Both the position numbers and the translations under genes were made by a program. The notes under the pieces are model-generated. The model was not told the origin of the DNA. It made no database searches and saw only the letters and a program-made list of their open reading frames with translations. A stretch of 64,000 nucleotides of DNA from Flavobacteriaceae bacterium (GTDB lineage: Bacteria > Bacteroidota > Bacteroidia > Flavobacteriales > Flavobacteriaceae): NCBI GenBank assembly GCA_017857815.1, contig JAFMCL010000006.1:1-64000 (forward strand), read 5' to 3'. This document shows positions 1 to 64,000 of the stretch, one piece after another (position 1 is the stretch's first letter; each line of letters starts with the position of its first letter).

Positions 1-1
1 T

Positions 2-115
2 AAAACCAATGAGTACATTGGTGAAAATGTAATGGCCTATGTGCCCATACCAGGGGAACAAAAAGGTTGTGTTGATTTAATGGAAGCTACAGGAGGAAAA
101 GCCTATTCTTTATAG
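2..115 (+). CDS. C-terminal fragment of an unidentified protein
   Basis: An open frame enters from the left edge and ends at a TAG at 113-115, giving 37 residues with a normal protein-like composition (ends in GGKAYSL). The codons are in keeping with the neighbouring genes, so this looks like the true 3' end of a longer gene. I do not recognise the family from so short a tail. Its stop lies tail-to-tail against the stop of the cytochrome gene on the other strand, with a 6-nt overlap. Confidence 0.6.
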   Translation, partial: KTNEYIGENVMAYVPIPGEQKGCVDLMEATGGKAYSL

Positions 116-589
116 ACTTCTAAAATATTCTGCAATAGCTCGAGTCTCGTCTTCTGTTAAATTTTGATTTAACATCATGACGTTATTGTATTCCTTAAGC
201 AATGAAATTGCAGTTGGATCTTTTTGCAACATTTCAGTAGGGTTTAGAATCATATTCATAACCCATGCTGGATTTCTACGTTCATAAATTCCTTTCATTG
301 CAGGTCCGATGAGTTTTCTTTCCGCCATGTGACAAGCCGTACATTTTTGTTTAAATATTGCCGCACCTGCTTCAACAAGTTTATCATCTATTTTAGCATC
401 AAATTTCATTGAGCTTATGGGGCCTATACCATTATTGGAAAGATCAATTGCCGTTTTTCCAGCAGCAACATTTTTAACAGGAGCTTCTTTTTGAGTTCTG
501 TTGTATTCGAATCCTTTTTTCTTTTCAGTTTTTGAGCCACAGCTAACCAAAAGTGTTGAAGTGACCAGAATAAAGATCAATTTTTTCAT
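110..589 (-). CDS. c-type cytochrome lipoprotein
   Basis: This 159-aa protein has a lipoprotein signal (hydrophobic stretch then LVSC, lipid-modified Cys17), so it should be anchored on the periplasmic face of a membrane. A single mono-haem cytochrome c domain follows: CTACH haem-binding motif at residues 83-87 (His87 as the proximal ligand) and a Met-Met pair at 138-139 that can supply the distal ligand. Residues 20-65 form a low-complexity linker. Small cytochromes of this kind shuttle electrons to terminal oxidases or periplasmic reductases. The partner is unknown, because the convergent neighbour is cut by the window edge. A TATTTTTG promoter element lies 16 nt upstream of the ATG. Confidence 0.88.
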   Translation of the reverse strand: MKKLIFILVTSTLLVSCGSKTEKKKGFEYNRTQKEAPVKNVAAGKTAIDLSNNGIGPISSMKFDAKIDDKLVEAGAAIFKQKCTACHMAERKLIGPAMKGIYERRNPAWVMNMILNPTEMLQKDPTAISLLKEYNNVMMLNQNLTEDETRAIAEYFRSL

Positions 590-605
590 GAATGATTTTA
601 GATTT

Positions 606-613
606 CAAAAATA
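606..613 (-). promoter_or_regulatory. TAnnTTTG -7 element for the cytochrome c gene
   Basis: TATTTTTG read on the minus strand, 16 nt before the ATG at 589. It is an exact match to the Bacteroidetes primary-sigma -7 consensus. No clear TTTG -33 box was seen. Confidence 0.5.
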
Positions 614-690
614 GAAAAAAAATTAGATTCACAATTAAGTTTAAATATATTTTAATAGAAAAACAGAACTTAAATTTAGTTTTGAGCCTT

Positions 691-1581
691 TTATTTTAAG
701 GAAGGTTTTTTCGAAACTAGAAAAACCCCAGATAAAGTCAAAATACAGGCGACAATTTTTATTGTATCAATAAAGTCATTTCCTGAAGCAACCGCATAGG
801 AAATCGCGATGAGGGGTTGCGCATAGGCAAAAACACCAAAAGTTGAAGCTTGTAAAGTTTTTAGGGCATAAAAAGAAAGAAGATAAGTCATGAAGGTTGT
901 CCCGACAATTACAAATCCAATTCTCCAAATGGCATCAAAAGGAAGGCTGGGGAAATCGATTTCATTAAACTCGTTAATGGAAAGCGGAAATGTGATGATG
1001 AATCCAGAAAGAAACATCCACTTCATGATGGTGACCGTCCTGTATTTTTGGGTTAAGGGCTTAATCACAATTACATAGGCAGCATAAAAACTAGAGTTCA
1101 CCATGAATAGAATATTTCCCAGTAAGATATTTGGGGCGTTTGGGGTATTCTCTTTCACTGAAATCACTAATAAGAGCGCGCCTAGAAAGCCCAATAAAAC
1201 CCCATATACTTTTCTCTTACTTATTTTTTCACCGAGAAATATGTAAGAAAGTACCAATATCATAATCGGGACAAGGGTGGCGAAAATGCCACTGTTTACA
1301 GGAGTTGAAAGCTGAAGGCCTTTGAAGAAGGACAACATGTTAATGCACATTCCCAAGAGCGATCCAACAAATATTTTCATGAAATCTCCCCGATCAATTT
1401 TTTCTTTTTTCAAGAATAAACTGATCAGCCAAAAAAGGATTGCTGCCCCAGAAAGTCGCATGAAAACAAATCCAAACGCACCAACATAATGCGGCATAAT
1501 TACTTTCGCAACGGTATGGTTTAAACCATAAATAGTGGCGGTACCCGTAGCGGCCAAAAGCGCCCAAAACCTACTGTTCAT
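691..1581 (-). CDS. EamA/DMT-family transporter
   Basis: This polytopic inner-membrane protein (296 aa from the chosen ATG) has about ten hydrophobic helices arranged as two EamA repeats of five. It belongs to the drug/metabolite transporter superfamily, whose members export amino acids, metabolites or drugs; the substrate cannot be read from sequence. An in-frame GTG at 1624-1626 would extend the protein by 15 residues, but that would overlap the upstream gene by 56 nt. The ATG at 1579-1581 (MNSRFWALL) overlaps it by only 11 nt and starts just before the first helix, so I prefer it. It is probably co-transcribed with the ArsC/Spx-like gene. The C-terminus is a short basic tail. Confidence 0.85.
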   Translation of the reverse strand: MNSRFWALLAATGTATIYGLNHTVAKVIMPHYVGAFGFVFMRLSGAAILFWLISLFLKKEKIDRGDFMKIFVGSLLGMCINMLSFFKGLQLSTPVNSGIFATLVPIMILVLSYIFLGEKISKRKVYGVLLGFLGALLLVISVKENTPNAPNILLGNILFMVNSSFYAAYVIVIKPLTQKYRTVTIMKWMFLSGFIITFPLSINEFNEIDFPSLPFDAIWRIGFVIVGTTFMTYLLSFYALKTLQASTFGVFAYAQPLIAISYAVASGNDFIDTIKIVACILTLSGVFLVSKKPSLK

Positions 1582-1927
1582 TGAGCCAGTTTCTAGCTTG
1601 TTCAATCGTGTTTTTACTGTTGCCAATAAAATATTTATTCTTATAAACCAATACAGGGCGTTTTAAAAAAGTATAATGACCTAGTAAAAGATCGCGATAA
1701 TCATCTTCGGTTAATTTTTTGTCTTTAAGGTGAGGTTGTTTTAACAGCTGCGCCCTTTTGTTTATTATAGACTCATAGCTTCCTGTAGCTTCGTATAATA
1801 GTGATAATTGTTCGGAGTTAAGCGGATGTTTTTTGATGTCAATAAGCGCTATTTCATGGGGGAGATTTAACTCTTTTTGTATTCTTTTACAAGTATCACA
1901 ACTGCTTAAATATAGAAAAAAATTCAT
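1571..1927 (-). CDS. ArsC/Spx-family thioredoxin-fold protein
   Basis: At 118 aa this has the usual length of the ArsC/Spx/YffB family. It opens directly into a beta strand followed by a CDTC motif (Cys10, Cys13), the CxxC redox position of Spx-like proteins. A KRPVLVYKNKYFIG segment near the C-terminus matches the cis-proline region typical of the family (RPV). True arsenate reductases use a single Cys with three Arg residues, whereas this CxxC form is more often an uncharacterised arsenate-reductase-like protein. No arsenic gene lies nearby, so arsenate resistance is not supported. It overlaps the downstream transporter slightly and probably forms a two-gene operon with it. Confidence 0.8.
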   Translation of the reverse strand: MNFFLYLSSCDTCKRIQKELNLPHEIALIDIKKHPLNSEQLSLLYEATGSYESIINKRAQLLKQPHLKDKKLTEDDYRDLLLGHYTFLKRPVLVYKNKYFIGNSKNTIEQARNWLNEQ

Positions 1928-1996
1928 TTTAATTGATTGACATTACAAAGTAATATCATTTTTATTTAATTGAAGACAAATTACTTTAAAATCCAA

Positions 1997-2004
1997 TACC
2001 TTTG
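1997..2004 (+). promoter_or_regulatory. TAnnTTTG -7 element for the Cys/Met PLP enzyme
   Basis: TACCTTTG lies 24 nt before the ATG at 2029. A TTG at 1970-1972 is a possible -33 box, but at 24 nt the spacing is slightly long. Confidence 0.5.
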
Positions 2005-2028
2005 TAGTGTTTATAAAAACTCATTTTG

Positions 2029-3180
2029 ATGATGAAGAAGCTTAGATTTAATAGCGCGACAATACACGGAGGTCAATCTCCTGATCCTGCATATGGAGCA
2101 GTAATGCCTCCCATTTATCAAACCTCTACCTATGCACAAAGCAGCCCAGGAGATCATAAAGGCTTTGAATACAGCCGAACGCACAACCCCACACGGTCAG
2201 CTTTGGAGCGATCAATAGCCAGTATTGAAAACGGTCAACATGGCTTGACTTATGCTTCGGGACTTGCCGCTATGGATGCAGTAATGAAGCTATTTAGCCC
2301 TGGGGATGAGATAATTTCGACAAACGATTTATACGGAGGCTCTTATCGTCTTTTTACTAAAATATTTGAGAATTACGGACTAAAATTCCATTTTGTAGAC
2401 ATGCAAGATTCAAACCATGTTGCAAAATATGTAAATGAAAATACAAAACTTATTTGGGTAGAAACTCCAACCAATCCGATGATGAATATCATCGATATCA
2501 AAGGAATGGCTGCCTTAGCAAAGTTAAAGAATGTTCTTTTAGCGGTGGACAATACATTCGCTTCTCCCTATCTTCAACAACCACTAGATTTGGGAGCCGA
2601 TATTGTAATGCACTCTGCCACCAAATTCATTGCAGGTCACAGTGATGTGGTTCTTGGATTGTTGGTCGTAAACGATGATGATTTACAAGAAAAACTTGCC
2701 TTTATACAGAATGCCAGTGGAGCGATTCCAGGACCGATGGATAGTTTTTTAACCCTTAGGGGAATCAAAACTTTACACGTCAGAATGCAAAGACATTCTG
2801 AAAATGGAGCTGCAATTGCCAACTATTTAAACCAACATTCTAAAATTGGAAAAGTATATTGGCCAGGTTTTGAATCCCATCCAAACCACCAAATTGCTAA
2901 AGACCAAATGAATGATTTTGGTGGGATGGTTTCCTTTGTTCCTAAAGGAGGCGACCTTGCTACTGCAATAAAAATTGTTGAAAAAATTAAAGTCTTCACG
3001 CTTGCCGAATCCTTAGGTGGTGTGGAGAGTTTGGCGGGGCATCCTGCCAGCATGACACATGCTTCTATTCCAAAAGAGGAACGAGAAAAAAGTGGTGTTG
3101 TTGATGGATTAATTAGATTAAGTGTCGGAATTGAGGATGTGCAGGATTTGATTGAAGACCTAGAACAAGCCATCGGGTAA
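2029..3180 (+). CDS. metB: Cystathionine gamma-synthase/lyase-type PLP enzyme
   Basis: This cytosolic pyridoxal-phosphate enzyme of the Cys/Met metabolism family is about 383 aa, the usual length. Visible motifs from the ATG at 2029 are YSR at 48-50 (cofactor phosphate contacts from the neighbouring subunit), DNT at 174-176 (Asp174 for the PLP ring nitrogen) and SATKF with the Schiff-base lysine at about 199. SLGGVESL and the HASIP segment are near the C-terminus. The family interconverts cysteine, cystathionine and homocysteine. Gamma-synthase, gamma-lyase and beta-lyase cannot be separated reliably from sequence, so the symbol is tentative. An in-frame TTG at 2026 and a second ATG at 2032 are alternative starts. 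lpxH follows after 21 nt. Confidence 0.85.
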   Translation: MMKKLRFNSATIHGGQSPDPAYGAVMPPIYQTSTYAQSSPGDHKGFEYSRTHNPTRSALERSIASIENGQHGLTYASGLAAMDAVMKLFSPGDEIISTNDLYGGSYRLFTKIFENYGLKFHFVDMQDSNHVAKYVNENTKLIWVETPTNPMMNIIDIKGMAALAKLKNVLLAVDNTFASPYLQQPLDLGADIVMHSATKFIAGHSDVVLGLLVVNDDDLQEKLAFIQNASGAIPGPMDSFLTLRGIKTLHVRMQRHSENGAAIANYLNQHSKIGKVYWPGFESHPNHQIAKDQMNDFGGMVSFVPKGGDLATAIKIVEKIKVFTLAESLGGVESLAGHPASMTHASIPKEEREKSGVVDGLIRLSVGIEDVQDLIEDLEQAIG

Positions 3181-3201
3181 TAATTCCCAGACGTGTTAAA
3201 A

Positions 3202-3963
3202 ATGGAACTCCAAAAGAACAAAAAAATATATTTCTCCTCTGACAATCACTTGGGAGCGCCCAACGATGAGGAAAGTCGCTTAAGAGAGAAAAACTTTATT
3301 GCTTGGTTAGAGCATGTCCGAAAAGATGCTCAAGCAATTTATTTATTAGGAGATCTTTTTGATTTTTGGTTTGAATACAAAACAGTAGTCCCAAAAGGCT
3401 TTGTCAGGGTTCTCAGTAAGCTTGCAGAAATTGTAGATTCAGGAATTCCGATTGTTTTTTTTGTGGGAAATCACGACATGTGGATGGACGATTATTTCCA
3501 AAAAGAATTGGGCATAACAGTACACTTCAAACCCATCGAGTTAAACATAGATAAAACCTCTTTTTTTATTGGGCATGGAGATGGTTTGGGACCTGGTGAT
3601 AAAGGGTACAAAAGAATGAAAAAACTATTTACGAATTCTTTTGCAAAAACGCTTTACCGTTGGATACATCCTGATTTGGGGATGCGTCTTGGAAAACGAC
3701 TTTCCATTAAAAACAAGCTCATTTCAGGAAAAGAAGATATTAAGTTTTTAGGGGAGGAAAAAGAATGGTTGGCAATCTACAGTAGGCGAAAACTCAAAGA
3801 AAAGCATTTCGACTATTTTATATTTGGTCACCGCCATTTACCTTTAGAAATCGAATTAGAAAAAAACTCAAAATATATAAATCTTGGCGATTGGATTACT
3901 TACTTCACTTATGGAGTATTCGATGGTAATTCCGTGGAACTAAAAACTTGGAAAAACAACTAA
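3202..3963 (+). CDS. lpxH: UDP-2,3-diacylglucosamine diphosphatase (LpxH)
   Basis: LpxH cleaves UDP-2,3-diacylglucosamine to lipid X plus UMP, the fourth step of lipid A synthesis, at the inner face of the cytoplasmic membrane. The calcineurin-type metallophosphatase core is complete: DNH at 14-16, GDLFDFW at 50-56, GNHD at 89-92, GHGD at 124-127 and a GHRH near residue 204, which together supply the two-metal ligands. The 253-aa length fits. A GTG at 3193 is in frame, but the ATG at 3202 gives a conventional N-terminus. It sits between the PLP enzyme and hflX on the same strand with tiny gaps, so a shared transcript is likely although the functions differ. Confidence 0.88.
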   Translation: MELQKNKKIYFSSDNHLGAPNDEESRLREKNFIAWLEHVRKDAQAIYLLGDLFDFWFEYKTVVPKGFVRVLSKLAEIVDSGIPIVFFVGNHDMWMDDYFQKELGITVHFKPIELNIDKTSFFIGHGDGLGPGDKGYKRMKKLFTNSFAKTLYRWIHPDLGMRLGKRLSIKNKLISGKEDIKFLGEEKEWLAIYSRRKLKEKHFDYFIFGHRHLPLEIELEKNSKYINLGDWITYFTYGVFDGNSVELKTWKNN

Positions 3964-3967
3964 TTCT

Positions 3968-5182
3968 ATGATTGAAGAAAAATCTTTTGAGTTAGAAAAA
4001 ACAGTTTTAGTAGGGATTATAAACAACAACCAAGACGAGGTTAAATCTAAAGAATATCTTGATGAGTTAGAGTTTCTGGTTCACACCGCAGGCGGTGTTG
4101 TATTAAAAAGATTTGTTCAAAAAATGCAATCCTCCAACCCCAAAACGTTTATTGGGTCGGGTAAAATTAGAGATGTAGAAGCTTATGGTGATGAAAACGA
4201 AATCACCACAGTCGTTTTTGATGACGAACTGACCCCAGCCCAACAAGGAAATATCGAAAAAATATTACGATGCAAGATTCTTGATCGTACCGGACTGATT
4301 CTCGATATTTTTGCTCAAAGAGCTCAAACTAGCTACGCCAGAACACAGGTTGAGTTGGCGCAATACCAGTATTTACTTCCTCGCCTCAAGGGACTTTGGA
4401 CGCACCTTGAAAGACAAAAAGGAGGAATTGGAATGCGGGGACCTGGAGAAACCGAAATTGAGACTGATAGAAGAATTGTTCGGGATAAGATTACATTATT
4501 AAAAAAGAAATTGGTCACCATTGACCGTCAAATGTCAACTCAAAGAGGAAACCGAGGGGCCTTGGTTCGGGTAGCTTTGGTGGGATATACCAATGTAGGA
4601 AAATCTACCTTAATGAATGTCATCGCTAAGAGCGATGTCTTTGCAGAAAATAAACTTTTTGCGACGCTAGACACCACCGTTAGAAAAGTTGTCATCGGAA
4701 ATCTCCCTTTTCTTTTGAGTGACACCGTTGGGTTTATCCGTAAACTTCCCACCCAATTGGTGGAATCGTTTAAAGGTACTTTGGATGAGGTACAAGAAGC
4801 AGACTTACTCCTTCATGTAGTGGACATTTCGCACCCTAATTTTGAAGAGCATATTGAGTCAGTAAATCAGATTTTGAGTGACATTAAAAGTTTCGATAAA
4901 CCTACGCTGATGGTTTTCAATAAGATTGACGCTTATAATGCAGCTCCTTGGGATGATACAGAATTGATAGAACAACGCTCTGAAAAACACTATTCTCTTG
5001 AGGAGTGGCAAAAAACTTGGATGCATAAGGGTAATGGAAATGCACTTTTTATTTCCGCTTTAAGTAAAGAAAATCTTGAACAGTTTAGGAAACGAGTTTA
5101 TGCCGATATTAGGGACATTCACGTTACCCGATTCCCCTACAACCAGTTCCTCTATCCCGAAGGATTGGACCAGATGCAATAG
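3968..5182 (+). CDS. hflX: GTPase HflX
   Basis: HflX is a translation-associated GTPase that binds the 50S subunit and splits stalled or hibernating ribosomes. The 404-aa protein has the HflX N-terminal nucleotide-binding domain (residues 10-190, including FIGSGK and the glycine-rich GGIGMRGPGETEIETDRR region that defines the family). The G domain follows: G1 GYTNVGKST at 206-214, DTVGFI (G3) and NKID (G4). It starts 4 nt after lpxH. No clean terminator follows it; only a weak CAAGC/GCTTG pairing is seen around 5220-5255. Confidence 0.95.
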   Translation: MIEEKSFELEKTVLVGIINNNQDEVKSKEYLDELEFLVHTAGGVVLKRFVQKMQSSNPKTFIGSGKIRDVEAYGDENEITTVVFDDELTPAQQGNIEKILRCKILDRTGLILDIFAQRAQTSYARTQVELAQYQYLLPRLKGLWTHLERQKGGIGMRGPGETEIETDRRIVRDKITLLKKKLVTIDRQMSTQRGNRGALVRVALVGYTNVGKSTLMNVIAKSDVFAENKLFATLDTTVRKVVIGNLPFLLSDTVGFIRKLPTQLVESFKGTLDEVQEADLLLHVVDISHPNFEEHIESVNQILSDIKSFDKPTLMVFNKIDAYNAAPWDDTELIEQRSEKHYSLEEWQKTWMHKGNGNALFISALSKENLEQFRKRVYADIRDIHVTRFPYNQFLYPEGLDQMQ

Positions 5183-5718
5183 ATTCTTTATTGAGAATTA
5201 TATTTTAGTAGGAAAACACGCACAAGCCGTAATATCCCGAAAAGCTTGCTTTTACTTTAAAAAGCTTATGTTTTAGATTCACTTTTTTCTTTTAGAATAC
5301 ATTGTATTGCAATTCGAAACTAGATATCTGCTTCCTTTTTTATCAAGTTTGTAACTCAAGGAGGATACAAAAAAAGGTTTATCAGGCTGTTATTTCCCTT
5401 GCTTTCTTTAGCGCTAAAACTGTATAAAATTATTTTTTCAAAACAAGCAAATGAATTTGGATTCATAGTTTCAAAAGGCAAAAATTTGAAGCCTTGGTTG
5501 GAGGGAGGGTTGGAAGATCCCAAACTAAACCTTGAATATATTAGGGAGAAGTATGTTACCCAATTATAATATAATATTCTTCTTATTAGGCCATTATTGT
5601 CCTCACAAGTCTTTTATTTACTCACTTTGTTCTTCTTGACCTTGCGCAATGGTTCCTTTTTATAATTTTTAATACATTGTACGAATATTAACTCAACCTT
5701 ATTTTAATTAATTAAAAA
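5183..5718. other. Gene-poor 536-bp interval between hflX and the fucosidase gene
   Basis: This is the longest stretch in the window without a convincing gene. It is AT-rich with several A- and T-runs, no tRNA fold and no clear intrinsic terminator. The plus strand contains one orphan open frame (listed separately). The last 150 bp before the fucosidase ATG would be expected to carry its promoter, but I see no exact TAnnTTTG element there. I found no long inverted repeats or insertion-sequence ends. Confidence 0.6.
5324..5569 (+). pseudogene. Orphan open frame, possible gene remnant
   Basis: Eighty-two codons are open between an in-frame TAG at 5321-5323 and the TAA at 5567-5569, with no ATG anywhere in the frame. 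The translation is protein-like in its second half: basic and hydrophobic at first, then containing GFIVSKGK and ending in EKYVTQL. This suggests the decayed 3' end of a former gene rather than random sequence. I do not recognise the family. In such AT-rich DNA an 82-codon open run is uncommon but can arise by chance. The lack of a start and the surrounding gene desert argue against a working gene. Confidence 0.3.
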
Positions 5719-7089
5719 ATGAAAAAGATAATTCTCCTTATCGCTATTTATTTGGTTTCAAACGCAATAAATGCACAACAGAAAAAGATTTGGGATGAAA
5801 CCAAAGAAGAAAAAACGGAGCGACTTGCCTGGTGGACCAACGACCGTTTTGGAATGTTTATTCATTGGGGATCTTATTCTTTAGCGGGCAGACACGAGTG
5901 GGTTAAGAAATACGAAGGAATCGATGATGTGGACTATAAGAAGTACTTCGATAATTTCAATCCAGATTTATACAATCCCAGAGAATGGGCAAAATTGGCC
6001 AAAGCTGCTGGAATGAAGTATGCAGTAATCACAACCAAACATCATGAAGGTTTTACATTGTTTGATTCTGATTTCACAGAATATAATGTAACAAACACTC
6101 CTTATGGAAGAGATGCTCTCAAAGAATGGGTCAATGCTTTTAGAGAAGAAGGTTTGAAAATCGGGTTTTATTATTCATTGATTGATTGGCATCATCCCGA
6201 ATATACAATCGACAGGGTTCACCCCTTAAAGCCAAAAAACAAAGAAGATTATAAGGCACTAAATAAAGAAAGGGACATGTCCGTTTATCGAGAATACTTG
6301 ATGAACCAGGTGACGGAAATATTGACCAATTATGGAAAAGTTGACATGTTATGGCTAGACTATTCTTTTCCCAATGGAGACGATGGTAAAGGACGTGAAG
6401 ACTGGGGTTCAATTGAGCTCATAAAAAAGGTTCGAAAGCTTCAGCCTGAGATCATCGTAAACGACAGACTTGATTTAAAAGAATATTGGGGTGGATGGGA
6501 TTTCACAACGCCTGAACAGTTTAAAGTTAAAGAATGGCCCACCTACGATGGAGAAAAAATCCCTTGGGAAACTTGCCAAACTTTTAGTGGTTCTTGGGGG
6601 TATTATCGAGATGAACTTAAATGGAAGGACAATAAACAATTGCTGGTTTTGTTGATAGAATCGGTAAGTAAAGGAGGGAATCTTTTGCTTAATGTAGGCC
6701 CTACTGGAAGAGGGACCATCGATTATCGAGCAGAGAATGCATTATCTGAAATTGGCGACTGGATGAGGTTCAATAATAGGGCCATTTACGGTTGTACTCA
6801 AGCTCCTGAAGCTTTTGAGGTTCCAGACAATTCATTGCTGACTTATAATCCTGAGACAAATAGGCTCTACATTCATTTGCTAGATTATCCGCTTCAGAAT
6901 TTCACCCTGAAAGGAATGAAAGGAAAAATTAAATACACACAGTTTTTACATGATGCTTCAGAAATAAAAATCTCAAATCCAGTGGGACATTGGATTAAGG
7001 AGGAAGTGGGTGAAGGAGATGTAAATTTAGTTTTACCGGTTACCAAGCCTCCAGTTGAAGTACCTGTGATAGAGGTATTTTTAAAATAA
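5719..7089 (+). CDS. Secreted alpha-L-fucosidase (GH29)
   Basis: This 456-aa glycoside hydrolase family 29 enzyme removes alpha-L-fucose from the ends of glycans. A Sec signal peptide (residues 1-19, ending NAQ) sends it to the periplasm or outer membrane. The catalytic TIM barrel shows FGMFIHWG at 44-51, TTKHHEGF at 105-112 and the family nucleophile in LWLDYS (Asp214); NVGPTGRG at about 335-342 closes the barrel. A beta-sandwich C-terminal domain follows from about residue 370. No SusC/SusD pair, sulfatase or fucose catabolic gene lies beside it, so it is not part of an evident polysaccharide-utilisation locus. The gene is convergent with the nuclease gene downstream (39-nt gap). Confidence 0.92.
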   Translation: MKKIILLIAIYLVSNAINAQQKKIWDETKEEKTERLAWWTNDRFGMFIHWGSYSLAGRHEWVKKYEGIDDVDYKKYFDNFNPDLYNPREWAKLAKAAGMKYAVITTKHHEGFTLFDSDFTEYNVTNTPYGRDALKEWVNAFREEGLKIGFYYSLIDWHHPEYTIDRVHPLKPKNKEDYKALNKERDMSVYREYLMNQVTEILTNYGKVDMLWLDYSFPNGDDGKGREDWGSIELIKKVRKLQPEIIVNDRLDLKEYWGGWDFTTPEQFKVKEWPTYDGEKIPWETCQTFSGSWGYYRDELKWKDNKQLLVLLIESVSKGGNLLLNVGPTGRGTIDYRAENALSEIGDWMRFNNRAIYGCTQAPEAFEVPDNSLLTYNPETNRLYIHLLDYPLQNFTLKGMKGKIKYTQFLHDASEIKISNPVGHWIKEEVGEGDVNLVLPVTKPPVEVPVIEVFLK

Positions 7090-7128
7090 ATTGATTTTAA
7101 ACATAGGGGTTGAAGTATTTGATTTTGT

Positions 7129-8163
7129 TTAATTAACAACTTTAGCAATCACCATATAAACAGGAAAATGATCGGAATATCCTTTTAAAGAATTACCCGT
7201 AATTTGATTTCTAAAAGGATAACCTTTATATTTCCCTTTTGGATTTTTTAAATAATCAGGATTATAAATCTTTGTATTTAAAAAAAATGCTCCTTCTTTT
7301 GTAAGCCAGTTTTTAGAAATTAAAATCTGATCAAATAAAAACCACCGATCGCGATAGGCCAAACTCCCCAATCCCATTTTTTGCATGTACTCCATCGGGT
7401 TAAACAATGGCTTAGATATTTTTTTTTCATAATAAGAACTCTGCTTTGAAAGAAGTTTCAAACTATTATTGTTTGGGTTGTCATTAAAATCACCCATGCT
7501 AATGATTTTAGCATCAGCTTGAAGACGTTGAAGAGAATCAATGATTTTACGTTGCAGCTTTCCAGCTGCCATCCTGCTGGATTCACTTCTTCTTTGACCA
7601 CCTCGCCTTGAAGGCCAATGGTTGACCAAAACATGAATTTCTTCCTCTTCAAGCCATCCGCTAACGACCAATTGATCTCTCGTATACCTTCTTCTATTGG
7701 TTTTCCCATCATAAAGCAAAAGGGGATACTTTTTCACCGATGAAGGAATAAAAAATCTTTTTTGATAAAGTAGGGCGACATCAATTCCTCTTGCATCTGG
7801 GGAGTCAAAATGAATAATGCCGTAATCCTGCTTTGAAAGATTCTTATTTGCAATCAATTTTTTTAGAACCCTAATGTTTTCTACCTCAGCCACTCCCAAG
7901 AGAAGAGGGGCTTTGTGTGTTTCTTTTTTCCCGATTTCCGAAATAACACTTGCCAAATGGTCAATTTTTTGATTTAACAATTCTTCATTCCAACCAAGTC
8001 TTCCAGCTGGAGTATAATCACCATCAATAGTTTTTGGATTGTCCTCGGGATCAAATAAATTTTCAAGATTGTAAAATGCTATGGTATGAAGGTGGGCTTC
8101 TTGAGATTGAATTTTGTTCATAAAAAGAAGAAGAACCAACAAAATAAAAAGAAACTTTTTCAC
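7129..8163 (-). CDS. Secreted endonuclease/exonuclease/phosphatase-family enzyme
   Basis: This 344-aa metal-dependent phosphodiesterase has the EEP (DNase I-like) fold and a signal peptide (MKKFLFILLVLLLFMNK..., cut near residue 20), so it acts outside the cytoplasm. The catalytic positions are present: Asn32 in YNLENLF, Glu93 in VAEVEN, NHWPSRRGG with His182, GDFND at 224-228 and the terminal SDH at 330-332. The NHWPSR motif groups it with secreted bacterial nucleases rather than inositol phosphatases, but the substrate is not proven. It is divergent from the TonB receptor gene (55 nt between start codons), and the DUF5689 lipoprotein follows that receptor. The arrangement suggests a common uptake function. 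Confidence 0.85.
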   Translation of the reverse strand: MKKFLFILLVLLLFMNKIQSQEAHLHTIAFYNLENLFDPEDNPKTIDGDYTPAGRLGWNEELLNQKIDHLASVISEIGKKETHKAPLLLGVAEVENIRVLKKLIANKNLSKQDYGIIHFDSPDARGIDVALLYQKRFFIPSSVKKYPLLLYDGKTNRRRYTRDQLVVSGWLEEEEIHVLVNHWPSRRGGQRRSESSRMAAGKLQRKIIDSLQRLQADAKIISMGDFNDNPNNNSLKLLSKQSSYYEKKISKPLFNPMEYMQKMGLGSLAYRDRWFLFDQILISKNWLTKEGAFFLNTKIYNPDYLKNPKGKYKGYPFRNQITGNSLKGYSDHFPVYMVIAKVVN

Positions 8164-8218
8164 AATAAAATAGGAATTATTAATTTAATGCTACCCACGA
8201 ATAACAAACTCTTAGTTC

Positions 8219-11035
8219 ATGCGATTTTTGTGTTTTCTATTCTGGGTAGGCTTTTTAAACCTTATATACAGCCAACAAAGTACTGATATTACTCAGGAAT
8301 ACTTTGTTTATGGAAAGATAATTCAGAAAAACCAGCAACCGATCCCTGATGTCAATGTTAGCTTTATAGGTTATGAAAACGAGACTTATACTGATCATGA
8401 AGGAAAATTCTTTCTTAAGATTCCAAAAAATACTTTTAAACTCGACTTGATTTTCAAAAAAGAAGAATTTGAATCTCAAACCGTACCCATTGAATTCCCA
8501 AAAGGTAAAAACTTAACTTTAAAAGACTGGATTTTACCAGAGGCATTACAGGCGGATATCGAACTACCTAGGTTTGACCTCAATAGCCTTTCTTTTGGGC
8601 AAGACGAATTTGATCGCAGTCAAATTGGCAGCGTCTTGCACTCTCAAAGAGATGCATTTTTAAATGTTTCTGCTTTTCAATTTGGCAACACCTTTTTTAG
8701 ATTAAGGGGGTTGGACAGCAGCCATAATATCATAAGCATTAACGGAATTCAAATGAATTCTTTCGATTCTGGGCGTCCTTTGTGGAGTCAGTGGGGTGGC
8801 CTAAACGATTTCACAAATCGTGGTCAACAATTTAACTATGGTCTTTCAATTTCTAACTACGATTTTGGAGGTTTGCTTGGAAATACAGAAATCAACTTGC
8901 GCCCTTCATTATTGTCTTCCGGCTCTAAAGTTTCGCAAGCTTTTTCGAATACCACCTATCAAACACGAACCATGTTTTCGCATTCAGGAAGTATTGGTGG
9001 AAAGGGGATTCATTATGCACTACTTGTTTCTTTTCGCGGAGGTAAAACCGGTTATGCTGAGGGGACGCCCTATGATGCCAAATCTATTTTTATTGGTTTA
9101 GAGAAAAACTGGAATAAAAATCACAGCACTTGGTTGATTGCTTTCTATACCCCAAACCGAAGGGGGAAAAGTGCACCCATGACTCAGGAGGTTTTTGACT
9201 TGAAAGGTCGAAAATACAATCCTTATTGGGGCTTTCAGGATCAAAAAGTGAGAAACTCACGCGAAGCTGAAATAAAAATACCTGTCATAATTTTGAATCA
9301 CCTTTGGGAAATCTCAAAAGACGCTACCTTTAAAATTAATTTAGGACACCAATGGGGAAAACAATCTTTAAGCAGGATATTATACAATGGGAGTCGAATT
9401 CAAGACAATTATCTTATTGGGGGCGGCCAGAATCCTGATCCTACTTACTACCAAAAACTCCCCAGTTATTTTTTGAGAAACCCAAGATATCTAGACCCTG
9501 CAAGTGCGTACCTATCCTTACAGACTTTAATTCAAGACGGACAAATAGACTGGTCTAAACTATACGAAATAAACCAAAACCAGACAGATCAAGCAGCAAT
9601 TTATGCCCTTTATCAGGATGTGAAATCACCCACCAGAACTACGTTTTCTTTTGAATATAAAAAGGCTTTTGAATCGGGATTTAAGCTTGACTTTGAAGGA
9701 AACTACATTTATGAGAACAATCTTTTTTTTGCCTCTCCCAATGACTTGCTAGGAGCAGATCATGTTTTCAATTTAAATTATTATGCAGAAGATATAGCAT
9801 CTGTTCAAAACAACTTACTTCAGCCCAACAAAAAAGTAAGGACTAATGATCCTTTTCTTTATAATTATAATTTAAAAACTGATGGGCTAGCCTTTTCACT
9901 TCAAGGCGAATTTAACAGAAAAGGTTTCCACGGCTTTACAGCAATAAAATTAAACCAGGTCTCTTACCGACGAGACGGGAAATTTAAAAACGGGAGCTTT
10001 CCAGACAACTCATTTGGCAAAGGGAATAAACAAAAGTATACGTCGCTAAGCACAAAAGCTGGAGTTGATTATGCTTTTACGGGAAAGCATCGAATCTTTA
10101 TGAACGGTGGTTTTTTGAACCGACCACCCACCCAGCAAAATGTATTTTCAAACCCTAGAGAAAATCACCAAATTGTTCCAAACACAAAAGAAGAAGAATC
10201 AATTTCTTTAGATTTTGGTTACCACTTTCAAAGCAGCAAAATAGCACTGAAAGCCCTTGGATATTGGATCGAACAAAAAGACCTAAGCGAAGTTTCGTAT
10301 TACTTTGCAGATGGAGTGGGGGGAGACAATGCCTATTTTATCCAAGAAATATTATCTGGTATTCAGAAAGACAATAAGGGCGTGGAGTTCTCTATTGTCT
10401 ATCAACCAATTCCCGAAGTTAAAATCACTGGCGTTGCCTCGGTGGGTCAGTTCATAATTGGGAATGATCCTGACCTATATTTGTCAACTGTTATTAATAA
10501 AGAAACCACAGCACAAGGGTTTGAAAATGGACTCAAAAGTTTTGGAAAAAGCAAACTGAAAGGTTATTCCCTTGCAGCAGGTCCTCATCGAGCCTTTTCC
10601 CTTGGGTTTGAATATGAAGACCCAAATTATTGGCGATTGGGTATTTTTGGAAATTATTTTTCAAATGCTTTTTTAGACCCGAATCCTCTGTTAAGGACAG
10701 AGAATTTTTTAAAGGATTTTGATGGATTGTCTTTTACAAACTATGATCCAGAGACAGCTCAATCGCTGTTGAAGCAGATTCAATTTCCTTCTTATTTTTT
10801 ACTTAATCTTACTGCTGGAAAATCCTGGCGCGTAAATTCAAAGTTCTTTGGATTATTTTTAAGTTTCCAGAATTTATTAGACGAAACCTTCAAAACAGGA
10901 GGTTTTGAACAAGGTCGCAATGCAAACTATGCAGCACTTTTAGAAGACAAAACGCGTTCTAAGCCTTTGTTTGGCCCTAAGTATTGGTGGGGTCGAGGAA
11001 CCACTTTTTTCACCTCTTTTTATTTTAGATTTTAA
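8219..11035 (+). CDS. TonB-dependent outer-membrane receptor
   Basis: At 938 aa this has the length of a TonB-dependent transporter. A signal peptide (residues 1-18, ending IYSQ) is followed by a carboxypeptidase-regulatory-like beta domain (about 27-105; GKIIQKNQQPIPDVNVSF is the diagnostic start), a plug domain (about 135-240, with RLRGLDSSHNIISINGI) and a long 22-strand-type barrel ending in an aromatic residue (FYFRF), as barrel proteins do. It imports a ligand too large for porins using TonB-ExbBD energy. There is no SusD partner. The next gene (11-nt gap) is a surface lipoprotein of the DUF5689 type, which may serve as its ligand-binding lid, and the divergent neighbour is a secreted phosphodiesterase. 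Confidence 0.9.
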   Translation: MRFLCFLFWVGFLNLIYSQQSTDITQEYFVYGKIIQKNQQPIPDVNVSFIGYENETYTDHEGKFFLKIPKNTFKLDLIFKKEEFESQTVPIEFPKGKNLTLKDWILPEALQADIELPRFDLNSLSFGQDEFDRSQIGSVLHSQRDAFLNVSAFQFGNTFFRLRGLDSSHNIISINGIQMNSFDSGRPLWSQWGGLNDFTNRGQQFNYGLSISNYDFGGLLGNTEINLRPSLLSSGSKVSQAFSNTTYQTRTMFSHSGSIGGKGIHYALLVSFRGGKTGYAEGTPYDAKSIFIGLEKNWNKNHSTWLIAFYTPNRRGKSAPMTQEVFDLKGRKYNPYWGFQDQKVRNSREAEIKIPVIILNHLWEISKDATFKINLGHQWGKQSLSRILYNGSRIQDNYLIGGGQNPDPTYYQKLPSYFLRNPRYLDPASAYLSLQTLIQDGQIDWSKLYEINQNQTDQAAIYALYQDVKSPTRTTFSFEYKKAFESGFKLDFEGNYIYENNLFFASPNDLLGADHVFNLNYYAEDIASVQNNLLQPNKKVRTNDPFLYNYNLKTDGLAFSLQGEFNRKGFHGFTAIKLNQVSYRRDGKFKNGSFPDNSFGKGNKQKYTSLSTKAGVDYAFTGKHRIFMNGGFLNRPPTQQNVFSNPRENHQIVPNTKEEESISLDFGYHFQSSKIALKALGYWIEQKDLSEVSYYFADGVGGDNAYFIQEILSGIQKDNKGVEFSIVYQPIPEVKITGVASVGQFIIGNDPDLYLSTVINKETTAQGFENGLKSFGKSKLKGYSLAAGPHRAFSLGFEYEDPNYWRLGIFGNYFSNAFLDPNPLLRTENFLKDFDGLSFTNYDPETAQSLLKQIQFPSYFLLNLTAGKSWRVNSKFFGLFLSFQNLLDETFKTGGFEQGRNANYAALLEDKTRSKPLFGPKYWWGRGTTFFTSFYFRF

Positions 11036-11046
11036 ACCCTTTAAAA

Positions 11047-12381
11047 ATGAAAAAATATTTTTTAATATTTCTACTTTTGATTGTCTACCAGTGTGTTCCC
11101 ACCAATGAATTTGACCCTCCTGAATTTCAAGCGGAAATCATTCCGCCCGAAACAAACACCAGCATAGCTGCCGTTAGACAAAGAGTAATTCAAAGCAAAA
11201 CAGGTTTTGTTCAATTCCCAACGGATGACGTTCCTCTTTGGTTTGAGGCCTATGTGACTAGCAGTGATGCTGGCGGAAATTTTTATAAAGAGATTTATCT
11301 TCAGGATGAGATAGAAAATCCAAAAGCGGCACTTAGATTTTTATTAGATGAAACCGCTCTTAACAATTTATACCCTGTAGGTAGAAAAGTATATGTCAAT
11401 TTAAATGGATTGGGAGCTGGCTATCACAGAGGGGTGCTCACGATAGGGACTTATGCGGCTGACGGAGTCGAAAACCTATCAGCTCATTTGATTTCTGCAC
11501 ATTTGGTAAGGTCTTCAGAAGACCATTTAATCACTCCACTTTCCGTTAAGATTGAGGATTTTGAACAAGAATACTTGGGGATGTGGATCACAATTAATGC
11601 AGTTCAGTTTTCGAACAGTGAACTGGGCAAAACTTTTTCAGCCGAAGGCTACGATGAATTTGACGGCGAACGACGCCTGGTCAATTGTCAAACACAGCAT
11701 AGTATTTGGGTCACGACCAGTACATTTTCAAAGTTTAAATCCGTCGTGGTGTCAGATCATTCAGGCTTTATTAGTGGTATTCTTACAAGGGATTATTATA
11801 ACGAAAAGTTTATTTTAAAAATAAATGAACCCCAAAACATTAGTTTTCAAGACCCGAGATGTGATCCTTTTTTTAATCAACATTTTGAAAACGAAAACTT
11901 AGGAAAATTTGAATCTGAAGGTTGGATAAGTTTTACAGAAGAAGGAACTCCCTATTGGAAAGTTGTTGAGGACGAATATACATTGGGTAGGTCAGCCAGC
12001 TTTAGTTCCTATAGCTCAGGAGACACAGAAACCGTTGGCTGGTTGATAACCCCTCCGATTAATGCAAGTAGCATTAATAATCCTGTTTTTGCATTTCGAA
12101 CAGCAGTTAAATATCCTGATAAAAGTCAATTGGAAGTTTATTATTCTAATGATTTTAATGGAAATATAAATGGAGTACTGTCTGCCCAATGGCAAAAATT
12201 AGAGCTTAAAATTGCTTCAAAAATAGATGTTTCCAATGCATGGATTGATTCTGGAGAATTTGAACTTCCTGCTCAAAGTGAAAATATATATTTTGCATTT
12301 AAATACATTGGAAATGGAAAGTCAACCTATGATGCAACTTTTTTGGTAGACGATATTCGCGTGATGGAGGGAAATCAATAA
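11047..12381 (+). CDS. DUF5689-domain lipoprotein
   Basis: This 444-aa lipoprotein has a hydrophobic leader and lipobox YQC with Cys16. Residues 38-265 resemble the DUF5689 domain, an OB-like module (opening IAAVRQRVIQ, with YVTSSDAGGNFYKEIYLQD) found in Bacteroidetes next to TonB receptors. Residues 275-444 form a jelly-roll or choice-of-anchor-like module (EGWISF at about 293, then VGWLITPPIN) ending in DDIRVMEG. Domain names are from memory of the family, not from a search. It follows the TonB receptor by 11 nt, so the two very likely form one transporter unit, with this protein on the cell surface. It ends 3 nt before a convergent gene. Confidence 0.75.
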   Translation: MKKYFLIFLLLIVYQCVPTNEFDPPEFQAEIIPPETNTSIAAVRQRVIQSKTGFVQFPTDDVPLWFEAYVTSSDAGGNFYKEIYLQDEIENPKAALRFLLDETALNNLYPVGRKVYVNLNGLGAGYHRGVLTIGTYAADGVENLSAHLISAHLVRSSEDHLITPLSVKIEDFEQEYLGMWITINAVQFSNSELGKTFSAEGYDEFDGERRLVNCQTQHSIWVTTSTFSKFKSVVVSDHSGFISGILTRDYYNEKFILKINEPQNISFQDPRCDPFFNQHFENENLGKFESEGWISFTEEGTPYWKVVEDEYTLGRSASFSSYSSGDTETVGWLITPPINASSINNPVFAFRTAVKYPDKSQLEVYYSNDFNGNINGVLSAQWQKLELKIASKIDVSNAWIDSGEFELPAQSENIYFAFKYIGNGKSTYDATFLVDDIRVMEGNQ

Positions 12382-12384
12382 ATA

Positions 12385-12969
12385 TTAATCTTCATAATTT
12401 ATATGATCAGTGTTGTAGGATAAGTTTTTAAGTAAATCTCCCTTAAAAACACCTGTAACCAATCGTCCATCTTCATCGGTACACTTAAATGAGATACTGG
12501 TTTGTTCTCCTTCCTTAGTAACAGTTAATTTCCCACTTAACAAGCGAGGTCCATCATTCTCATCGTAAAAGACTGAGTCTTTATCCTCGTTCCAGTCCAG
12601 GGTGTAAAAACCAATGGCAATGTCTCCTTCACTGTAGGGAGGTCTCAAATTCATAAAATGAACTCCATCATTAAGTGTTTCACTTTCAGAGCTGTAAATA
12701 ATAAATCCCAATATTTTTCCTTTTCCTTTTAAAGAGAGCATTTTGTCGTTTAATGAAAAAAAACTTACGCCATCTGTAGCGAATATTAGCCCATTTAAAT
12801 TGTTAAAAAAAGAAAGACCAGTGAGTTTTACAAAAGCAGCAGACTCAATCGTATATTGCGTCTCACTAATCTTAAAATAATCGGCACTACTGTATTCGAT
12901 TTGTTTATTGGAACAGAAGTAAATAAAAAAACACAGTGTAATACATAAAAGCAGCGCGGGAGATCTCAT
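12385..12969 (-). CDS. Hypothetical lipoprotein
   Basis: This 194-aa protein has a hydrophobic leader and a cysteine at residue 19 (FIYFCS) that fits a weak lipobox. The rest is a beta-rich, acidic region without cysteine pairs or known motifs; FKCTDEDGRLVTGVFKG near the end looks like a beta hairpin of a lipocalin- or calycin-like barrel, which is only an impression. I do not recognise a family. A TAGTTTTG element lies 21 nt upstream of the ATG. It is transcribed alone, convergent with the DUF5689 gene. Confidence 0.7.
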   Translation of the reverse strand: MRSPALLLCITLCFFIYFCSNKQIEYSSADYFKISETQYTIESAAFVKLTGLSFFNNLNGLIFATDGVSFFSLNDKMLSLKGKGKILGFIIYSSESETLNDGVHFMNLRPPYSEGDIAIGFYTLDWNEDKDSVFYDENDGPRLLSGKLTVTKEGEQTSISFKCTDEDGRLVTGVFKGDLLKNLSYNTDHINYED

Positions 12970-12990
12970 TTGGTTTTAATTTGGGTTAAC

Positions 12991-12998
12991 CAAAACTA
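12991..12998 (-). promoter_or_regulatory. TAnnTTTG -7 element with nearby ACTATA repeats
   Basis: TAGTTTTG on the minus strand is 21 nt before the ATG at 12969. Around it are a GGTTAACC palindrome (about 12984-12991) and a second copy of AACTATA, part of the 10-bp palindrome AACTATAGTT at 13009-13018. These could be an operator, but this is unproven. Confidence 0.4.
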
Positions 12999-13077
12999 TA
13001 AAAAAACTAACTATAGTTGGGGAACAATTGTGTTAAATAAATTTATAAATGAGGTTTTCTTTTAAACACCTAAATGC

Positions 13078-13944
13078 TTAAGGCATTCGGTGACCCTGAC
13101 TGGCGACCAAAAGAGAAAACCAATCAATTTCATCCAAAACAATATCAACTGCTCTCAAAGATTTTTTAATTCTTTCTACTTTTGTTGTTCCGATGACAGG
13201 ATGAATAGCAGCAGGATGACGCATCAGCCAGGCTAAAATCAACTCATCCTCATCGGCATCATATTTCTTTAGAAGTGGCTTCAAGGCATTTTCGATCCGC
13301 TGTTGTGCTTCGTCTTTTTCTTTAAAATAGTTACCCAAAGGTGCCCACGCCATGGTTTGAATATTTTTATTGATCATATGATCTAATGTATCATCAAACA
13401 TGGGTTGGTAATGGGTCAAAGAACATTCGATCTGATTAAAAAGAATAGGGGTGGTTTCTTGAATTAAATCAATTTGTGAAGGAGTAAAGTTAGAGACGCC
13501 ATAATTTTTGATTTTACCTTCCGCTTTTAGCTGATCAATCGCCGAATTAATTTCATCCCCTTGCATTAAAGGACTTGGGCGGTGCAATAAAAGCAGATCT
13601 AGGTAATCTGTTTTTAAATTTAGTAATGAACGTTCAACTTGATTTATTATATAAGATTTGGAGTAAGAATAATAATTCAGCAGTATGGGGTTAAAGTCAC
13701 TTGGGCATTGAATTCCGCATTTTGAAATCAAAAACAATTCTTCTCTTGCTATTTTTGTTTGAGCATAAGCTTTTCCAAAAGCTGTTTCAGTAGTATAGTC
13801 TCCATAAATATCCGCATGATCAAAAGCGTTTATACCCAGAGAAAGCCCAGTTTCAATGAGGTTTGCCATTTCTAAAGTACTTAAATTATTTCCCCAGACC
13901 CCCCAATTCATGGTGCCGGATATTATTTTTGAAACTTTTATCAT
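13078..13944 (-). CDS. Aldo/keto reductase
   Basis: This 288-aa NAD(P)H-dependent oxidoreductase has an eight-stranded TIM barrel. The catalytic tetrad is visible: Asp42 and Tyr47 in FDHADIYG, Lys75 in LISKCG and His121 in LLLLHRPSP. GVSNF at about 168 and a GTTKVERI cofactor-binding segment near residue 253 complete the signature. It most resembles the YdhF-type subgroup, whose natural substrates are poorly defined (small carbonyl compounds). It is transcribed alone, and no neighbouring gene suggests a substrate. Confidence 0.88.
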   Translation of the reverse strand: MIKVSKIISGTMNWGVWGNNLSTLEMANLIETGLSLGINAFDHADIYGDYTTETAFGKAYAQTKIAREELFLISKCGIQCPSDFNPILLNYYSYSKSYIINQVERSLLNLKTDYLDLLLLHRPSPLMQGDEINSAIDQLKAEGKIKNYGVSNFTPSQIDLIQETTPILFNQIECSLTHYQPMFDDTLDHMINKNIQTMAWAPLGNYFKEKDEAQQRIENALKPLLKKYDADEDELILAWLMRHPAAIHPVIGTTKVERIKKSLRAVDIVLDEIDWFSLLVASQGHRMP

Positions 13945-14092
13945 TTTTCTTAAATTAGTTGTCCTAAATTAGGGAGATTTTAAAGCCGATTAAACTTTGA
14001 TTAAAATCAATTTTTAACCAATTATTAACAACGTAAAGAGAAAATATTCCTGAATTTTACTGCCCTAAAATACACGCCTTAATAGAAACAAT

Positions 14093-15100
14093 ATGGAAGA
14101 AACAATGAACAAGAATGTCGATATTAGAGCTATCAACGAAAAAATCGAAAAAGAAAGTGCCTTTGTTGACTTATTAACGCTTGAAATGAATAAGGTCATT
14201 ATCGGCCAAAAATACATGGTCGAGAGACTATTGATAGGATTGCTGGGAAGAGGCCACATCCTTCTGGAAGGAGTACCCGGTCTTGCAAAGACCTTGGCGA
14301 TTAACACACTCAGTCAATCGGTGAAAGGAGTCTTCAGCCGAATTCAGTTTACTCCTGATTTACTTCCCGCAGATGTCGTTGGAACCATGATTTATAATAT
14401 CAAGGAAAACGACTTTACGATAAAGAAAGGACCCATTTTTGCCAATTTTGTTTTGGCAGATGAGATCAATCGTGCCCCTGCAAAAGTGCAGTCTGCTCTT
14501 TTAGAAGCGATGCAAGAGAAGCAGGTCACGATTGGAGATACAACTTTTAAGCTACCTTCCCCGTTTTTAGTAATGGCGACGCAAAACCCTGTTGAGCAGG
14601 AAGGTACTTACCCTCTTCCTGAAGCGCAGGTGGATCGATTCATGCTTAAAACGGTAATTGATTACCCTAAAATTGAAGAAGAGCAATTAATTGTTAGATC
14701 TAATTTAAATAATACCCAGCAAAAAGTGAACCCCGTGGTTACGACAAAGCAAATTCAAACGGCTCAAACTACGGTAAGGGAAATTTATATGGATGAAAAA
14801 ATCGAGAAATACATTCTTGATTTGGTGTTCGCCACACGTTATCCTGAAAACTATTCATTGGCAAAAATCAAACCATTAATCAGCTTTGGAGCTTCACCCA
14901 GAGGGAGTATCAATCTCGCTACTGCAGCCAAATGCCACGCTTTCCTTAAGCATCGGGGTTATGTTATCCCTGAAGATGTACGCGCCATTATTTATGACGT
15001 ATTGCGTCATCGAATAGGGTTAACTTATGAAGCAGAAGCTGAAAACATTACTTCTGAAGATTTGATCAGCCAAATCATCAATGAAGTAGAAGTTCCCTAG
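14093..15100 (+). CDS. MoxR-family AAA+ ATPase, first gene of the Bat operon
   Basis: This 335-aa AAA+ ATPase has Walker A GVPGLAKT (about residues 62-69), Walker B LADEINRAPAKVQ (about 122-134) and the sensor ATQNPVEQEGTYPLPEAQVDRF region. MoxR ATPases act with von Willebrand factor A proteins as chaperone-like complexes that mature or remodel envelope or metal-dependent proteins. Here it heads an eight-gene operon that includes two VWA proteins, which strongly supports that role. A second ATG four codons downstream is an alternative start. The 148-bp upstream region has no exact TAnnTTTG element. Confidence 0.92.
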   Translation: MEETMNKNVDIRAINEKIEKESAFVDLLTLEMNKVIIGQKYMVERLLIGLLGRGHILLEGVPGLAKTLAINTLSQSVKGVFSRIQFTPDLLPADVVGTMIYNIKENDFTIKKGPIFANFVLADEINRAPAKVQSALLEAMQEKQVTIGDTTFKLPSPFLVMATQNPVEQEGTYPLPEAQVDRFMLKTVIDYPKIEEEQLIVRSNLNNTQQKVNPVVTTKQIQTAQTTVREIYMDEKIEKYILDLVFATRYPENYSLAKIKPLISFGASPRGSINLATAAKCHAFLKHRGYVIPEDVRAIIYDVLRHRIGLTYEAEAENITSEDLISQIINEVEVP

Positions 15101-15135
15101 GAAAATAAGCTTTTTTCTCACCAACTAAAATCAGT

Positions 15136-16002
15136 ATGGAAACGAAAGAGCTTTTAAAGAAAGTTCGTAAAATTGAAATTAAGTCTCGTCGCTTAAGCGA
15201 TAACATCTTTGGGGGGGAATATCACAGCACCTTCAAAGGAAGAGGGATGACTTTCAGTGAAGTAAGACAATACCAATATGGTGACGACATTCGGAATATC
15301 GATTGGAATGTAACCGCACGCTATAACGAACCTTTTGTAAAAGTATTCGAGGAAGAAAGAGAGTTGACCCTTATGCTGATGGTTGACGTTAGTGGCTCAA
15401 AACATTTCGGGACCCAGGGCCAATTTAAGAGGGATGAAATAACCGAAATCGCTGCGACCCTGTCATTCTCTGCTATGCAGAACAATGATAAAGTTGGTAT
15501 AATTCTTTTTTCGGACCAGGTAGAACTTTATATCCCTCCTAAAAAAGGACGTTCTCATGTTTTAAGAATTATACGTGAACTTTTGGAGTTCCAACCCAAA
15601 AGTAAAAAAACAAAAATAAGTGCTGCTTTAGAATTTTTATCTGGCGTGCTTAAGAAAAAAGCCATCGTTTTTTTGATGTCTGATTTTATGGATTCTGATT
15701 ATGAAAAGACCCTTAGAATTGTGGCTAAAAAACACGATTTAACAGGAATTAGGATTTATGATCGCTATGAAGAGAGCATCCCTAATATAGGTTTGGTCCC
15801 CATGATTGATAACGAAACTGGAGCCACAAAATGGATCAACACCAAGTCTTTGGGTGTGAGAAAAGCTTACGAAAAAAACTACCAGAATCAAGTAGTGTTT
15901 TTTGAAAACCTATTTCTTAAGAATGGAGCAGGAGCATTGCATTGTCGACTGGATGAAAGTTATGTAAAAAAACTTTTGAACTACTTTAAATCAAGAGGAT
16001 AA
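15136..16002 (+). CDS. DUF58-domain protein
   Basis: This 288-aa cytoplasmic protein has the DUF58 signature YGDDIRNIDWNVTAR at about residues 49-63, followed by a VWA-like fold (LMLMVDVSGS at 90-99, a degenerate MIDAS) and FLMSDF at about 179. DUF58 proteins are the standard partners of MoxR ATPases in operons. This one lies 35 nt after moxR and 3 nt before the next gene. It probably acts as an adaptor between the ATPase and its client. No signal peptide or membrane helix is visible. Confidence 0.88.
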   Translation: METKELLKKVRKIEIKSRRLSDNIFGGEYHSTFKGRGMTFSEVRQYQYGDDIRNIDWNVTARYNEPFVKVFEEERELTLMLMVDVSGSKHFGTQGQFKRDEITEIAATLSFSAMQNNDKVGIILFSDQVELYIPPKKGRSHVLRIIRELLEFQPKSKKTKISAALEFLSGVLKKKAIVFLMSDFMDSDYEKTLRIVAKKHDLTGIRIYDRYEESIPNIGLVPMIDNETGATKWINTKSLGVRKAYEKNYQNQVVFFENLFLKNGAGALHCRLDESYVKKLLNYFKSRG

Positions 16003-16005
16003 GGA

Positions 16006-17643
16006 ATGAAAAAAATTGTTTTAATAGGGTGCTTCTTATTAGGTATGAGTCAGCTTATCGCACAAGTTGATTTCGACTTAAAAACTGCTGTTGATACAAC
16101 GCAACTTCGCATCGGTGAACAATTGAATTATTCAATACAATTAAAGTCTGACTCAATTTTAGATCTCACTTTTGCTGAAAAACCAATTTTCGCTCCTTTC
16201 GAGCTTTTAGAAGAAAGTCCTTTGGATACCATTCAAGCACAGGGCCATTATCTTTTTACTAAAAAATATGCATTGATTCAATTTGATTCGGGGGCCTATT
16301 GGTTGCCTTCTCAAAAAATAGGAATCAATGGATCGCTAAAAATAACGGATTCGCTTTTAATCGAAGTTGCCACTGTTGTTGTTGATACTTTAAAACAAAA
16401 ATTATATGACATTAAGCCGATTGTTGAGGTTGAAAAAAATAATGAAAGGGTTATAAAAAGCATTTTACTTGGAGTCCTAGTAGTCCTTTTGCTAATCGGT
16501 ATCATTTATGCTTTTTTCTTTGCCAAAAAGAGAATAGAACAAAAGAAAAAGAAACTACCTCCTTTTGAAAGAGCCATAGAAGAGCTTAAAGCGTTAGAAT
16601 CAATCAAACCGACCGATCAAGAAGAACATAAGAATTATTATTCTCGTTTAACAGATGTCATCCGAAGATATTTGGAGGAAGAAGCCAAGATTTCTGCACT
16701 GGAAAGCACTTCTGATGAATTACTTTCAAAATTAGAATTGCTGAAAGATTCTGGAAAACTAAAACTTGAACATGACACCATTAAAAACCTTAAATCAGTC
16801 CTACAGACTGCGGATTTGGTAAAATTTGCAAGGTCAATGCCCGATCAAGGAATTTCTTCACGCGACAGAATTTTGGTTGAGGAAGTGGTGATCGAAACCA
16901 AAGAGGCACTTCCCGAGCCCACCCCAGAGGAAATAAGGGAGCGAGAGGAATATCAATTGATTTTGGCCAAGCAGCGAAAGAGAAAGCAAATTAAGTGGAG
17001 CTTTGCTTCCCTAGGAATCGCAGCTATAATTTCTTTAAGTATTGCGATTTATGTTTATGGTTTTTATCCCGTTCGAGACACGATCCTTGGAAACCCTACC
17101 GTCAAATTAAAAATGGGAGAGTGGGTAACCAGTCAATACGGAACGCCTCCAGTAAAAATTAGTACTCCAAAGGTTTTGAAAAGAATCAAAGTAGAAGGGA
17201 GTGGGATGCAACGGTTTTCCATAGGAAGCTATGACTCGCCTTTTTATCTAGATTTAATTTTTAAAAAGACGCCTCCAAACCCAGAAAAATCTGATCAAGA
17301 TGAGGAGGATGAAGCTACAGAAAAAGCAAGGCAGAAGGAAAAAATTCAACAGCTGGTCAATGAAATCATTCAGGATTTTCAATCAAGAGGAGCCGTAAAT
17401 ATTTTAATTAAAGAAGAAGAAGTGACTACCCTTTCGGGACTTCCAGCATTGAAAATATTTGGAACTTTAGATTATCCAAAAAAAGGAGACGACAACCGAG
17501 TCAGGTGTAATTACACCACCCATATATTTGATTTCGAATCGGGAGGAATAACGATGACAATTCTCTATGAAAAAGAGGATCGGTATGCTGATAAAATAGA
17601 GGAAAGAATAATGAATAGTTTTGAATTAATTAAAGAATTATAA
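16006..17643 (+). CDS. Bat-operon membrane protein of unknown role
   Basis: This 545-aa protein begins with a signal peptide (residues 1-19, ending IAQ), then a periplasmic beta-rich domain related in style to BatD (20-145), a transmembrane helix at about 151-170, a charged cytoplasmic region (171-320, partly coiled coil, with PPFERAIEELKALES), a second helix at about 327-348 and a C-terminal domain (about 360-545). In other Flavobacteria the same operon slot holds an unnamed BatD-like protein; a named family for the C-terminal part is not known to me. Overlap-free tight spacing (3 nt on each side) ties it to the operon. Confidence 0.7.
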   Translation: MKKIVLIGCFLLGMSQLIAQVDFDLKTAVDTTQLRIGEQLNYSIQLKSDSILDLTFAEKPIFAPFELLEESPLDTIQAQGHYLFTKKYALIQFDSGAYWLPSQKIGINGSLKITDSLLIEVATVVVDTLKQKLYDIKPIVEVEKNNERVIKSILLGVLVVLLLIGIIYAFFFAKKRIEQKKKKLPPFERAIEELKALESIKPTDQEEHKNYYSRLTDVIRRYLEEEAKISALESTSDELLSKLELLKDSGKLKLEHDTIKNLKSVLQTADLVKFARSMPDQGISSRDRILVEEVVIETKEALPEPTPEEIREREEYQLILAKQRKRKQIKWSFASLGIAAIISLSIAIYVYGFYPVRDTILGNPTVKLKMGEWVTSQYGTPPVKISTPKVLKRIKVEGSGMQRFSIGSYDSPFYLDLIFKKTPPNPEKSDQDEEDEATEKARQKEKIQQLVNEIIQDFQSRGAVNILIKEEEVTTLSGLPALKIFGTLDYPKKGDDNRVRCNYTTHIFDFESGGITMTILYEKEDRYADKIEERIMNSFELIKEL

Positions 17644-17646
17644 AGC

Positions 17647-18651
17647 GTGTTTGAAGGAATATATTTTGCGAGTCCTGATTATCTGTGGTTATTTGTGCTT
17701 TTACCGCTGATAATTCTATGGCAATTTTTTAACCATAAAAACATTCAACCTAAACTCAACATTTCTTCACTGAAAGGATTTGAAATCAATTCCTCTGTAA
17801 TCGCTCGCCTGCATCCATTACTTTTTGTTTTAAGATCATTGGCTTTGAGTTTTGTAATATTGGGATTGGCACGACCTCAAACCCTTGATGTTTCCTCAAG
17901 AACAAAGACAAACAAAGGGATTGACATTATTATGGCGATTGACGTGTCTTCGAGTATGTTAGCTCAAGATCTAAAACCAGACCGCCTGTCTGCCCTTAAA
18001 CGTGTGGCAGCATCTTTTGTCGATGAAAGATTGAGTGACCGTATTGGACTGGTCATTTATGCGGGAGAAAGTTACACTAAAACACCGATCACAAGTGATA
18101 AGTCTATTGTTAAAAATGCACTAAGAGAGATTCGTTACGAAGGATTGATAGAAGATGGAACAGCGATCGGAATGGGCTTGGCAACTTCTGTGAACCGGTT
18201 GAAAGATAGTCGAGCAAAAAGTAAAGTGATTATCTTATTGACTGACGGCGTAAATAATTCGGGATTTATAGATCCCAAGATCGCAACTGAATTGGCTGTA
18301 GAATATGATATAAAAACCTATACCATTGGCTTGGGAAGTAACGGAAACGCCAGGGCGCCCATCGGATTACTGCCCAACGGAAAGTTTCAATATGGTGTGA
18401 CAAAAGTAGAGATCGATGAAGCGTTACTAAAAACAATAGCGAAGAGCACTGGAGGGTTGTACTTTCGAGCTACCGATAACAAGAAATTAGAAGAAATTTA
18501 TCAGGAAATCAACAAACTCGAAAAAACTGAAGTTGAGGAGTTTAAGTATTATAATTATGAAGAAAAATTTAGGCCATTAATCCTTCTCGCTTTGGTAATG
18601 ATTTTCATCGAATGGTTGGCACGTAATACTTTATTTAGAAGCTTTATTTAA
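17647..18651 (+). CDS. batA: BatA: VWA-domain membrane protein
   Basis: This 334-aa protein has two N-terminal helices (about residues 8-25 and 58-75), a VWA domain with an intact MIDAS (DVSSSM at about 99-104, then a TDG near 198) facing the periplasm, and a C-terminal helix (309-325). The start codon is GTG at 17647, because no ATG is available and the N-terminus (MFEGIYFASP) matches the usual BatA beginning. BatA and BatB are the paired VWA proteins of the Bacteroides aerotolerance operon and probably form a membrane complex driven by MoxR. It ends 1 nt before the batB start codon. Confidence 0.9.
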   Translation: MFEGIYFASPDYLWLFVLLPLIILWQFFNHKNIQPKLNISSLKGFEINSSVIARLHPLLFVLRSLALSFVILGLARPQTLDVSSRTKTNKGIDIIMAIDVSSSMLAQDLKPDRLSALKRVAASFVDERLSDRIGLVIYAGESYTKTPITSDKSIVKNALREIRYEGLIEDGTAIGMGLATSVNRLKDSRAKSKVIILLTDGVNNSGFIDPKIATELAVEYDIKTYTIGLGSNGNARAPIGLLPNGKFQYGVTKVEIDEALLKTIAKSTGGLYFRATDNKKLEEIYQEINKLEKTEVEEFKYYNYEEKFRPLILLALVMIFIEWLARNTLFRSFI

Positions 18652-18652
18652 T

Positions 18653-19687
18653 ATGTATCAATTTGACACCCCTTTCTATTTTTATTTCTTCGGAGTATTG
18701 CCGGTTCTCTGGCTAGGCTTTTATTTGGTGATGCGATGGAAGCGAAAAGCTCAGCTCCAATTTACCGATGCTAACTTGATGAAAAAATTGAGTCCTTATC
18801 GGTCAAGATTTAAGCCCGGATTTAAATTAATTCTTCTGAGTTTGTCAATTTCTTTCTTAGTAATAGGATTGGTAAATCCAAAAATCGGAACCCAACTTGA
18901 AACCGTTAAAAGAGAAGGCGTAGACATCGTTTTTGCGATTGACGTTTCAAAAAGTATGCTCGCCGAAGACATTGCACCCAATCGATTGGAAAAATCAAAG
19001 CGATTGGTGTCAGCCATCATGAATCAACTGGCAAGCGATAGAATTGGGATTATTGCTTATGCAGCTCAAGCCATTCCCCAATTACCAATTACTACGGATT
19101 ATGGAGCGGGCAGAATGTTTTTACAGGCATTAAATACTGACATGCTTTCCTCACAGGGAACTGCATTGGACGCTGCTCTCGATCTTTCTGGAACATTTTT
19201 TGATGATGAAGATCAGACCAACCGAGTTGTTTTTTTAATCTCAGATGGTGAAGACCATTCTGAGGAAGGAGAATCAGCAGCCAAAAGGGCTTCTGCTTTG
19301 GGAATTAGGATTTTTACTTTTGGAGTAGGGACCGAACAAGGCGCTCCTATTCCTATTAAAAAAAATGGAATAATTGAATCCTATAAGAAAAATATGGAGG
19401 GAGAGACTGTCATCACAAAACGAAATGCGGAAATTTTGAAGGTGATTGCAGAAGTATCTGGTGGGGAATATATCGATGGGAATGAAACTCAGGAAGTTTT
19501 GGACTTTGTTTCAGATAAATTAAAATCGATGGATAAAAAAGAATTTGAGGCTAAAAAATTTGTCAGTTATAAAGACCAGTTTCAAGCTTTTCTTTTGGCT
19601 GGATTTCTTTTACTGCTGATAGAGATTTTTCTTTTTGAAACGAAAACTAAATGGGTTCAAAATTTAAATTTATTTAACGAAAAATAA
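18653..19687 (+). CDS. batB: BatB: VWA-domain membrane protein
   Basis: This 344-aa paralogue of BatA has the same layout: helices at about 9-27 and 55-74, a VWA domain with MIDAS DVSKSM (about 98-103) and SDGEDHSEEG near 198, and a C-terminal helix at about 307-323. Compared with BatA it carries a longer VWA domain and a different acidic loop. The gene starts 1 nt after batA and is followed 6 nt later by batC. Confidence 0.92.
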   Translation: MYQFDTPFYFYFFGVLPVLWLGFYLVMRWKRKAQLQFTDANLMKKLSPYRSRFKPGFKLILLSLSISFLVIGLVNPKIGTQLETVKREGVDIVFAIDVSKSMLAEDIAPNRLEKSKRLVSAIMNQLASDRIGIIAYAAQAIPQLPITTDYGAGRMFLQALNTDMLSSQGTALDAALDLSGTFFDDEDQTNRVVFLISDGEDHSEEGESAAKRASALGIRIFTFGVGTEQGAPIPIKKNGIIESYKKNMEGETVITKRNAEILKVIAEVSGGEYIDGNETQEVLDFVSDKLKSMDKKEFEAKKFVSYKDQFQAFLLAGFLLLLIEIFLFETKTKWVQNLNLFNEK

Positions 19688-19693
19688 AAAATT

Positions 19694-20503
19694 ATGTTTC
19701 GATTTTTTTTCTGTTTGTTTTTAATTTCATTCTTTATAGGCGCTGCTCAGGAAGCGGTTGTGAACAATCATATTTATGATGGGAATCAATTGGCAAAAGA
19801 ATCTGTGTTTGATACCGCCGAGATGTCATACAGGAAAGCACTTTCCAAAGCTCCAGAAAAACCAGAAGCACTTTATAACCTTGGTAACACACATTACAAG
19901 GAAAAGAATTTTGATGAAGCAAAACAACGTTATTTTCAAACCCAAAAATTCTCTGAGAATAAGTCCAGTAAACATCATGCATTTCACAACATGGGAAATG
20001 TTTTTATGCAACAAAAAGATTATGCTAAGGCAGTTGAGTCCTATAAAAACGCATTGAGAAACAATCCTGAAGATGAACAAACACGGTATAATTACGCCCT
20101 AGCAAAAGAGCTTTTAGAGAAAGAGCAACAAGAACAAGAACAAAATCAGGATCAAAAGGATCAAGACAATAAAGATCAAGAGGACAAAAAAGATCAAGAT
20201 CAAGACAAAGAAGGGGAGGAAGAAAAAGACAAAAAAGAGGATAAAGAAGGTAAGGACGGAGAAGATTCTGAAGACAATAAAGAGGAAGGTGAGGAAAAAA
20301 AAGAGGAAAAGCCTGAAGAGTCTAAAGATGGAAAAGATGAGAAGGAACAGCAGCCTCCACCGAAGCCCAAGCAGGGCCAGCTCTCTCCAGAGCAGGTGAA
20401 AAGTTTGCTAGAAGCAATGAATAATCAAGAGAAAAGAGTACAAGACAAGGTCAATGCCGAAAAAATTCAAGGGGCTCCTGTTAGAGGGGAGAAAGATTGG
20501 TAA
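19694..20503 (+). CDS. batC: BatC: TPR protein with a charged C-terminal tail
   Basis: This 269-aa protein has a signal peptide (residues 1-18) and three tetratricopeptide repeats (about 20-145; ALYNLGNTHYKEKNFDEAK is the clearest). A very low-complexity tract of Q, E, D and K follows at about 145-225, then a proline-rich PPPKPKQGQLS patch and a final helix (VKSLLEAMNNQEKRVQDK). This design is typical of BatC in Bacteroidetes. The TPRs probably recruit the VWA proteins or their clients in the periplasm. The repeats in the DNA come from codons for the charged tract, not from a CRISPR. Confidence 0.88.
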   Translation: MFRFFFCLFLISFFIGAAQEAVVNNHIYDGNQLAKESVFDTAEMSYRKALSKAPEKPEALYNLGNTHYKEKNFDEAKQRYFQTQKFSENKSSKHHAFHNMGNVFMQQKDYAKAVESYKNALRNNPEDEQTRYNYALAKELLEKEQQEQEQNQDQKDQDNKDQEDKKDQDQDKEGEEEKDKKEDKEGKDGEDSEDNKEEGEEKKEEKPEESKDGKDEKEQQPPPKPKQGQLSPEQVKSLLEAMNNQEKRVQDKVNAEKIQGAPVRGEKDW

Positions 20504-20520
20504 ATTTGTAATCAATTAGA

Positions 20521-22281
20521 ATGCACAAATATATTTTACATATAATTGTTTTGCTATTCACCGTTTTTAACGTCACTGCGCAGGTGTCTTTTGAAGCGAG
20601 GGTGAGCAAGAAATCTATGGGACTCAACGAACGTTTGAGGGTTGATTTCATTATGAATAAAAATGGAGATAATTTCACAGCTCCAAATTTCTCTGACTTC
20701 AGAGTTGTTGGAGGTCCAAATCAATCCATAAGTAATTCATGGGTTAACGGTAAAAGAAGTTTTTCCAAAACATTTACCTATTTCTTATCCCCTAAAAAGA
20801 AAGGTACCGCGACGCTCAATGCGGCGACAGTCAAAATCGAAGGAGAAGTTTATCGGACGACTCCAGTAAAAATTACGGTTTCCGAATCCGTGGCTGTGCC
20901 TCGTGATCCTAATAACCCAGAGTATCTCATAGACGATAACCTTCACCTGGTCGCTGAAGTTTCCAATCCGAGACCATACCTAAATGAAGCCATAACGGTT
21001 GTTTATAAACTATACTTTAGAAGCCCACTTAAAATATCGGACGCCAGAGAAATAGAAAGTCCAAAGTTTCAGGACTTTTGGAGTCATATTATAAAAATCC
21101 CCCAACTACAGGTTCAGAATGCAACTTTCAGGGGAGAGGATTATAAGGTGGTTGTTTGGAGAAAAACCGTTTTATATCCCCAAAAAACAGGAAAATTAAC
21201 ACTAGAGCCTCTCAGTCTAAATGTCGTTATTGGTCTTCCCTCCAACCGGCGTGATTTTTTTGGAGGTAGAATTGTTCAGCAAACTTCCCGTGCGATTACT
21301 GCCGAAAAAAGATTTATAAATGTCAAGCCATTACCCGAAAAAGGGAAGCCTGCCAATTTCTTTGGTGCAGTTGGACAGTTTGATTTTAATTTAATTATAA
21401 ATAAGAATGCCTTAAAAGCTTCGGAGTCTTTTGAGTTAAAAGTTAAAGCAAGTGGCAGTGGAAATTTAAAGCTCTTCACCCTGCCGAAACTGACACTTCC
21501 CAACACACTTGAGGTTTATGAGCCAGAGCACTCTGAAGACGTTAAAACAAGTCTGGGTGGAATGAAGGGAAGCATTGAAGACAAATACACTGTTGTTCCA
21601 AGATTTCAGGGTAAATATCCCATCTCCCCCGTTTCGTTTTCTTATTTCGACCCAAAGAAAGAAGAATATTTCACCCTCATGTCCCAAGAGCATATTGTCG
21701 ACGTATATGATGGCCCAATTGTGGGCAACTCCACTAATAAAAATAACACGACTTCAAATCAATTGGTTTCAACTGAAAACGAATCGTTTCGTTTTATAAA
21801 ATTAATTCCAAACCTAAGACCAATAGAGCAGCTTGCCTTTTGTGGCAGTAAAGAGTTTTATTTGATGATTGTTGCCCCATTTTTATTGCTCCTTATATTT
21901 TATTTCCTTCTGCGACGTAAAATAAAAATATCTGGTGATGTTGATGGAATAAAGTTGAAAACGGCGAATAAACTTGCAAAAAAATACTTAGGCTCTGCCA
22001 AGAAAAACCTGAAAAATAAAATACTTTTCTATGATGCCTTAGAAAGGGCTTTACACAACTATTTAAAAGCCAAATTAAGCATTGAAACATTTGATTTTAA
22101 TAAAGAGAAAATCCGTCAACTATTAAAGGAAAAACCTCTTTCCTCCGATGATATTGATTCTTTTATAAATTTATTGGAAAACTGTGAGATCGCTCGATAT
22201 TCTCCTGCAACGGATGCTAAAATGCAGCAAGATTTTGATCAAGCACTTAACGTAATTGCTACTATAGACAGAAAGTTATGA
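20521..22281 (+). CDS. batD: BatD: oxygen-tolerance envelope protein
   Basis: This 586-aa protein has a signal peptide (ending TAQ at about residue 21), a long periplasmic region of repeated immunoglobulin-like beta domains (22-410), a single transmembrane helix (about 442-463, MIVAPFLLLLIFYFLL) and a cytoplasmic helical C-terminus. The N-terminal FEARVSKKSMGLNERLRVDF segment is the usual BatD opening. BatD is thought to be a scaffold of the Bat complex. It overlaps batE by 4 nt (ATGA). Confidence 0.9.
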   Translation: MHKYILHIIVLLFTVFNVTAQVSFEARVSKKSMGLNERLRVDFIMNKNGDNFTAPNFSDFRVVGGPNQSISNSWVNGKRSFSKTFTYFLSPKKKGTATLNAATVKIEGEVYRTTPVKITVSESVAVPRDPNNPEYLIDDNLHLVAEVSNPRPYLNEAITVVYKLYFRSPLKISDAREIESPKFQDFWSHIIKIPQLQVQNATFRGEDYKVVVWRKTVLYPQKTGKLTLEPLSLNVVIGLPSNRRDFFGGRIVQQTSRAITAEKRFINVKPLPEKGKPANFFGAVGQFDFNLIINKNALKASESFELKVKASGSGNLKLFTLPKLTLPNTLEVYEPEHSEDVKTSLGGMKGSIEDKYTVVPRFQGKYPISPVSFSYFDPKKEEYFTLMSQEHIVDVYDGPIVGNSTNKNNTTSNQLVSTENESFRFIKLIPNLRPIEQLAFCGSKEFYLMIVAPFLLLLIFYFLLRRKIKISGDVDGIKLKTANKLAKKYLGSAKKNLKNKILFYDALERALHNYLKAKLSIETFDFNKEKIRQLLKEKPLSSDDIDSFINLLENCEIARYSPATDAKMQQDFDQALNVIATIDRKL

Positions 22282-23045
22282 ATTTGAAACTGCTACCTTT
22301 TATTTTATTTCTAGTTTTCTTTTGTACATATGGGCAAACTCCTAGAGAAGTTTTTGAAAACGCAAATACGGCTTACAATAATGCTAAATATGAAAAAGCA
22401 GTTTCCCTGTATAAAGAAATTTTGGATCAAGGAGAACACAGTGCGGAATTGTATTACAACTTGGCAAACTGCTATTACCGACTGAACAATGTTGGAGAGA
22501 GTATTTTTTATTATGAAAAAGCCAAACTTTTAAATCCTAATGATCAGGACATAAAAGTGAACGCTGCTTTCGCCCAAAACATGGCTATTGATGCCGTTGA
22601 ATTACTTCCTCAGACGCAGTTGACCCGAATGAAAAACACATTTTTTAATTTTTTTTCTACAGAAGGATGGGCTATTTTGGCTGTTGTTTTGGCATGGTTT
22701 TGTGCGATGTTTATCGGCCTTTATTTATGGAATAAAACTCCTATTTTAAAGAGGACTTTCTTTATTCTTGCGATATTATCTTCTTTACTTTTAGTTAGTT
22801 CAATCTCAATATCTTTCATGAAATCCTCAATGGAAAAATCTACAACTTACGGCATTTTATTTAGTGAAAAAATTGATGTTTGGGCCGAGCCAAACTCTCG
22901 TTCTGAAGTGTTGTTTCTTCTTCATGAAGGCACAAAAGTTCAGCTTTTAGATGCGCTACAAGATTGGCAAAAAATTAAAATAGCAAATGGTTCTGAAGGC
23001 TGGATAAAAGGAGGGATTATTCGCAGTCTCAAAGACTTTAAATAA
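22278..23045 (+). CDS. batE: BatE: TPR and SH3-type protein
   Basis: This 255-aa protein has a signal peptide (residues 1-19), TPR repeats (about 21-95; AELYYNLANCYYRLNN), two transmembrane helices (about 126-150 and 156-178) and a C-terminal bacterial SH3 domain (about 195-250, with GSEGWIKGGIIRSL). It closes the Bat operon. Its stop overlaps the stop of the convergent cvpA gene by 8 nt, and there is no room for an ordinary terminator. Confidence 0.88.
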   Translation: MNLKLLPFILFLVFFCTYGQTPREVFENANTAYNNAKYEKAVSLYKEILDQGEHSAELYYNLANCYYRLNNVGESIFYYEKAKLLNPNDQDIKVNAAFAQNMAIDAVELLPQTQLTRMKNTFFNFFSTEGWAILAVVLAWFCAMFIGLYLWNKTPILKRTFFILAILSSLLLVSSISISFMKSSMEKSTTYGILFSEKIDVWAEPNSRSEVLFLLHEGTKVQLLDALQDWQKIKIANGSEGWIKGGIIRSLKDFK

Positions 23046-23547
23046 ACTTTTCAGGAATTTCATCCGACATTCCACTTCCCCAATTAAACAAAAATTCGCC
23101 TAATTTTAAAATAGGTTCATAAAGTAGTGAACCCTCAAAATATTTTGGATCAACTAGAGTAATCCAATTATTTAATTTTCCAATAAAAAAGAAAGCAACA
23201 TAGAGAAAAATCCCCCATTTGATTACTCCAAACAAAGCACCCAAAAACCGATTGAATAGCCCCAGTGCAGCAAGGCTGATTACTTTCGTTAAAGCTTTTG
23301 CCAATAGTGAAATGCCAAAAACAATTATAATAAAAACAAGAAAGTACGCACTGGCTTGAATTCCAGCAGGATTCCAGTCAAAATGCCCTTCAATCAAATG
23401 AACGACAAGCGGAGAAAATTTTAATGCGCCAAATAACCCTAAGAACAAGGCGAGCAAAGAGGCGATTTCTACAATAAAGCCCTTAGAAAAACCCTTGAAA
23501 AAACCAAATGCCAGCCCTATTGCAATTATAACGTCTACCACATTCAT
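23038..23547 (-). CDS. CvpA-family membrane protein
   Basis: This protein of about 169 aa has four hydrophobic helices and the CvpA opening (MNVVDVIIAIGLAFGFFKGFSKGFIVE). CvpA in enterobacteria is needed for colicin V production and envelope stress resistance; the molecular function is not settled. A GTG two codons upstream (23553) is in frame, but the ATG at 23547 fits better. The gene is monocistronic and divergent from the 122-aa hypothetical gene. Confidence 0.85.
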   Translation of the reverse strand: MNVVDVIIAIGLAFGFFKGFSKGFIVEIASLLALFLGLFGALKFSPLVVHLIEGHFDWNPAGIQASAYFLVFIIIVFGISLLAKALTKVISLAALGLFNRFLGALFGVIKWGIFLYVAFFFIGKLNNWITLVDPKYFEGSLLYEPILKLGEFLFNWGSGMSDEIPEKFI

Positions 23548-23616
23548 GAACACGAAAGTACTCTATTTTTCATAAAGTCGACAAGAGAATTAACTCAAAG
23601 CACTTATCTTTACCAC

Positions 23617-23985
23617 ATGCAAAAAGTCACTACTAGAGATCAATTACTAAAAGATCGGTGGGAAAAATTGGTTGAGGTTCTAACGGATAAATTTTCTGAT
23701 GGTGAGCCCCTAGATGTAGAAGGAATGCTCTATCTAATTGGGTTACAGGAATTGGGTCAAATACATAGGAAGTTTAAAAAAGATGATAATATTGATCTCA
23801 TACATATTGGAATTTGTACTGCTTTAGAGCCTTTTGGATACTATCGATTTGATTTTTTTGATGAGCAAGGATGGCCTCATTTTGAGTTAACTGAGGAGTT
23901 GCCACCCTTGAAAGCAGGGGAGCAGAGTATTTTGATGAAAGAGGCAATAGTAGAATACTTTTTAAATCGAGAGGTAATTAAATAA
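23617..23985 (+). CDS. Conserved hypothetical protein upstream of pheS
   Basis: This soluble, acidic 122-aa protein has no signal peptide. It has a helical first half (LKDRWEKLVEVL), a segment resembling a four-helix arrangement, and a compact beta part (FGYYRFDFFDEQGWPHFEL). I recall it as a hypothetical protein in flavobacterial genomes, with no known function. It ends 21 nt before pheS, so the two may share a transcript, although pheS also has its own TATTTTTG element inside the gap. Confidence 0.7.
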   Translation: MQKVTTRDQLLKDRWEKLVEVLTDKFSDGEPLDVEGMLYLIGLQELGQIHRKFKKDDNIDLIHIGICTALEPFGYYRFDFFDEQGWPHFELTEELPPLKAGEQSILMKEAIVEYFLNREVIK

Positions 23986-23994
23986 CAGAATGTT

Positions 23995-24002
23995 TATTTT
24001 TG
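23995..24002 (+). promoter_or_regulatory. TAnnTTTG -7 element immediately before pheS
   Basis: TATTTTTG ends 4 nt before the ATG at 24007. If used, the transcript would start at or next to the start codon (leaderless). No TTTG -33 box stands out at 19-21 nt upstream. Confidence 0.35.
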
Positions 24003-24006
24003 TGTG

Positions 24007-25023
24007 ATGATTGAAAAAATTAAAGAAAATCTTGATCTAGTAGATCAGTTTCAAACTGATTCTAAGGAGGAAATAGAGGCTTTTAGAATAAAATATATAG
24101 GTAAAAAAGGAATGTTAAATGACTTTTTTGCTGCTTTTAAAGAAGTGCCAGTCAATGAAAAGAAGGAATTTGGTCAAGCACTGAACACCTTAAAAAATGC
24201 TGTTACTGAAAAAGTAAAAGCACTACAATCAAAATCGACTTCCCAGAAACCAAAGGGAAGTATTGGCGACCTTTCAAGATCTCCTTTCCCAGTCGAATTG
24301 GGTTCAAGGCATCCTTTATCATTGGTTAAAAACAGAATCGTTGATATTTTTTCACAGATTGGATTTAATATATCTGAAGGTCCAGAAATAGAAGATGATT
24401 GGCATAATTTTACGGCCTTAAATCTTCCTGAACACCACCCGGCGAGAGACATGCAGGATACTTTTTTTATTCAAACGGATCCCGATGTTTTGCTTCGAAC
24501 GCATACTTCTTCTGTGCAAGTGAGGTATATGGAGAATAACAAACCCCCGATTCGGACGATATCACCGGGTAGGGTTTTTAGGAATGAGGCAATTTCCGCG
24601 CGATCTCATTGTATTTTTCATCAAGTAGAAGGACTCTATATTGACAAAAATGTTTCTTTTGCTGATTTAAAACAAACGCTTCTTTACTTTACAGAGTCTT
24701 TGTTCGGCAATTCTAAAATACGACTGCGACCCTCTTATTTTCCTTTCACTGAACCTAGCGCAGAAGTTGATATTTATTGGGGATTAGAAACGGAAACTGA
24801 CTATCGTATTACCAAGGGAACCGGATGGTTAGAGATTATGGGTTGTGGTATGGTTGACCCCAATGTTTTAAAGAATTGTGGCATTGATCCTGAAGAATAT
24901 TCGGGGTATGCCTTCGGAATGGGGATTGAGCGAATCGCAATGTTGCTTTATCAAATAGGGGACATAAGATTGTTTTTTGAAAATGACATTCGTTTTCTAA
25001 AACAATTTAAATCTAGTTTCTAG
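24007..25023 (+). CDS. pheS: Phenylalanyl-tRNA synthetase alpha subunit
   Basis: PheS is the catalytic subunit of the alpha2-beta2 enzyme that charges tRNA-Phe. It has an N-terminal coiled coil (residues 1-85) that grips the tRNA, then the class II core: motif 1 region [16 protein letters not shown], motif 2 [19 protein letters not shown] at about 193-211 and motif 3 [10 protein letters not shown] near residue 315. The 338-aa length is normal. An overlapping GTG at 24004 is in frame; the ATG is preferred. pheT is not in the window, which is common in Bacteroidetes where pheS and pheT are split. The stop codon CTAG is shared, on opposite strands, with gpsA. Confidence 0.95.
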
Positions 25024-26057
25024 TCTAACTTTTTCACAAGTCTTTTAAAAACCTTTTCAGGACTTTTTCCTTCATAAAGAATGCTGAAAACAGCATCGAT
25101 TATTGGAACCCTAGTCACATATTTCAAGTTAATTAGCTTTGCTGATTTTGCGGCATAATATCCCTCGGATATCATTTTCATTTCTAATTGAGCTGCTTTA
25201 ACAGTATAGCCTTTTCCGATCATACTTCCAAAGGTTCTGTTGCGACTAAAGACCGAATATCCGGTCACCAAAAGATCTCCTAAATAAGCAGAATTGTTGA
25301 TATTTCTTTTCATTTTATAGACATCTTTGATAAAACGTTTCATCTCCCGAATAGAATTACTCATCAAAACGCTCTGAAAATTATCTCCATAATTTAATGC
25401 GTGGGCAATACCCGCAGCAATTGCATAGATGTTTTTTAACATGGCGGCATATTCCGTCCCAATGATATCATTCGATGTTTTGGTTCGAATGTATTTTGTC
25501 TTTAACATCGAAGCAACAACTTTTGCCATCATTGAATCAACGCAAGCTACAGTAAGGTAAGACAGTCGTTCCATTGCGACCTCTTCTGCATGACAAGGGC
25601 CTGCAATTACTCCAATTTTTTCTACAGGGACGCCAAATTTTTGATTCAGATGTTCTCCAACGATCAACATGCTCTCCGGAACAACTCCTTTCACCGCCGA
25701 AAAAATTATTTTATCCTTTATTGAAATCTTTATTTTATTCAATTCTTCGGATAAAAAAGCGGAGGGAACAGCCAAAATGATAATGTCAGCAGCCTCGACT
25801 ATTATGTTTATATCAGAACTGATATTTAGCCGCTTAACACTCAATCTGGCAGAGCTCAGATAATTTGGATTATGATGATGTTTTTTAATGAAGCTGATGT
25901 TGCCTTCATTACGCATGTACCACCCAACGTTTCTTTTATTTTCACATAAAATTTTAGTCAAGGCAGTCGCCCAGCTTCCGCCACCAATTACTGCAATACT
26001 TAGCTTATTCTTTAAAAGTAAATGTTTAAAGACAGCTTGTTTTTTTGTGGCAATCAT
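25020..26057 (-). CDS. gpsA: Glycerol-3-phosphate dehydrogenase [NAD(P)+]
   Basis: GpsA reduces dihydroxyacetone phosphate to sn-glycerol 3-phosphate for phospholipid synthesis in the cytosol. The Rossmann motif is GGGSWATAL (about residues 26-34); the family motifs SAVKGV (about 117), GPCHAEE (about 153) and the catalytic lysine region [10 protein letters not shown] (about 208) are present. At 345 aa it has roughly a 15-residue N-terminal extension before the Rossmann strand, and no nearer start codon is available. It overlaps pheS by 4 nt at the stops. Confidence 0.93.
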
Positions 26058-26075
26058 TTTTTTAAACTCAAAAAA

Positions 26076-26513
26076 TTATAACCAGTTGTTCCAGGGGATT
26101 CTGCTAAGGAGTAACAACAAACCAAAGCTGTAAAACAATCCAATGCGTAGGAATTTTTTCCCACTATCACTTTGTCTTTTGTGAAGTGACCATCCCATCG
26201 TAATCAGGATGATGGCTATAATGTTTGTAAAAGGATGTTCCACCAAATAAAGCCTTGTTTGTGCATCTTTCATCACACCACCCATTCCTAAAGCTGACCA
26301 CTGGTCAAACCAAGGAGAAACGAAGTAAAGAATCAACCCAATCAATAACTGAAGGTGAGAAAATATTAATCCAAAAAGAGAAATTCTTAAATCCTTGGAT
26401 TCAAAATCCTTTCCTTTTATTTTTCCTATAAGAGCATTTCCAATTGCAAGTATTATTACGAGTAGTACTAAAAATGCCCAAAAAGAGTGTAAGTTTTTTA
26501 ACAATGAATACAT
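26076..26513 (-). CDS. Four-helix integral membrane protein (conserved hypothetical)
   Basis: This 145-aa membrane protein has four strongly predicted helices (about residues 9-28, 46-65, 96-112 and 124-141). Motifs such as LLKNLHSFWAF at the N-terminus and LLSRIPWNNW at the C-terminus are ones I recall from a flavobacterial family of unknown function; some databases mislabel it as ribosomal protein L27 or cytochrome b. A conserved histidine in HSFWAF, a second in SHLQLLIG and a third in EHPFTNI lie in helices and could bind haem, which is a guess. It ends 18 nt before gpsA. Confidence 0.7.
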   Translation of the reverse strand: MYSLLKNLHSFWAFLVLLVIILAIGNALIGKIKGKDFESKDLRISLFGLIFSHLQLLIGLILYFVSPWFDQWSALGMGGVMKDAQTRLYLVEHPFTNIIAIILITMGWSLHKRQSDSGKKFLRIGLFYSFGLLLLLSRIPWNNWL

Positions 26514-26579
26514 GTTCTAAATTTTTAACAAAGATACAATAATCTGTTAATACAACTGGAATTCTATTTTAATAGAAAG

Positions 26580-27026
26580 TTACATCATTGCGTTATAATA
26601 TTCTTTTATTCCAGTGACTTCGTCTCCCAGCCAATCTGGTTTTTCGAAAAGAGTAGCTTCCGAAGGCAATTCAATTTCTGCAATAATTAACCCGCTTTTA
26701 TGTCCAAAAAACTCATCTACTTCAAAGTTTAGATTTTTTTGTGGAATGACGTATCGAATTTTTTCGATGGGTGTTGCAAGGCATAACTTCATAAGTGATT
26801 CTCCATCAGCTAAGGAAATTGATTTTTCCCATTCTAATCTTGTCATTCCAGCGTCATTGCTTTTTCCTTTAATGGTGATCCAAGCTTCTCTCTCAGTAAT
26901 TCTGATCCTAACGGTTCTTTCAGGATCTTTACTGAGATATCCTTGTATTATTTTTTGCTTTTGAACAGACTGATCTTTAAATTTATCATTTCTGACTAAA
27001 AATTTTCTTTCTATTTCTTTTTTCAT
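26580..27026 (-). CDS. CYTH-domain protein
   Basis: This 148-aa protein has the CYTH signature EIERKFLV at residues 4-11, basic residues for triphosphate binding (RIRITER, WITIKGK) and acidic metal-binding residues on the outgoing strands (FEVDEF, IAEIELP). The CYTH tunnel fold hydrolyses or binds triphosphates, including inorganic triphosphate and thiamine triphosphate; the substrate here is unknown. The small stand-alone form is widespread in Bacteroidetes. It is divergent from dinB. Confidence 0.88.
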   Translation of the reverse strand: MKKEIERKFLVRNDKFKDQSVQKQKIIQGYLSKDPERTVRIRITEREAWITIKGKSNDAGMTRLEWEKSISLADGESLMKLCLATPIEKIRYVIPQKNLNFEVDEFFGHKSGLIIAEIELPSEATLFEKPDWLGDEVTGIKEYYNAMM

Positions 27027-27112
27027 GTATTGAAAATTTTATTGTAACTAAATTTAGAGGAATTCTGATTTATTAAGGATTAAAAAGCAAGAATGTTTTG
27101 ATTAAAATTTAA

Positions 27113-28183
27113 ATGGAAAGAAAAATTATTCATATTGATATGGATGCCTTTTTTGCGGCGGTCGAACAATTAGATCAACCTGAATTGCAAAATAAACCAG
27201 TTGCAGTTGGAGGAGGAGAGGAGAGAGGTGTTGTTGCAGCAGCAAGCTATGAAGCGCGTAAGTTTGGGGTTAGAAGTGCAATGAATGGACCTTTGGCAAG
27301 AAAGTTGTGCCCCGATTTGATTTTTGTCTCCCCGAACTTTGAACGCTATAAAGAAGTTTCCATGCAAATAAGAACTGTTTTTAATAAATACACAGACTTG
27401 GTCGAGCCTCTTTCTTTAGATGAAGCTTATTTGGATGTAACCAAAAATAAAATGGGGAGAACTTCGGCAACTCAAATGGCTAGAGAAATTAGATATGACA
27501 TAAAAAAGTTAACGGGTTTAGATGCTTCCGCAGGGATATCGATTAATAAATTTTTAGCTAAAATCGCGAGTGATTGGAACAAACCCAATGGTCAAAAAAC
27601 AATAGCCCCAGAAGAAGTGCTTCCTTTTTTAGAAAAGCTGGATGTCAAAAAGTTTTATGGCGTGGGAAAGAAAACTGGATTGAAGATGTATCAGATGGGA
27701 ATCTTTGATGGAGCGGGTTTAAAGACAAAATCAATAGAATTTCTGAATGATAATTTTGGAAAGTCAGGTACTTATTTTTACAATGTCGTTAGAGGGATTC
27801 ACAACAGCCCAGTGATTCCTTTTCGAACACCAAAGTCTTTTGGCGCTGAACACACTTTTACAGAAAATCTCACCAGTGAGGTCTATTTGGAAGAAAAACT
27901 GGAGCGTATCGCCAACAAACTAGAAAAGAGGTTGAAGATTAAGAAACTTGCAGGGAGGACACTAACGCTTAAAATCAAGTTTAGTGACTTTTCAGTTCAA
28001 ACAAGAAGCAAAACATTTCCGCATTATATTGCTGATAGGAACTTGATTTTGAGCAACGCCAAAGAGCTTCTATATCAAGAAAAATTAGTAGACTCTGTCA
28101 GACTGCTCGGTCTTTCCTTATCCAATCTGAATACAGAAAAAAAAGAAGAAAAACTTAGGGTTCAATTGTCTCTGCCTTTTTAG
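27113..28183 (+). CDS. dinB: DNA polymerase IV (DinB)
   Basis: This 356-aa Y-family translesion polymerase has metal-binding acidic residues in HIDMDAFFAAVE (residues 7-18) and SLDEAYLDV (about 102-110). The palm and fingers are complete, the thumb helix-hairpin-helix region (about 165-215) and the little-finger domain (about 240-345) are present, and the last residues (LRVQLSLPF) form a beta-clamp binding peptide of the QLxLPF type. No LexA box is obvious upstream. Its stop overlaps that of pyk by 4 nt on the opposite strand. Confidence 0.95.
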   Translation: MERKIIHIDMDAFFAAVEQLDQPELQNKPVAVGGGEERGVVAAASYEARKFGVRSAMNGPLARKLCPDLIFVSPNFERYKEVSMQIRTVFNKYTDLVEPLSLDEAYLDVTKNKMGRTSATQMAREIRYDIKKLTGLDASAGISINKFLAKIASDWNKPNGQKTIAPEEVLPFLEKLDVKKFYGVGKKTGLKMYQMGIFDGAGLKTKSIEFLNDNFGKSGTYFYNVVRGIHNSPVIPFRTPKSFGAEHTFTENLTSEVYLEEKLERIANKLEKRLKIKKLAGRTLTLKIKFSDFSVQTRSKTFPHYIADRNLILSNAKELLYQEKLVDSVRLLGLSLSNLNTEKKEEKLRVQLSLPF

Positions 28184-29607
28184 ATTGATGAGATACGTAA
28201 CGTATTTACCATCCCTTTTTCAATAATAGGCATTGCTGTAAGGTTTATTAAAAGGTCTCCCTTGTCAACATATCCTTTTTCCCCTGCAATCGCATTGATG
28301 TGCTCGACAGTCTTATCAGTAGTTTCAAAACTATCGTAGAAAAACGCTTTCACTCCCCAAAGTAAATTTAATTGCGTCAGAATTCTTCTGTTGGAAGTAA
28401 AAACCAATACGTGTGATTTTGGTCTACAGGCTGAAATTTGATAGGCTGTATAGCCACTATTCGTTAAAGTACAAATGGCCTTAGCTTGTACATCATTTGC
28501 AATTTGTGCTGCGTGAAAACAAACAGATTTAGTGATGAATCGATTGGTTTTGATTTTAGGTGCTTTTTGAGGAACGATGATTAAATCAGAGTGTTCAACA
28601 CTTTCTATGATTGATGTTATGGTTTTAATCACTTCTACAGGATATTTTCCAACAGAGGTCTCACCAGAGAGCATTACGGCATCAGCACCATCCATTACGG
28701 AATTTGCTACATCATTTACTTCTGCTCTAGTTGCAGTCATACTGTCGATCATACTTTCCATCATCTGAGTAGCGATAATTACAGGGATTCTCGCTTTTTT
28801 TGCCAATCGCACCAACTCCTTTTGTATCAAAGGAACTTCAGCAGGAGGAACTTCAACACCCAGATCTCCTCTGGCAACCATCAACCCATCGCAATGCGAA
28901 ATGATTTTATCTATATTTTTTATTCCTTCTGGTTTTTCTATTTTAGCAATGATTGGAATTTTCTCATCGGTATGTTTCTCAATTATTTTTTTAAGATCTA
29001 AAAGATCTTCACTATTCCTCACGAAAGAAAGGGCAATCCAATCAAAGTTATGCTTAATTGCAAACGCTGCATCTTCGACGTCTTTTGGAGTAAGGGCGGG
29101 TAAAGAAATCTCAGTATTGGGCAGGTTAACACCTTTCTTAGACTTTAAAGCCCCTCCCTGAATTACTTTGGCCTTAACCAAAGTTTTAAGATCAGTTTCT
29201 AGGATTTCAAAGATTAGTTTTCCATCGTCCAACAAAATCCGCTCCCCGGCTTTTACGTCTTTTGGGAAGTTTTTATAATTCATGTAGATCTTTTCCTTGT
29301 TCCCCTCAAAAGGAGCTTCCGTAGAAAAGGTGATAATGTCTCCAGGAGCAACTCTTGTTCCTTCGGCAACTATGCCTACTCTAAGTTTAGGCCCTTGAAG
29401 GTCTCCTAAAATGGAAGTGTGCGTATTGAGTTTTTTATCAAGATCACGAATGTTTTTAACCCTTTTTTCTACATCACTATACTCAGCATGAGAAAAATTA
29501 ATTCTAAAGACATCGACTCCATTAAGTATCATTTGTTCAAGTACATCTAAAGAATCTGTAGCAGGACCTAATGTCGCAACTATTTTAGTTTTTTTTCTTT
29601 GGCTCAT
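28180..29607 (-). CDS. pyk: Pyruvate kinase
   Basis: Pyruvate kinase catalyses the last step of glycolysis, transferring phosphate from phosphoenolpyruvate to ADP. At 475 aa the A, B and C domains are all present. Motifs are KIVATLGPAT (residues 8-17), IIAKIEKPEGI with the catalytic lysine (about 220-230), MVARGDLGVEVP (about 243-254) and MSGETSVGKYP (about 313-323). It starts on the nucleotide where the IPExxxVDY gene ends (1-nt overlap), so the two are translationally coupled, and the run back to acpP is probably one transcript. Confidence 0.96.
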   Translation of the reverse strand: MSQRKKTKIVATLGPATDSLDVLEQMILNGVDVFRINFSHAEYSDVEKRVKNIRDLDKKLNTHTSILGDLQGPKLRVGIVAEGTRVAPGDIITFSTEAPFEGNKEKIYMNYKNFPKDVKAGERILLDDGKLIFEILETDLKTLVKAKVIQGGALKSKKGVNLPNTEISLPALTPKDVEDAAFAIKHNFDWIALSFVRNSEDLLDLKKIIEKHTDEKIPIIAKIEKPEGIKNIDKIISHCDGLMVARGDLGVEVPPAEVPLIQKELVRLAKKARIPVIIATQMMESMIDSMTATRAEVNDVANSVMDGADAVMLSGETSVGKYPVEVIKTITSIIESVEHSDLIIVPQKAPKIKTNRFITKSVCFHAAQIANDVQAKAICTLTNSGYTAYQISACRPKSHVLVFTSNRRILTQLNLLWGVKAFFYDSFETTDKTVEHINAIAGEKGYVDKGDLLINLTAMPIIEKGMVNTLRISSI

Positions 29608-30077
29608 TAATCGAAATTTAGCGTATGATGAAAGTTTATTTTATTTGTCTTAGGGGGATAACAGGTCGAAATCTCATTAATTAACTCAATTTTTTTATTT
29701 AGCACCTCAACAGATATGCCTGAATTTATTTTAATGAAATAGTCAACTTTTTTAAGTTCTGGGAGCAAATATACCTTTTTTGTTTCAGGAATGTCGAATA
29801 AGCCAGCACCCTTTGATGCGTTAATATCCAATTTTGTAAATTTATTAGAAAACAGGTTGCAATGAATGCCTTTTTTAGGATTATCCCATTCAAAGTTTTG
29901 AAAAAATGCATTTTTTAGCGGTAGTTCAATGTCCTCTTTGCACATAACAAATTGACTGCCACAGTAGGTGTTTAATAAAAAAGCAATTTTATAACTTTCT
30001 AAGGAACTGTGAATCGCCAGAAGACTAAAGTCATCTTCTTCAAATTCATCTAGGGTATAGAGCTTTTTTTTATTCAT
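29607..30077 (-). CDS. IPExxxVDY-family protein
   Basis: This soluble 156-aa protein is named for a C-terminal motif that here reads LPELKKVDYFIKI (about residues 111-123). The family is restricted to Bacteroidetes and its function is unknown. Synteny with rnc upstream and pyk downstream is conserved in Flavobacteriaceae as I recall. The tight spacing (5 nt from rnc, 1-nt overlap with pyk) makes an operon likely. No signal peptide is present. Confidence 0.85.
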   Translation of the reverse strand: MNKKKLYTLDEFEEDDFSLLAIHSSLESYKIAFLLNTYCGSQFVMCKEDIELPLKNAFFQNFEWDNPKKGIHCNLFSNKFTKLDINASKGAGLFDIPETKKVYLLPELKKVDYFIKINSGISVEVLNKKIELINEISTCYPPKTNKINFHHTLNFD

Positions 30078-30082
30078 GTCCT

Positions 30083-30808
30083 TTAATGCCTTAAGTTTAA
30101 AGCATAATAGGCTCTTTTAGCAGCTTTTTCCTCAGCTTTCTTTTTTGAAATCCCTCTTGCTTTAACAATATTCACTTCATTAATAAAAACACTAGTAGTG
30201 TAATTGATTTCAGGATCTAATCCACCATCACTAGTGGTGGTAAACTTCACTTTCTTCTTTCTTTTTTGCCCCCATTCGATTAGCAACCCTTTGTAGCTTA
30301 ACACGCTGTGTTCAAGTTGTTCCACATCCACATGATCTGCTATTATTTTATCTAAAATAAAATTATGGCATTTCAAATAGCCCCTGTCTATAAACACTGC
30401 ACCTATAAGTGCTTCCAATAAATTCCCGTGAATATTTTCACCAAAATTTATTTTTTGTTCTAGCGCTAAAAGATCTATAAGATTAAACTTTAAACCGATC
30501 TGATTCAGGTTTTCTCTACTTACAATTTTGGCCCTGTACTTCGTGAGCCCTCCTTCCTTAGCTGAGGGAAATTTATCAAATAAAAATTTAGAAACAACAA
30601 CGCTTAATATGGAATCACCTAAGAACTCTAGACGCTCATAATTCACATAGTTGCCATGTACGTCTTTAACATGCATCGAACGATGTGTAAATGCTTTTTG
30701 ATAAATTTTTAGATTAACCGGACGTAGCGATGTGATTTCTTTTAACCTATTGAAAAAAACCCCTTCCTCAGAAGTTTGGGATTTAAATATGTGGTTTAAA
30801 ATCTTCAC
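30083..30808 (-). CDS. rnc: Ribonuclease III
   Basis: RNase III cuts double-stranded RNA for rRNA maturation and mRNA turnover. At 241 aa it has the RNase III domain (NYERLEFLGDSIL, about residues 56-68, with catalytic acidic residues; a second acidic cluster in NLLEALIGAVFIDRG, about 131-145) and a C-terminal double-stranded-RNA-binding domain (about 166-238, KGLLIEWGQKRKKK... ISKKKAEEKAAKRAY). It lies 8 nt after fabF on the minus strand. Confidence 0.95.
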   Translation of the reverse strand: MKILNHIFKSQTSEEGVFFNRLKEITSLRPVNLKIYQKAFTHRSMHVKDVHGNYVNYERLEFLGDSILSVVVSKFLFDKFPSAKEGGLTKYRAKIVSRENLNQIGLKFNLIDLLALEQKINFGENIHGNLLEALIGAVFIDRGYLKCHNFILDKIIADHVDVEQLEHSVLSYKGLLIEWGQKRKKKVKFTTTSDGGLDPEINYTTSVFINEVNIVKARGISKKKAEEKAAKRAYYALNLRH

Positions 30809-30816
30809 ATTCTAAT

Positions 30817-32067
30817 TTAGATAATTTTTTTGAAAATGACACAAGCATTGTGACCTCCAAACCCAAAAGTATTCGAAAGCGCAACATTTACTGTTCTTTT
30901 TTGGGCCTTACCGAACGTATAGTTGATTTTCTGATCTAAATTTTCATCAACAGTACTGTGGTTTATTGTAGGAGGGACGACACCATGATTCATGGCCATA
31001 ATAGAGGCAATGGCTTCAACGGCACCAGCAGCACCCAATAAGTGTCCCGTCATTGATTTTGTTGAGTTGATATTTAAGTTGTAAGCATGTTTTCCAAACA
31101 CAGAAATAACGGCGCTGGTTTCGGCTAAATCTCCCAAGGGAGTAGAAGTTCCATGCATGTTGATTGCATCAACATTTTCAGGTTTTAGATTGGCATCCCT
31201 GAGACAGTTGATCATCACTTTTTTAGCCCCAGTACCCTCAGGATGGGGCGCCGTCATGTGATGCGCATCGGCAGAAAGTCCACCTCCAGCAAGCTCGGCA
31301 TATATTTTTGCACCTCTAGCTTTGGCGTGTTCATACTCTTCAAGGATCAATGTTCCAGATCCTTCACCTAAGACAAAACCATCACGATTTTTATCAAAAG
31401 GGCGAGAGGCTGTTTTTGGATCATCATTTCTTGTGGACAAAGCATGCATGGCGTTAAACCCGCCGATACCCGCCATTGTTACCCCCGCTTCAGAGCCACC
31501 AGAAACAATAATGTCTGCATAGCCCATTCGAATGTAATTTAGGGAATCAATCATTGCGTTTGCTGAGGAAGCACATGCAGATACCGTTGTGAAGTTCGGA
31601 CCGCAAAATCCGTATTTTATTGAAATCAATCCAGGAGCAATATCCGCAATCATCTTGGGAATAAAGAAGGGGTTAAACCTTGGAGTACCGTCTCCACTAG
31701 CAAAATTGAGGACTTCGTTTTGAAAAGTCTCCAATCCTCCAATTCCAGCTCCCCAGATAACTCCTACACGATCTTTATTAATCTTGTCCAGATCTAGGCC
31801 TGAATCTTCAATGGCTTCTTGGGTAGACACCAAGGCATATTGAGCGAAGCGATCATTTTTTCTCGCTTCTTTACGATCCATGAAATTTAAGGGATCAAAG
31901 CCTTTTAATTCACACGCAAACTGAGTTTTGAATTTTGAGGCATCGAAATAGGTAATCGGGGCAGCTCCACTAGTACCAGAGATCAAACCCTCCCAATATT
32001 CCGGAAGGGTGTTTCCAATAGGAGTTAATGCTCCCAATCCGGTAACAACTACACGTCTTGGCTCCAT
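30817..32067 (-). CDS. fabF: 3-oxoacyl-[ACP] synthase II
   Basis: FabF condenses malonyl-ACP with acyl-ACP to elongate fatty acids. The 416-aa thiolase-fold enzyme has the catalytic Cys165 in VSACASS, the active-site histidines in NMHGTSTPLGD (about 303-313) and SMTGHLLGAAG (about 338-348), and a GFGGHN near the C-terminus. It follows acpP by 11 nt, the classic acpP-fabF pair. Confidence 0.96.
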   Translation of the reverse strand: MEPRRVVVTGLGALTPIGNTLPEYWEGLISGTSGAAPITYFDASKFKTQFACELKGFDPLNFMDRKEARKNDRFAQYALVSTQEAIEDSGLDLDKINKDRVGVIWGAGIGGLETFQNEVLNFASGDGTPRFNPFFIPKMIADIAPGLISIKYGFCGPNFTTVSACASSANAMIDSLNYIRMGYADIIVSGGSEAGVTMAGIGGFNAMHALSTRNDDPKTASRPFDKNRDGFVLGEGSGTLILEEYEHAKARGAKIYAELAGGGLSADAHHMTAPHPEGTGAKKVMINCLRDANLKPENVDAINMHGTSTPLGDLAETSAVISVFGKHAYNLNINSTKSMTGHLLGAAGAVEAIASIMAMNHGVVPPTINHSTVDENLDQKINYTFGKAQKRTVNVALSNTFGFGGHNACVIFKKII

Positions 32068-32078
32068 TTAAGCAATTT

Positions 32079-32312
32079 TTATTTTGCTTGCTCGATGTAC
32101 TGAATCGCTTGCCCAACAGTGGCAATATTCTCAGCTTGGTCATCCGGAATTTGAATGTCAAATTCTTTTTCGAATTCCATTATGAGTTCAACTGTATCCA
32201 GTGAATCGGCACCCAAGTCATTTGTGAAGTTAGCTTCTGTAACAACTTCATTCTCATCGACACCTAGTTTGTCAACGATAATTGCTTTTACTCTTGATGA
32301 AATATCAGACAT
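32079..32312 (-). CDS. acpP: Acyl carrier protein
   Basis: This small acidic 77-aa four-helix protein carries growing acyl chains on a phosphopantetheine arm attached to Ser37 in the [10 protein letters not shown] motif. A TTG-type extension to 32342 exists, but [11 protein letters not shown] at 32312 is the normal N-terminus and leaves a TATTTTTG promoter element 27 nt upstream. This gene heads the minus-strand run acpP-fabF-rnc-IPExxxVDY-pyk. Confidence 0.96.
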
Positions 32313-32339
32313 AATTAATTGGTTTAAAATTACTGTGGA

Positions 32340-32347
32340 CAAAAATA
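32340..32347 (-). promoter_or_regulatory. TAnnTTTG -7 element for acpP
   Basis: TATTTTTG on the minus strand is 27 nt before the acpP ATG, a typical leader length. No clear TTTG -33 box was seen at 19-21 nt upstream. Confidence 0.5.
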
Positions 32348-32456
32348 AAAAACTTTGTATGAAAACACTATTAAGGGAAATAAATATAACTTTTCTTTGT
32401 GAAAAGAATGTTTAATTAATTCTTAAAGTTAGTATTTAAAGGCACTTAGAAGTCAA

Positions 32457-33038
32457 ATGAAAAACAAAACTCTTAAAAGAATCATCCTTTTTGCATCAGG
32501 ATCGGGCTCAAATGTCCAGAATATCATCGAATATTTCAGTGCTTTTGATCGAATTACGACCGATCTTGTCCTAACGAACAATAAAAAGGCAGGGGTTTTG
32601 GATCGCGCAAAGTCCCTTAATGTTCCTTTTTATGTGTTTAATAAAGAGGAATATTTAGACGATTCGTTATTAAATAAACTTCAAAGTATTAAACCTGATT
32701 TAATTATTTTGGCTGGTTTTTTATTAAAAATTCCAAAATCTATCATAACCGCTTTTCCAGATAAAATAATCAATATTCATCCTGCGCTTCTTCCCAAGCA
32801 TGGTGGGAAAGGCATGTATGGCGATCGTGTTCATCAAAGTGTTATAGACTCTGGGGACATTGAGACAGGAATAACAATACATTATGTAAATGAGAACTAT
32901 GACGAGGGATCTATTATTTTTCAAAGAGCTGTTGAAGTTTCAAAAGCCGATACTGTCGAAAGCATTGCGAACAAGGTACATCAGTTAGAACACAAGCATT
33001 ATCCCGAGGTAGTTCACCAACTTTTAAAAGACCAATGA
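32457..33038 (+). CDS. purN: Phosphoribosylglycinamide formyltransferase
   Basis: PurN transfers a formyl group from 10-formyltetrahydrofolate to glycinamide ribonucleotide in purine synthesis. The 193-aa protein has the nucleotide-binding SGSGSN at 14-19, catalytic Asn106 and His108 in NIHPALLP, and the aspartate in ENYDEGSIIF (about 149). It overlaps rnhA by 4 nt and is two genes ahead of the PurF-type gene, so purine genes are grouped here. It is divergent from acpP. Confidence 0.94.
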   Translation: MKNKTLKRIILFASGSGSNVQNIIEYFSAFDRITTDLVLTNNKKAGVLDRAKSLNVPFYVFNKEEYLDDSLLNKLQSIKPDLIILAGFLLKIPKSIITAFPDKIINIHPALLPKHGGKGMYGDRVHQSVIDSGDIETGITIHYVNENYDEGSIIFQRAVEVSKADTVESIANKVHQLEHKHYPEVVHQLLKDQ

Positions 33039-33520
33039 AGTTCAATAAAATTCACCTGTATACTGACGGATCCTCTTTGGGAAATCCGGGTCCAGGTGGT
33101 TATGGGGCCATTATTGAATGGGTGGGTAAAAGTCACAAAAAAGAAATTTCGGAAGGTTATCGCATGACGACTAATAATAGGATGGAGCTTTTGGCTGTCA
33201 TCGTTGGATTAGAGACCCTAAAAATCCAACCAATGGAAGTGTTGGTTTGTTCCGATTCAAAATACGTAATTGATTCTGTTCAAAAAAAATGGGTTTTCGG
33301 ATGGGAGAAGAAAGGCTTTAAGGGAAAGAAAAACCCTGATTTATGGAAACGCTATTTAAAAATTCATCGAAAACACAAGGTTGATTTCCAGTGGATTAAG
33401 GGTCACAATGACCATCCTCAAAATGAGCGCTGTGATTGGTTGGCAGTTAATGCAGCAAAACAAAAAACCCTTCTTGTGGATAGCGCTTTCGAGCAAAACT
33501 TAAAAACCAAAGAGCAGTAA
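33035..33520 (+). CDS. rnhA: Ribonuclease HI
   Basis: RNase HI removes RNA from RNA-DNA hybrids. The 161-aa protein has the first catalytic aspartate in YTDGSSLGNPGPGGYG (residue 10), the glutamate in NNRMELLA (about 50), the aspartate in SDSKYVI (about 73) and a final acidic region near HNDHPQNERCD (about 128-138), so the DEDD set is complete. It lacks an N-terminal hybrid-binding domain. Its ATG overlaps the purN stop (ATGA). Confidence 0.93.
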   Translation: MKFNKIHLYTDGSSLGNPGPGGYGAIIEWVGKSHKKEISEGYRMTTNNRMELLAVIVGLETLKIQPMEVLVCSDSKYVIDSVQKKWVFGWEKKGFKGKKNPDLWKRYLKIHRKHKVDFQWIKGHNDHPQNERCDWLAVNAAKQKTLLVDSAFEQNLKTKEQ

Positions 33521-33585
33521 AAACCCTATTGAAAACTCTTATCTAAATCTTTCATTAAAAAATCGACATCACTTAATAAGTTTAT

Positions 33586-33593
33586 TATTTTTG
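33586..33593 (+). promoter_or_regulatory. TAnnTTTG -7 element immediately before the PfkB kinase gene
   Basis: TATTTTTG ends 4 nt before the ATG at 33598. Use of this element would give a leaderless mRNA. Confidence 0.4.
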
Positions 33594-33597
33594 CTTT

Positions 33598-34527
33598 ATG
33601 AAGTATAAATTATTGGTAGTTGGCACCATGGCCTATGATGCTATCGAAACGCCTTTCGGAAAGGTAGAAAAAATTTTAGGGGGGGCGGCCACTTATATTG
33701 GTCTTGCAGCCTCTCGTTTTTCTTTAAACTGTGGCGTTGTTTCGGTCGTAGGAGAAGATTTTGAAAAAGAACATTTAGCACTATTAAAAGACAAAGGAAT
33801 TGATGTTTCTGGAGTAGAAATTGTCCAGGGAGGAAAAACTTTCTTTTGGAGTGGAAGATACCATAACGATTTAAACACCAGAACGACCTTGGATACACGT
33901 TTGAATGTTTTAGAAAATTTCGATCCTAAGATACCCGATCATTTATCCACTCCTGACATTGTCATGTTAGGGAACCTTTCTCCGGATGTTCAATTAGCAG
34001 CACTAGCACAAATAAGAAACAAACCTAAGTTGGTGGTTTTGGACACAATGAATTTCTGGATGGATCATGCTAGAGAATCACTAGACAAAGTGATTGCAAA
34101 GGTTGACGTTATATCAATAAATGATGAAGAAGCACGTCAATTGACCGATCAGTATTCTTTAGTTAAGGCAGCACAAATGATCCATGAAATGGGTCCTAAA
34201 TATGTGATCATTAAAAAAGGAGAACACGGTGCTTTACTTTTTCATAATAATGAGATTTTTTGTGCTCCTGCACTTCCTCTTGAAGAAGTTTTTGATCCGA
34301 CTGGAGCTGGAGATAGTTTCGCCGGAGGATTTACAGGCTATTTGACTCAAACAGGGGATATTTCTTTTTCTAACATGAAATCTGCGATCATTTATGGGTC
34401 TGCAATGGCTTCTTTTACCGTAGAAAAATTTGGAACCGAAAATCTTGTTAATGTTTCGCATCAAATGATGAGCGATCGATTAAGAGCCTTTAAAGAACTA
34501 ACTACCTTTGAAATTGAATATGAATAA
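33598..34527 (+). CDS. PfkB-family carbohydrate/nucleoside kinase
   Basis: This 309-aa ribokinase-fold enzyme has GGAATYIG at about residues 28-35 (substrate site) and the PfkB signature DPTGAGDSFAGGF at about 232-244 with the catalytic aspartate in GAGD. Family members phosphorylate sugars or nucleosides such as adenosine. The position between rnhA and the amidophosphoribosyltransferase gene, with purN upstream, suggests a nucleoside substrate, but this is inference. It is 21 nt ahead of the next gene and may be co-transcribed with it. Confidence 0.87.
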   Translation: MKYKLLVVGTMAYDAIETPFGKVEKILGGAATYIGLAASRFSLNCGVVSVVGEDFEKEHLALLKDKGIDVSGVEIVQGGKTFFWSGRYHNDLNTRTTLDTRLNVLENFDPKIPDHLSTPDIVMLGNLSPDVQLAALAQIRNKPKLVVLDTMNFWMDHARESLDKVIAKVDVISINDEEARQLTDQYSLVKAAQMIHEMGPKYVIIKKGEHGALLFHNNEIFCAPALPLEEVFDPTGAGDSFAGGFTGYLTQTGDISFSNMKSAIIYGSAMASFTVEKFGTENLVNVSHQMMSDRLRAFKELTTFEIEYE

Positions 34528-34548
34528 TATCAAAACCATAAACGAAAA

Positions 34549-36447
34549 ATGAGTGATGCCATAAAGCACGAATGTGGAATAGCCTTACTCCACTTAAAAA
34601 AGCCGCTTAGTTATTATAAGGAAAAGTATGGAACTGCCTTGTATGGCATCAACAAAATGTATTTGATGATGGAGAAGCAGCATAACCGTGGACAAGATGG
34701 CGCTGGTTTTGCCTGTATAAAACGCGACGTGAGTCCTGGAGAGCGATACATCAGTAGGGTGCGTTCAAATAACCAACAACCAATTCAGGATATTTTCAAA
34801 AAAATAAATAAAAGAATCTCCCAATCACAGAAAGAATTTCCTGAATTGTTAGAAGACACTGCACTTTTTAAAAAAGAAGTGCCTTATGCAGGAGAATTGC
34901 TACTCGGTCATGTTCGGTATGGAACTTTTGGGAAAAATAGTATAGAAAGTGTTCATCCTTTTTTACGTCAAAACAACTGGATGCATCGCAACCTTATTGT
35001 GGCAGGAAACTTTAACCTTACCAATGTTAACGAATTATTTGAGACATTAGTTGATTTGGGTCAGCATCCTAAAGAGAAAGCCGATACGATTACTGTGATG
35101 GAAAAAATAGGACATTTTCTTGATGATGCGGTTGCTAAGATTTATAAAAGTCTAAAAAAAGAAGGCTATACAAAAGCAGACGCTTCCCCCCAAATAGCGG
35201 AAAGGCTCAACATGAAAAAAGTCCTTCGAAAGGCTTCTAAAAGTTGGGATGGTGGCTATGCAATTGCTGGTCTACTGGGACACGGTGATTCTTTTGTGCT
35301 TAGAGATCCTGCTGGAATCAGACCTGCCTACTATTACGAAGATGATGAAGTGGTAGTTGTCGCCTCCGAGCGCCCGGTTATTCAAACCGTATTTGACGTT
35401 CCATTTGAGTCAATCATTGAGCTTCCGCCTGGACATGCATTGTTAACGAAGAAGTCAGGAGTTACCTCTGTGAGTAAAATACTAGAACCGCTTCCTTACA
35501 AGGCTTGTTCTTTCGAAAGAATTTATTTTTCAAGAGGAAGTGATGCTGCGATATATAAAGAGAGAAAACATTTGGGAAGACTATTGTTCCCTCAAATAAA
35601 AAAATCAATTGACAGTGACCTAGAAAACACTGTTTTCTCGTTTATTCCAAACACTGCCGAAACTTCCTTCTATGGACTTTTAGGTGCAGTTCAGGATAAT
35701 ATTGTTCAATCCTTAACCGCAGCGATTAAAAACAAAGAATCGTTAACAGAATTAGAATTAAATAAGATATTATCACTTAGACCACGAATAGAGAAAATAG
35801 CGATCAAGGATGTCAAGCTAAGGACTTTTATTACTGAAGACGCAAGTCGCGATGATTTGGTCGCTCATGTTTATGATGTTACTTATGGTGTTATAAAACC
35901 AACGGATAGTTTGGTTATTATAGATGACAGTATTGTGAGGGGAACTACTTTGGAAAAAAGTATCCTTAAAATGTTAGATCGATTGAATCCTAAGAAAATA
36001 GTTGTTGTGTCTAGTGCACCTCAAATTAGGTATCCGGACTGTTACGGAATTGATATGGCAAAACTCAATAACTTCATTGCCTTTAAGGCAGCCTTAGCCT
36101 TGCACAAGGACCGAGGAACATTGACTCATACGCTCGATTCTATCTATAAAGACTGTCAACAAACGATTGGTTTGCCAATCACAGAAGTTAAGAATCACGT
36201 TAAAGCACTTTATGCTCCTTTTAGCGATCAGGAAGTTTCTGACAAAATTGCGGTCATCTTAAAAGGAGACATTATCAAAGCGGATGTTGAAGTAATCTAT
36301 CAAACAATTGGCGACCTCCATAAGGCATGCCCTCACAATCTGGGGGATTGGTATTTTTCTGGAGACTATCCAACCCCGGGAGGGAATCGAGTAGTGAACC
36401 GAGCTTTCATGAATTTTTATGAAGGTAAGGCTGGAAGAGCGTACTAA
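34549..36447 (+). CDS. purF: Amidophosphoribosyltransferase, long form
   Basis: PurF makes phosphoribosylamine from PRPP and glutamine, the first committed step of purine synthesis. The N-terminal glutaminase needs a processed N-terminal cysteine; here it is Cys9 in HECGI, implying an eight-residue propeptide. Other glutaminase motifs are KQHNRGQDGAGF (about 45-56) and HVRYGTFG (about 121-128). The PRPP-binding loop VIIDDSIVRGTT lies at about 457-468. At 632 aa it is about 130 residues longer than E. coli PurF (505 aa), with inserts in both domains. Bacteroidetes carry this long paralogue, often beside a normal PurF, so its exact role is less certain than the family. Confidence 0.85.
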   Translation: MSDAIKHECGIALLHLKKPLSYYKEKYGTALYGINKMYLMMEKQHNRGQDGAGFACIKRDVSPGERYISRVRSNNQQPIQDIFKKINKRISQSQKEFPELLEDTALFKKEVPYAGELLLGHVRYGTFGKNSIESVHPFLRQNNWMHRNLIVAGNFNLTNVNELFETLVDLGQHPKEKADTITVMEKIGHFLDDAVAKIYKSLKKEGYTKADASPQIAERLNMKKVLRKASKSWDGGYAIAGLLGHGDSFVLRDPAGIRPAYYYEDDEVVVVASERPVIQTVFDVPFESIIELPPGHALLTKKSGVTSVSKILEPLPYKACSFERIYFSRGSDAAIYKERKHLGRLLFPQIKKSIDSDLENTVFSFIPNTAETSFYGLLGAVQDNIVQSLTAAIKNKESLTELELNKILSLRPRIEKIAIKDVKLRTFITEDASRDDLVAHVYDVTYGVIKPTDSLVIIDDSIVRGTTLEKSILKMLDRLNPKKIVVVSSAPQIRYPDCYGIDMAKLNNFIAFKAALALHKDRGTLTHTLDSIYKDCQQTIGLPITEVKNHVKALYAPFSDQEVSDKIAVILKGDIIKADVEVIYQTIGDLHKACPHNLGDWYFSGDYPTPGGNRVVNRAFMNFYEGKAGRAY

Positions 36448-36694
36448 AAATGATCCTTGAAATAGACTATTTAAATGTTAAAAAAATTATTTAACTATAT
36501 ATATGAGGTTCGAAATTAGTATTTCATCTAAATTAAAAGTATTTAATCGGTTTTTTAACAACAATCTAGGACAAAAATCTACTTTTACAGAACCAGAACA
36601 TAAGTAGGTTAAGTTCATGGTAAGATTTGGGGCAAAAAGGGAGGATTTATCCTCCCTTTTTATTTGCAATAAATCCAAATACTCAAAATGAAGT
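36448..36694. other. Intergenic region between purF and sodA
   Basis: This AT-rich 247-bp region holds no convincing gene. A 77-codon minus-strand frame runs through it, but it has atypical composition and crosses the terminator. The only clear element is the strong hairpin at 36634-36661. Confidence 0.6.
36634..36661. terminator. Bidirectional rho-independent terminator
   Basis: A perfect 12-bp inverted repeat (AAAAAGGGAGGA, 36634-36645, and its complement 36650-36661) is separated by a 4-nt TTTA loop. The GC-rich core flanked by A and T runs makes it work in both directions, ending purF on the plus strand and sodA on the minus strand. It is the only clear intrinsic terminator in the window. 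Confidence 0.9.
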
Positions 36695-37303
36695 TTATTT
36701 GTTTTGTTCAAACAACTCACTCACTTTATCCCAATTCACAACATTAAAGAATGCAGAAATGTAATCAGGTCTTCTGTTTTGGTAATTTAAATAATAAGCA
36801 TGTTCCCACACATCGATTCCGAGAATAGGTGTACCGCCACAACCAATGCCCGGCATGATCGGATTGTCTTGATTTGCAGAAGAGCATACTTCAACCTTTC
36901 CACCTGCATGAACACATAGCCACGCCCATCCAGAACCGAATCTTGTTGCAGCCGCTTTAGAAAAAGTATCTTTAAAATCATCAAAGGAACCAAAGCTTGC
37001 TTCAATTGCATCAGCAAGAGCTCCAGAGGGCTTTCCCCCTCCATTTGGACTCATTATCTCCCAAAACAATGAATGGTTATAAAAACCACCAGCATTGTTT
37101 CTCAAGGCACCATTGTTCATGTCCATGTTTTTAAGTACTTCTTCTATACTTTTTCCTTCCATACCAGACCCTTCAAGTGCGTTGTTTAGGTTAGTGGTAT
37201 ATCCATTGTGGTGTTTACCATGGTGTATTTCCATTGTTCTTGCATCAACATGCGGTTCAAGCGCATCGTGTGCATAAGGTAATTTTGGTAATTCAAAAGC
37301 CAT
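36695..37303 (-). CDS. sodA: Superoxide dismutase, Mn-type (Fe/Mn family)
   Basis: This 202-aa superoxide dismutase converts superoxide to oxygen and hydrogen peroxide. The four metal ligands are His27, His77, Asp164 and His168 (DVWEH). The SANQDNP segment (about 132-138) has the Gln position typical of Mn enzymes rather than the FeSOD form, so Mn is favoured, though cambialistic use cannot be excluded. It lacks a signal peptide and is cytosolic. A TATTTTTG element lies 21 nt upstream of the ATG. The nearby bidirectional terminator marks its end. Confidence 0.93.
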
Positions 37304-37324
37304 AATTAATTTTTTAGTTAGTTA

Positions 37325-37332
37325 CAAAAATA
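37325..37332 (-). promoter_or_regulatory. TAnnTTTG -7 element for sodA
   Basis: TATTTTTG on the minus strand, 21 nt before the sodA ATG. A TTTG lies 14 nt further upstream, closer than the usual 19-21 nt. Confidence 0.5.
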
Positions 37333-37359
37333 AAATTTCTTTTCCTCAAATCGTAAAGC

Positions 37360-40300
37360 ATGCGAATGAAATCTCTTAAATTTAAGAAATTTATAAATAG
37401 CGTGAATCAGGGTTCATTTCAAATAATAAATGCAGCAGCAGGATCAGGGAAAACGTTTTCTTTGGTTTATCGGTATTTAAAAAAGTTACTTTCGGCCGAA
37501 ACTGATGATGTCTTTAGGTCAATGCTTGCCTTAACGTTTACCAATAAGGCAGTAAATGAAATGAAGGGTAGGATTTTAAATTTCTTATTCTTGCTTTCGA
37601 GCGATCCAAATAATGAGAAAATCATTACAATTTATCGAATGTTGATCAAAGACCTTAATTTAAGTGAAAAGATTTTGCAACATAAATCAAGACGTGTTTT
37701 AAAAAAAATTCTACATGAATATGCAGCTTTTGAGGTCATCACTCTTGATAGTTTTACCCATAAAATAATTAGAACTTTCGCTCGAGATTTGAAAATTCCT
37801 TCAAGTTTTGAAGTGGCAATTGAAAGTGATCAAATATTAGAAGAATTAACTGAAAGTATTCTTGAAAAAGCAGGAGTTGATCAAGATTTAACAAAACTTT
37901 TGGTTGCCTTCAGTCTTTCAAAAACAGAAGAATTACGCAGTTGGGATATTGGAAAAGATCTTTATGATTTTTCAAAATTATTGCTTAACGAAAACGATCG
38001 TCTTCCCCTAATAAGCCTTAAAGAAAAAAGCTTAGAGGATTTTTTAGAGCAAAAAAACCGATTTGAAGTAGTGCTAAAAACAACGCAAAAAGATTTGATC
38101 TTAATAGGAAAGGAAGCCCTTGAAATCATCAAATCTAATGGGATTGAAAAGGAAGATTTTTTAAGAAAAGGGATCATTTATAATCATTTCAAAAAACATT
38201 CCAATGGTGTTTATGAGGACATCTATGCTAACAAGCTGAGCACAGATTTGTTGGAGGGAAAAGCATTGTATGCAAAAACTTTGGACGAAAATAAAAAAGA
38301 AATTATAGATCGAATTCAGCCGCAACTTACAGAGAAGTATTTTGAGGCCAAATCCAAGGTTGGTAAGATGCTGATTTTAAAGGATTTAATAAAGTATTGG
38401 GTTCCCGTATCATTAATCAATGAATTGGAAAAAGCCCTAGAAGACTTTCAGAATTCTGAACAACGAATGCTTTTGGGTCGATTTAATGAAATCATTGCCA
38501 AAACAATAGCCAACCAACCCGTACCTTATATATATGAACGCTTGGGAGAGAAATATCGGCATTATTTTATTGATGAGTTTCAGGACACCTCTCGATTGCA
38601 ATGGCAAAATTTAATCCCATTAATAGCAAATGCACTAGAAAGCCTAGACGACCAACAAAAGCTAGGCTCTTTACTTTTAGTTGGAGATCCAAAACAGGCG
38701 ATCTATCGTTGGAGAGGGGGAGACAATCAACAGTTTTTGAATTTACTTGATAAACAGTCCCCTTTTCAAATCCCTTCTGAAACTGAAAACTTAGACACCA
38801 ACTACCGGAGTTGTGACTCAGTTGTTACCTTTAATAATAATTTTTTCTCTTTTGTGGGAGGTGAAGTTACAGATACACAACAAAAAACTATGTATTCTGA
38901 GCAGACCCAACAGAAGTTAAATAATAAAGACGGTGGATATGTTGAGATAACTTTTATTGAAAACACAAGAAAAAAGGAGGACACAATTCCGATTTATCAG
39001 CAACAAACCATCAGGTGTTTACAGCAAGCCCAAAAAAATGGTTTTTTATGGGAGGAAATGGCAGTTTTGGTTCGTAAAAAGAAACAAGCAAGTGTAATTG
39101 CCGAGATTCTTCAAGAGCATGGAATTTCTTTTGTCTCCTCCGAATCTTTGTCCTTATCACAGTCTAAAAAGGTTACTTTTTTAATTGCCCTTTTACGGCT
39201 ATCCATAGACCCTGATGAATTAGAGCAGCGCAAGGAAGTTTTAGAGTTTTTATGGAGTGAAAAGGAATCTCCAATGGCTTATCACGACCTACTTCAACAG
39301 TATCTTTTCGGAGATAAAAATAAGTTTTTTAACTCGATTAATAGTGATTTTGAATCTTCGTTTAATCTCGATGTCTTCAGAAAAAAATCACTTTACGATG
39401 CCGTCGAGTATGCAATTGAGGCTTTTGAGATGTCAGAAACTATTGACGCTCATCTTACTGCTTTTTTAGATAATATTTTTGAGTTTTCTTTAAAAAATGA
39501 ATCCGATTTTGTGAGTTATCTCAGTTACTGGGAACAGAAAGGAAGTGCTGTAAACATTTCCACTCCAGAAGGAATCAATGCTGTAAAGATTTTAACCATT
39601 CATAAAGCAAAAGGTCTAGAATTTCCAGTGGTTGTAATTCCTTTTGCTGAAGAAGATTTATCCACTTCTTCAAATGATAAAATGTGGTATCCAATCGATG
39701 AGGAATACAAAAATGATTTTGAGTGGGGAAGGATTAATTTTTCATCTAAATTGAAACTGCTAGGTCAATCAGGGGAGTCGTTTTATGAAGAGAAGATCAG
39801 GCAAGATCATATGGACTCGTTAAACACATTATATGTGGCATTAACCCGTGCTGTTTATCAGTTGTACCTTATCTGCCCACTTGAGAAAGACAACATAGCA
39901 GCGACAAAAAGTTATTCCACTTTAATCAATCACTTTGTAAAAAATCAAGGGCATAATCCATCCTTAGAAGACCCTTTTTGTTGGGGAGAAATCACTCAGG
40001 GGCGAGAAAAGGAAGAGGAGAAAATTTCGACCTTATTGCCAGAGTTTAAAATCTCTACTCATTGGCAAAAACACCTTTGGTTTCAGAGCTATTCTGGAGA
40101 AAATGAAGAGACCGCTCAGGCGAGGATAAGGGGGCTTTTGATTCATGATCTATTAGGAGAAATAGTTAGTGAAGAGGACATAGTGCCTTTGGTTTTAAAT
40201 GCTGTAGAAAAAGGTTTGTTTAGAAGTGAAGAGATAGAGTATTATAATGATTTATTATATAAGGTCACTTCACATGCAGCGCTTGAGCCCTATTTTAAAA

Positions 40301-40542
40301 AGGGAGTGATTGTTTTTAATGAGCAAGATATTCTGGTGCCAAATGCTTCTTTTGTTAGACCAGATCGGGTTGTTAAATCAAATGAAGGTTGGATTATTAT
40401 CGATTATAAAACAGGTAAATACCAACCAAAGCACGAGGATCAATTGTGTCAGTATGAAGAAATTTTAAATCGTTTTGAAACCAAAGTTTATAAGAAATAT
40501 TTGGTCTATATAGACAATGAAATCGAGGTGAAAAATATTTAA
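37360..40542 (+). CDS. UvrD/RecB-like helicase-nuclease (AddA-like)
   Basis: This 1060-aa superfamily 1A helicase has Walker A NAAAGSGKT at 24-32, motif Ia LALTFTNKAVNEMK (about 62-75), the DEFQDTSR box (about 405-412), VGDPKQAIYRWRGG (about 440-453) and ILTIHKAKGLEFPVV (motif V, about 740-754). The C-terminal RecB-type nuclease is present: RPDRVVK, then IIDYKTGKYQPKHEDQLCQYEE (about 1015-1036). With the next gene it forms an AddAB-like double-strand-break resection machine feeding recombination. The genes are separated by 4 nt. Confidence 0.9.
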   Translation: MRMKSLKFKKFINSVNQGSFQIINAAAGSGKTFSLVYRYLKKLLSAETDDVFRSMLALTFTNKAVNEMKGRILNFLFLLSSDPNNEKIITIYRMLIKDLNLSEKILQHKSRRVLKKILHEYAAFEVITLDSFTHKIIRTFARDLKIPSSFEVAIESDQILEELTESILEKAGVDQDLTKLLVAFSLSKTEELRSWDIGKDLYDFSKLLLNENDRLPLISLKEKSLEDFLEQKNRFEVVLKTTQKDLILIGKEALEIIKSNGIEKEDFLRKGIIYNHFKKHSNGVYEDIYANKLSTDLLEGKALYAKTLDENKKEIIDRIQPQLTEKYFEAKSKVGKMLILKDLIKYWVPVSLINELEKALEDFQNSEQRMLLGRFNEIIAKTIANQPVPYIYERLGEKYRHYFIDEFQDTSRLQWQNLIPLIANALESLDDQQKLGSLLLVGDPKQAIYRWRGGDNQQFLNLLDKQSPFQIPSETENLDTNYRSCDSVVTFNNNFFSFVGGEVTDTQQKTMYSEQTQQKLNNKDGGYVEITFIENTRKKEDTIPIYQQQTIRCLQQAQKNGFLWEEMAVLVRKKKQASVIAEILQEHGISFVSSESLSLSQSKKVTFLIALLRLSIDPDELEQRKEVLEFLWSEKESPMAYHDLLQQYLFGDKNKFFNSINSDFESSFNLDVFRKKSLYDAVEYAIEAFEMSETIDAHLTAFLDNIFEFSLKNESDFVSYLSYWEQKGSAVNISTPEGINAVKILTIHKAKGLEFPVVVIPFAEEDLSTSSNDKMWYPIDEEYKNDFEWGRINFSSKLKLLGQSGESFYEEKIRQDHMDSLNTLYVALTRAVYQLYLICPLEKDNIAATKSYSTLINHFVKNQGHNPSLEDPFCWGEITQGREKEEEKISTLLPEFKISTHWQKHLWFQSYSGENEETAQARIRGLLIHDLLGEIVSEEDIVPLVLNAVEKGLFRSEEIEYYNDLLYKVTSHAALEPYFKKGVIVFNEQDILVPNASFVRPDRVVKSNEGWIIIDYKTGKYQPKHEDQLCQYEEILNRFETKVYKKYLVYIDNEIEVKNI

Positions 40543-40546
40543 AAGA

Positions 40547-43294
40547 ATGAAGAGTTTTTTAGATGAAGTTGCACAAGAAATCATTTGCTCAAAGTACCCC
40601 TTCGAGCAAATAAAAATCATTGTACCCAGTCGAAGAGCAACCCTTTTTTTAAAAAATGCCTTAGCGGCTCAAATTGATCAACCTCAGTTTGCTCCAGAAA
40701 TTGTTAGTATTGAAAGTTTTGTTGAGGAACTTTCAGGATTAGAGAAAATTGCGCACGTCAACTTGTTATACGAGTTTTATGAGATCTATCAAAAGCACAC
40801 TCCGGAAAAGGAACAAGATGGTTTTGATTCGTTTTTAGGTTGGGCCTCAATTGTGCTTGCTGATTTCAATGAAATGGATGCACATCTTGTTGACACCAAA
40901 GTTTTTTTTGAATATCAAGCTTCATTACATGAAATGCAAGAATGGGCTCAAGAAGATTCATCTACTCCATTAATAAAAAATCATCTCAATTTTTGGAAAC
41001 GACTCCCGCTTTTATACGAGCGTCTGAATGATCAGCTATACAATCAACAAAAAGGAATGTTGGGAATGTTGTTTAGAGAGGCAGTCGCTAATTTAGAGCA
41101 CTACACTCAAGGGACAGATAAGCAACATTTTTTTGTTGGCTTTAATGCTTTAAATAAATCTGAATCTCAAATAATTCAAGAGTTTGTTTCTCGGGAGGCA
41201 GGCAGCCTGATTTGGGACATTGATCGTTGCTTTTTTGAGGATGGTATTCATTCTGCGGGAAAATTCATTCGGAAATATCATGAGGAATGGAGTTTGCTAA
41301 GAGGTAAAGAAAAACCTATTTTTAAAGACAACTTTTGTCAGCCTAAAAATATCAATTTGGTTGGAGTGACAAAAAACATTGCACAAGCAAAGTATGCAGC
41401 TCAATTGGCAGAACGGATCCAAGAAAAAGGGAGTGATGAGAAAACTGCCGTTGTATTGGGTAATGAATCTCTTTTGATTCCTGCGCTCTCCTCTCTTTCA
41501 GTTGCCCAGAAAAAATGGAATGTAACCATGGGCTATCCACTGGAGGAGACAACTGCAGCAACTTTTTTTGATACTTTTTTAAAATTACATTCTAATGTTT
41601 CAAAGGGAAGTTTTTATTTTAAAAATCTACAATCGTTTTTCACTACCGCTTGGTGCGATGCGCTTTTTGAATCTAAAAAAATTAACATACGAGGAACACT
41701 CTCTGAGTTGCGAAAAAAGAATTTGAGTTATGTGTCTCCATCTTTTTTCTTAAACAAAGAAGATTCAGTTTCCTTAAGTGCTATTTGTTTTAAGCCCTTC
41801 ACGACGGTGGCTGACATGCTTGATCGGCTGGTGCAATTGTCTGAACATTTCATCGCCTTTTTAGAAAACCAAAAAGGAGAAGAAGCATTGTTGCACCTTG
41901 CCTATTTCCAGCGGTTTAGACAAAACTTTAATCAAATGATTTTGATCAATCAAAGGCATCCGTTTGTAAAAAGCATTTCATTATTGGTGTTAATTTTTAA
42001 AGAGTTAACCAAGTCTGAAAAAATTGATTTTGTGGGAGAGCCACTCATGGGAATTCAGTTTATGGGATTACTTGAAACCCGTCTTTTGGATTTTGACAAC
42101 ATCATCATTACTAACTTGAATGAGGGAATACTTCCAGCTGGAAAAAAGACAGTTTCTTTTTTACCTTTTGATTTAAAGAAAAAATTTGGTCTTCCAACTT
42201 TCGTTGAAAACGATGCCATTTATACTTATCATTTCTACCGATTACTCCAAAGAGCAAAAAACGTATATTTGCTATACAACACAGAAAGTGAGGGTCTCAA
42301 TGCCGGCGAAAAGAGTCGATTTCTACATCAGCTTATTTTTGAAAATCAGCCTAATCACAAGCTTGTTGAACAACAATTAACATTGGACTATCAGCCATCC
42401 GCCACTCCTATTTCGACGGTTGTGAAGAACGATGAAATAATGAATAAACTTAACGCCATAGGAGTCAAGGGTTTTTCGCCATCTTCTCTTTCGTTGTATT
42501 TGAGAGACCCTCTAGCGTTCTATTATCAAAGGGTTTTAGGGATTTCTGAAACTCAAAAAATGGAGAGTTCCATTAACAATATGGATAAAGGAACTTTGGT
42601 ACATGAGGTGGTGGAGAGTTTGTACACCCCCTTTATTGGAAAAACATTAACAGTTGAAGATTTTGATTCAATGTTTGAACGTTTGCCGTCTTTGATGGAA
42701 GAGAAATATAAAAGTATTTACCACGGAAATAAAGAGCGAACAGGTCGTAATTATATCATTTTTGAAGTACTTCAAAAATCTGTGATTGATCTTTTAAATG
42801 CGGAGCAAAAAATTGTAGAGCAGGGGAACCAGTTAAAGGTTCTTCATTTGGAGAAAAAATTTGAAAAGGAAATCTCTATTCCAGGGTTATCTCAACCAGT
42901 AAAACTTATTGGTGTGGTGGATCGCATTGATGAGTTTAATGGAACCTTGAGAATTATAGATTATAAGACGGGTCTCGTCAATCCAAATCAACTAATAATT
43001 CCCGACTGGGATTTGCTTTTGAGCAATAGAGACTACGCTTACTTGTTTCAAATTTTACTGTATTCTTATGTGCATCCAGAATTCATCAATAGTCATAAAA
43101 CTGTCGAAGCAGGAATCATTTCATTTAGAAATTTGCCCAGCTATTTTATGAAATTCTCTATTAAATTTAAGAAAAGTGATCCCCCTGTTTCTCAAGGTAT
43201 TTGTAAAGTAAACCTGTCATATTTTGAAAAAATTTTGTTTGAGATTATTCTCGATATCTTTAACCAAAAAATAAATTTCATTCATAAAAATTAA
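40547..43294 (+). CDS. PD-(D/E)XK nuclease subunit (AddB-like)
   Basis: This 915-aa partner of the upstream helicase has an N-terminal inactivated helicase-like region (VPSRRATLFLKNALA, about residues 26-40, in place of a Walker A) and a C-terminal PD-(D/E)XK nuclease domain (HEVVESLY, about 686-693, and GVVDRIDEFNGTLRIIDYKTG, about 787-807). I saw no four-cysteine iron-sulfur cluster as in Bacillus AddB. Together with AddA-like it would unwind and trim DNA ends in the cytosol. A 50-bp gap separates it from the next gene. Confidence 0.87.
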   Translation: MKSFLDEVAQEIICSKYPFEQIKIIVPSRRATLFLKNALAAQIDQPQFAPEIVSIESFVEELSGLEKIAHVNLLYEFYEIYQKHTPEKEQDGFDSFLGWASIVLADFNEMDAHLVDTKVFFEYQASLHEMQEWAQEDSSTPLIKNHLNFWKRLPLLYERLNDQLYNQQKGMLGMLFREAVANLEHYTQGTDKQHFFVGFNALNKSESQIIQEFVSREAGSLIWDIDRCFFEDGIHSAGKFIRKYHEEWSLLRGKEKPIFKDNFCQPKNINLVGVTKNIAQAKYAAQLAERIQEKGSDEKTAVVLGNESLLIPALSSLSVAQKKWNVTMGYPLEETTAATFFDTFLKLHSNVSKGSFYFKNLQSFFTTAWCDALFESKKINIRGTLSELRKKNLSYVSPSFFLNKEDSVSLSAICFKPFTTVADMLDRLVQLSEHFIAFLENQKGEEALLHLAYFQRFRQNFNQMILINQRHPFVKSISLLVLIFKELTKSEKIDFVGEPLMGIQFMGLLETRLLDFDNIIITNLNEGILPAGKKTVSFLPFDLKKKFGLPTFVENDAIYTYHFYRLLQRAKNVYLLYNTESEGLNAGEKSRFLHQLIFENQPNHKLVEQQLTLDYQPSATPISTVVKNDEIMNKLNAIGVKGFSPSSLSLYLRDPLAFYYQRVLGISETQKMESSINNMDKGTLVHEVVESLYTPFIGKTLTVEDFDSMFERLPSLMEEKYKSIYHGNKERTGRNYIIFEVLQKSVIDLLNAEQKIVEQGNQLKVLHLEKKFEKEISIPGLSQPVKLIGVVDRIDEFNGTLRIIDYKTGLVNPNQLIIPDWDLLLSNRDYAYLFQILLYSYVHPEFINSHKTVEAGIISFRNLPSYFMKFSIKFKKSDPPVSQGICKVNLSYFEKILFEIILDIFNQKINFIHKN

Positions 43295-43344
43295 CACAGT
43301 AAATTTTATGTTAACTTTAATTCGATTAAAATTAATTAACTTCT

Positions 43345-44181
43345 ATGGATAAGAAAGAAGAAGGAATAGATAAGCAACAGTTGAGTTGGTTCATGCGAAT
43401 CATCACGCTTGGAGATCGATTTTCAATTCAGGACTTTTACGATAGAATCAAAAAAGGATTTGTTGAATTTTTGATTGTATTTTTTGGTGTATTGGTTTCT
43501 TTTGGTGTAGAAAGTCAGGGAGAAGACTTTGGAGATCGGGAGTCAAACATTGACAATTTGGTCGGTTTAAGGGATGAAATGAGAGATATCCAAGCCTATA
43601 CTCAAGATTATATATTAGAAAACCAATGGATTAAAGTGCTCTACAAAGCGCTTTATGATCAGTGGGAGGATAACAATGAGAATGTTTTTATTTTTCTAGA
43701 TCAAGAAGATGAAGAGCCATACTCTCCATTGTCTTTTTACACTAATTATAATCCTTTTAATCCTCCTCGTGTCGTTTATGAGTCGATTAAATTGGATGGA
43801 ACATTCCGATTCTTAGGTTCAGAAGTAGGAAGGTTTGTCAACGACACCTATGACGGAACCGACTTAAAGTATTTAATCTTGAACACCGACAGGGAAGAAA
43901 AAGTTTATGTAGAACAATTTGAAGCACGAGTTGCAAATAAATGGATTTACGAATTAGAGGAGGTTGATCTTTATGAAGTAGAGTTCTGGATTAAAAACAG
44001 AAAATATATACAAGATGACAGGTTTTTAAAATACAACTTGTTTAAAAGATTGGGACTCTGGGATCAAATTTCAGAACAGCTTACTAAATATGACCAAACG
44101 TTGGAAAAGAACATAAAAAAACTAGATTCCGTGATTAAAGTGAAGGAAGAACAGTTTACATTTATCTATTGGTGGTGGTAG
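43345..44181 (+). CDS. Single-helix membrane protein of unknown function (DUF6090-like)
   Basis: This 278-aa protein has a basic N-terminus, one transmembrane helix at about residues 39-55 (FLIVFFGVLVSFGVE) and a soluble acidic, partly helical domain from 56 onward with many aromatic residues. The layout resembles the Bacteroidetes DUF6090 proteins, which place one helix before an extracytoplasmic helical region; the match is by eye only. The last residues are FTFIYWWW, with three consecutive tryptophans, and this coding end overlaps the convergent crtI gene by 20 nt. Confidence 0.6.
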   Translation: MDKKEEGIDKQQLSWFMRIITLGDRFSIQDFYDRIKKGFVEFLIVFFGVLVSFGVESQGEDFGDRESNIDNLVGLRDEMRDIQAYTQDYILENQWIKVLYKALYDQWEDNNENVFIFLDQEDEEPYSPLSFYTNYNPFNPPRVVYESIKLDGTFRFLGSEVGRFVNDTYDGTDLKYLILNTDREEKVYVEQFEARVANKWIYELEEVDLYEVEFWIKNRKYIQDDRFLKYNLFKRLGLWDQISEQLTKYDQTLEKNIKKLDSVIKVKEEQFTFIYWWW

Positions 44182-45634
44182 TCTTCTCTATTAAGCCCGC
44201 AACTAATTTACCAGAGATTAATGCCGGAGGTACTCCTGGGCCTGGAACGGTAAGCTGACCCGAGAAAAATAAATTTTCAACTTTTTTACTTTTAAGTTTT
44301 GGTCTTAAAAAAGCGGTTTGTAATAACGTATTTGCCATTCCATAGGCATTCCCCTTGTAGGAATTATATTCAGATTTAAAATTATTAACACAAAAGGATT
44401 TTCTAAATAAAATATTTTTTCTTAAGCTTTGACCAGTGAGTTCTTCCAAGCGTTTAAATACGATCTCGAAATACGTCTCTCTTAAGGCCTCTGTGTCTTC
44501 TAATCCTGGAGCAATGGGAACCAATAAAAAACAACCTTCTTTTCCTTCTGGTGCCATTGAAGCATCACTTTTCGAAGGGAAATTAGCATAAAACAAAGGC
44601 TCTTCTGGCCATTTTGGGTCATCATAAATACTTTCGGCATGTACATCAAAATCGACATCAAAAAACAAGGTGTGATGGGATACGTTTTTAACCTTTTTAT
44701 CCAAACCAATAAAGAACAGTAATGAAGATGGAGCAAACACCTTCTTAGACCAATAAGCCTCGCTGTAAGCCCTGTATTCGGGTTCGAGAAGTGTTTCGGT
44801 GTGGTGATAGTCGGCGCCACTTAAAACCACATCAGATAAGATTTCTTTCCCTTTAATTTTTACACCAAAAGCTTTCTTGTTTTTAACCAAAATAGAATCA
44901 ATAGGACTGTTGAGCTCAATCTTAACTCCAAGACTTTCGGCAAGTGCAACCATTCCCTTCACAATACTGTACATCCCTTCTTTTGGGTGCCAGGTACCTA
45001 ATCCAAAATCTGCATAATTCATAAAATTATAAAAGGCAGGAGTGTTGGACGGTTTTGCTCCTAGAAACAAAACAGGAAATTGAAGTATTTGTGCCAGTTT
45101 GGGGTTTTTAAACTCCTTAACGACTTCTCGTTTTACGGTAGTAAAAAAGTACCCTAATTTTTTAATGGTATCAGGAGTCACTAGCTCTAGTGGTGATATT
45201 CCGGGACGATAAACCAACTCGTCAATTGCGATTTTATAATTATGAGCAGCTTTCCCAATAAACCGTTTTAACTTCTTAGCACTTCCAGTTTCAACCTTTT
45301 CAAATTCTGCATATATTTTTTCTAAGGAATCTCCAATCAACATAGAATCATCTTTACCAAAATAGACTTGGTAGCCGGGATCAAGACGTTCCAACTGGTA
45401 ATAATCACTTGGCTTTTTCCCAAAGTCAGCAAAAAACTTTTCAAAGACATCTGGCATCCAATACCACGAGGGACCAATGTCGAAAACAAAACCGTCTTGG
45501 TGCATTTGTCTTGCGCGTCCCCCAGGACTACTGTTTTTTTCGAAGATTGTAACTTGATTTCCAGCTTGTGCGAGATAACAAGCTGCAGAAAGGGAGGAAA
45601 ACCCTGATCCAATGATGGTGATTTTTCTTTTCAT
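44162..45634 (-). CDS. crtI: Phytoene desaturase
   Basis: CrtI is a FAD-dependent desaturase that converts phytoene to lycopene. The 490-aa protein has the N-terminal dinucleotide-binding motif GSGFSSLSAACYLAQAG (residues 9-25) with the acidic strand end EKNSSPGGRA, the DIGPSWYWMPD substrate-site region (about 52-62) and the C-terminal carotenoid motif (SGQLTVPGPGVPPALISG, about 461-478). The crtB, crtE and crtY genes are not in the window. The crtD/cruF genes lie 3 kb away, so this gene provides the backbone they act on. A TATCTTTG element ends 8 nt before the ATG. Confidence 0.93.
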   Translation of the reverse strand: MKRKITIIGSGFSSLSAACYLAQAGNQVTIFEKNSSPGGRARQMHQDGFVFDIGPSWYWMPDVFEKFFADFGKKPSDYYQLERLDPGYQVYFGKDDSMLIGDSLEKIYAEFEKVETGSAKKLKRFIGKAAHNYKIAIDELVYRPGISPLELVTPDTIKKLGYFFTTVKREVVKEFKNPKLAQILQFPVLFLGAKPSNTPAFYNFMNYADFGLGTWHPKEGMYSIVKGMVALAESLGVKIELNSPIDSILVKNKKAFGVKIKGKEILSDVVLSGADYHHTETLLEPEYRAYSEAYWSKKVFAPSSLLFFIGLDKKVKNVSHHTLFFDVDFDVHAESIYDDPKWPEEPLFYANFPSKSDASMAPEGKEGCFLLVPIAPGLEDTEALRETYFEIVFKRLEELTGQSLRKNILFRKSFCVNNFKSEYNSYKGNAYGMANTLLQTAFLRPKLKSKKVENLFFSGQLTVPGPGVPPALISGKLVAGLIEKTTTTNR

Positions 45635-45642
45635 GAACCTAG

Positions 45643-45650
45643 CAAAGATA
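45643..45650 (-). promoter_or_regulatory. TAnnTTTG -7 element for crtI
   Basis: TATCTTTG on the minus strand ends 8 nt before the crtI ATG, so the leader would be very short or absent. Confidence 0.45.
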
Positions 45651-45681
45651 TCTCTATTTTAAATGGTAATCAAACAATCAA

Positions 45682-46407
45682 TTACTTCTTATCGGGCTTA
45701 ATTGAGGATGGTTTTTTTTCTCGCACCAATCGAATTTCTTCAACAAAGGATGCGCTAATAATTCCTGTTGGGATCGCCACGATTCCGATTCCAATTAAAG
45801 AAATTAGAGAAGCAAACATTTTACCACCAACTGTGATGGGATAGACATCGCCATAGCCAACGGTTGCCAAGGAGACAGTTGCCCACCAAATTGATTCTGA
45901 GATACTTGAGAACTTTTCTGGTTGAGCATCATTTTCTAAGTAGTAAATCGCGGAGGCAGAAAACAAGATCATTAAAGTAGAAAGAAAAAGGGTAAACCTT
46001 AGCTCGTTTCTTACCGAAAACAACGCTTTGGTAAATAGCTTTAATGAGGAGCTGTCCCTTCCTAATTTGAAAATTCGTGTCAAACGGAAAAGCCTTAATA
46101 TTCTAAGAAAACGTCCATCTACTTTTATAAACGTGTTTAAGTAAAATGGCAAAATTGAAATCAAATCAATTATTCCAAAAACACTAAAAACATATTTAGA
46201 GACTCCTTTCAGTTTATCATCTTTAAAAGCAATGAATACCCTGTAGAGGTATTCAAAAGAGAAAATAAAAATCGAAGTGGCTTCAAAAATGCTAAATGCA
46301 TTTCCATAAGTCAAACGAAGGTTTTCATGCGATTCCATAATCATCGCAACGATGTTTAGGATAATCAACACATAGATAAACTTATCAAATAAAATCGGAG
46401 ACTTCAC
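45682..46407 (-). CDS. Voltage-gated-type potassium channel
   Basis: This 241-aa ion transporter has six helices. S4 carries the voltage-sensor arginine repeat (GRFLRILRLFRLTRIFKLGR, residues 98-117). The pore loop has the K+-selective filter TVGYGD at 182-187, and S6 follows at about 198-215. The cytoplasmic C-terminus is short and basic and has no RCK or cyclic-nucleotide domain. It is similar in size to prokaryotic Kv channels. A 28-aa single-helix peptide gene ends 5 nt upstream and shares its promoter. Confidence 0.92.
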   Translation of the reverse strand: MKSPILFDKFIYVLIILNIVAMIMESHENLRLTYGNAFSIFEATSIFIFSFEYLYRVFIAFKDDKLKGVSKYVFSVFGIIDLISILPFYLNTFIKVDGRFLRILRLFRLTRIFKLGRDSSSLKLFTKALFSVRNELRFTLFLSTLMILFSASAIYYLENDAQPEKFSSISESIWWATVSLATVGYGDVYPITVGGKMFASLISLIGIGIVAIPTGIISASFVEEIRLVREKKPSSIKPDKK

Positions 46408-46412
46408 CTGAT

Positions 46413-46499
46413 TTAATCTTTAGACATATCAATGAAAATCACCAATAGGACAATTACGGTAGTTATTATGACTACGACTGCTACAGAAAATATGGACAT
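46413..46499 (-). CDS. Small single-helix membrane peptide upstream of the K+ channel
   Basis: This ATG-started frame of 28 codons encodes MSIFSVAVVVII... ending in VLLVIFIDMSKD. Almost the whole peptide is one hydrophobic helix (about residues 3-23), followed by a short charged tail, as in small regulatory membrane proteins. It lies 5 nt ahead of the channel gene, so it must be on the same transcript. An exact TATCTTTG -7 element is 19 nt upstream of its ATG, the usual distance here, which supports it as the first gene. No homology search has been run, and the hydrophobic run could arise by chance in AT-rich DNA. Confidence 0.55.
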   Translation of the reverse strand: MSIFSVAVVVIITTVIVLLVIFIDMSKD

Positions 46500-46518
46500 A
46501 AATAAAATAGTTATATCT

Positions 46519-46526
46519 CAAAGATA
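46519..46526 (-). promoter_or_regulatory. TAnnTTTG -7 element for the small peptide-K+ channel transcript
   Basis: TATCTTTG on the minus strand lies 19 nt before the ATG of the 28-aa peptide. No clear TTTG -33 box was seen. Confidence 0.45.
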
Positions 46527-46690
46527 TGGAATTTTGATTATTTCAGATTGTACAGCAAGCTTATTTATGTCATATCGAGATATATTTTAAAGTAAATAAT
46601 TTTTAATAGGTTTTTTAAAACAACATCAATTTATTTAATTCATATTCTTCTTTTCTTTTTACCTTAGTTTTAATTCTAAAACTATAGCAT

Positions 46691-47389
46691 ATGGACAGCT
46701 TTACCACTGTCACTTTTTTTAAATTTAATTCACATAAATTTTGGGCTTTTAAGCAAATGGGACTGATGCCGATGCATTTGTCAAAAGCCAATGGTCTTAA
46801 GTTCTTCAAGCTAATGGGAACTGGTGGAGGCAACGGTTTTAGTCTTTGGCCAGACTTTGGTACTTATGCTTTATTGGGGGTATGGAATTCTGAAAAAGAA
46901 GCAAATGATTTTTATTCAAAAAGTACGGTGATTAAAAAATACATGAAAAAGGCAAACGTTTTCAGGACAATAAAACTTAAACCGATTCACAGTCATGGAC
47001 TTTGGAGTGGTCAAAATCCTTTTCAATTAAGGAAGGAAACAAAACCAAATATTAATCCCACCGCTCCCGTAGCAGTAATTACTCGCGCAACTTTGAAATG
47101 GAACCGCTTGTTACCATTTTGGAAAGCAGTACCCGCTGCGAGTGATGCCATAGAAAATGCAAAAGGGGTGTCCTTTTTTAAGGGAATTGGCGAATGGCCT
47201 TTTGTTCAGCAAGCGACTTTGAGTCTTTGGGAAAACATGGAAGCGGTTAAGACCTTTGCTTATAAAGGGAAAGCACATGCAGAGATTATAAAAAAAACAA
47301 AATCTCAAGGCTGGTATAGCGAAGATCTTTTTGCAAGATTTCACTTAATCTCAGATACAGGATTTAAAAAAATAGAGGATATTCAATGA
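46691..47389 (+). CDS. CrtA-like carotenoid hydroxylase/monooxygenase
   Basis: This 232-aa protein belongs to the spheroidene monooxygenase (CrtA) family, recognised by the FWAFKQMGLMP opening (residues 18-28), GTGGGNGFSLWPDFGTYALLGVW (about 43-65) and the FFKGIGEWPFVQQATLSLW region (about 160-178). A CrtA-related enzyme from a myxol-producing Flavobacterium has been described as a carotenoid 2-hydroxylase, which fits this cluster better than ketolation. It overlaps crtD by 4 nt (ATGA), so translation is coupled. No transmembrane helix is visible; haem binding has been proposed for the family. Confidence 0.82.
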   Translation: MDSFTTVTFFKFNSHKFWAFKQMGLMPMHLSKANGLKFFKLMGTGGGNGFSLWPDFGTYALLGVWNSEKEANDFYSKSTVIKKYMKKANVFRTIKLKPIHSHGLWSGQNPFQLRKETKPNINPTAPVAVITRATLKWNRLLPFWKAVPAASDAIENAKGVSFFKGIGEWPFVQQATLSLWENMEAVKTFAYKGKAHAEIIKKTKSQGWYSEDLFARFHLISDTGFKKIEDIQ

Positions 47390-48867
47390 AGACAGCGGTT
47401 GTGATCGGTGCAGGAATTGCTGGAATTGCCGCCAGTATAAGAATGGCAAAAAAAGGATATCAAGTTGCTGTTTACGAAGCAAATGATTATCCCGGAGGAA
47501 AGCTCAGTGCATTTACGTTGGGAAAGTATCGATTTGACGCTGGCCCATCCTTGTTTACGATGCCCGACTTTGTAACCGAACTCTTTGAGCTGTCTGAAGA
47601 AGACCATCGGGAATATTTTAATTTTAAAAAGAAAGAAATTGCATGTAAGTATTTTTGGGAGGATCAGACTCAAATCACCGCTTATGACGATCAAGAGCTT
47701 TTTTTTAAAGAAATTCAGGAAAAATTAAACATTGACACCAAACCATTAAAAAAATATTTAAGGCGAGCCAAAAAGAAATTTGATTTAACAGCGCCACTTT
47801 TTCTGGAAAAATCACTACATCAGTTTAAGACTTTTTTAAACTTAAACACCCTAAAGGCCTTGTCTAGTTTAAGCCTTTATGAAATCAATCAAACTTTGCA
47901 TGGCGTCAATTCAAAGCAATTGAAAGAGCCACATTTGATTCAGATGTATGATCGCTATGCTACTTATAATGGCTCTAGTCCATTTAAAACTCCTGGAATA
48001 ATGACCCTTGTTCAACACCTCGAACAGGAATTTGGAACTTTTATTCCTGAAGGTGGAATGGAACAAATCTCGCACTCGCTTTATGAACTGGCAAAACGAC
48101 AGGGAGTCAAATTCCACTTCAGCGAACAAGTGGAGGAAATCATTACGGATCAGGGAAGAGCAACTGGGGTTGTTGTGAATAATGTTAAGATCAATTACGA
48201 TGTCACTATTTCCAACATGGATGTTCATCCAACCTACCGAAAATTGCTTAAAAACAAGCCAGCCCCCGAGCGTGTTCTGTCACAAGAGCGATCAAGTTCG
48301 GCGGTTATTTTTTATTGGGGAATTAAGCATTCTTTTCCAAATTTGGATTTACACAATATCTTCTTTGCCAATGATTATAAAAATGAATTTGATTTTATTT
48401 TTAATAAAAATAAGCTAGCGGACGATTTTACGATTTACGTTAATATTTCCTCAAAAGATGTTCCAAAAGATGCGCCTGATGGTTGCGAAAACTGGTTTGT
48501 GATGATCAATACCCCGTCCGACAAAGGCCAGGATTGGGATGCAATCACCACCGAATTAAGAAAAAGAGTTATTCATAAATTGAATAAAATATTAAAAACT
48601 GATTTGGAAAAATTTATTGAGGTGGAACAGGAATTGACACCGCCTATGATAGAAGAAAAAACAGCTTCCTATGGAGGGGCACTGTACGGAAGTTCAAGTA
48701 ATAATAAAATGGCAGCCTTTTTAAGGCATCCTAATTTCACTTCCAAAATCAAAAATTTATATTTTTGTGGAGGCAGTGTTCATCCAGGTGGAGGAATTCC
48801 ACTTTGTTTATTGTCCGCAAAAATCACAACCGATTTAATCCCTAAAGGAACTGATGATACCGACTAA
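47386..48867 (+). CDS. crtD: Hydroxyneurosporene/1-hydroxycarotenoid desaturase (CrtD)
   Basis: This 493-aa FAD enzyme of the CrtI family has VVIGAGIAGIAASIRMAKKG at 5-24, YEANDYPGGK at about 30-39 and the C-terminal FCGGSVHPGGGIPLCLLS (about 464-481). In 1'-hydroxylated carotenoids CrtD introduces the 3',4' double bond. Phytoene desaturation is done by the separate CrtI, and the adjacent CruF supplies the 1'-hydroxyl group, so the CrtD role is favoured over a second CrtI. It overlaps crtA-like by 4 nt and cruF by 14 nt. Confidence 0.85.
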   Translation: MKTAVVIGAGIAGIAASIRMAKKGYQVAVYEANDYPGGKLSAFTLGKYRFDAGPSLFTMPDFVTELFELSEEDHREYFNFKKKEIACKYFWEDQTQITAYDDQELFFKEIQEKLNIDTKPLKKYLRRAKKKFDLTAPLFLEKSLHQFKTFLNLNTLKALSSLSLYEINQTLHGVNSKQLKEPHLIQMYDRYATYNGSSPFKTPGIMTLVQHLEQEFGTFIPEGGMEQISHSLYELAKRQGVKFHFSEQVEEIITDQGRATGVVVNNVKINYDVTISNMDVHPTYRKLLKNKPAPERVLSQERSSSAVIFYWGIKHSFPNLDLHNIFFANDYKNEFDFIFNKNKLADDFTIYVNISSKDVPKDAPDGCENWFVMINTPSDKGQDWDAITTELRKRVIHKLNKILKTDLEKFIEVEQELTPPMIEEKTASYGGALYGSSSNNKMAAFLRHPNFTSKIKNLYFCGGSVHPGGGIPLCLLSAKITTDLIPKGTDDTD

Positions 48868-49504
48868 ATTAACTAAGGAAAATCTCTCCATTGCAACTAT
48901 TTGGTTATTTCATGTCAGTGGAATTCTTGGAATGCTCTATGGGAATTCTGACTGGTTCATCTCCGCAACTCCATTAAACCTTTTGATAAGTTTTTTTTTA
49001 TTACTTCTTAATTCGAAAGGACACAAATGGTTTTTTCCAATGGTATTTATCGCTTTCTTGGTCGGTATGATTTCTGAAATCTTAGGGGTTCAATTTGGAT
49101 GGATTTTTGGGAATTATCAATATGGAGAACAATTGGGTATTAAGTTGCTGGGAGTTCCATTGATGATTGGAGTCAATTGGGCAATGCTTACAATCATAAC
49201 AGGGGCAATAGCCCACCAGTTTTACGAAAACACATTCATGCGAATTATTACAGGAGTTGGTCTCATGCTTCTTTTAGATCTTTTGATAGAACCAGTAGCA
49301 CCACGCCTCGATTTTTGGGTTTTTGAGGGAGGAGAAGCACCATTGCAAAACTATGTTGGTTGGGGAGCAGTAGCATTGTGCCTCCAATTTGGATATCAAT
49401 TTCTGAAAATTAAGGTAGAAAGTGGATTTCCATATCACTTATATTTACTTCAGATCATATTTTTTACTGTATTATTAATCAAACAAACCACCATAGGATT
49501 GTAA
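48854..49504 (+). CDS. cruF: Carotenoid 1',2'-hydratase (CruF)
   Basis: This 216-aa membrane protein has about seven hydrophobic helices and the CruF/DUF422 features: LGVQFGWIFGNYQYGEQLG (about residues 76-94) and LLIEPVAPRLDFWVF (about 137-151). CruF adds water across the 1',2' double bond of the acyclic carotenoid end, the first step toward saproxanthin and myxol. It begins inside the last codons of crtD and closes the carotenoid operon. Confidence 0.87.
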   Translation: MIPTKLTKENLSIATIWLFHVSGILGMLYGNSDWFISATPLNLLISFFLLLLNSKGHKWFFPMVFIAFLVGMISEILGVQFGWIFGNYQYGEQLGIKLLGVPLMIGVNWAMLTIITGAIAHQFYENTFMRIITGVGLMLLLDLLIEPVAPRLDFWVFEGGEAPLQNYVGWGAVALCLQFGYQFLKIKVESGFPYHLYLLQIIFFTVLLIKQTTIGL

Positions 49505-49509
49505 TTCAC

Positions 49510-49517
49510 TATTTTTG
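49510..49517 (+). promoter_or_regulatory. TAnnTTTG -7 element for the downstream lipoprotein
   Basis: TATTTTTG ends 7 nt before the ATG at 49525. The leader would be only a few nucleotides. Confidence 0.45.
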
Positions 49518-49524
49518 ATAAATC

Positions 49525-50052
49525 ATGCGATATTTAATTCTGTTTATTGTTGTTCTTAGCCTTGGTTCTTGCAAGCAGATTCAGCCTAAAATTGAAATTG
49601 ATGAAAGTGTTAAGCAAGATTCATTAAAGATCGATACTCCTGAAATTATAGTCAAGTTTATTGAGTTCACGCCTGAGTTTATGGTTGAAAATAAAATTGA
49701 CAAATGGCTAGATTTTATTGCCTTTAAAGACGCAATTGAAGACATTTCAAAACTCAATCCAGAGGGTATTGTTGTTTTCCTGAAAGGTTTGCAGAAATTA
49801 ACCTTTCTGCTGCTAAAGTCTCCGCATCCCGAACCCTTTAATACCTTGCCCATATTTAGCCGTATTAGAGTCGTACAGACTCAAATCAATAAATGTTATT
49901 TCTACGCTTCAAACAATCAAAATGAAAAACTTAATGATGCTTTGAAATTGCTCTATAAAGATTACAATATCCTATTAGAAAGAATGATAAGTATCGGTGA
50001 TGAGAAAGAAATTAAGTTAAAACCCGAGGATTCAGAATTAGATGGGAGTTAA
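49525..50052 (+). CDS. Hypothetical lipoprotein
   Basis: This 175-aa protein has a lipoprotein signal with lipobox LGSC (Cys16), a short linker and a helical domain (about residues 45-165) rich in Leu, Lys and Glu that would form a helical bundle. No family is recognised. It follows cruF by 20 nt but has its own promoter element, so it is probably not part of the carotenoid operon. Its stop overlaps that of the convergent gene at 50049 by 4 nt. Confidence 0.7.
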   Translation: MRYLILFIVVLSLGSCKQIQPKIEIDESVKQDSLKIDTPEIIVKFIEFTPEFMVENKIDKWLDFIAFKDAIEDISKLNPEGIVVFLKGLQKLTFLLLKSPHPEPFNTLPIFSRIRVVQTQINKCYFYASNNQNEKLNDALKLLYKDYNILLERMISIGDEKEIKLKPEDSELDGS

Positions 50053-50489
50053 GAGTTTAGCGTAAACGCTTTATTTTCGTAAAACTGATTGTTTTGAACA
50101 ATTATGTCTTCAATTTTAAATTTATGAGTTTTGACAATCTCAAAAGAATCGTCTAAGTCCAAAGCTTTTTCATACAATTCGAGTAGCTTTTTGTCCAATT
50201 TAAAACAATTTTCAAAAACATTCAACTTTGGTTTCCCCAGCGAGGAGGCCAACCTTTGTTCAAAGTTCAATCGATTGATCACTAGGTCATCAATTTCCAC
50301 TTTTTTTGATCTTAAGACTACAATAATATCCTGAAAATAACGGTTTCTAAGTGTAGATTGAAGATTGAAAAATCGCTTGTGATTTAAATCATTGTGGCGG
50401 TCAGAAGCCTTTAAATACTCTAACTTAGAATTCTTAAGATAGGTAAGAATCTGTTCAAGTGTTGCAATAAAAAGTGTATTACTGGACAT
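50049..50489 (-). CDS. Hypothetical helical protein
   Basis: This 146-aa soluble protein is predicted to be largely alpha-helical (EQILTYLKNSKLEYLKASDR at the start), a layout that recalls four-helix-bundle families such as DUF2383, though no signature residues confirm it. It is rich in Lys, Leu and Asn and has no signal peptide. It is a single gene convergent with a lipoprotein. Confidence 0.6.
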   Translation of the reverse strand: MSSNTLFIATLEQILTYLKNSKLEYLKASDRHNDLNHKRFFNLQSTLRNRYFQDIIVVLRSKKVEIDDLVINRLNFEQRLASSLGKPKLNVFENCFKLDKKLLELYEKALDLDDSFEIVKTHKFKIEDIIVQNNQFYENKAFTLNS

Positions 50490-50543
50490 TGATTTATCTT
50501 TACCCTAAAATAGAGATTAAGGCTCTTTAGAATCAATCAGTGG

Positions 50544-51353
50544 TCAATTTAATATTAACAAGTTATCCACTAAAAAAGTAAAATCAATTTTATCCAATAC
50601 TTTTTGGGAACTGATCTTGCCTCTGACAGTACCCTCTGGTTGGAAATCAGGTGGGCTTATGTTTGCAATACTCGCCATTTCAGTATAATAATTTTTTCTA
50701 GAAGGGTGGAAAGGCGTTACTGCATTATAAATCTCGTTGGGTTGCCAAGTTTCTATTAATTTAAGTATAATTTTGACTGCATCCCTTTGGTGAATGAAAT
50801 TGATAGGGGAATCTGGATTAGGGATGTTCTTTTTAAGGCTTAAAGAGTAAACGGGATGTCTTTCAGGCCCCATGAGCCCTCCCAACCTGATCACACAAGT
50901 TTCAAATTCTTCTGATTCTAGCAGCATTTTCTCGCTAATCAATAGTTGAATTGCTGAGCTTGTCGCTCCTAATGTTGGACTTTCCTCGGTAATTTCCTCT
51001 TCCTGAAAACCATAAACAGAAGTGCTGCTTAAAAAGACAACTTTTTTGATTTTAAAACCTTTGATTTTGACAATAACTTGACCAATGATCTTATCAAAAT
51101 TCCGATAGGGGTTCTTCCTCAAACCTGGCGGAATTGCAATGATAAGCGTTGAAACATCTTTAAAAAAATGGTCTTCCCCATTTATTTCATTTTCGTTAAC
51201 CTCAAGCAAGAAAGGAGTTATTTGAGTCAGTTGTAATTTGTGTTTCTTCGATGGGGTTGTTGTAGTGGCGTTGACCCGAAATCCTTTTTCAATTGCTTTT
51301 TTGGCGAAGGCCAGACCTAACCAACCACATCCCAAAACTCCTATTTTTTCCAT
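50544..51353 (-). CDS. NAD-dependent epimerase/dehydratase-like protein (YeeZ type)
   Basis: This 269-aa Rossmann-fold protein opens with IGVLGCGWLGLAFAKKA (residues 4-20). This glycine pattern is the YeeZ subgroup of the extended SDR superfamily. SSTSVYG at about 109-115 matches the catalytic Ser/Thr-x-Tyr position, but the canonical YxxxK is not clear, so activity may differ from sugar epimerases. NFIHQRDAVKIILKLIE (about 186-202) is the usual C-terminal SDR helix. Substrate unknown. Confidence 0.8.
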   Translation of the reverse strand: MEKIGVLGCGWLGLAFAKKAIEKGFRVNATTTTPSKKHKLQLTQITPFLLEVNENEINGEDHFFKDVSTLIIAIPPGLRKNPYRNFDKIIGQVIVKIKGFKIKKVVFLSSTSVYGFQEEEITEESPTLGATSSAIQLLISEKMLLESEEFETCVIRLGGLMGPERHPVYSLSLKKNIPNPDSPINFIHQRDAVKIILKLIETWQPNEIYNAVTPFHPSRKNYYTEMASIANISPPDFQPEGTVRGKISSQKVLDKIDFTFLVDNLLILN

Positions 51354-51457
51354 TGAGCTTAATTCCTAATTATTTGGTAACATTATCGAATATTTATCAC
51401 AAAATCAAATAGAAATATAAAAATCATTATATTTAGGAAACACAAAAACCAAAAGGT

Positions 51458-51922
51458 ATGCCAGTCAAGAGTTTTCAAGGGGAGCGTGCTAAAACCCCAA
51501 AAGTCCAAAATAAAAACATTTTAGTCTCCGATATCATGTGTCGAAACTTGATTTTGTTTAGCCCAGATCAAAGTATTCATGATGTGATGGAATTGTTTAT
51601 TAAACATCGAATATCTGGAGGCCCTGTAGTGGACACTGCGGGAAATCTTATTGGGGTTATTTCAGAAGCGGATTGTATGAAAGAGATTTCAGAAAGCCGT
51701 TATTTTAATATGCCCATTTTAGATAAAACAGTGAATCATTTTATGACGTCACCGGTGGACACCATCGACGCTTCTTTGAGCATTTTTGAAGCAGCATCAA
51801 TGTTTTCTAAATCCAGTAGAAGGCGTTATCCTGTATTAGACAAAAACAGATTGGTGGGACAACTCAGTAGGAAAGACATCGTGATTGCTGTAATTAACAT
51901 GAAAAGCCAGACTTGGCATTAG
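51458..51922 (+). CDS. CBS-domain protein
   Basis: This 154-aa protein consists of two CBS motifs: residues 26-80 (VSDIMCRNLILFSPDQSIHDVMELF...GGPVVDTAGNLIGVISEADCM) and 90-148 (VNHFMTSPVDTIDASLSIFEAASMF...VLDKNRLVGQLSRKDIV). Such pairs bind adenine nucleotides and sense energy state. No attached catalytic domain is present, so it may act as a stand-alone regulator. Its stop overlaps that of the convergent HDAC gene by 4 nt (TTAG). Confidence 0.88.
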   Translation: MPVKSFQGERAKTPKVQNKNILVSDIMCRNLILFSPDQSIHDVMELFIKHRISGGPVVDTAGNLIGVISEADCMKEISESRYFNMPILDKTVNHFMTSPVDTIDASLSIFEAASMFSKSSRRRYPVLDKNRLVGQLSRKDIVIAVINMKSQTWH

Positions 51923-52821
51923 CCAAAAACACTTTGTGCAACCCGATAAGTATTGGCATGGGCTTCAATGATAAGTTTTATCTCTTTTGAATAGCCGCCA
52001 CCCATACTACACTGCACAGGAATTTCATTTTCTTTACAAAATGTTAAAACAATTTGATCTCTTTTTTTACAACCCTCGAGCGTCATGCCTAACCTTCCTA
52101 GTCGATCGGTGGCCAAGACATCTACACCTGAGAGGTAAAAGATAAAATCAGGCTTTGTCTTTAGAATAAGATCAGGCAATGTTTTTTCTAATATATTCAG
52201 AAAAGTATCATCTGTTGTTTGGTCCTCAAGTGCAATGTCCAAATCACTTTTTTCTTTTTTAAAAGGGTAGTTTTTCTGACCATGCATTGAGAAAGTAAAA
52301 ACGCGATCCTCTACTTCAAAGATTTTGGCGGTTCCATTCCCTTGATGAACATCAAGATCTATGATGAGTATTTTATTGGCTAATTTTTGATCCAATAGAA
52401 ATTGGGCTGCAATCGCTTGATCATTGAGCAGGCAAAAGGCTTCGCCATGATCGCGATAAGCGTGATGGGTACCCCCCGCAATGTTAAACGCAATCCCAGT
52501 GTTATAGGATTTTAAACAACCCTCAATGGTGCCCCCGGCAATTATGAATTCTCTATCTACGAGTTGATTTGAAATTGGAAACCCGTTTTTTCTTATTTCC
52601 GAAGCGCTTAAATCCATGGCTTTGAGTCGATCTACATATTTTGGCTCATGAATTGCTTTGACAACAAGATCAGTTGCAGGTGATGGTGAGAAGAAATCAG
52701 TCGCATCGCAGGTTCCTTCATGTATTAATTGTTTTGGTAAAAGGTCATACTTTTCCATTGGAAACCGATGCCGCTCGGGCAATGGCAAAACATAGATGGG
52801 ATCGAATGCAATGGGAATCAA
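51919..52821 (-). CDS. Histone deacetylase-family protein
   Basis: This 300-aa Zn-dependent deacetylase has the HDAC core: GGTHHAYRDHGEAFCLLND (about residues 116-134; His-His catalytic pair), LIIDLDVHQGNGTAKIF (about 151-167; Asp and His zinc ligands) and YLSGVDVLATDRLGRL (about 229-244, third zinc ligand Asp). Bacterial members deacetylate acetoin utilisation proteins, polyamines or other small amides. The substrate is unknown here. It starts 9 nt after the end of metG and may be co-transcribed with it. Confidence 0.88.
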   Translation of the reverse strand: MIPIAFDPIYVLPLPERHRFPMEKYDLLPKQLIHEGTCDATDFFSPSPATDLVVKAIHEPKYVDRLKAMDLSASEIRKNGFPISNQLVDREFIIAGGTIEGCLKSYNTGIAFNIAGGTHHAYRDHGEAFCLLNDQAIAAQFLLDQKLANKILIIDLDVHQGNGTAKIFEVEDRVFTFSMHGQKNYPFKKEKSDLDIALEDQTTDDTFLNILEKTLPDLILKTKPDFIFYLSGVDVLATDRLGRLGMTLEGCKKRDQIVLTFCKENEIPVQCSMGGGYSKEIKLIIEAHANTYRVAQSVFG

Positions 52822-52830
52822 AGGGAAGTC

Positions 52831-54870
52831 TTAGCTAATTGGTAATCCGTTTGCTGCATCTGGATCTTCAGGTGAGACAAACATCAAACGACCGTCCTTA
52901 TCCTCTCCCATGAGTAACATTCCTTGGCTTTCAACACCTCTGATTTCTCTTGGTTCAAGATTGGTTAAGACTGTGACTTTTTTACCGATTATATCCTCGG
53001 CGTTGTAGCTTTCAGCAATTCCTGAAACAATGGTTCTTTCTTCATTTTCTAGGGCAACTTTAATGACCAAGAGTTTTTTTGTCTTAGCCATTTTCTCTGC
53101 AGTGATAATGGTTCCTGTTCTTAAGTCTAATTTAGAAAAATCATCAAAACTAATATTTTCTTTTGCTTTAACATTCTTACTTGACTCTTCCATTTTATTT
53201 GCATTTAACTTTTCCGATTGTTTTTCAATTTCAGCATCCTCAATTTTATCGAATAGGAGTTCAGCACTATTGAGTTGGTGGCTTTCTTCAAGGACATTAC
53301 GGCTGACTTCATTCCAAGAGTCACTAAAATTAAACATTTTTTTCATTTTACCTGAAGTAAACGGAAGTAATGGCTCAGATAATATTGCCAAACTTGCTGC
53401 AATTTGTAATGCAGTATTCATAATGGTTTTTACTCTTTCTGGATCTTCTTTTATTAGTTTCCAAGGTTCTTGCTCCGCCAAATATTTATTTCCCAGACGG
53501 GCAAGATTCATTAACTGTTGGCTGTACTCTCTAAAATGATATTTTTCAATGGCGTTCTCCAACTTTTTTGGAAAAGCAATCATTGTATTTAAGGTATCCT
53601 GATCCATTTCATTCAGAATTCCAGCAGCAGGAACTTTCCCTTCATAATACTTGTGAGTCAAGACCATAACGCGATTGATGAAGTTCCCGAAAATAGCAAC
53701 CAATTCGCTGTTATTTCTTATTTGAAACTCCTTCCAAGTAAAATCGTTGTCTTTTGTTTCAGGAGCATTCGCAGTAAGTACATACCGCAATACATCTTGT
53801 TTGTTTGGAAAATCTTGAAGGTATTCGTGTAACCAGACTGCCCAGTTTTTTGAAGTTGAGATTTTATTCCCTTCTAAATTTAAAAACTCATTGGCAGGAA
53901 CATTTTCGGGTAAGATAAATCCCCCAAGGGTTTTCAATATTATTGGGAAAATAATACAATGAAAAACAATATTGTCTTTACCTATGAAATGAACCAATTG
54001 GGTGTCTTCAGATTTCCAATAAGGCTCCCAGTCAATGTTTTTACCTTTTGCCCATTCTTTGGTTGAAGAGACATAACCAATGGGGGCATCAAACCAGACA
54101 TAAAGGACTTTTCCTGCTGCGTCTGTATCAGGAACAGGAATCCCCCAGTCCAAGTCACGCGTTACTGCTCTGGGCTGAAGGCCATTGTCAATCCACGACT
54201 TTACTTGACCATAAACATTGGGTTTCCAATCTGATTTGTGACCTTTAAGAATCCATTGTTTTATAAAATCTTCATGTTTGTCTAGGGGTAAAAACCAGTG
54301 TTTTGTTTTCTTAAATTCAGGAACACTTCCGGATAATGTTGATTTGGGATTGATTAAATCAGTAGCGTTTAAAGAACTTCCACACGACTCACATTGATCT
54401 CCATAAGCCTCTGTATTTTGGCAGACAGGACAAGTTCCAGTCACAAAACGATCTGCAAGAAATTGCTTGGCTTCTGGGTCAAAAAGCTGTTTTGTCTCTT
54501 GAACTATAAACTCGTTTTTGTCGTTAAGATTTTTAAAAAATTCAGCTGCAGTTTCGTGGTGAATAGCCCTTGAAGTTCTAGAATAATTATCAAAAGTTAT
54601 TCCAAACTCATCAAACGCTTCTCGTATAACTTTGTCATATTTATCAATTATCTCTTGAGGTGTTTTACCTTCCTTCTTTGCTTTTATTGAAATTGCGACT
54701 CCATGCTCGTCACTCCCACAAATAAAAGCCACGTCTCTCCCTTTGAGTCTCAGATAACGGGCATAAATATCTGCAGGCACATAAACTCCCGCAAGGTGAC
54801 CAATGTGAACCGGGCCATTGGTATAAGGCAACGCTGCAGTTATCGTATATCTTTTAGGTACTAGTGACAT
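52831..54870 (-). CDS. metG: Methionyl-tRNA synthetase
   Basis: MetRS charges tRNA-Met. The class I core has the HIGH-like [10 protein letters not shown] (about residues 19-28), a zinc knuckle with CPVC and CESCG (about 139-160) and the KMSKS-like GNKISTSKN (about 337-345). A C-terminal tRNA-binding (EMAP-II-like) domain (about 575-679, [20 protein letters not shown]) gives the 679-aa length. An in-frame TTG at 54885 would add five residues but lies inside the promoter element, so the ATG at 54870 is chosen. Confidence 0.95.
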
Positions 54871-54882
54871 GCTGTTTTTTTG

Positions 54883-54890
54883 CAAAAATA
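54883..54890 (-). promoter_or_regulatory. TAnnTTTG -7 element for metG
   Basis: TATTTTTG on the minus strand ends 12 nt before the ATG at 54870. It contains the TTG codon that would otherwise look like an upstream start. Confidence 0.5.
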
Positions 54891-54946
54891 ATGATTTTAT
54901 TGCCCTAAAGAGAATTTAATTTTATCTTAAGGCAAATACTTGTCCC

Positions 54947-55309
54947 ATGAGTAAATCTTACGATTTCGGAATAGAATCCGAAAACCGCGCCGTTAAATAT
55001 CTTGTGAAAAGTGGATATAAAATCCTAGCAAGGAACTATCGCTATTTGAAAGCAGAGATCGATATCATTGCTTTAAAAAAAAATATTCTTGTAGTAGTGG
55101 AGGTAAAGGCTAGATCAGCCAGCATTTTTGGAAATCCAGAAGATGCTGTTTCTTCAAAAAAAATCAAACTCCTAGTTTTGGCTGCGGATCATTTTATTCA
55201 AACCAGAGAACTTAATTATGATGTCAGGTTTGATGTGATCACTTATGTCGTAGAAAAACAACAGTGGACTCAAAATCACATTGAAAATGCATTCTATTCT
55301 TTCGAATGA
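54947..55309 (+). CDS. YraN-family endonuclease-like protein
   Basis: This 120-aa protein of the UPF0102/YraN family has a restriction-endonuclease-like fold. Visible motifs are GIESENRAVKYLVKSGY (about residues 8-24), EIDIIALKKNILVVVEVKAR (about 37-56; the D...ExK core) and FDVITY near 103. Members are thought to be nucleases or structure-binding proteins linked to processing of recombination intermediates, but the role is not firmly known. It is divergent from metG. Confidence 0.88.
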   Translation: MSKSYDFGIESENRAVKYLVKSGYKILARNYRYLKAEIDIIALKKNILVVVEVKARSASIFGNPEDAVSSKKIKLLVLAADHFIQTRELNYDVRFDVITYVVEKQQWTQNHIENAFYSFE

Positions 55310-55343
55310 AATGTTGTGAATTAAACAATTTGTTTTATTTTAT

Positions 55344-55351
55344 TAATTTTG
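55344..55351 (+). promoter_or_regulatory. TAnnTTTG -7 element for the ACT-domain protein
   Basis: TAATTTTG ends 28 nt before the TTG start at 55380. This normal spacing supports the non-ATG start. Confidence 0.4.
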
Positions 55352-55379
55352 TATTCTAATAACAATACATTTTATCACT

Positions 55380-56039
55380 TTGAAAACAATTGCTTCTCAA
55401 GTTTCGGAATACGTTAAGACAAAACCCTATCTGTCCTCAGCACTCTCTCAGGGTATTATTAACCTGACTTCTTTGGCCAGACAAATCCAGCCAGACATCG
55501 AGAAATCTCTTAAGAAACCTGCCAGAAGTGGCGCAATAGTGATGGCTTTAAAAAGAATTTCTGACAATGAAGAGTTTCTTTCAACGCATCGAATTGTTAG
55601 TGTTTTAAAAAACCTGGGAGACATCACTGTTCGCTCAGCATTGACAGATTATTGTTTTAAGTTAACCGATACCTTGCTGCTTGCTCAAGCCAAATTTCTT
55701 ACAGAGATTAAGGACAGAAACGATGTTTTTTATACTTCCTCAAGAGGAGTTGGTGAATCCAATATTGTGGTTAGTAGTAATATTTCTTATTTGGTGGAAG
55801 AGATTTTTAAGGACGAGATCTGTATTGACAAACTTAAAAACCTATCTGCAATCACAGTAAAGCTTCCGACGGAAAACGTCAAAATTCCAGGAATATATTA
55901 TTTTATATTTCAGCGCTTGTCTTGGGAGGGTGTAAACATAAGTGAAGTTATTTCTACCTCGAATGAGTTTACGATCTTGATGGATGAAGAATCGGTCAAT
56001 GTTGCTTTTGAGGTAATTAAAAATTTAAAATCACTTTAG
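55380..56039 (+). CDS. ACT-domain protein with an N-terminal helical module
   Basis: This 219-aa protein starts with TTG, since no ATG or GTG is available upstream. Residues 1-75 are helical (SALSQGIINLTSLARQIQPDIEKSL... ARSGAIVMALKRI) and look like a winged-helix or DNA-binding-like module. The C-terminal part (about 155-219) has the ACT-domain pattern seen in aspartokinase regulatory regions (AITVKLPTENVKIPGIYYFIFQRLSWEGVNISEVISTSNEFTILMDEE). No kinase domain is present. The gene lies between yraN and mfd, and its stop overlaps the mfd end by 9 nt. It may be an amino-acid-sensing regulator, but this is inference from fold pattern only. Confidence 0.65.
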   Translation: MKTIASQVSEYVKTKPYLSSALSQGIINLTSLARQIQPDIEKSLKKPARSGAIVMALKRISDNEEFLSTHRIVSVLKNLGDITVRSALTDYCFKLTDTLLLAQAKFLTEIKDRNDVFYTSSRGVGESNIVVSSNISYLVEEIFKDEICIDKLKNLSAITVKLPTENVKIPGIYYFIFQRLSWEGVNISEVISTSNEFTILMDEESVNVAFEVIKNLKSL

Positions 56040-59000
56040 GGGTGTAAGAATAGCCTCTAGTTTTTGATGTAGTTTTTCTATAGAATAAACGTTTTCTAAA
56101 ACAAACAATAACCTCAATCCGTTTCGAGTCTGTTTTTCCTTAATGCTCATCGATTGAGAATCAGATTGAACAGCATTTAAAATAAGACCAAACACAGGGG
56201 TTTGGAAAAAATCACTTTGTTGATCAGATATAAAATATCCAATGCATTTGTTTTGTTTAATAATTAAACGTTCCAAACCGAATTTAGAGGCCAACCATTT
56301 CAATCTTAATGTATTTAATAATTCAATCCCTTGTGGTGGAATTTCGCCAAAACGATCTTCCAAATTTTTCTCAAATTCTTTAAGTTTTTCCTCTTCTTTA
56401 ATCTTACTAAGTTCGTTGTAGAGCATTAGCCTTTCGCTAACAATATTGATGTATTCATCGGGAAATAAAATCTCAATATCCGTATCGATTTGAACTTCTC
56501 TTACGTAGGTTTTTTCTTTGCCCTCTCCATCTGCTGGAAACAGGTCTTTAAATTCATTTTCCTTGAGTTCGTCAATGGCTTCTTCAAGTATTTTTTGATA
56601 AGTATCAAAGCCAATTTCATTAATAAAACCACTCTGTTCCCCCCCTAGGATATCTCCCGCTCCTCTTATTTCAAGGTCCTTCATCGCGATTTGAATTCCA
56701 GAACCTAATTCAGAAAACTGTTCAATTGCTTTCATTCTTTTTTGGGCATCTGTTGCCATTGCACTGAGCGGAGGGGTGATAAAATAACAGAAGGCTTTTT
56801 TATTACTTCTCCCAACTCTCCCACGCATTTGGTGCAGGTCACTCAACCCAAAACTTTGAGCATTATTGATGAATATTGTGTTGGCGTTAGGAACATCTAA
56901 TCCATTTTCGATGATGGTCGTTGCAATTAATATGTCATATTTTCCCTCCATGAAACCCACCAAGGTTTTTTCTAATTTATTTCCGTCCATCTGCCCATGA
57001 CCCACTGCAATTCTTGCATCGGGAATCAATCTCTGAACTAATCCCGCCACTTCCAGAATGTTTTCTACTCGGTTGTGAATGAAGAACACCTGTCCACCTC
57101 TTTGCATTTCGTAGATGACACCATCTCTTATCAAGGTCTCACTGAATCTAACAATCTCACTTTGAATGGGGTAGCGGTTGGGTGGAGGCGTATTGATGAC
57201 GGAGAGGTCTCTGGCCGCCATCAAACTAAATTGAAGCGTCCGCGGAATAGGGGTCGCCGTTAGGGTCAAGACATCAACATTTGTTTTTATGTCTCTTAGT
57301 TTTTCTTTAACAGCGACACCAAATTTTTGTTCTTCATCCACTATCAAAAGTCCTAAGTCTTTAAATTTAACGGATTTATTGACCAACTGATGGGTCCCAA
57401 TAATAATATCAATTTTACCTTCCTCCAGCTCACCGAGAATTCTTTTTCGATCCTTAGCCGAACGGAATCGATTGATGTAATCAACTTTAACAGGGAACTC
57501 TTTTAGACGCTTTGAAAAAGTATTAAAATGTTGAAAGGCGAGTATTGTTGTCGGAACCAAAACGGCCACTTGCTTGCTGTCATCTGCTGCTTTAAATGCT
57601 GCCCGAATGGCAACTTCAGTTTTTCCAAATCCCACATCACCGCAGATCAGTCGGTCCATGGGTCGTTCACTTTCCATGTCGCTTTTCACATCTGCCGTTG
57701 ATTTGCTTTGGTCGGGAGTGTCTTCAAACAGAAATGAAGCTTCCAGCTCTAGCTGTAGATAACTGTCTGGAGGATAGGAGTGCCCTATCTTTTTTCGACG
57801 TTTTGCATAGAGTTGAATTAAATTGAAAGCAATTTCCTTAACCTTACTTTTTGTTTTTTGCTTCAGGACTTTCCAAGCTTTCGAACCGAGTTTAAAGAGT
57901 TTGGGGGCATGTCCATCTTTACCATTAAACTTTGCGATTTTGTGCAAAGAATGAATACTCAAATACAGAATATCTCCTTCACCATAGATCAACTTAATGG
58001 CCTCCTGCTGAACTCCCTCAACATCAATTTTTTTAAGCCCTCCAAATTTTCCAATACCATGATCGATATGAGTCACAAAGTCTCCAACATTAAGATGAGT
58101 AAGCTCTTTAAGTGTTAAAGTTTCTTTTTTAGCAGCAGCTGATTTAAGGTTGTATTTGTGGTACCGCTCAAAAATTTGATGGTCCGTAAAACAGGCCAAC
58201 TTAGCGTCTGAGTCCTGAAAACCAATATAAAGCGGACAAACTTCGGTTTTGTAATGCACCGTAATTTGCATCTCCTGAAAGATGTCGTTCAAGCGCTTGC
58301 GTTGCGCCTCACTGGTGCAAAAAATCCAATTTGAATAGCCTTGCTCATGATTTTCATTTAAAATTTCAATCAAACGGTCAAACTGTTTGTTGATTGAAGG
58401 TTGAGGGCTTTGTTTGATTAATAAAGTACGGTTGGGTTTTAAATATTCTGAATTATTGAGAATAATGATTCCCCTGTTTTTAAGCAATTCTGACAATGCA
58501 GCCCTTGGGGTAAATAAGATTTCAGGTGGGAATTGAACTTCCGATTCAACTTTTTCAAATTCTTTTATGGATTTTTTAAACAATGAATCCATGCGATCCA
58601 AACATAGATCCATCTGATCAATAATCAATGAACTCTGCTTTGGCAAGGATTCAATTAAGTTTTTTCTTTTTTCAGTAAAGGAAATTAGAGAAGTATTCGG
58701 CAATAAATCTAATTTATCAAGAATCCCAATGGAGAGCTGTGTGTTGACATCAAAACTTCTCAAACTTTCTACCTTGTCCCCGAAAAACTCAATTCGATAG
58801 GGGTGTTGGTGAGAAAAAGAAAAAACATCAATAATCCCTCCTCTAACTGAAAATTCCCCAGGTTGGGTAACGAAGTTGACCCGATCAAAACCATATTCAA
58901 ACAAGGTTTCGTTGATAAAATCCAAATTTAAAAGATCGCCCATATTCACTCGAAGGGTTTTCTTTTTTAAGGTTTGTTGAGAAATTACTTTTTCAAAAAT

Positions 59001-59288
59001 CGCATCAGGATAACTAATAATGAGTTGCGGTTTTTTTGAGTCACTAATTTTTTTTAAAACTTCCGAACGCAACAGAACATTTGCATTATCCGTGGCCTCT
59101 GGATTATAAGCTTGACGATAACTGGCAGGAAAATAAAGCACTTCCGTAAGCTTCAAGAGCCCTTCCATATCGTTTAAGTAATAGGCCGCTTGTTCAGAAT
59201 TCTCAAGAATTAATAGAGTGGTTTTTTTTAACTTTTTAAAAGCAGTCGCCAGACGAAAACTCAATCCTGATCCAACCAAACCTTTCAC
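56031..59288 (-). CDS. mfd: Transcription-repair coupling factor
   Basis: Mfd pushes stalled RNA polymerase off DNA and recruits UvrA. Present are the UvrB-like N-terminal region (GLVGSGLSFRLA, then EFSVRGGIIDVFS), the CarD-like RNA polymerase-interaction domain (LTHLNVGDFVTHIDHGIGKFGG), the helicase (GDVGFGKTEVA, DEEQKFGV, TATPIPRTLQFS, RGRVGRS) and the C-terminal TRCF domain. The in-frame frame opens at GTG 59288, but family members continue upstream by about 30 residues; the same frame stays open to 59384 with no ATG, GTG or TTG, then meets TGA. See the finding on the A9 tract. At 1085 aa the protein lacks only the extreme N-terminus. Confidence 0.93.
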   Translation of the reverse strand: MKGLVGSGLSFRLATAFKKLKKTTLLILENSEQAAYYLNDMEGLLKLTEVLYFPASYRQAYNPEATDNANVLLRSEVLKKISDSKKPQLIISYPDAIFEKVISQQTLKKKTLRVNMGDLLNLDFINETLFEYGFDRVNFVTQPGEFSVRGGIIDVFSFSHQHPYRIEFFGDKVESLRSFDVNTQLSIGILDKLDLLPNTSLISFTEKRKNLIESLPKQSSLIIDQMDLCLDRMDSLFKKSIKEFEKVESEVQFPPEILFTPRAALSELLKNRGIIILNNSEYLKPNRTLLIKQSPQPSINKQFDRLIEILNENHEQGYSNWIFCTSEAQRKRLNDIFQEMQITVHYKTEVCPLYIGFQDSDAKLACFTDHQIFERYHKYNLKSAAAKKETLTLKELTHLNVGDFVTHIDHGIGKFGGLKKIDVEGVQQEAIKLIYGEGDILYLSIHSLHKIAKFNGKDGHAPKLFKLGSKAWKVLKQKTKSKVKEIAFNLIQLYAKRRKKIGHSYPPDSYLQLELEASFLFEDTPDQSKSTADVKSDMESERPMDRLICGDVGFGKTEVAIRAAFKAADDSKQVAVLVPTTILAFQHFNTFSKRLKEFPVKVDYINRFRSAKDRKRILGELEEGKIDIIIGTHQLVNKSVKFKDLGLLIVDEEQKFGVAVKEKLRDIKTNVDVLTLTATPIPRTLQFSLMAARDLSVINTPPPNRYPIQSEIVRFSETLIRDGVIYEMQRGGQVFFIHNRVENILEVAGLVQRLIPDARIAVGHGQMDGNKLEKTLVGFMEGKYDILIATTIIENGLDVPNANTIFINNAQSFGLSDLHQMRGRVGRSNKKAFCYFITPPLSAMATDAQKRMKAIEQFSELGSGIQIAMKDLEIRGAGDILGGEQSGFINEIGFDTYQKILEEAIDELKENEFKDLFPADGEGKEKTYVREVQIDTDIEILFPDEYINIVSERLMLYNELSKIKEEEKLKEFEKNLEDRFGEIPPQGIELLNTLRLKWLASKFGLERLIIKQNKCIGYFISDQQSDFFQTPVFGLILNAVQSDSQSMSIKEKQTRNGLRLLFVLENVYSIEKLHQKLEAILTPLK

Positions 59289-59385
59289 ATAAGTACATGT
59301 TTCACCATGAAGCGCCTCTTCAAACGCTTCTTGATTTTTACTTTTACTTAAAACACCAAACAGTTGTTCGATTGTATTTTTTTTT

Positions 59386-59393
59386 CAAAGATA
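59386..59393 (-). promoter_or_regulatory. TAnnTTTG -7 element for mfd
   Basis: TATCTTTG on the minus strand is immediately followed by nine A residues (59377-59385). Transcription would begin within or just after the A-tract. Confidence 0.45.
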
Positions 59394-59515
59394 AGTGCTT
59401 CTTTAACGATAAGGAAACCCAAAATGATTTCTTTGTTCAAGGAGATTTATTTTTTTATTAATTTAGTACAACCTTTAATCTCAACTCAGTGAAATCTCCT
59501 CAACCTACGATTCAA

Positions 59516-59941
59516 ATGAACCTCGTTGTTTCTCATAGCGTCACAGTAGATGCGAGTCCCGAAAGCTTGTGGGAAGTGCTGACCGACCCCGAGAAAATAA
59601 AAATATATCTTTTTGGTACAGAGACAATTACCGATTGGAATGTGGGAAGTCCCATTTCGTTTCAGGGGAATTATGAGGGACAGAACTATCATGACAAAGG
59701 AAACGTTTTGGAGGTTGAAAAATACAAAACCCTTAAGTATAATTATTGGAGTAGTTTTTCTGGATTAAAAGATAAACTAGAAAATTATGCTGTAGTTACG
59801 TATAAACTAGAGCAGAAGAACAATGGTCAGACGGTCTTTACATGGCAGCAAGAAGGGTTTGCTAATGAAGCTGGAAAGTGTCATTCGGAAAATGGTTTAA
59901 AAACCATGCTTGATCAAATCAAAAAGATAGCAGAGGTTTAG
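59516..59941 (+). CDS. SRPBCC-family protein (START/Bet v 1-like, AHSA1 type)
   Basis: The predicted ATG gives 141 aa. The START-like fold begins SHSVTVDASPESLWEVLTDPEKIKIYLFG (about residues 6-34), the AHSA1-type signature (SPESLWEVLTDPE), then DWNVGSPISFQG and a C-terminal helix (ENGLKTMLDQIKKI). The family binds hydrophobic ligands. An in-frame GTG at 59489 would add nine residues; the ATG is preferred because the fold starts right after it. It is a single gene, 100 nt ahead of dnaE, with no close functional partner. Confidence 0.85.
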   Translation: MNLVVSHSVTVDASPESLWEVLTDPEKIKIYLFGTETITDWNVGSPISFQGNYEGQNYHDKGNVLEVEKYKTLKYNYWSSFSGLKDKLENYAVVTYKLEQKNNGQTVFTWQQEGFANEAGKCHSENGLKTMLDQIKKIAEV

Positions 59942-60044
59942 TTTTTTTAAGATGTTTTAAAAAAAGACATCCGTTGATAACTCCTAGAAAAATCTTTCGA
60001 AGAAGCCTGTTTTAAAAACTATATTAGTATCTCTAAAATACGTT

Positions 60045-63000
60045 ATGTTTTTAATTTTTGATACTGAAACCACTGGTTTACCTAAAAACTGGAAAGCTCC
60101 TTTGACTGATGGAGAAAATTGGCCACGCTGTATTCAAATCGCCTGGCAATTGCATGACGGAGACGGTAACTGTATTTCTCATGAGGACTATCTGATTCAT
60201 CCAGAAGGTTATACGATTCCTTATGATGCTGAAAAAATTCATGGAATTTCTACTGCTTTGGCAGCTGAAGAAGGATTGAAGCTTAATACGGTTTTAGAGA
60301 AATTTCAAGCAGCACTTTCAAAATGTGAATTTGTAGGAGGACACAATGTCAAGTTTGACCTCAATATTATGGGGGCTGAGTTTTACAGACAAACTGGGAA
60401 AAACCCCCTCGAAGATTTTCAAATAATTGATACTTGTACGGAGCAAACTGCCACTTTGTGTCAGCTGAAAGGAGGAAGAGGAGGTAAGTTTAAATTACCT
60501 ACACTTAGCGAATTGCACGCACATCTTTTTGAAAAAGGATTTGATGAAGCACATAATGCGACTGCTGATGTTGAAGCAACTGCACGTTGCTTTTTTGAAT
60601 TGTTTCGTAAAGGTTACGTCCAACCCAAGGCGTTGAGTGAAAGAGTTGAGGTTTTAGAAAACCTTAAAGAAGTTTTAACCGAGCCTGTAAAAGGCATTGG
60701 ACTGAGTCATGTGAATCTTAAAGAAGCTTCAGCTCTATTGGCAAAAGAAGCTGAAATGGAGGAAGAAGTTCCGCCACAGCCAGCGGTAGACTTGGGTGTT
60801 TTAGAAGAAATCCCTTTTGTGCATTTGCATACTCATTCACAGTTCTCCATTTTACAATCTACCTCGAGAATTACAGATCTTGTCAAAGCTGCTGCGGCCG
60901 ATAATATGCCGGCTTTAGCATTGACCGATCATGCCAATATGATGGGGGCTTTTCATTTCATCAAGGCGGTTAAAAAACATAATGCCGAGTTAGAGGAAGG
61001 AAAAGACAAATTGAAACCCATTTTGGGATGCGAGTTTTTTGTTTGCGAAAATCATCGGGACAAATCCAGGAGGGATGATGGTTATCAAATGGTGCTAATT
61101 GCCAAAAACAAAAATGGCTATCAGAATATTTCTAAAATGAGTTCCATCGCTTACACAGATGGGTTTTATTATGTACCAAGGATTGACAAAGCGATCGTAG
61201 AAAAATATAAATCTGATCTGATTGTTTTAACAGGAAATTTATATGGTGAAATAGCCTCTAAAATTCTGAATCTAGGCGACCGTCAGGCAGAAGAAGCCCT
61301 TGTGTGGTGGAAGCAACAGTTTGGAGAAGATTTATACGTCGAACTGATGCGTCACAATCAGGAGGATGAAAAGCGAGCGAATAAGGTGCTTTTAGAGCTG
61401 TCTAAAAAGCACAACATAAAGATAATCGCATCAAATAATTCCTATTATACAACAAAAGAAGAAGCCAATGCGCATGATATTTTATTGTGTGTAAAAGAAG
61501 GAGAAAAGCAAGCCACTCCCATCGGAAGAGGAAGGGGCTATCGATTCGGATTTCCCAACCAAGAGTATTATTTTAAGTCGCAACAAGAGATGAAATCTCT
61601 TTTTTCAGATTTACCTCAGGCGATTGTCAATGTTGAAGAGGTAATTAATAAAGTCGAATCTTATGAATTGGCTCGGGATGTATTGCTCCCAAAATTTGAG
61701 ATCCCCCCCGAATTTGATTCCCCCCATGCGCTTGATCCCATTAAAATTGAAAATGATTATTTGAGTCATCTAACGCAAATAGGAGCCAAAGAGCGTTACA
61801 AAATTATTACCCCAGAGATTCAAGAGAGAATTGATTTTGAGTTAAAGGTTATTGCAAACACGGGTTACCCGGGATATTTCTTAATTGTTCAGGATTTGAT
61901 TGCCGCTGCAAGGGCAATGGATGTTTCCGTTGGTCCGGGTCGAGGGTCGGCTGCAGGTTCGGTAGTTGCCTATTGTTTAAAAATAACCAACTTGGATCCC
62001 ATTGCTTACGATTTGCTTTTTGAGCGTTTCTTAAATCCGGATCGTGTGAGTATGCCCGATATTGATATTGATTTTGATGACGAAGGTCGAGGTCGCGTAA
62101 TGGATTATGTAATTGAAAAATACGGTTCGAATCAGGTTGCACAAATCATTACTTATGGAACGATGGCTGCCAAATCCTCCATAAGAGATACGGCAAGGGT
62201 ATTGGATCTTTCATTGGGAGATGCAGACCGTATAGCAAAATTGGTTCCCAACATCAAGTTGGCTGCAGTTTTTGGGCTTGATGATAGAGCGTTAAAAGAA
62301 AAGGTTAGGTCTGACGAGTTTAGTCAGGTAAAAGAACTTCAGGAAATTTTCAAAGGAGACGACCTTGCGGGACAAACCCTTCAACAGGCAAAAATGCTGG
62401 AGGGGTCAATTAGAAACACCGGGACTCACGCTTGTGGAGTGATCATTACTCCAGATGATATCACCCAATTTGTTCCTATCGCAACAGCCAAAGACTCGGA
62501 TCTTTTTGTAACTCAGTTTGACAACTCCGTCGTTGAAGAAGCTGGTTTGTTGAAAATGGACTTCTTGGGTTTGAAGACTTTAACATTGATCAAGGACACG
62601 GTCAAGCTGGTTAAATATAAGCACAATGTTGACCTAAATCCTGATGATTTTCCTTTAGACGACGAAGCAACATATGCGTTGTTTCAGAAAGGAGAAACGG
62701 TTGGGATTTTTCAATACGAATCAGTGGGAATGCAAAAGTATCTCAAGGATTTAAAACCTAATATTTTTGCTGATCTGATTGCTATGAATGCACTATATAG
62801 GCCAGGACCTTTGGAATACATTCCTAGTTTTGTAAGCCGAAAAAGCGGAGAGGAACCTATCACTTATGACCTTCCAGAAATGGAAGAGTATTTGAAAGAA
62901 ACTTATGGGATTACGGTCTATCAAGAACAGGTGATGTTGTTGTCTCAAAAGTTGGCTGGCTTCAGTAAAGGTGATGCAGATTTACTGAGAAAGGCAATGG

Positions 63001-64000
63001 GGAAAAAGATTTTTGCCCTATTGGAAAAATTAAAACCTAAGTTTATTGAGGGTGGTGTGGCGAACAATCATCCACGAGAAGTTTTAGGGAAAATCTGGAA
63101 GGATTGGGAAGCCTTTGCTTCTTACGCCTTTAATAAATCACACTCTACGTGTTATGCTTGGATCGGTTATCAGACCGCTTATTTAAAAGCACACTACCCT
63201 GCCGAGTATATGGCAGCCGTTTTATCAAACAACATGAATGACATCAAGCAGGTAACTTTCTTTATGGAGGAATGCCGCAGAATGGGCTTAAACGTTTTAG
63301 GGCCTGACATCAATGAGTCTTTCTATAAGTTCACGGTCAATGATGAGAATGCCATACGGTTTGGAATGGGGGCCATCAAAGGTGTAGGAAAAGGAGCGGT
63401 AGAAACCATTATTGAACACAGAAAAGATGAAAAATACAATTCGATTTTCGACCTCGTCAAGCGGATTGACCTGCGAGCAGCAAACAAAAAAGCATTTGAA
63501 AATTTAGCTTTAGCGGGCGGATTCGATTCTTTTTCACAGACCCACCGTTCGCAATATTTTAACCCAGATGGTGAGGGGATTACTTTTTTAGAAAAAGTCA
63601 TGCGATTTGGTTCAAAATATCAAGAATCAAAAAATTCATCACAGACCAATCTTTTTGGAAGTCAATCAGATGAAGTTTATCAAGAGCTGAAAATTCCTTA
63701 CTGCGATCCGTGGGATAACTTAGAAAAATTAAAAAGAGAAAAAGAAGTCGTTGGAATTTATATTTCTGGTCATCCTCTGGATGATTATAAAAAGGAAATG
63801 GATTTTTTCACTACCAATCGTTTAAGTGACTTGAAGGATTTAAAACCTTTTGTAAATAAAACACTCTTTTTTGGAGGGATAATAAACAGTATTGATCACC
63901 TCGAATCAAAAAACAACAAAGGTTGGGGCAAGTTTGTATTGGAAGACTTTAAAGACCAATATGAGTTTAAGATTTTTGGTGAGGAGTACCTTAAATTTAA
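60045..64000 (+). CDS. dnaE: DNA polymerase III alpha subunit with N-terminal exonuclease (partial)
   Basis: The gene begins at ATG 60045 and runs past the right edge (about 1318 codons seen). An N-terminal DEDDh exonuclease (residues 1-190) has Asp6 and Glu8 in FDTETTGL, GHNVKFD (about 97-103) and HNATADVEAT (about 169-178), so the proofreading domain is fused to the polymerase. The PHP domain follows (VHLHTHSQFS, about 257-266), then the polymerase core: GPGRGSAAGS (about 631-640), PDIDIDFDDEGR (about 671-682), YGTMAAKSSIRD (about 703-714) and later YRPGPLEYIPSF. This fusion is known in Flavobacteriaceae. The OB-fold end is missing because the window ends. Confidence 0.93.
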   Translation, partial: MFLIFDTETTGLPKNWKAPLTDGENWPRCIQIAWQLHDGDGNCISHEDYLIHPEGYTIPYDAEKIHGISTALAAEEGLKLNTVLEKFQAALSKCEFVGGHNVKFDLNIMGAEFYRQTGKNPLEDFQIIDTCTEQTATLCQLKGGRGGKFKLPTLSELHAHLFEKGFDEAHNATADVEATARCFFELFRKGYVQPKALSERVEVLENLKEVLTEPVKGIGLSHVNLKEASALLAKEAEMEEEVPPQPAVDLGVLEEIPFVHLHTHSQFSILQSTSRITDLVKAAAADNMPALALTDHANMMGAFHFIKAVKKHNAELEEGKDKLKPILGCEFFVCENHRDKSRRDDGYQMVLIAKNKNGYQNISKMSSIAYTDGFYYVPRIDKAIVEKYKSDLIVLTGNLYGEIASKILNLGDRQAEEALVWWKQQFGEDLYVELMRHNQEDEKRANKVLLELSKKHNIKIIASNNSYYTTKEEANAHDILLCVKEGEKQATPIGRGRGYRFGFPNQEYYFKSQQEMKSLFSDLPQAIVNVEEVINKVESYELARDVLLPKFEIPPEFDSPHALDPIKIENDYLSHLTQIGAKERYKIITPEIQERIDFELKVIANTGYPGYFLIVQDLIAAARAMDVSVGPGRGSAAGSVVAYCLKITNLDPIAYDLLFERFLNPDRVSMPDIDIDFDDEGRGRVMDYVIEKYGSNQVAQIITYGTMAAKSSIRDTARVLDLSLGDADRIAKLVPNIKLAAVFGLDDRALKEKVRSDEFSQVKELQEIFKGDDLAGQTLQQAKMLEGSIRNTGTHACGVIITPDDITQFVPIATAKDSDLFVTQFDNSVVEEAGLLKMDFLGLKTLTLIKDTVKLVKYKHNVDLNPDDFPLDDEATYALFQKGETVGIFQYESVGMQKYLKDLKPNIFADLIAMNALYRPGPLEYIPSFVSRKSGEEPITYDLPEMEEYLKETYGITVYQEQVMLLSQKLAGFSKGDADLLRKAMGKKIFALLEKLKPKFIEGGVANNHPREVLGKIWKDWEAFASYAFNKSHSTCYAWIGYQTAYLKAHYPAEYMAAVLSNNMNDIKQVTFFMEECRRMGLNVLGPDINESFYKFTVNDENAIRFGMGAIKGVGKGAVETIIEHRKDEKYNSIFDLVKRIDLRAANKKAFENLALAGGFDSFSQTHRSQYFNPDGEGITFLEKVMRFGSKYQESKNSSQTNLFGSQSDEVYQELKIPYCDPWDNLEKLKREKEVVGIYISGHPLDDYKKEMDFFTTNRLSDLKDLKPFVNKTLFFGGIINSIDHLESKNNKGWGKFVLEDFKDQYEFKIFGEEYLKF

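What the first reader, a model, noticed from the sequence alone, without database searches (positions are those of the whole stretch)
46413..46526. 28-aa single-helix peptide encoded in front of a potassium channel
A short ATG frame of 28 codons is almost entirely one hydrophobic helix with a charged tail. It ends 5 nt before the K+ channel gene and is preceded, 19 nt upstream of its ATG, by an exact TATCTTTG -7 element. This is what an accessory subunit of a channel would look like. Small hydrophobic peptides that modulate transporters and channels are known in bacteria, but I do not know one for this channel family.
Basis: partly seen in the sequence, partly recalled or inferred. Interest (0 to 1): 0.55.

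Follow-up and report, generated by a model that had tools for sequence, protein, structure and literature searches.

The report
Conserved membrane micropeptide beside carotenoid genes
A 28-residue membrane peptide encoded just before a potassium-channel gene is a real gene kept by natural selection in many marine flavobacteria, but it also survives where the channel is gone, so it probably serves the neighbouring pigment-making enzymes or another membrane partner rather than the channel alone.

Summary
A 28-codon ATG frame (46499-46413, minus strand) ends 5 nt before a Kv-like channel gene, with an exact TATCTTTG 19 nt before its ATG. It is a real gene: the frame precedes the orthologous channel in 21 of 21 same-genus loci and in 45 of 47 named loci (one of the other two is cut by its contig end). 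It is under purifying selection (pooled pN/pS 0.25). Its most conserved core residues lie on one helical face (permutation P = 0.0006), as for a helix that packs on a partner. 'Accessory subunit of the channel' is only partly supported. The usual order is peptide-channel-crtI in a carotenoid cluster. In three lineages the channel has decayed, vanished or moved, and the peptide stays intact upstream of crtI with few amino-acid changes. In three others it is missing beside the channel, and a peptide-like ORF stands elsewhere in the genome. So it is probably a trans-acting small membrane protein with at least one partner besides the channel; CrtI is my first candidate, untested. Three paper searches found no description.

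The parts
46519..46526 (-). TATCTTTG, -7 promoter element (Bacteroidetes TAHHTTTG type)
   Evidence: conserved in the alignment; 32 of 45 loci exact within 60 nt, 2.7 expected; consensus from passages of PMC6847099
46413..46499 (-). 28-aa single-helix peptide gene
45682..46407 (-). Kv-like six-helix ion channel (GTG start, TVGYGD filter), second gene of the row
   Evidence: Pfam PF00520 E=1.6e-33, PF07885; best solved relatives by sequence are Kv channels
44162..45634 (-). crtI: bifunctional phytoene desaturase/3,4-desaturase (CrtID), third gene of the row
   Evidence: NCBIfam NF058655, 726 bits against a cut-off of 640
46691..47389 (+). Divergent crtA-like gene (spheroidene monooxygenase-like)
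   Evidence: NF045923 E=2.4e-59, 200 bits, below its curated cut-off of 300
47386..48867 (+). crtD: 1-hydroxycarotenoid 3,4-desaturase
   Evidence: NF042421, 700 bits, above its cut-off of 500
48854..49504 (+). cruF-like carotenoid biosynthesis protein
   Evidence: PF04240 E=2e-27; TIGR03460 below its cut-off

Best explanation
A genuine small inner-membrane protein and the first gene of a peptide-channel-crtI row in a carotenoid cluster. Shown: the frame, start codon and amino acids are under purifying selection, and its most conserved core positions form one face of a helix. Inferred: it spans the membrane once, with the lysine-bearing C-terminus in the cytoplasm (positive-inside rule), and that face packs on a larger membrane partner. 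The partner is not only the channel, because the peptide stays intact where the channel is dead, not found or moved, and in those cases it sits upstream of crtI. I think the likeliest partner is the membrane-associated CrtI desaturase or its assembly (about 0.35), then another membrane protein of the same cells (about 0.3), then the channel, alone or as a second partner (about 0.25). The tight spacing to the next gene suggests translational coupling. The confidence below is for the general statement; the rivals overlap with it.
For: Present in 21 of 21 same-genus loci, 22 of 22 genus genomes and 45 of 47 named loci. pN/pS 0.25 pooled; median dN/dS 0.11 over the 113 pairs with computable dS. 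Helical conservation moment peaks at 100 degrees, P=0.0006. Kept upstream of crtI without an intact adjacent channel: G004, with a decayed channel remnant between; G230 and G400, overlapping crtI by 8 nt, best channel matches only 36% and 43% identical; G439 and G440, channel elsewhere. There 12 synonymous to 3 nonsynonymous differences (G230/G400, P=2.8e-6) and 12 to 4 (G439/G440, P=4.2e-5). On a quick crtI tree G004 and G439/G440 are nested among peptide-channel-crtI rows.
Against: No direct evidence for CrtI. All 13 genomes tested have crtI, but I measured no background frequency. The peptide lies much closer to the channel than the channel does to crtI. In G440 a second, divergent peptide copy (GTG start) precedes the moved channel, which points to a channel link. 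In G367, G180 and G369 the peptide is absent beside channel-crtI, and G228 has a channel with no peptide found in its assembly. Losses rest partly on incomplete metagenome assemblies.
Confidence: 0.5

Rival explanations
1. Dedicated accessory subunit of the Kv-like channel: the helix packs against the channel and tunes gating or assembly.
For: Stop -14 to +7 nt from the assigned channel start in 45 of 45 loci, with many non-ATG channel starts (25 TTG, 3 GTG, 17 ATG), as expected for coupled translation. Strong co-occurrence with the channel ortholog (19/3/2/373, Fisher P=2.5e-27); two of the three channel-only genomes (G180, G332) have a weaker peptide-like ORF elsewhere. G440 keeps a copy at the moved channel that retains V6, V10, V17, I21, D24.
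Against: Peptide kept in three lineages without an intact adjacent channel, in two of them with no channel ortholog found in the genome. The co-occurrence may be a single gain in one clade. None of 7 loci with channels at 46-55% identity has a profile match just upstream.
Confidence: 0.25
2. Cis-acting leader: the short frame only feeds ribosomes to the next gene (termination-reinitiation), and the peptide product does nothing.
For: First frame after the promoter element and tight spacing to the channel in 45 of 45 loci, and to crtI in G230/G400.
Against: Amino-acid selection, one conserved helix face, and peptide-like ORFs standing elsewhere in genomes whose channel locus lacks it. In G439, G440 and G004 the gap to crtI is 40, 86 and about 400 nt.
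Confidence: 0.08
3. Free-standing small membrane protein with an unrelated partner (for example respiratory complex, rhodopsin or lipid) that merely sits in this operon.
For: Stand-alone peptide-like ORFs in G367, G369, G124, G332 and G180. Rhodopsin in 26 of 28 genomes with the peptide or the channel, against 72 of 309 family genomes, a draw that includes some of the same genomes.
Against: Stable position in the crt cluster over many genera; the rhodopsin link is confounded by kinship and habitat.
Confidence: 0.3
4. Hydrophobic toxin of a type I toxin-antitoxin pair.
For: Size and hydrophobicity only.
Against: First gene of a conserved metabolic row with one conserved helix face. I ran no search for an antisense RNA.
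Confidence: 0.02

Closest known systems
KdpF (small subunit of the KdpFABC K+ pump)
   Same: About 29-aa single helix in a potassium-transport operon (recalled)
   Different: Its partner is a P-type ATPase complex, not a Kv-like channel (recalled); no PDB or Pfam relative found for this peptide
DltX (small membrane protein of dltXABCD)
   Same: Small membrane protein encoded with, and essential for, the D-alanylation enzymes (passage of PMC10903887)
   Different: Other pathway; no relation shown by any search here
CydX of cytochrome bd oxidase
   Same: Small hydrophobic helix with few conserved residues, co-encoded with its complex (passages of PMC4325964)
   Different: CydX tracks one CydA type and has a conserved Trp at the start of its helix; this peptide outlives its immediate neighbour and has no conserved Trp
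KCNE subunits of eukaryotic Kv channels
   Same: Single-helix proteins acting on Kv-type channels (recalled); the channel here is Kv-like
   Different: Longer and eukaryotic (recalled); no sequence relation shown

Membership tests
Small single-helix membrane proteins (general kind: CydX, KdpF, AcrZ, DltX) | Under about 50 aa, frame conserved by selection | tested here: met
   27-34 aa in 45 loci; pN/pS 0.25. Translation itself not tested
Small single-helix membrane proteins (general kind: CydX, KdpF, AcrZ, DltX) | One transmembrane helix | tested here: inconclusive
   Hydrophobic core by sequence and 100-degree conservation periodicity; no topology test or structure model
KdpF | Encoded with kdpABC (recalled) and related in sequence | tested here: not met
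   Neighbours are the channel and crt genes; best Pfam match of any of 41 members E=0.039, to an unrelated family
CydX | Encoded in a cydAB operon, conserved Trp at the helix start | tested here: not met
   Neighbours and alignment A4
Channel accessory subunit | Retained only with the channel | tested here: not met
   Kept intact in G004, G230 and G400, where no intact channel ortholog was found; assemblies 86-95% complete
Channel accessory subunit | Binds the channel or changes its current | not testable with these tools
   Needs co-purification or electrophysiology
Partner of CrtI | Binds CrtI or changes its product | not testable with these tools
   Only position and retention upstream of crtI

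The most novel reading that the evidence does not exclude
The peptide is a shared membrane subunit that tethers or tunes both a Kv-like channel and the CrtI carotenoid desaturase in rhodopsin-bearing marine flavobacteria, linking membrane-potential control to pigment synthesis. It would be, as far as I know (recalled, not searched exhaustively), the first small-protein subunit for either family in bacteria.
Probability: 0.12. Interest if true: 0.8.

Novelty: new member of a known kind. Interest (0 to 1): 0.5.

Why it matters
Short genes like this are easily missed by annotation, and their partners are often guessed from the next gene. Here natural losses of the next gene give a direct test, and they say that guess is incomplete. 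The family comes with a candidate binding face, a named list of carriers and a cultured carrier ('Arcticimaribacter forsetii AHE01FL', passages of PMC9122927), so the partner can be found by experiment. The stable presence of a Kv-like channel inside a carotenoid cluster of mostly rhodopsin-bearing bacteria is itself unexplained.

Tried and rejected
Rejected: chance ORF (selection); pure leader (amino-acid selection, stand-alone ORFs); membership in a known Pfam or PDB family (best E=0.039 among 41 members, no family matching more than two; best E=3.8). Led nowhere: the order-wide search (346 genomes, own hit and one chance-level hit inside a 590-aa frame). Paper searches for the combination returned no paper (the library holds only open-licence PMC papers); listings served for context.

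Circularity. Profile A1 holds same-genus sequences only; with it 17 of 397 family genomes match at E up to 1e-3. A3 adds the sequences found by A1, and with it 21 of 397 match, so the A3 E-values of its own members are flattered.

Weak point: the stand-alone ORFs. With A3, built without them, they score 1.7e-8 (G367), 9.7e-5 (G124), 2.5e-4 (G369) and 0.025 (G180). The better values come from A5, which contains the first three; G332 and G180 were not in it (1.4e-4, 0.0019), but the G332 ORF is the same gene at the same place as in G124. Several lack two N-terminal residues and differ at V10 or V17, so they may be paralogs rather than moved orthologs. G228 has the channel away from the crt genes and no peptide match at E up to 5.

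Full report
What is there. On the minus strand, window 46499-46413 is an ATG frame of 28 codons with a stop, 5 nt before the GTG of a six-helix channel gene (46407-45682) and 19 nt after an exact TATCTTTG (46526-46519). The channel matches Pfam Ion_trans at 1.6e-33, and its best solved relatives by sequence are Kv channels. The next gene on that strand is crtI (CrtID, above its NCBIfam cut-off). Divergently lie a crtA-like gene (below cut-off), crtD (above cut-off) and a cruF-like gene. The channel therefore sits in a carotenoid cluster.

It is a real gene. A search of 60 relatives gave 21 close channel orthologs in the genus, own genome included, and 21 of 21 have a 28-aa ATG frame in the same place. 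Profile A1, built from 17 of them, matches in 22 of 22 same-genus genomes. Among 47 named channel loci, 45 have it. One (L125) is cut by its contig end and one (L103, Ca. A. forsetii) lacks it there. One of the 45 (L100) uses GTG. These named loci partly repeat the genomes. In the 19 of 22 same-genus sequences used, pooled pN/pS is 0.25 and the median dN/dS is 0.11 over the 113 pairs with computable dS. TAHHTTTG occurs within 60 nt upstream in 32 of 45 loci, against 2.7 expected from single-base shuffles; the consensus is from passages of PMC6847099.

It looks like an interacting helix. In alignment A4 reduced to 39 rows, the six most conserved core positions are V6, V10, T13, V17, I21 and D24. 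Conservation has a sharp moment at 100 degrees per residue (P = 0.0006 by permutation of residues 6-25; 0.0033 for residues 6-22). Such a face suggests packing on a partner rather than a generic anchor. Related rows are not independent, so the P values are indicative.

Usual order. In 43 of 47 named loci a crtI-matching frame follows the channel; two contigs end before it (L093, L095) and in two (L100, L103) the channel lies away from the crt genes. The peptide stop lies -14 to +7 nt from the channel start in 45 of 45 loci, and 28 of those 45 starts are TTG or GTG; the starts were assigned by a simple nearest-start rule. This suggests coupled translation.

The channel can go and the peptide stays. 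(1) G004, same genus: the peptide is intact, the channel is a short frameshifted remnant and crtI has an open frame; its only channel match in the genome is 35% identical. (2) G230 and G400 (genus g206): the peptide overlaps crtI by 8 nt with no channel between. Their best channel matches are 36% and 43% identical; the latter lies elsewhere with no peptide match in its locus. (3) G439 (Ca. A. forsetii) and G440 (the same contigs as G142): the channel is away from the crt cluster and the peptide stays upstream of crtI. Differences are 12 synonymous to 3 nonsynonymous for G230/G400, 12 to 4 for G439/G440, and 14-17 to 4-5.3 for G004 against three relatives. The relatives of G004 still have the channel, so that comparison does not date the decay. 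On a quick crtI tree of 51 rows, G004 and G439/G440 are nested among peptide-channel-crtI rows; the place of G230/G400 is weakly supported.

Results that cut the other way. G440 carries a second, divergent copy directly before its moved channel. Across 397 family genomes the peptide (E up to 1e-3) and the channel ortholog (67% identity or more) occur together in 19, channel only in 3 (G228, G180, G332), peptide only in 2 (G230, G400), neither in 373 (Fisher P = 2.5e-27). This could be one shared gain. In 7 loci with channels at 46-55% identity there is no profile match just upstream; two of these have some other hydrophobic short frame nearby, unlike the peptide.

The peptide can leave too. 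In G367, G180 and G369 channel and crtI are present with no peptide match beside them. In G332 the channel has none either, and no crtI follows within the 1.5 kb seen. In G124, same genus as G332, the contig ends inside the channel gene, so the upstream side is unseen. Each of these five genomes has a peptide-like ORF of similar length elsewhere; G332 and G124 share the place. G228 has a channel and no match. G366, G166 and G354, with channels at 52-55% identity, gave no match at E up to 5. The order-wide search found only the own copy and one chance-level hit among 346 genomes. This argues for a product acting in trans, with the caution that the stand-alone ORFs may be paralogs.

Reading. A small membrane protein whose partner is not the channel alone. 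I favour CrtI because the peptide sits upstream of crtI in the cases where the channel was lost or moved, but this may be mere position: crtI is present in 13 of 13 genomes tested and no background was measured. Rhodopsin is present in 26 of 28 genomes with the peptide or the channel, against 72 of 309 family genomes (overlapping sets), a correlation confounded by kinship and habitat. Passages of PMC9122927 describe the NS5 marine group, which includes the cultured Arcticimaribacter forsetii, as proteorhodopsin-bearing. I do not know whether the window's genus belongs to NS5.

Novelty. Paper searches for this combination returned nothing. A global catalog of small proteins exists (PMC11364881, seen in a listing only) and may contain the sequence. 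Small single-helix proteins with partners are a known kind (passages of PMC4325964 and PMC10903887). This is, to my knowledge, an undescribed member with an unusual neighbourhood.

Noticed in passing
window 45682-46407 (-) within 44162-49504: A Kv-like channel is a stable member of a carotenoid cluster across many marine Flavobacteriaceae loci; 26 of 28 genomes with the peptide or the channel have a rhodopsin. Possibly it trades membrane potential for pH gradient; untested idea.
   Followed up: partly
L143, L144, L145, L164: In G367, G180 and G124 an unknown 241-263-aa gene lies between channel and crtI, and in G332 a 264-aa one follows the channel; these genomes have no peptide seen beside the channel (G124 upstream side unseen).
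   Followed up: no
window 43345-44181 (+): A 278-aa gene with no NCBIfam or Pfam match is conserved beside crtI in many of the loci.
   Followed up: no
L100 and L103 (G440, G439): The channel lies outside the crt cluster, in different neighbourhoods, in two Arcticimaribacter-like genomes.
   Followed up: partly
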